From assembly GCA_003660555.1 (NCBI GenBank), contig QMUK01000054.1, positions 1-8,323 on the forward strand: a stretch of DNA of 8,323 nt, in the 5' to 3' direction. Shown piece after piece: positions 1 to 8,323 of this stretch. The notes beneath the pieces are model-generated. The model saw only the letters and a list, made by a program, of their open reading frames with translations, had not been told where the DNA came from and did no database searches. The stretch is from Thermococci archaeon (lineage in GTDB: Archaea > Hadarchaeota > B88-G9). Position numbers and translations under genes: made by a program. Each line of letters begins with the position of its first letter. The first letter of the stretch is position 1.

Positions 1-54
1 TATGAAAGCGAGTAGTATCGAAGATCCAAGGAAGACCATTTTCCTCTCGAGCAT
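1..54 (-). CDS. N-terminus of a probable DppC-type ABC transporter permease (cut by window edge)
   Basis: An ATG on the minus strand at 54-52 overlaps the last base of the dppB stop codon (TAATG). The frame stays open for 18 codons to the window edge and reads MLERKMVFLGSSILLAFI. A short basic stretch followed by a hydrophobic run is the usual beginning of a DppC/OppC permease, the partner that normally follows DppB in peptide and nickel transporter operons. A GGTGA-type ribosome binding site lies just upstream. Only 18 residues are visible, so the assignment rests on position, translational coupling and hydrophobicity, not on a family motif. Another membrane protein remains possible. Confidence 0.6.
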   Translation of the reverse strand, partial: MLERKMVFLGSSILLAFI

Positions 55-1061
55 TAGTATCTCACCCTCGGATCTATGTAAGCACAAATTATGTCTACTA
101 AAACACTTATTGAGGCCACTAAGATTGCATAAAATACTATTGCTCCCTGTACCGCGGAGAAATCTCTGTATCCAATTCTCATTATCAAGTAGGAGCCTAT
201 CCCAGGCCAAGAGAAAGTCGTTTCCGTTAGGACTGCACCACCCATTAGCAGAGCGAATTGAAGACCCATCATCGTTATGACAGGGATTAGAGCGTTCTTC
301 AGAGCATCTTTGTAGATGACTCTCCTCTCAACTACTCCCCTAGCTCTAGAGGCTAATATGAAGTCCTTCTCTAGGACTTCCAGCATGTTCGCCCTAGTCA
401 TTCTCACTACTACTCCGGAAAGGACTAAGCCTAGAGTAAGAGAGGGCAGTATAAGATGCTCTAGTGAATCCAAGAAAGCTCTTAGATTCAGTTCCAGTAT
501 ACTGTCCACTAGATAAAGGCCTGTTATCCTTTCAGGCTCCATTAACGGACTTATTCTACCAGATATTGGGAGAACTCCTAAATATTTCCCAAATATAAGT
601 TGAAACATAAGTCCAAGCCAGAATATAGGTATAGAATATATTGCTAGCGAATATACTCTTATTGACACATCTACTGGGCTATTCCTTCTCCTAGAACTTT
701 CTACTCCTAGGAAAACTCCGAGAAGAGAGGCTATGGTCATTGAAACAATCGAGAGTTCTAAGGTAGCAGGAAATCTCTCCAGAATTTCCTCTGAGACACT
801 TCTGCCTGTTAGAATAGACTCCCCCAAATTCCCACGAATTAATCCACCTAGGTACTTGAAGTACTGTACATATATGGGATCGTTCAGTCCCAACTTCTCC
901 CTCAATTCTTCTACTTGCTCTGGCGGGGCCTTTGGACCTAAAATAGCCACAACGGGATCTCCCGGTATGACTCTGAGAATGAGGAATACTACAGACAATA
1001 GAATCAATATCATAGGGATGCTAAGTAAAACTCTGATTAGCACGTAGTCCCTCAGCTTCAT
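54..1061 (-). CDS. dppB: DppB-type peptide ABC transporter permease
   Basis: Inner-membrane permease of the peptide/opine/nickel (DppB/OppB) class. It forms the membrane pore with a DppC partner, powered by two ATPases and fed by an extracellular binding protein. At 335 residues it has the normal family length. Visible features are an N-terminal membrane segment (about 9-32), the family signature IPGDPV (32-37), the region GLNDPIYVQYFKYLGGL (58-74) and RGNLGESILTGRSV (76-89), further membrane segments near 100-120, 134-157, 203-222, 258-281 and 306-327, and the ATPase-contacting EAA loop (about 232-262, with DFILASRARG and ALIPVIT). The ATG overlaps the mtnA stop codon as ATGA, so translation is probably coupled. 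The next frame on the left looks like the DppC partner. The substrate cannot be read from the permease: oligopeptides are most common in this class, but some archaeal members carry sugars. Confidence 0.93.
   Translation of the reverse strand: MKLRDYVLIRVLLSIPMILILLSVVFLILRVIPGDPVVAILGPKAPPEQVEELREKLGLNDPIYVQYFKYLGGLIRGNLGESILTGRSVSEEILERFPATLELSIVSMTIASLLGVFLGVESSRRRNSPVDVSIRVYSLAIYSIPIFWLGLMFQLIFGKYLGVLPISGRISPLMEPERITGLYLVDSILELNLRAFLDSLEHLILPSLTLGLVLSGVVVRMTRANMLEVLEKDFILASRARGVVERRVIYKDALKNALIPVITMMGLQFALLMGGAVLTETTFSWPGIGSYLIMRIGYRDFSAVQGAIVFYAILVASISVLVDIICAYIDPRVRY
62..67 (-). promoter_or_regulatory. Ribosome binding site of the partial downstream permease gene
   Basis: On the minus strand the last codons of dppB contain GGGTGA seven bases before the ATG at 54. 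GGTGA matches the archaeal 16S rRNA 3' end (UCACC). It supports ATG-54 as a real start coupled to the end of dppB. Confidence 0.5.
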
Positions 1062-2095
1062 TTCTTGAACAGCTCCGCAATTTTCTCTTTAAATGGTTTA
1101 GTAAGTATTCCCTTCTCGGTTATGATTCCAGTTATCATTTCTCCTGGAGTGACATCGAAAGCTGGATTATATGCTCTCGATCCCCTCGGAGAAACCTCCA
1201 ATCCTAGGAACTTCTTCACTTCCTCTTCCGATCTGACCTCTATCTTGATTTGGTCTCCACTCTCTATTTCCGGATCTATTGTGCTAGTAGGGGCTGCAAC
1301 GTAGAAAGGGATATTGTGCTTCTCCGCAAGTACCGCTAGCGTGTAAGTGCCTATTTTATTGGCCACGTCTCCTTCCATGGTTATTCTGTCCGCACCCACG
1401 ATTACTAGGTCTATTTCTCCCTTGGACATTAGGTATCCTGCAGCAGAGTCCACTATGACAGTATGAGGGATCCCATCTCGGAGGAGTTCCCAAGCAGTTA
1501 ACCTAGCTCCTTGGAGTAAAGGTCTAGTTTCGTCTACGTATACGTGTATTCTCTTTCCTTCCCTCCAAGCAGCTCTTATGACCCCCAATGCAGTCCCAAA
1601 GGAATAGCAGGCTAGAGCCCCTGCGTTACAGTGCGTCAATATGTTTTGCCCGTCTTTTATTAGTTTAGCCCCGAAATAACCTATTTTCTTATTAGTTTCT
1701 TCATCTTCCTTAGCCATTTCTCTGAAAGTCTTTATAGCTACTTCTTTAAGCTCATCTAGAGTTTCGCAGCTTGATATCGATTTCATAATTTTATCTGTAG
1801 CCCAGAAGAGATTCCTGGCTGTTGGTCTGGTCTTCCTCACTCTGGAGTAAGCCTCTTTAACAGATTTCATGGCTTCCTCGAAGTCCTTAGAGTTCAGTAC
1901 GGATATGGCTATGGCTAAGACACCAGCTAGTCCTATGGCAAGTGCTCCTCTTACGGCCATTTCCTCTATGGCTCTTGCAACTTCCTCGGAGCTTCTCACC
2001 TCCAGATACTTCTCTTCTAGGGGTAAAGCTCTTTGATCTAGTATTATTCCGACGTATTCTTCATCTCTCTCAACTATTTCCAGAGTTCTTAGCAA
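1058..2095 (-). CDS. mtnA: S-methyl-5-thioribose-1-phosphate isomerase (MtnA, aIF-2B-like family)
   Basis: Cytosolic isomerase that converts 5-methylthioribose-1-phosphate to methylthioribulose-1-phosphate, the step after nucleoside phosphorolysis in methylthioadenosine recycling. The 345 residues fit MtnA rather than the shorter ribose-1,5-bisphosphate isomerases of the same superfamily. Motifs in order: VRGALAIG (48-55), TRPTARNLFWA (89-99), THCNAGALA (154-162) with the presumed catalytic Cys156, DETRPLLQGARLTAWEL (188-204), GADRI (234-238) with the presumed general acid/base Asp236, GDVANKIGTY (242-251) and YNPAFDVTP (309-317). One oddity is Leu52 where the family almost always has Pro (VRGAPAIG). 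The start is TTG at 2095, chosen because a strong AGGTGG site lies five bases upstream and the N-terminus aligns with the family. The gene overlaps the preceding acyl-CoA synthetase-like gene by 26 bases and the following dppB by 4. The divergent phosphorylase at 4284 supplies the preceding reaction. Confidence 0.93.
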   Translation of the reverse strand: MLRTLEIVERDEEYVGIILDQRALPLEEKYLEVRSSEEVARAIEEMAVRGALAIGLAGVLAIAISVLNSKDFEEAMKSVKEAYSRVRKTRPTARNLFWATDKIMKSISSCETLDELKEVAIKTFREMAKEDEETNKKIGYFGAKLIKDGQNILTHCNAGALACYSFGTALGVIRAAWREGKRIHVYVDETRPLLQGARLTAWELLRDGIPHTVIVDSAAGYLMSKGEIDLVIVGADRITMEGDVANKIGTYTLAVLAEKHNIPFYVAAPTSTIDPEIESGDQIKIEVRSEEEVKKFLGLEVSPRGSRAYNPAFDVTPGEMITGIITEKGILTKPFKEKIAELFKK

Positions 2096-3302
2096 GGAAC
2101 CACCTCAGGAAGTTCCTTATTCCGAGGCAAGCCCTAGTCATGGATTGGAAGTATATGACATCCCTCCTCGATTCGAAATTTCCTAGAAGGAGTAACACAA
2201 CTGGTTTTCCTCTTAGACAGTCTATTAGATTATCTAGGTCCTTTTGGGAAAAAGTAGTGGATTCGAACCCAACTATAACCAGTGTTAGTACATCCCCCCT
2301 AATTTCATTGAGATATCTCTTGTAGTCAGCGTCTGCTATCAAGTCACGTGGGTTCTCTCTGTCTCTTGAGAGCGGGACCCCTAGGGAGTTCAGCAAGTCG
2401 CTCGCGAGTATTCCGGGACCTCCGACATTCGTAACTATGTCTACTTCCTTCCTTCTCGGAATTGGACACATCTGGGAAACGTAGAGTACGTCGAATAATT
2501 CATCTAATGTGTCTAGAACTATGCCTTGGCTTTGTTCAATCGCACTCCTAAAGATCTTGTAGTTTCCAGCTAGAGCGGAAGTGTGGGTCTGAGCAGCCCT
2601 TGCCCCAGCTTCAGATGAACCTCCTATGAGGAAGAAAACCCTCTTCTCCCTAGCCAAGTCTTCGACCACCTGCATGAGTTCTCTTCCTCTTTTAGTGTCC
2701 TCCAAGTAGACTCCGATTTCCCTTGTGGAAGCATCTTCTCCCAGGTATTCAAGAGCATCTACCTCATCTATGTCTAGTTTGTTCCCTAACCAAATGAATT
2801 TAGAAATTCCCAGGTCTCTACTCAGAATTCTTTCCAATAGGGTTGCACCCACACCACCGCTCTGAGACACTACCGATATAGACCCTGGCTTCGGGCTAAT
2901 TTCCTCGGGGAAAGTAGTATTTAACTTGTTCTCCGTGTTTATCACACCCATAACGGAGTTAGGCCCTAGGAGTCTCACTCCCTCCTTAGAGACAATTTCC
3001 AGTACTTCCTCCTCGTATCCCTTGGCGGAAGAGAGAACTATTACTCCCTCGCAACCAGATGAGACACCTCTTTCCATCGCCTCCACTAGTTCCTCCTTGG
3101 GCAACACATAAACTTGGAGTTCTCCTCCAACTACTTCGTCTTTGCTTAGATCCGTGATGTATACTTCCCCAGAAAACATTCCTAAGTTCCTTTGAACAGA
3201 ATGAAATACTTCTGGCTTCCCTATTCCCACTTCCTCTTTGACTTCGCTATTGCCTATTAGTTCAACACTCTTCGGATTTAGTATTTCCCTCAAATCTCTC
3301 AC
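2070..3302 (-). CDS. Divergent ADP-forming acyl-CoA synthetase alpha-subunit-like protein
   Basis: Relative of the alpha subunit of NDP-forming acyl-CoA synthetase (acetyl-CoA synthetase, ADP-forming), which turns an acyl-CoA plus ADP and phosphate into the acid, CoA and ATP. Seen in order: a CoA-binding-like domain (1-125, NPKSVELIG at 9-17 and LLGPNSVMGVIN at 111-122), a succinyl-CoA-synthetase-like domain with SQSGGVG (146-152), GNKLDIDE (173-180), and EAGARAAQTHTSALAG (231-246) containing the presumed phosphohistidine His240, then TNVGGPGILASD (291-302) and NPRDLIADADYKRY (317-330). The 410 residues are clearly shorter than the usual roughly 450-470. The loss is mainly in the CoA-binding domain, where the region before YVLP is compressed, and the usual Cys of GPNC is Ser. 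No ATP-grasp beta subunit lies in the window. The GTG start overlaps the argF stop (GTGA). It may be an active enzyme with a distant partner or an altered-function paralogue; the sequence does not say which. Confidence 0.8.
   Translation of the reverse strand: MRDLREILNPKSVELIGNSEVKEEVGIGKPEVFHSVQRNLGMFSGEVYITDLSKDEVVGGELQVYVLPKEELVEAMERGVSSGCEGVIVLSSAKGYEEEVLEIVSKEGVRLLGPNSVMGVINTENKLNTTFPEEISPKPGSISVVSQSGGVGATLLERILSRDLGISKFIWLGNKLDIDEVDALEYLGEDASTREIGVYLEDTKRGRELMQVVEDLAREKRVFFLIGGSSEAGARAAQTHTSALAGNYKIFRSAIEQSQGIVLDTLDELFDVLYVSQMCPIPRRKEVDIVTNVGGPGILASDLLNSLGVPLSRDRENPRDLIADADYKRYLNEIRGDVLTLVIVGFESTTFSQKDLDNLIDCLRGKPVVLLLLGNFESRRDVIYFQSMTRACLGIRNFLRWFLAKNSGNS
2100..2106 (-). promoter_or_regulatory. 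Ribosome binding site that fixes the TTG start of mtnA
   Basis: GAGGTGG on the minus strand lies five bases before TTG-2095, within the last codons of the upstream gene. It is a near-ideal archaeal Shine-Dalgarno sequence, and it justifies the non-ATG start and the 26-base gene overlap. Confidence 0.75.
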
Positions 3303-4231
3303 TTCCCTAGGAGGAGCACTAGAAGACCTTTCTGTACGTGCAATCTATTCTCCGCTTGATCGAAGACTACTGAATTTGGCCCATCCATAACTTCGTTTGA
3401 TATTTCCTCTCCCCTGTGAGCCGGAAGACAGTGCATCACGATCACTTCCTCCTTCGCATGGGAAACTAGCTTTGAATTCACTTGATAACCGGAGAAATCC
3501 CTTAATCTCTTCTGTCTCTCTTCTTCCATCCCCATGCTTACCCATACGTCCGTATAGATCACATCTGCATTTCTAACAGCTTCTATCGGGTCATTGGTTA
3601 GATGTATTCCACTCCAAATCCTCTCAGCGCTCATTAGTACTTCTTCATTTGGCTCGTATCCTTTGGGAGTGGCCACCCATATTTCCATCTTGGACAGAGC
3701 TGATACCTCTATTAGTGAGTTGCAGACGTTGTTTCCGTCTCCGACGTAGGCCAGTTTTAGACCCTCGACGTCCCACCCTTTCTTCTCTATTATGGTGAAG
3801 AGATCGCTTATTGCTTGAACTGGATGGTGATCGTCTGAGAGACCATTTATGACAGGAACAGAGGAATTTCTAGCTAGTTCCTCTAGGAGAGAGTGCTCAT
3901 AGACTCTGGCCATTATTCCATCTAAGTACCTGCTCAGTACCTTGGCAGTGTCTCCTACCGTCTCACCTCTCCCCAGTTGAAGCTCCTGCCAACCTAGGTA
4001 AATTGCCCTTCCTCCTAGATGCTCCATGGCCACTTCGAAGGAAACTCTAGTCCTAGTGGATGGCTTCTGGAAGATCATACCTAGTATTTTCCCTTTCAGG
4101 AGATTTCTTCTCACCCCAAAAATGTGCTCAGTTTTCAGGTGCTCAGACACCTTCATTAGAGTCCACAGTTCCTCTCTGTCCAAGTCTAGTACTCTGAGGA
4201 AATCTCTCTTTCCTGTTCTGGCGAACTTCAG
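3299..4231 (-). CDS. argF: Ornithine carbamoyltransferase, probable CTG start
   Basis: Cytosolic transferase joining carbamoyl phosphate and ornithine to make citrulline in arginine synthesis; it can run in reverse in catabolism. Using the conservative TTG start at 4183 (294 residues), motifs are the carbamoyl-phosphate loop STRTR (42-46), MARVYEH (91-97), HHPVQ (119-123), GDGNNV (148-153), the OTC-specific DVWVSMG (212-218) and the ornithine loop HCLPAHRGEE (251-260). SMG and HCLP separate it from aspartate carbamoyltransferase. However, codons upstream of 4183 read KRDFLRVLD, matching the N-terminal strand of archaeal OTCs, and the only start-like codon before the in-frame stop at 4258-4256 is CTG at 4231. 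That gives 310 residues, the family length, so I place the start there with caution. It is the first gene of the minus-strand operon, and its stop overlaps the next start. The enzyme identity is very secure; the start is not. Confidence 0.9.
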   Translation of the reverse strand: MKFARTGKRDFLRVLDLDREELWTLMKVSEHLKTEHIFGVRRNLLKGKILGMIFQKPSTRTRVSFEVAMEHLGGRAIYLGWQELQLGRGETVGDTAKVLSRYLDGIMARVYEHSLLEELARNSSVPVINGLSDDHHPVQAISDLFTIIEKKGWDVEGLKLAYVGDGNNVCNSLIEVSALSKMEIWVATPKGYEPNEEVLMSAERIWSGIHLTNDPIEAVRNADVIYTDVWVSMGMEEERQKRLRDFSGYQVNSKLVSHAKEEVIVMHCLPAHRGEEISNEVMDGPNSVVFDQAENRLHVQKGLLVLLLGK

Positions 4232-4246
4232 ACCACCACCCCAACC

Positions 4247-4256
4247 TTTTTTATAC
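4247..4256. promoter_or_regulatory. Single AT-rich box serving two divergent promoters (argF and phosphorylase)
   Basis: The spacer between argF and the plus-strand phosphorylase has one AT-rich element. It reads TTTTTTATAC on the plus strand and GTATAAAAAA on the minus strand. On the plus strand its centre (about 4251) is 33 bases before the TTG at 4284, so initiation about 26 bases downstream would give a leader of only about 7 bases. On the minus strand the same spacing predicts initiation near 4225, slightly inside the proposed argF CTG start at 4231. TATA-like function in both directions is inferred from position and composition only. Confidence 0.55.
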
Positions 4257-4283
4257 TAGGAGATTTAAGGATTTGACGGGGCT

Positions 4284-5024
4284 TTGTTCGGAGTAATTGG
4301 AGGAACAGGCATATATCGATTGATGGACCCAGAGGAAGAGTTAAGAGTTGAAACCCCATATGGAACAGTTGAACTAGGACTAACACACATTGGGAAAACT
4401 AAGGTCTATTTACTGGCCAGGCATGGGAAGAAACACGAATTACCACCACATCTAGTGAACTACAGAGCAAATATATGGGCATTGCACTCCCTAGGTGTAG
4501 AAAGGATCCTTTCGACCTCTGCAGTTGGGTCCATGGTGCCTGAAATTAGACCGGGGGAACTAGTGTACGTGAGGGACGTCATAGATCTCACTAGTGGTAG
4601 AGAGAGGACTTTCTTCGATGAACCAGTACACGTGGATTTCACCGATCCTTTGTGCCCACAGATTAACTCGTTACTGGAGAGGGAATACAGGGGAGTGGTG
4701 TACGTCTGCACCAACGGCCCTAGGTTCGAGACTCCAGCCGAGATAAGGGCCTATACCCTACTGGGAGGAGAAGTAGTGGGAATGACTTTAGCTCCCGAGG
4801 TCTTTCTAGCCAGAGAAAAAGCCATGTGCTATTCCTCCGTTTCCATAGTCACGAATTACGCCGCTGGAATAAAAGGGAAGAAACTCACCATCGATGAAGT
4901 TTTAGAAGTCACGAGAGAGAAAGAAGAGGAGATTCGGACTCTCTTCTCAAAGCTGATATCTGAATTGAAAGGAATGAAGAGAACTTGTCCCTGTCCTAAA
5001 GCATTAGACGGGGCCACTCTCTAG
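4284..5024 (+). CDS. MTA phosphorylase-family protein with 6-oxopurine (methylthioinosine/inosine/guanosine) signature
   Basis: Purine nucleoside phosphorylase of the MtnP/PNP trimeric family, cleaving a (methylthio)nucleoside with phosphate to base and sugar-1-phosphate. Motifs: GVIGGTGIY (3-11), phosphate-binding RHG (46-48), PPHLVNYRAN (54-63), TSAVGS (78-83), GPRFET (145-150), GMT (166-168), PE (171-172) and TNYAAG (190-195). Adenine-specific MTA phosphorylases have an Asp pair here (TDYD in the human enzyme). Asn191 followed by YAAG resembles the enzymes characterised as 6-oxopurine or methylthioinosine phosphorylases. A C-terminal CPC (235-237) matches the CXC motif linked to thermal stability in Sulfolobus MTAP II. 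At 246 residues it is slightly short but complete. The TTG start is the only one giving the normal N-terminus, and the predicted leader is very short. Its product would feed MtnA, encoded in the divergent operon. Many pipelines would call it mtnP; I prefer the oxopurine reading. Its tail overlaps the NYN gene by 21 bases. Confidence 0.9.
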   Translation: MFGVIGGTGIYRLMDPEEELRVETPYGTVELGLTHIGKTKVYLLARHGKKHELPPHLVNYRANIWALHSLGVERILSTSAVGSMVPEIRPGELVYVRDVIDLTSGRERTFFDEPVHVDFTDPLCPQINSLLEREYRGVVYVCTNGPRFETPAEIRAYTLLGGEVVGMTLAPEVFLAREKAMCYSSVSIVTNYAAGIKGKKLTIDEVLEVTREKEEEIRTLFSKLISELKGMKRTCPCPKALDGATL

Positions 5025-5471
5025 ATCTTCTATCCTTATGACGTGATCGGCAGCGTTCTGAAGAGCTACACTAAACCCTGGATCACCTCCTATTACTATA
5101 GTCTCCTTTCCAACCTCCTTTGCTTTTATCAGAATGGGCAAGAAGTCAGCATCTCTGGTGGCCAGAGCTATTATGTCTATGTTGGGATTGTATATCATCT
5201 CCATGGCCTCTATTGCCAAGGGAACGTCTATGTCTCCCACTAGCACTACCGGTAGGAAACCCTGGTTGCTCACAGCTTCTATGAGTTTCTCCGGGGCGTG
5301 CTGATTCAAGAAGACTTTCCCAACCCTTATAGATCCGAATTCCTCCAATCTCTTTCTAAGGAATTCCAAATTCAGGTTGAACTCCTTTCTAAGCATGTTT
5401 GGACCATCTATCAGTAGCCCAATCCTCTTCCTTCTGAGTATGGTGCCTAACTCCTTTATCTTGCTAACCAT
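5004..5471 (-). CDS. NYN-domain (PIN-like) putative ribonuclease, archaeal TIGR00288-type
   Basis: Small cytosolic protein of 155 residues consisting of one NYN domain, a PIN-related metal-dependent nuclease fold. Conserved acidic positions are visible: Asp22 in LLIDGPN (19-25), Asp80 and Asp82 in GDIDVPLAIEAM (79-90), and Asp107 and Asp109 in TRDADF (105-110), followed by a beta strand TIVIGG (124-129). Such acidic residues coordinate the metal in NYN/PIN nucleases, so RNA cleavage is the likely activity, although no target is known to me for this archaeal family. The ATG start at 5471 follows a strong GGGAGGT site that overlaps the uppS stop, and only five bases separate the genes, so the two are almost certainly co-transcribed. 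The 3' end runs 21 bases into the opposite-strand phosphorylase gene. Confidence 0.85.
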   Translation of the reverse strand: MVSKIKELGTILRRKRIGLLIDGPNMLRKEFNLNLEFLRKRLEEFGSIRVGKVFLNQHAPEKLIEAVSNQGFLPVVLVGDIDVPLAIEAMEMIYNPNIDIIALATRDADFLPILIKAKEVGKETIVIGGDPGFSVALQNAADHVIRIEDLESGPV

Positions 5472-5476
5472 CGGAA

Positions 5477-6238
5477 TTACCTCCCAAACCTCCTCTCTCT
5501 GCCTTGATACGTCCTTATTGCCCTCAGGAGATCTATTCTCCTGAATTCTGGCCAGTTGGTCTCACAGAAGTAAAGTTCGCTGTAAGCCGATTGCCACAAC
5601 AGGAATCCACTCAATCTCTCTTCCCCACTGGTCCTTATTACCAGGTCTGGATCCGGAAGTCTCGCCGTGTAGAGATACCTAGAGAAAGTATCCTCGTTTA
5701 TCTCATCCAATGATATTTTGCCCTTGGAGTAGTCCTTGACTATTTCCTTAACAGCATTGACTATTTCCGATCTACCACTGTAGCTCACAGCTACGTTCAA
5801 CACTCCCCCGTTGAACTCTCTAGTAAATTCTTCGGTTTTTCTTATCTCAGCCCTAACGTCCTCTGGGAGCTCTTCCAAGTCGCCTATTGCCTTGACTTTT
5901 ATTTCATATTTCTTTATCCTCTCGTCCCGTCTTATCCTTATGAATCCGTCCTTTATCAGGTTCATGAGTTCCCTCACTTCTCTCTCACTTCTATGGAAGT
6001 TCTCCTTGGAGAAGGCATACACAGTAACTATTCTGACTCCGAGGTTCCATAGCCACTCCAGCACCTCTTCCAACTTCTGGAGTCCGAGTTTGTGCCCCTC
6101 CCATGGATCCAAATTCCTCTCTTTGGCAAATCTCCTGTTTCCGTCTAAGATTATTGCCACGTGTCTCGGGATCTTCTCTCTGTTCTTAAGCACTTGTCTC
6201 TCGAGTCTCCATTCGTATATCTTGTAGAGGAGTCTCAT
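5477..6238 (-). CDS. uppS: cis-Prenyltransferase (archaeal polyprenyl diphosphate synthase)
   Basis: Membrane-associated cis-prenyltransferase that extends an allylic diphosphate (geranylgeranyl diphosphate in characterised archaea) with isopentenyl diphosphate to build the long polyprenyl/dolichyl carrier for protein glycosylation. The 253 residues are normal. Conserved regions in order: HVAIILDGNRRFA (26-38) with catalytic Asp32, GHKLG (48-52), VYAFSKENFHRSEREV (73-88), a variable middle, VSYSGRSEI (151-159), and DPDLVIRTSGEERLSGFL (196-213) with Arg202 and Arg208 for the incoming diphosphate, then LWQSAYSELYF (214-224) and the terminal RERRFG (247-252). ATG-6238 has no Shine-Dalgarno sequence but lies 28 bases from a TTTTTAA box, so the mRNA is probably leaderless. 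It leads a two-gene unit with the NYN gene. Chain length cannot be deduced from the sequence. Confidence 0.95.
   Translation of the reverse strand: MRLLYKIYEWRLERQVLKNREKIPRHVAIILDGNRRFAKERNLDPWEGHKLGLQKLEEVLEWLWNLGVRIVTVYAFSKENFHRSEREVRELMNLIKDGFIRIRRDERIKKYEIKVKAIGDLEELPEDVRAEIRKTEEFTREFNGGVLNVAVSYSGRSEIVNAVKEIVKDYSKGKISLDEINEDTFSRYLYTARLPDPDLVIRTSGEERLSGFLLWQSAYSELYFCETNWPEFRRIDLLRAIRTYQGRERRFGR
5479..5485 (-). promoter_or_regulatory. Ribosome binding site of the NYN gene, overlapping the uppS stop
   Basis: GGGAGGT on the minus strand lies seven bases before ATG-5471 and shares bases with the TAA of uppS. It supports coupled translation of the second gene, whereas uppS itself appears to be leaderless. 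Confidence 0.75.
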
Positions 6239-6240
6239 GC

Positions 6241-6266
6241 TTAACCTTTTCTACCCTTCGGGTTAA
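6241..6266. repeat. Inverted repeat TTAACC-N14-GGTTAA in the uppS/triphosphatase spacer
   Basis: TTAACC at 6241-6246 and GGTTAA at 6261-6266 are perfect inverted arms separated by 14 bases. A second, smaller dyad (ACCC, TTC, GGGT at 6253-6263) sits inside. The arms coincide with the two promoter-like boxes, so this could be an operator for a dimeric regulator or simply a by-product of two mirrored promoters. The distinction cannot be made from sequence alone. Confidence 0.4.
6246..6254 (+). promoter_or_regulatory. Candidate promoter box of the inosine/xanthosine triphosphatase gene
   Basis: CTTTTCTAC is centred near 6250, which places initiation near 6276, one base before ATG-6277, so a leaderless message is predicted. 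The stretch AACCTTTT preceding the TA is shared with the plus-strand box at 4243-4250. The match to a TATA consensus is weak, so this is a positional inference. Confidence 0.4.
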
Positions 6267-6270
6267 AAAG
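6263..6270 (-). promoter_or_regulatory. TATA-like box of uppS
   Basis: The minus strand reads CTTTTTAA, centred near 6266. Initiation about 26 bases downstream falls near 6240, two bases before ATG-6238, which agrees with the lack of a ribosome binding site. The box lies between the other promoter's box and its predicted start site. Confidence 0.55.
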
Positions 6271-6276
6271 CATGCC

Positions 6277-6753
6277 ATGAGAGTCGGAGTAGGGAGTTTG
6301 AATCCGGTGAAAATAGACGCAGTAAGGAGAGCTTTTTTGAGGGCTTTTCCAAAGAGGGAAGTCTCGATATATCCGAAGAGGGTGAAGTACAAGGACCAAC
6401 CAATTGGATTCGACGAGATTATTTCAGGTGCCACGAAGAGAGCACGAGAGTCACTTATGGACTTCGGAGTTGGAATAGAAGCAGGCATAGTAGTGATTCA
6501 TGGATTCAAACTCTGTTTAGAGATTTGCGTCATCTTAGACAAGGAAGGAAAAACGGGAATAGGAATGAGTCCAGCCTTCCAATATGACTTGAAGAGCACA
6601 GAGTTAGGCAAGGAAATGGAGGAGAGGAGCGGAATACTTGGCATAGGTGAGAAGGGAGGTACCGTGAATTACTTGACCAGAGGATTGGTGGACAGGAGAG
6701 AGTTCAGTGAGAAGTCCGTACTAATGGCATTGATACCATGGCTCAACATCTGA
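6277..6753 (+). CDS. yjjX: Probable inosine/xanthosine triphosphatase (YjjX/DUF84 family)
   Basis: House-cleaning NTPase that hydrolyses ITP and XTP, removing deaminated purine nucleotides before they enter RNA or DNA. It is a cytosolic, metal-dependent family. Visible signatures are GSLNPVKIDAVRRAF (6-20, the family's nucleotide-binding start, usually GSTNPVK), DQPIG (40-44), GATKRA (51-56), FGVGIEAG (63-70), GMSPAF (96-101), TELGKEME (108-115), GIGEKGGTVNYLTRG (122-136) and a C-terminal SVLMALIPW (147-155). At 158 residues it is slightly shorter than the E. coli protein but covers the whole domain. The ATG at 6277 begins directly at the conserved strand. An ATG at 6272 is out of frame. It is a single-gene unit diverging from uppS and converging on the S-layer-like gene. 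Membership is clear from the motifs; the exact substrate is inherited from the family. Confidence 0.85.
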   Translation: MRVGVGSLNPVKIDAVRRAFLRAFPKREVSIYPKRVKYKDQPIGFDEIISGATKRARESLMDFGVGIEAGIVVIHGFKLCLEICVILDKEGKTGIGMSPAFQYDLKSTELGKEMEERSGILGIGEKGGTVNYLTRGLVDRREFSEKSVLMALIPWLNI

Positions 6754-6789
6754 GTCAGAATGGGAACCAGAACAGAACGAATCGAGAAG

Positions 6790-6836
6790 TCAAACAGGAA
6801 AATAGAAATTTGGGGGGAGCAGGCTAGTGCCTGCTC
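6790..6836 (-). terminator. Hairpin over the S-layer gene stop codon followed by a pyrimidine-rich tract
   Basis: GAGCAGGC (6817-6824) and GCCTGCTC (6829-6836) form a perfect 8-bp stem with a four-base loop that contains most of the S-layer gene's TAG. On the minus strand it is followed by six C and then the T-rich TTTCTATTTTCCTGTTT. Archaeal termination relies mainly on the U-rich tract. The hairpin could instead protect the 3' end of a heavily expressed mRNA. No T-rich tract follows the triphosphatase gene on the plus strand, so the element appears to serve the minus strand. The remainder of the 6754-6823 gap is purine-rich on the plus strand and shows no gene. Confidence 0.5.
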
Positions 6837-8323
6837 ACTTTGGCTACGGGCGGCTTCACTAGGTCAATCACTTGTTCCCTGACTGACTGGCTCATTGTTC
6901 CTGAGAAGAACACCCATCTCACCTTGAACTTGTAGTCGCTCAGGAACTTCGCTATCTCAGCTGGAACCTCATCTGTCTTCACTGGCAGTACTACTCCCTC
7001 CTTGAGAGCTGCCACCATTGCTGCGTTGAGTGCTCCTGGATCCTCAGCGTTTATTATTGCCAGAGCCCTGTAGTGTAGCACGTCCTTCAGTTGCTTAGCC
7101 ACTAGCACTGCAGTTTCGAACACGTCCTTTCCTGCTATTTGTTCTACGTCGTAGCCCATCTGCATTAGGTCCTCAGCCACTTTGGTCTCTCCGACTATTA
7201 TCACTTTCTTGACTCCTAAGCTGCTCAGGGCCTCCTTGGTCGCTTCAGGTATCACGTCCTCTCCACCAACTCTGTCTAGGTAGAGCAGAGGCGCTTGGTA
7301 GTACTTCGCCAGAGGCATGGCTATTAGGGCTGGCACAGTCTTGTGTTCTTCGTCTTCGTATATCGGCACTGGAGCTAGGACTGCTATCTCCGATCCCTCT
7401 GGCCAGTACGTCTTGGCTACTTCTGCCGCAGTCTCGAACCTAGTGGGCCCTCCTATCCTGGAGACCTTGTAGCCCATTTCCTCTAGTTCTCTCTCTACCT
7501 TCTCTGACACAGCCACTTCTCTTCCTATTATGACGACTTCCTTGGGCTCTATCCTCTTCAACACGTCTTTTGTGGCTGAAGGTATCTCCTTCGGATCTAC
7601 TATCACTATTGGAGTCTTAGTAGCAGTTGCGTGTACTGCTATTGCTGCTATGTCCACGGCTTTGTCCGATCTGGTAACGAACACTCTTTCTGGGCTCTTG
7701 GCTAAGTAGTACTTGTCTAGTAGCCAGTCGTTTATCTCCTTAGATGCCACGAATCTGTCCGTGACTGTTTCCGCTATGTACCACTTCGGTATCACTATGT
7801 CCAAGAGCTCCTCCTCTGGCTCTATTGTCAAGGTGACCATTAGTGTGTACTTGTACTCCACTGGCGGATCTGCTAGCATGGCATCTAGTTGCTCTTGGGT
7901 TATGTCATAGCTCACCTTTATTGTCCACAGTCCTGGGTCTGGGTTCTTCTTGTCGGCGTATCTGGTGAAGTGCATTATGTGGAAGCCCTTCTGCAAGGTC
8001 ACGTAAGGTGGAGTGCCAGCTATTTCGTATCTCTGCCAGTAGCTGTTCTCCAAGTCCTCTGGAGTTAGCAATGGTCTGGATTCTTGGCTGTTGGGGAGCA
8101 TCTTCTCTGTGACCATTCCCTTGAGGTAACCTTCCTTGGTCAGCTCCATTGTGGTTCCCTTAGCCTCTGTGACTCCTATCTGGTTTCCATAGGTGAACAA
8201 CATTCCCCTGTGGGAGAACTTAGTTGCTTCTTCTAGCAGTCCTATGGGTGAGCCGAACATCACCCTCTTGCCCTTGGGGTTGTATCCCTCTATTTGCAGT
8301 CTACCCTTGCTGAAGTCCGCCAA
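6824..8323 (-). CDS. S-layer-like protein with three cell-wall-binding-type repeats (N-terminus outside window)
   Basis: C-terminal 499 or so residues of a larger, probably extracellular protein. The frame is open at the right edge; the last codon there is an internal TTG, not a credible start, and no signal peptide is visible. Residues 1-210 (counted from the edge) form a beta-rich region I do not recognise. From about 213 three repeats resembling the CW_binding_2 (N-acetylmuramoyl-L-alanine amidase/S-layer) domain follow: first, VFVTRSDKAVDIAAIAVHA with VVIIGREVAVSEKV and GGPTRFETA; second, IAVLAPVP with VIIVGETKVAEDL and IAGKDVFETA; third, a weaker one, LAIINAED with VFFSGTMSQSVREQV. Archaea lack murein, so here these are probably surface or assembly modules. 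There is no C-terminal membrane anchor. Strong preference for AAG, GAG and TAC codons suggests high expression. Another secreted repeat protein is possible. Confidence 0.75.
   Translation of the reverse strand: MADFSKGRLQIEGYNPKGKRVMFGSPIGLLEEATKFSHRGMLFTYGNQIGVTEAKGTTMELTKEGYLKGMVTEKMLPNSQESRPLLTPEDLENSYWQRYEIAGTPPYVTLQKGFHIMHFTRYADKKNPDPGLWTIKVSYDITQEQLDAMLADPPVEYKYTLMVTLTIEPEEELLDIVIPKWYIAETVTDRFVASKEINDWLLDKYYLAKSPERVFVTRSDKAVDIAAIAVHATATKTPIVIVDPKEIPSATKDVLKRIEPKEVVIIGREVAVSEKVERELEEMGYKVSRIGGPTRFETAAEVAKTYWPEGSEIAVLAPVPIYEDEEHKTVPALIAMPLAKYYQAPLLYLDRVGGEDVIPEATKEALSSLGVKKVIIVGETKVAEDLMQMGYDVEQIAGKDVFETAVLVAKQLKDVLHYRALAIINAEDPGALNAAMVAALKEGVVLPVKTDEVPAEIAKFLSDYKFKVRWVFFSGTMSQSVREQVIDLVKPPVAKVSRH

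Follow-up and report, generated by a model that had tools for sequence, protein, structure and literature searches.

One member of the MTA phosphorylase (MTAP) family, the PNP of Pyrococcus furiosus, is specific for 6-oxopurines. S-methyl-5'-thioinosine (MTI) phosphorylases that carry an Asn in the purine-binding loop (N-type) are known from Methanocaldococcus jannaschii and Pseudomonas aeruginosa; the former (MtiP) is promiscuous and accepts MTI, inosine and 5'-deoxyinosine, and the latter (PaMTIP; PA3004, PDB 3ozb), which has been discussed in a quorum-sensing context, acts downstream of an MTA deaminase (PMC6302742), the position that we propose for the protein described here. In human PNP the 6-oxopurine is held by Glu201 and Asn243 (PMC10226123), while in human MTAP the purine is contacted by T219, D220 and D222, S178 is an MTAP-conserved site residue, and V233 and V236 line the methylthio pocket (PMC5738077). 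Within the AhcY family an HxExK motif goes with a preference for S-inosylhomocysteine and HxTxE with a preference for SAH (PMC10978960). M. jannaschii and P. aeruginosa already provide precedents for the enzymes considered below and for the order in which they act; the lineage studied here has received little attention.

We analysed an 8,323 nt stretch of hadarchaeal DNA (contig QMUK01000054.1; the window), in which the following features bear on the argument.

1058..2095, minus strand: mtnA, methylthioribose-1-phosphate isomerase, the next enzyme after methylthioribose-1-phosphate (TIGR00512, 423 bits, cut-off 279)
3299..4183, minus strand: ornithine carbamoyltransferase (OTC), context, first gene of the run containing mtnA
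4284..5024, plus strand: MTAP-family nucleoside phosphorylase of the E149/N191 (predicted 6-oxopurine) type, TTG start, 246 aa
4728..4730, plus strand: E149 in GPRFET, counterpart of the purine-contacting Glu201 of human PNP; every adenine-type MTAP compared has Ser here (human S178)
4851..4868, plus strand: TNYAAG, residues 190–195 (T190-N191-Y192-A193-A194-G195), codons ACG AAT TAC GCC GCT GGA
4884..4904, plus strand: L201-T-I203-D-E-V206-L207, hydrophobic, like PaMTIP (ITMAEI)

The product of 4284..5024 is probably, on the residues discussed below, an S-methyl-5'-thioinosine phosphorylase. It is a TIGR01694-like member of the MTAP family within the PNP_UDP_1 superfamily, with a significant full-length profile match: Pfam PNP_UDP_1 (PF01048) scores 144.7 bits, and the best NCBIfam model is the MTAP model TIGR01694, with 259 bits over residues 1–226. 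Neither curated NCBIfam equivalog cut-off is reached, the MTAP score lying below 274.85 and that for the MTI phosphorylase model NF006599 (202.2 bits) below 223 bits. Among solved structures the archaeal MTAPs come first (168–171 bits) and 3ozb scores 141 bits; the closest proteins by identity include Thermococcus enzymes, at about 50 %. The sub-cut-off MTAP model and the top-ranking MTAP structures speak for a genuine, adenine-specific MTA phosphorylase whose loop Asn would be a neutral variant, a reading that the base site makes very improbable, as set out next.

The preliminary description of this DNA had placed TNYAAG at 4851–4868 of an MTAP-family protein, in the position of the TDYD of adenine-specific enzymes, and had read its Asn, said to occur also in the Pseudomonas MTI phosphorylase, as a 6-oxopurine signature. 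Codon-by-codon translation bears out the motif, which aligns unambiguously with TDYDVF/TDYDVW of the crystallised MTAPs 1v4n and 1wta, and 3ozb reads VNPAAG at the aligned site. T190, N191 and A193 correspond to T219, D220 and D222 of human MTAP, and N191 also to Asn243 of human PNP. The window protein shares family and overall architecture with 1v4n, 1wta and human MTAP but differs from them in the base site: in place of the adenine-specific triad S178/D220/D222 it has E149/N191/A193, with Glu and Asn at the E201 and N243 positions of human PNP. As judged from these alignments the signature is two-part, and stronger than TNYAAG alone since E149 is also of the PNP kind.

Residues 149, 191 and 193 read E-N-(A/G) in 113 of 133 distinct homologues and S-D-D in the remaining 20, with no mixed or intermediate state among them; the loop motif, N-x-[A/G] or D-x-D in the same proportions (113/133 and 20/133), is fully coupled to Glu or Ser at position 149. 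Because of this split without intermediates and the complete coupling to residue 149, TNYAAG is not a chance occurrence, and the second PNP-type residue together with the coupling supports the earlier reading of the Asn. We predict with high confidence that the window phosphorylase is specific for 6-oxopurines (hypoxanthine/guanine). The neutral-variant explanation would have all three positions depart from the adenine kind in a protein family where mixtures are not seen, and in a genome that, as described below, contains a matching deaminase.

The grouping does not depend on the motif itself: in a maximum-likelihood tree of 82 sequences, built with the motif columns left out, a single branch (SH-aLRT 99) separates the N-type from the D-type enzymes. 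The crystallised MTAPs lie on the D side, and PaMTIP, the window protein and its thermococcal relatives, to which P. furiosus PNP gives a parallel, lie on the N side, so that the window protein groups with PaMTIP and apart from the MTAPs, as befits EC 2.4.2.44. Its own branch is long and poorly placed inside the N side, and that of PaMTIP is likewise long. PaMTIP, although bacterial and distant in sequence, resembles the window protein in its MTAP fold family, its NxAAG loop, Glu at 149 and a hydrophobic residue at 203.

In the sugar pocket, L201, I203, V206 and L207 occupy what we take to be the positions of V231, V233, V236 and L237 of human MTAP, presumed methylthio-ribose contacts. Position 203 is Ile, Val or Met in the window protein, PaMTIP and some others; the thermococcal N-type enzymes have His there, and so do most of those from hadarchaea and Bacillota. 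A hydrophobic residue here may weakly favour a 5'-alkylthio substrate. Used as a test to tell inosine from MTI phosphorylases, His versus a hydrophobic residue at 203 was dropped, as Bacillota enzymes clustered with mtnA carry His. The position bears, to the same small extent, on the main competing explanation, namely that the protein is a general 6-oxopurine nucleoside phosphorylase for inosine/guanosine salvage, like P. furiosus PNP and as in Thermococcus, and without a genuine part in MTA breakdown: at 203 the window protein has a hydrophobic Ile, like MTAP and PaMTIP, against His in Thermococcus and many kin. The base-site residues are identical under either explanation, and the thermococcal N-type relatives, near to the window protein by identity, coexist with a separate TDYD-type MTAP and may be plain PNPs. 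The window genome differs from that system in having the N-type enzyme only.

The gene neighbourhood and the rest of the genome argue for a function in MTA breakdown. As the preliminary description had stated, mtnA lies in an operon divergent from the phosphorylase gene: it comes third in a compact run of four minus-strand genes with overlapping ends (OTC, an acyl-CoA-synthetase alpha-like gene, mtnA and an ABC permease gene), and 100 bp separate the start of OTC from that of the phosphorylase. The gene between OTC and mtnA (2070–3302, minus strand) encodes an ADP-forming acyl-CoA synthetase half, alpha-subunit-like and far under the equivalog cut-off.

The source assembly comprises 1.30 Mb in 150 contigs and is 91 % complete. 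In the tree described above, genomes of this phylum are interspersed with named Hadesarchaea assemblies, which makes the source most likely a distinct family within the Hadarchaeota. The search for a DadD-type deaminase, whose absence would have counted against a deaminase-first route, was successful: among three amidohydrolases one is strong, and its gene, cut at the edge of another contig (C17, locus L082), is followed directly by ahcY.

L082:17-2396 (G000:C17): adjacent pair, dadD-type deaminase gene then ahcY (HLEAK)

The nearest solved structure of this deaminase is TM0936, an MTA/SAH deaminase, and it keeps H55, H57, E84, H173, H200, E203, H228 and D279, presumably the metal and catalytic residues of TM0936. 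Arginines 136 and 148, which we take to bind the SAH carboxylate, are replaced (Y, E), and because they are not kept SAH is less sure as a substrate than MTA or 5'-deoxyadenosine. AhcY (L082:1182-2396) has the HLEAK form of HxExK, the motif of S-inosylhomocysteine hydrolases, and its best solved relative is 7r3a, an S-inosyl-L-homocysteine hydrolase. Much of the phylum shares this conserved dadD–ahcY pairing.

The window protein is the only PNP_UDP_1-family phosphorylase in the 91 %-complete genome, and the search for a second, TDYD-type enzyme among such proteins found none; an MTA deaminase is present and a separate MTAP absent, the genome context of an EC 2.4.2.44 enzyme. Deamination of MTA to methylthioinosine followed by its cleavage, as the preliminary description proposed, gains support from DadD, the single N-type phosphorylase and the HxExK AhcY beside the deaminase, all read from the genome sequence. 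The general PNP explanation accounts for part of this, as inosine released by an HxExK AhcY would need a phosphorylase (PMC10978960), but it leaves no MTAP-type protein found in the genome to feed MtnA. No RuBisCO was found in the genome, and therefore the archaeal AMP pathway does not account for MtnA and was ruled out as its reason. An aminopropyltransferase-family protein is a likely source of MTA, and classical adenosine deaminase (PF00962) is absent from the genome. M. jannaschii, with MtiP, DadD, SIHH and MtnA, offers by published descriptions an archaeal genome with the same set of enzyme families (PMC6302742, PMC10978960); the window organism differs in having dadD and ahcY adjacent and the phosphorylase gene divergent from the OTC–mtnA run.

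Five proteins match the phosphoribosyltransferase fold (two GfcR-like, PyrE, PurF and one PurF-like). The 91 %-complete genome yielded neither a hypoxanthine/guanine nor an adenine phosphoribosyltransferase, though the proposed route ends in hypoxanthine; such a gene may lie in the absent 9 %. The two PurF-like genes are adjacent (L188/L189; G000:C4:14896-16516), one a clear PurF and the other divergent (238 bits, cut-off 350).

The pairing of N-type phosphorylase and deaminase extends beyond this genome. Counted by family over 61 archaeal genomes, DadD-like proteins of at least 400 bits occur in 15 of 16 families with an N-type enzyme versus one of seven with the D type only (Fisher p = 0.0005). 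Some D-type-only genomes also have DadD (G007, G014, G034), for which reason its presence is not proof of a deaminase-first route; at L116 and L172 (G032) a D-type (TDYDVW) MTAP gene lies near dadD, an exception to the pairing. The AhcY motif, compared genome-wide with phosphorylase type, gave 25/31 versus 3/7 (p = 0.06, not significant). In gene neighbourhoods HxExK ahcY stands beside N-type genes and HxTxE ahcY in all three D-type loci with a neighbouring ahcY, the single non-standard motif call among the neighbours having resolved to standard on alignment. Divergent N-type phosphorylases with DNYAHG or DNYANG adjoin dadD-like genes in three archaeal families (L178, L183, L184). Four hadarchaeal loci (L123, L130, L136, L145) hold phosphorylase-superfamily genes, missed by the MTAP queries, a few kb from a more distant, second dadD paralogue (30–31 % identical).

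In the Bacillota, N-type relatives recur in same-strand clusters, for example phosphorylase–mtnA–(ahcY)–(aldolase)–dadD, with HxExK ahcY and a class II aldolase; the survey covered 72 N-type relatives from named contigs and its D-type entries are all archaeal, so that it provides supporting context, not a controlled comparison. No description of the cluster as a deaminase-first route was found in the literature searched, which largely excluded subscription papers. That N-type enzymes cluster with mtnA and dadD again argues against a general PNP, an explanation that we consider unlikely for the window protein. We suggest, as the account we hold likely, that the window phosphorylase cleaves MTI after deamination, at a 6-oxopurine site that probably admits several substrates. 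Sequence does not decide between MTI and inosine as its chief substrate.

In this pathway the DadD-type deaminase would most likely act first and turn MTA, 5'-deoxyadenosine and SAH into the corresponding inosine compounds. The window phosphorylase would then turn 5'-methylthioinosine and phosphate into hypoxanthine and the sugar 1-phosphate, probably accepting 5'-deoxyinosine and inosine as well; methylthioribose-1-phosphate would be isomerised by MtnA, whose product may in turn be split by a class II aldolase. The HxExK AhcY would take S-inosylhomocysteine and release inosine, to be used by the window phosphorylase again. We infer these activities, their order and the in vivo substrates from the residues, the gene co-occurrence and the clusters of relatives, which are observed directly.

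Overlapping with this account is the possibility, which we regard as somewhat doubtful, that the enzyme is mainly a 5'-deoxyinosine phosphorylase disposing of the radical-SAM by-product 5'-deoxyadenosine in a DHAP-shunt-like route, with MTI secondary. Homologues of DadD, MtnA and a class II aldolase are all in the genome, the Bacillota clusters contain aldolase genes, and M. jannaschii MtiP and MtnA work on both series (PMC6302742); MTI and 5'-deoxyinosine use are inseparable by sequence, and the one class II aldolase in the genome is nearest to rhamnulose-1-phosphate aldolase and lies on another contig. Taking MTI cleavage after deamination as the preferred reading, we see an even chance that the hadarchaeal lineage and the Bacillota clusters share one deaminase-first pathway, in which a single promiscuous phosphorylase would process all SAM-derived nucleosides (MTA, 5'-deoxyadenosine and SAH-derived inosine) by way of hypoxanthine only. 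Its Bacillota part would be the conserved cluster of N-type phosphorylase, mtnA, HxExK ahcY, class II aldolase and dadD, and is given the same even weight.

The warning in the preliminary description that a default annotation as MTA phosphorylase may mislead was apt: relatives with the N motif pass the NCBIfam cut-offs for both MTAP and MTI phosphorylase, with the higher score for MTAP, although the window protein itself clears neither. It follows that the higher MTAP score is likely to settle what such a protein is called, so that its deamination step goes unnoticed; profile models would call most N-type proteins MTA phosphorylase. If the proposed route is correct, standard models would annotate the Bacillota cluster piecemeal, as MTA phosphorylase and adenosylhomocysteinase, and these clusters put the whole route within reach of experiment in culturable organisms such as Desulfovirgula or Moorella. 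The two-residue rule (E149 and N191 versus Ser and Asp), obeyed by 133 of 133 homologues, offers an easy way to correct the annotation; together with an AhcY motif that agrees with it and the overlap of the standard profile cut-offs in the MTAP/MTI family, it is what the present analysis usefully adds. Elsewhere in the window, the gene at 6824–8323 (minus strand) encodes a protein with three repeats of the cell-wall-binding domain CWB2 (PF04122), which is familiar above all from surface proteins of clostridia and here occurs in an archaeon.
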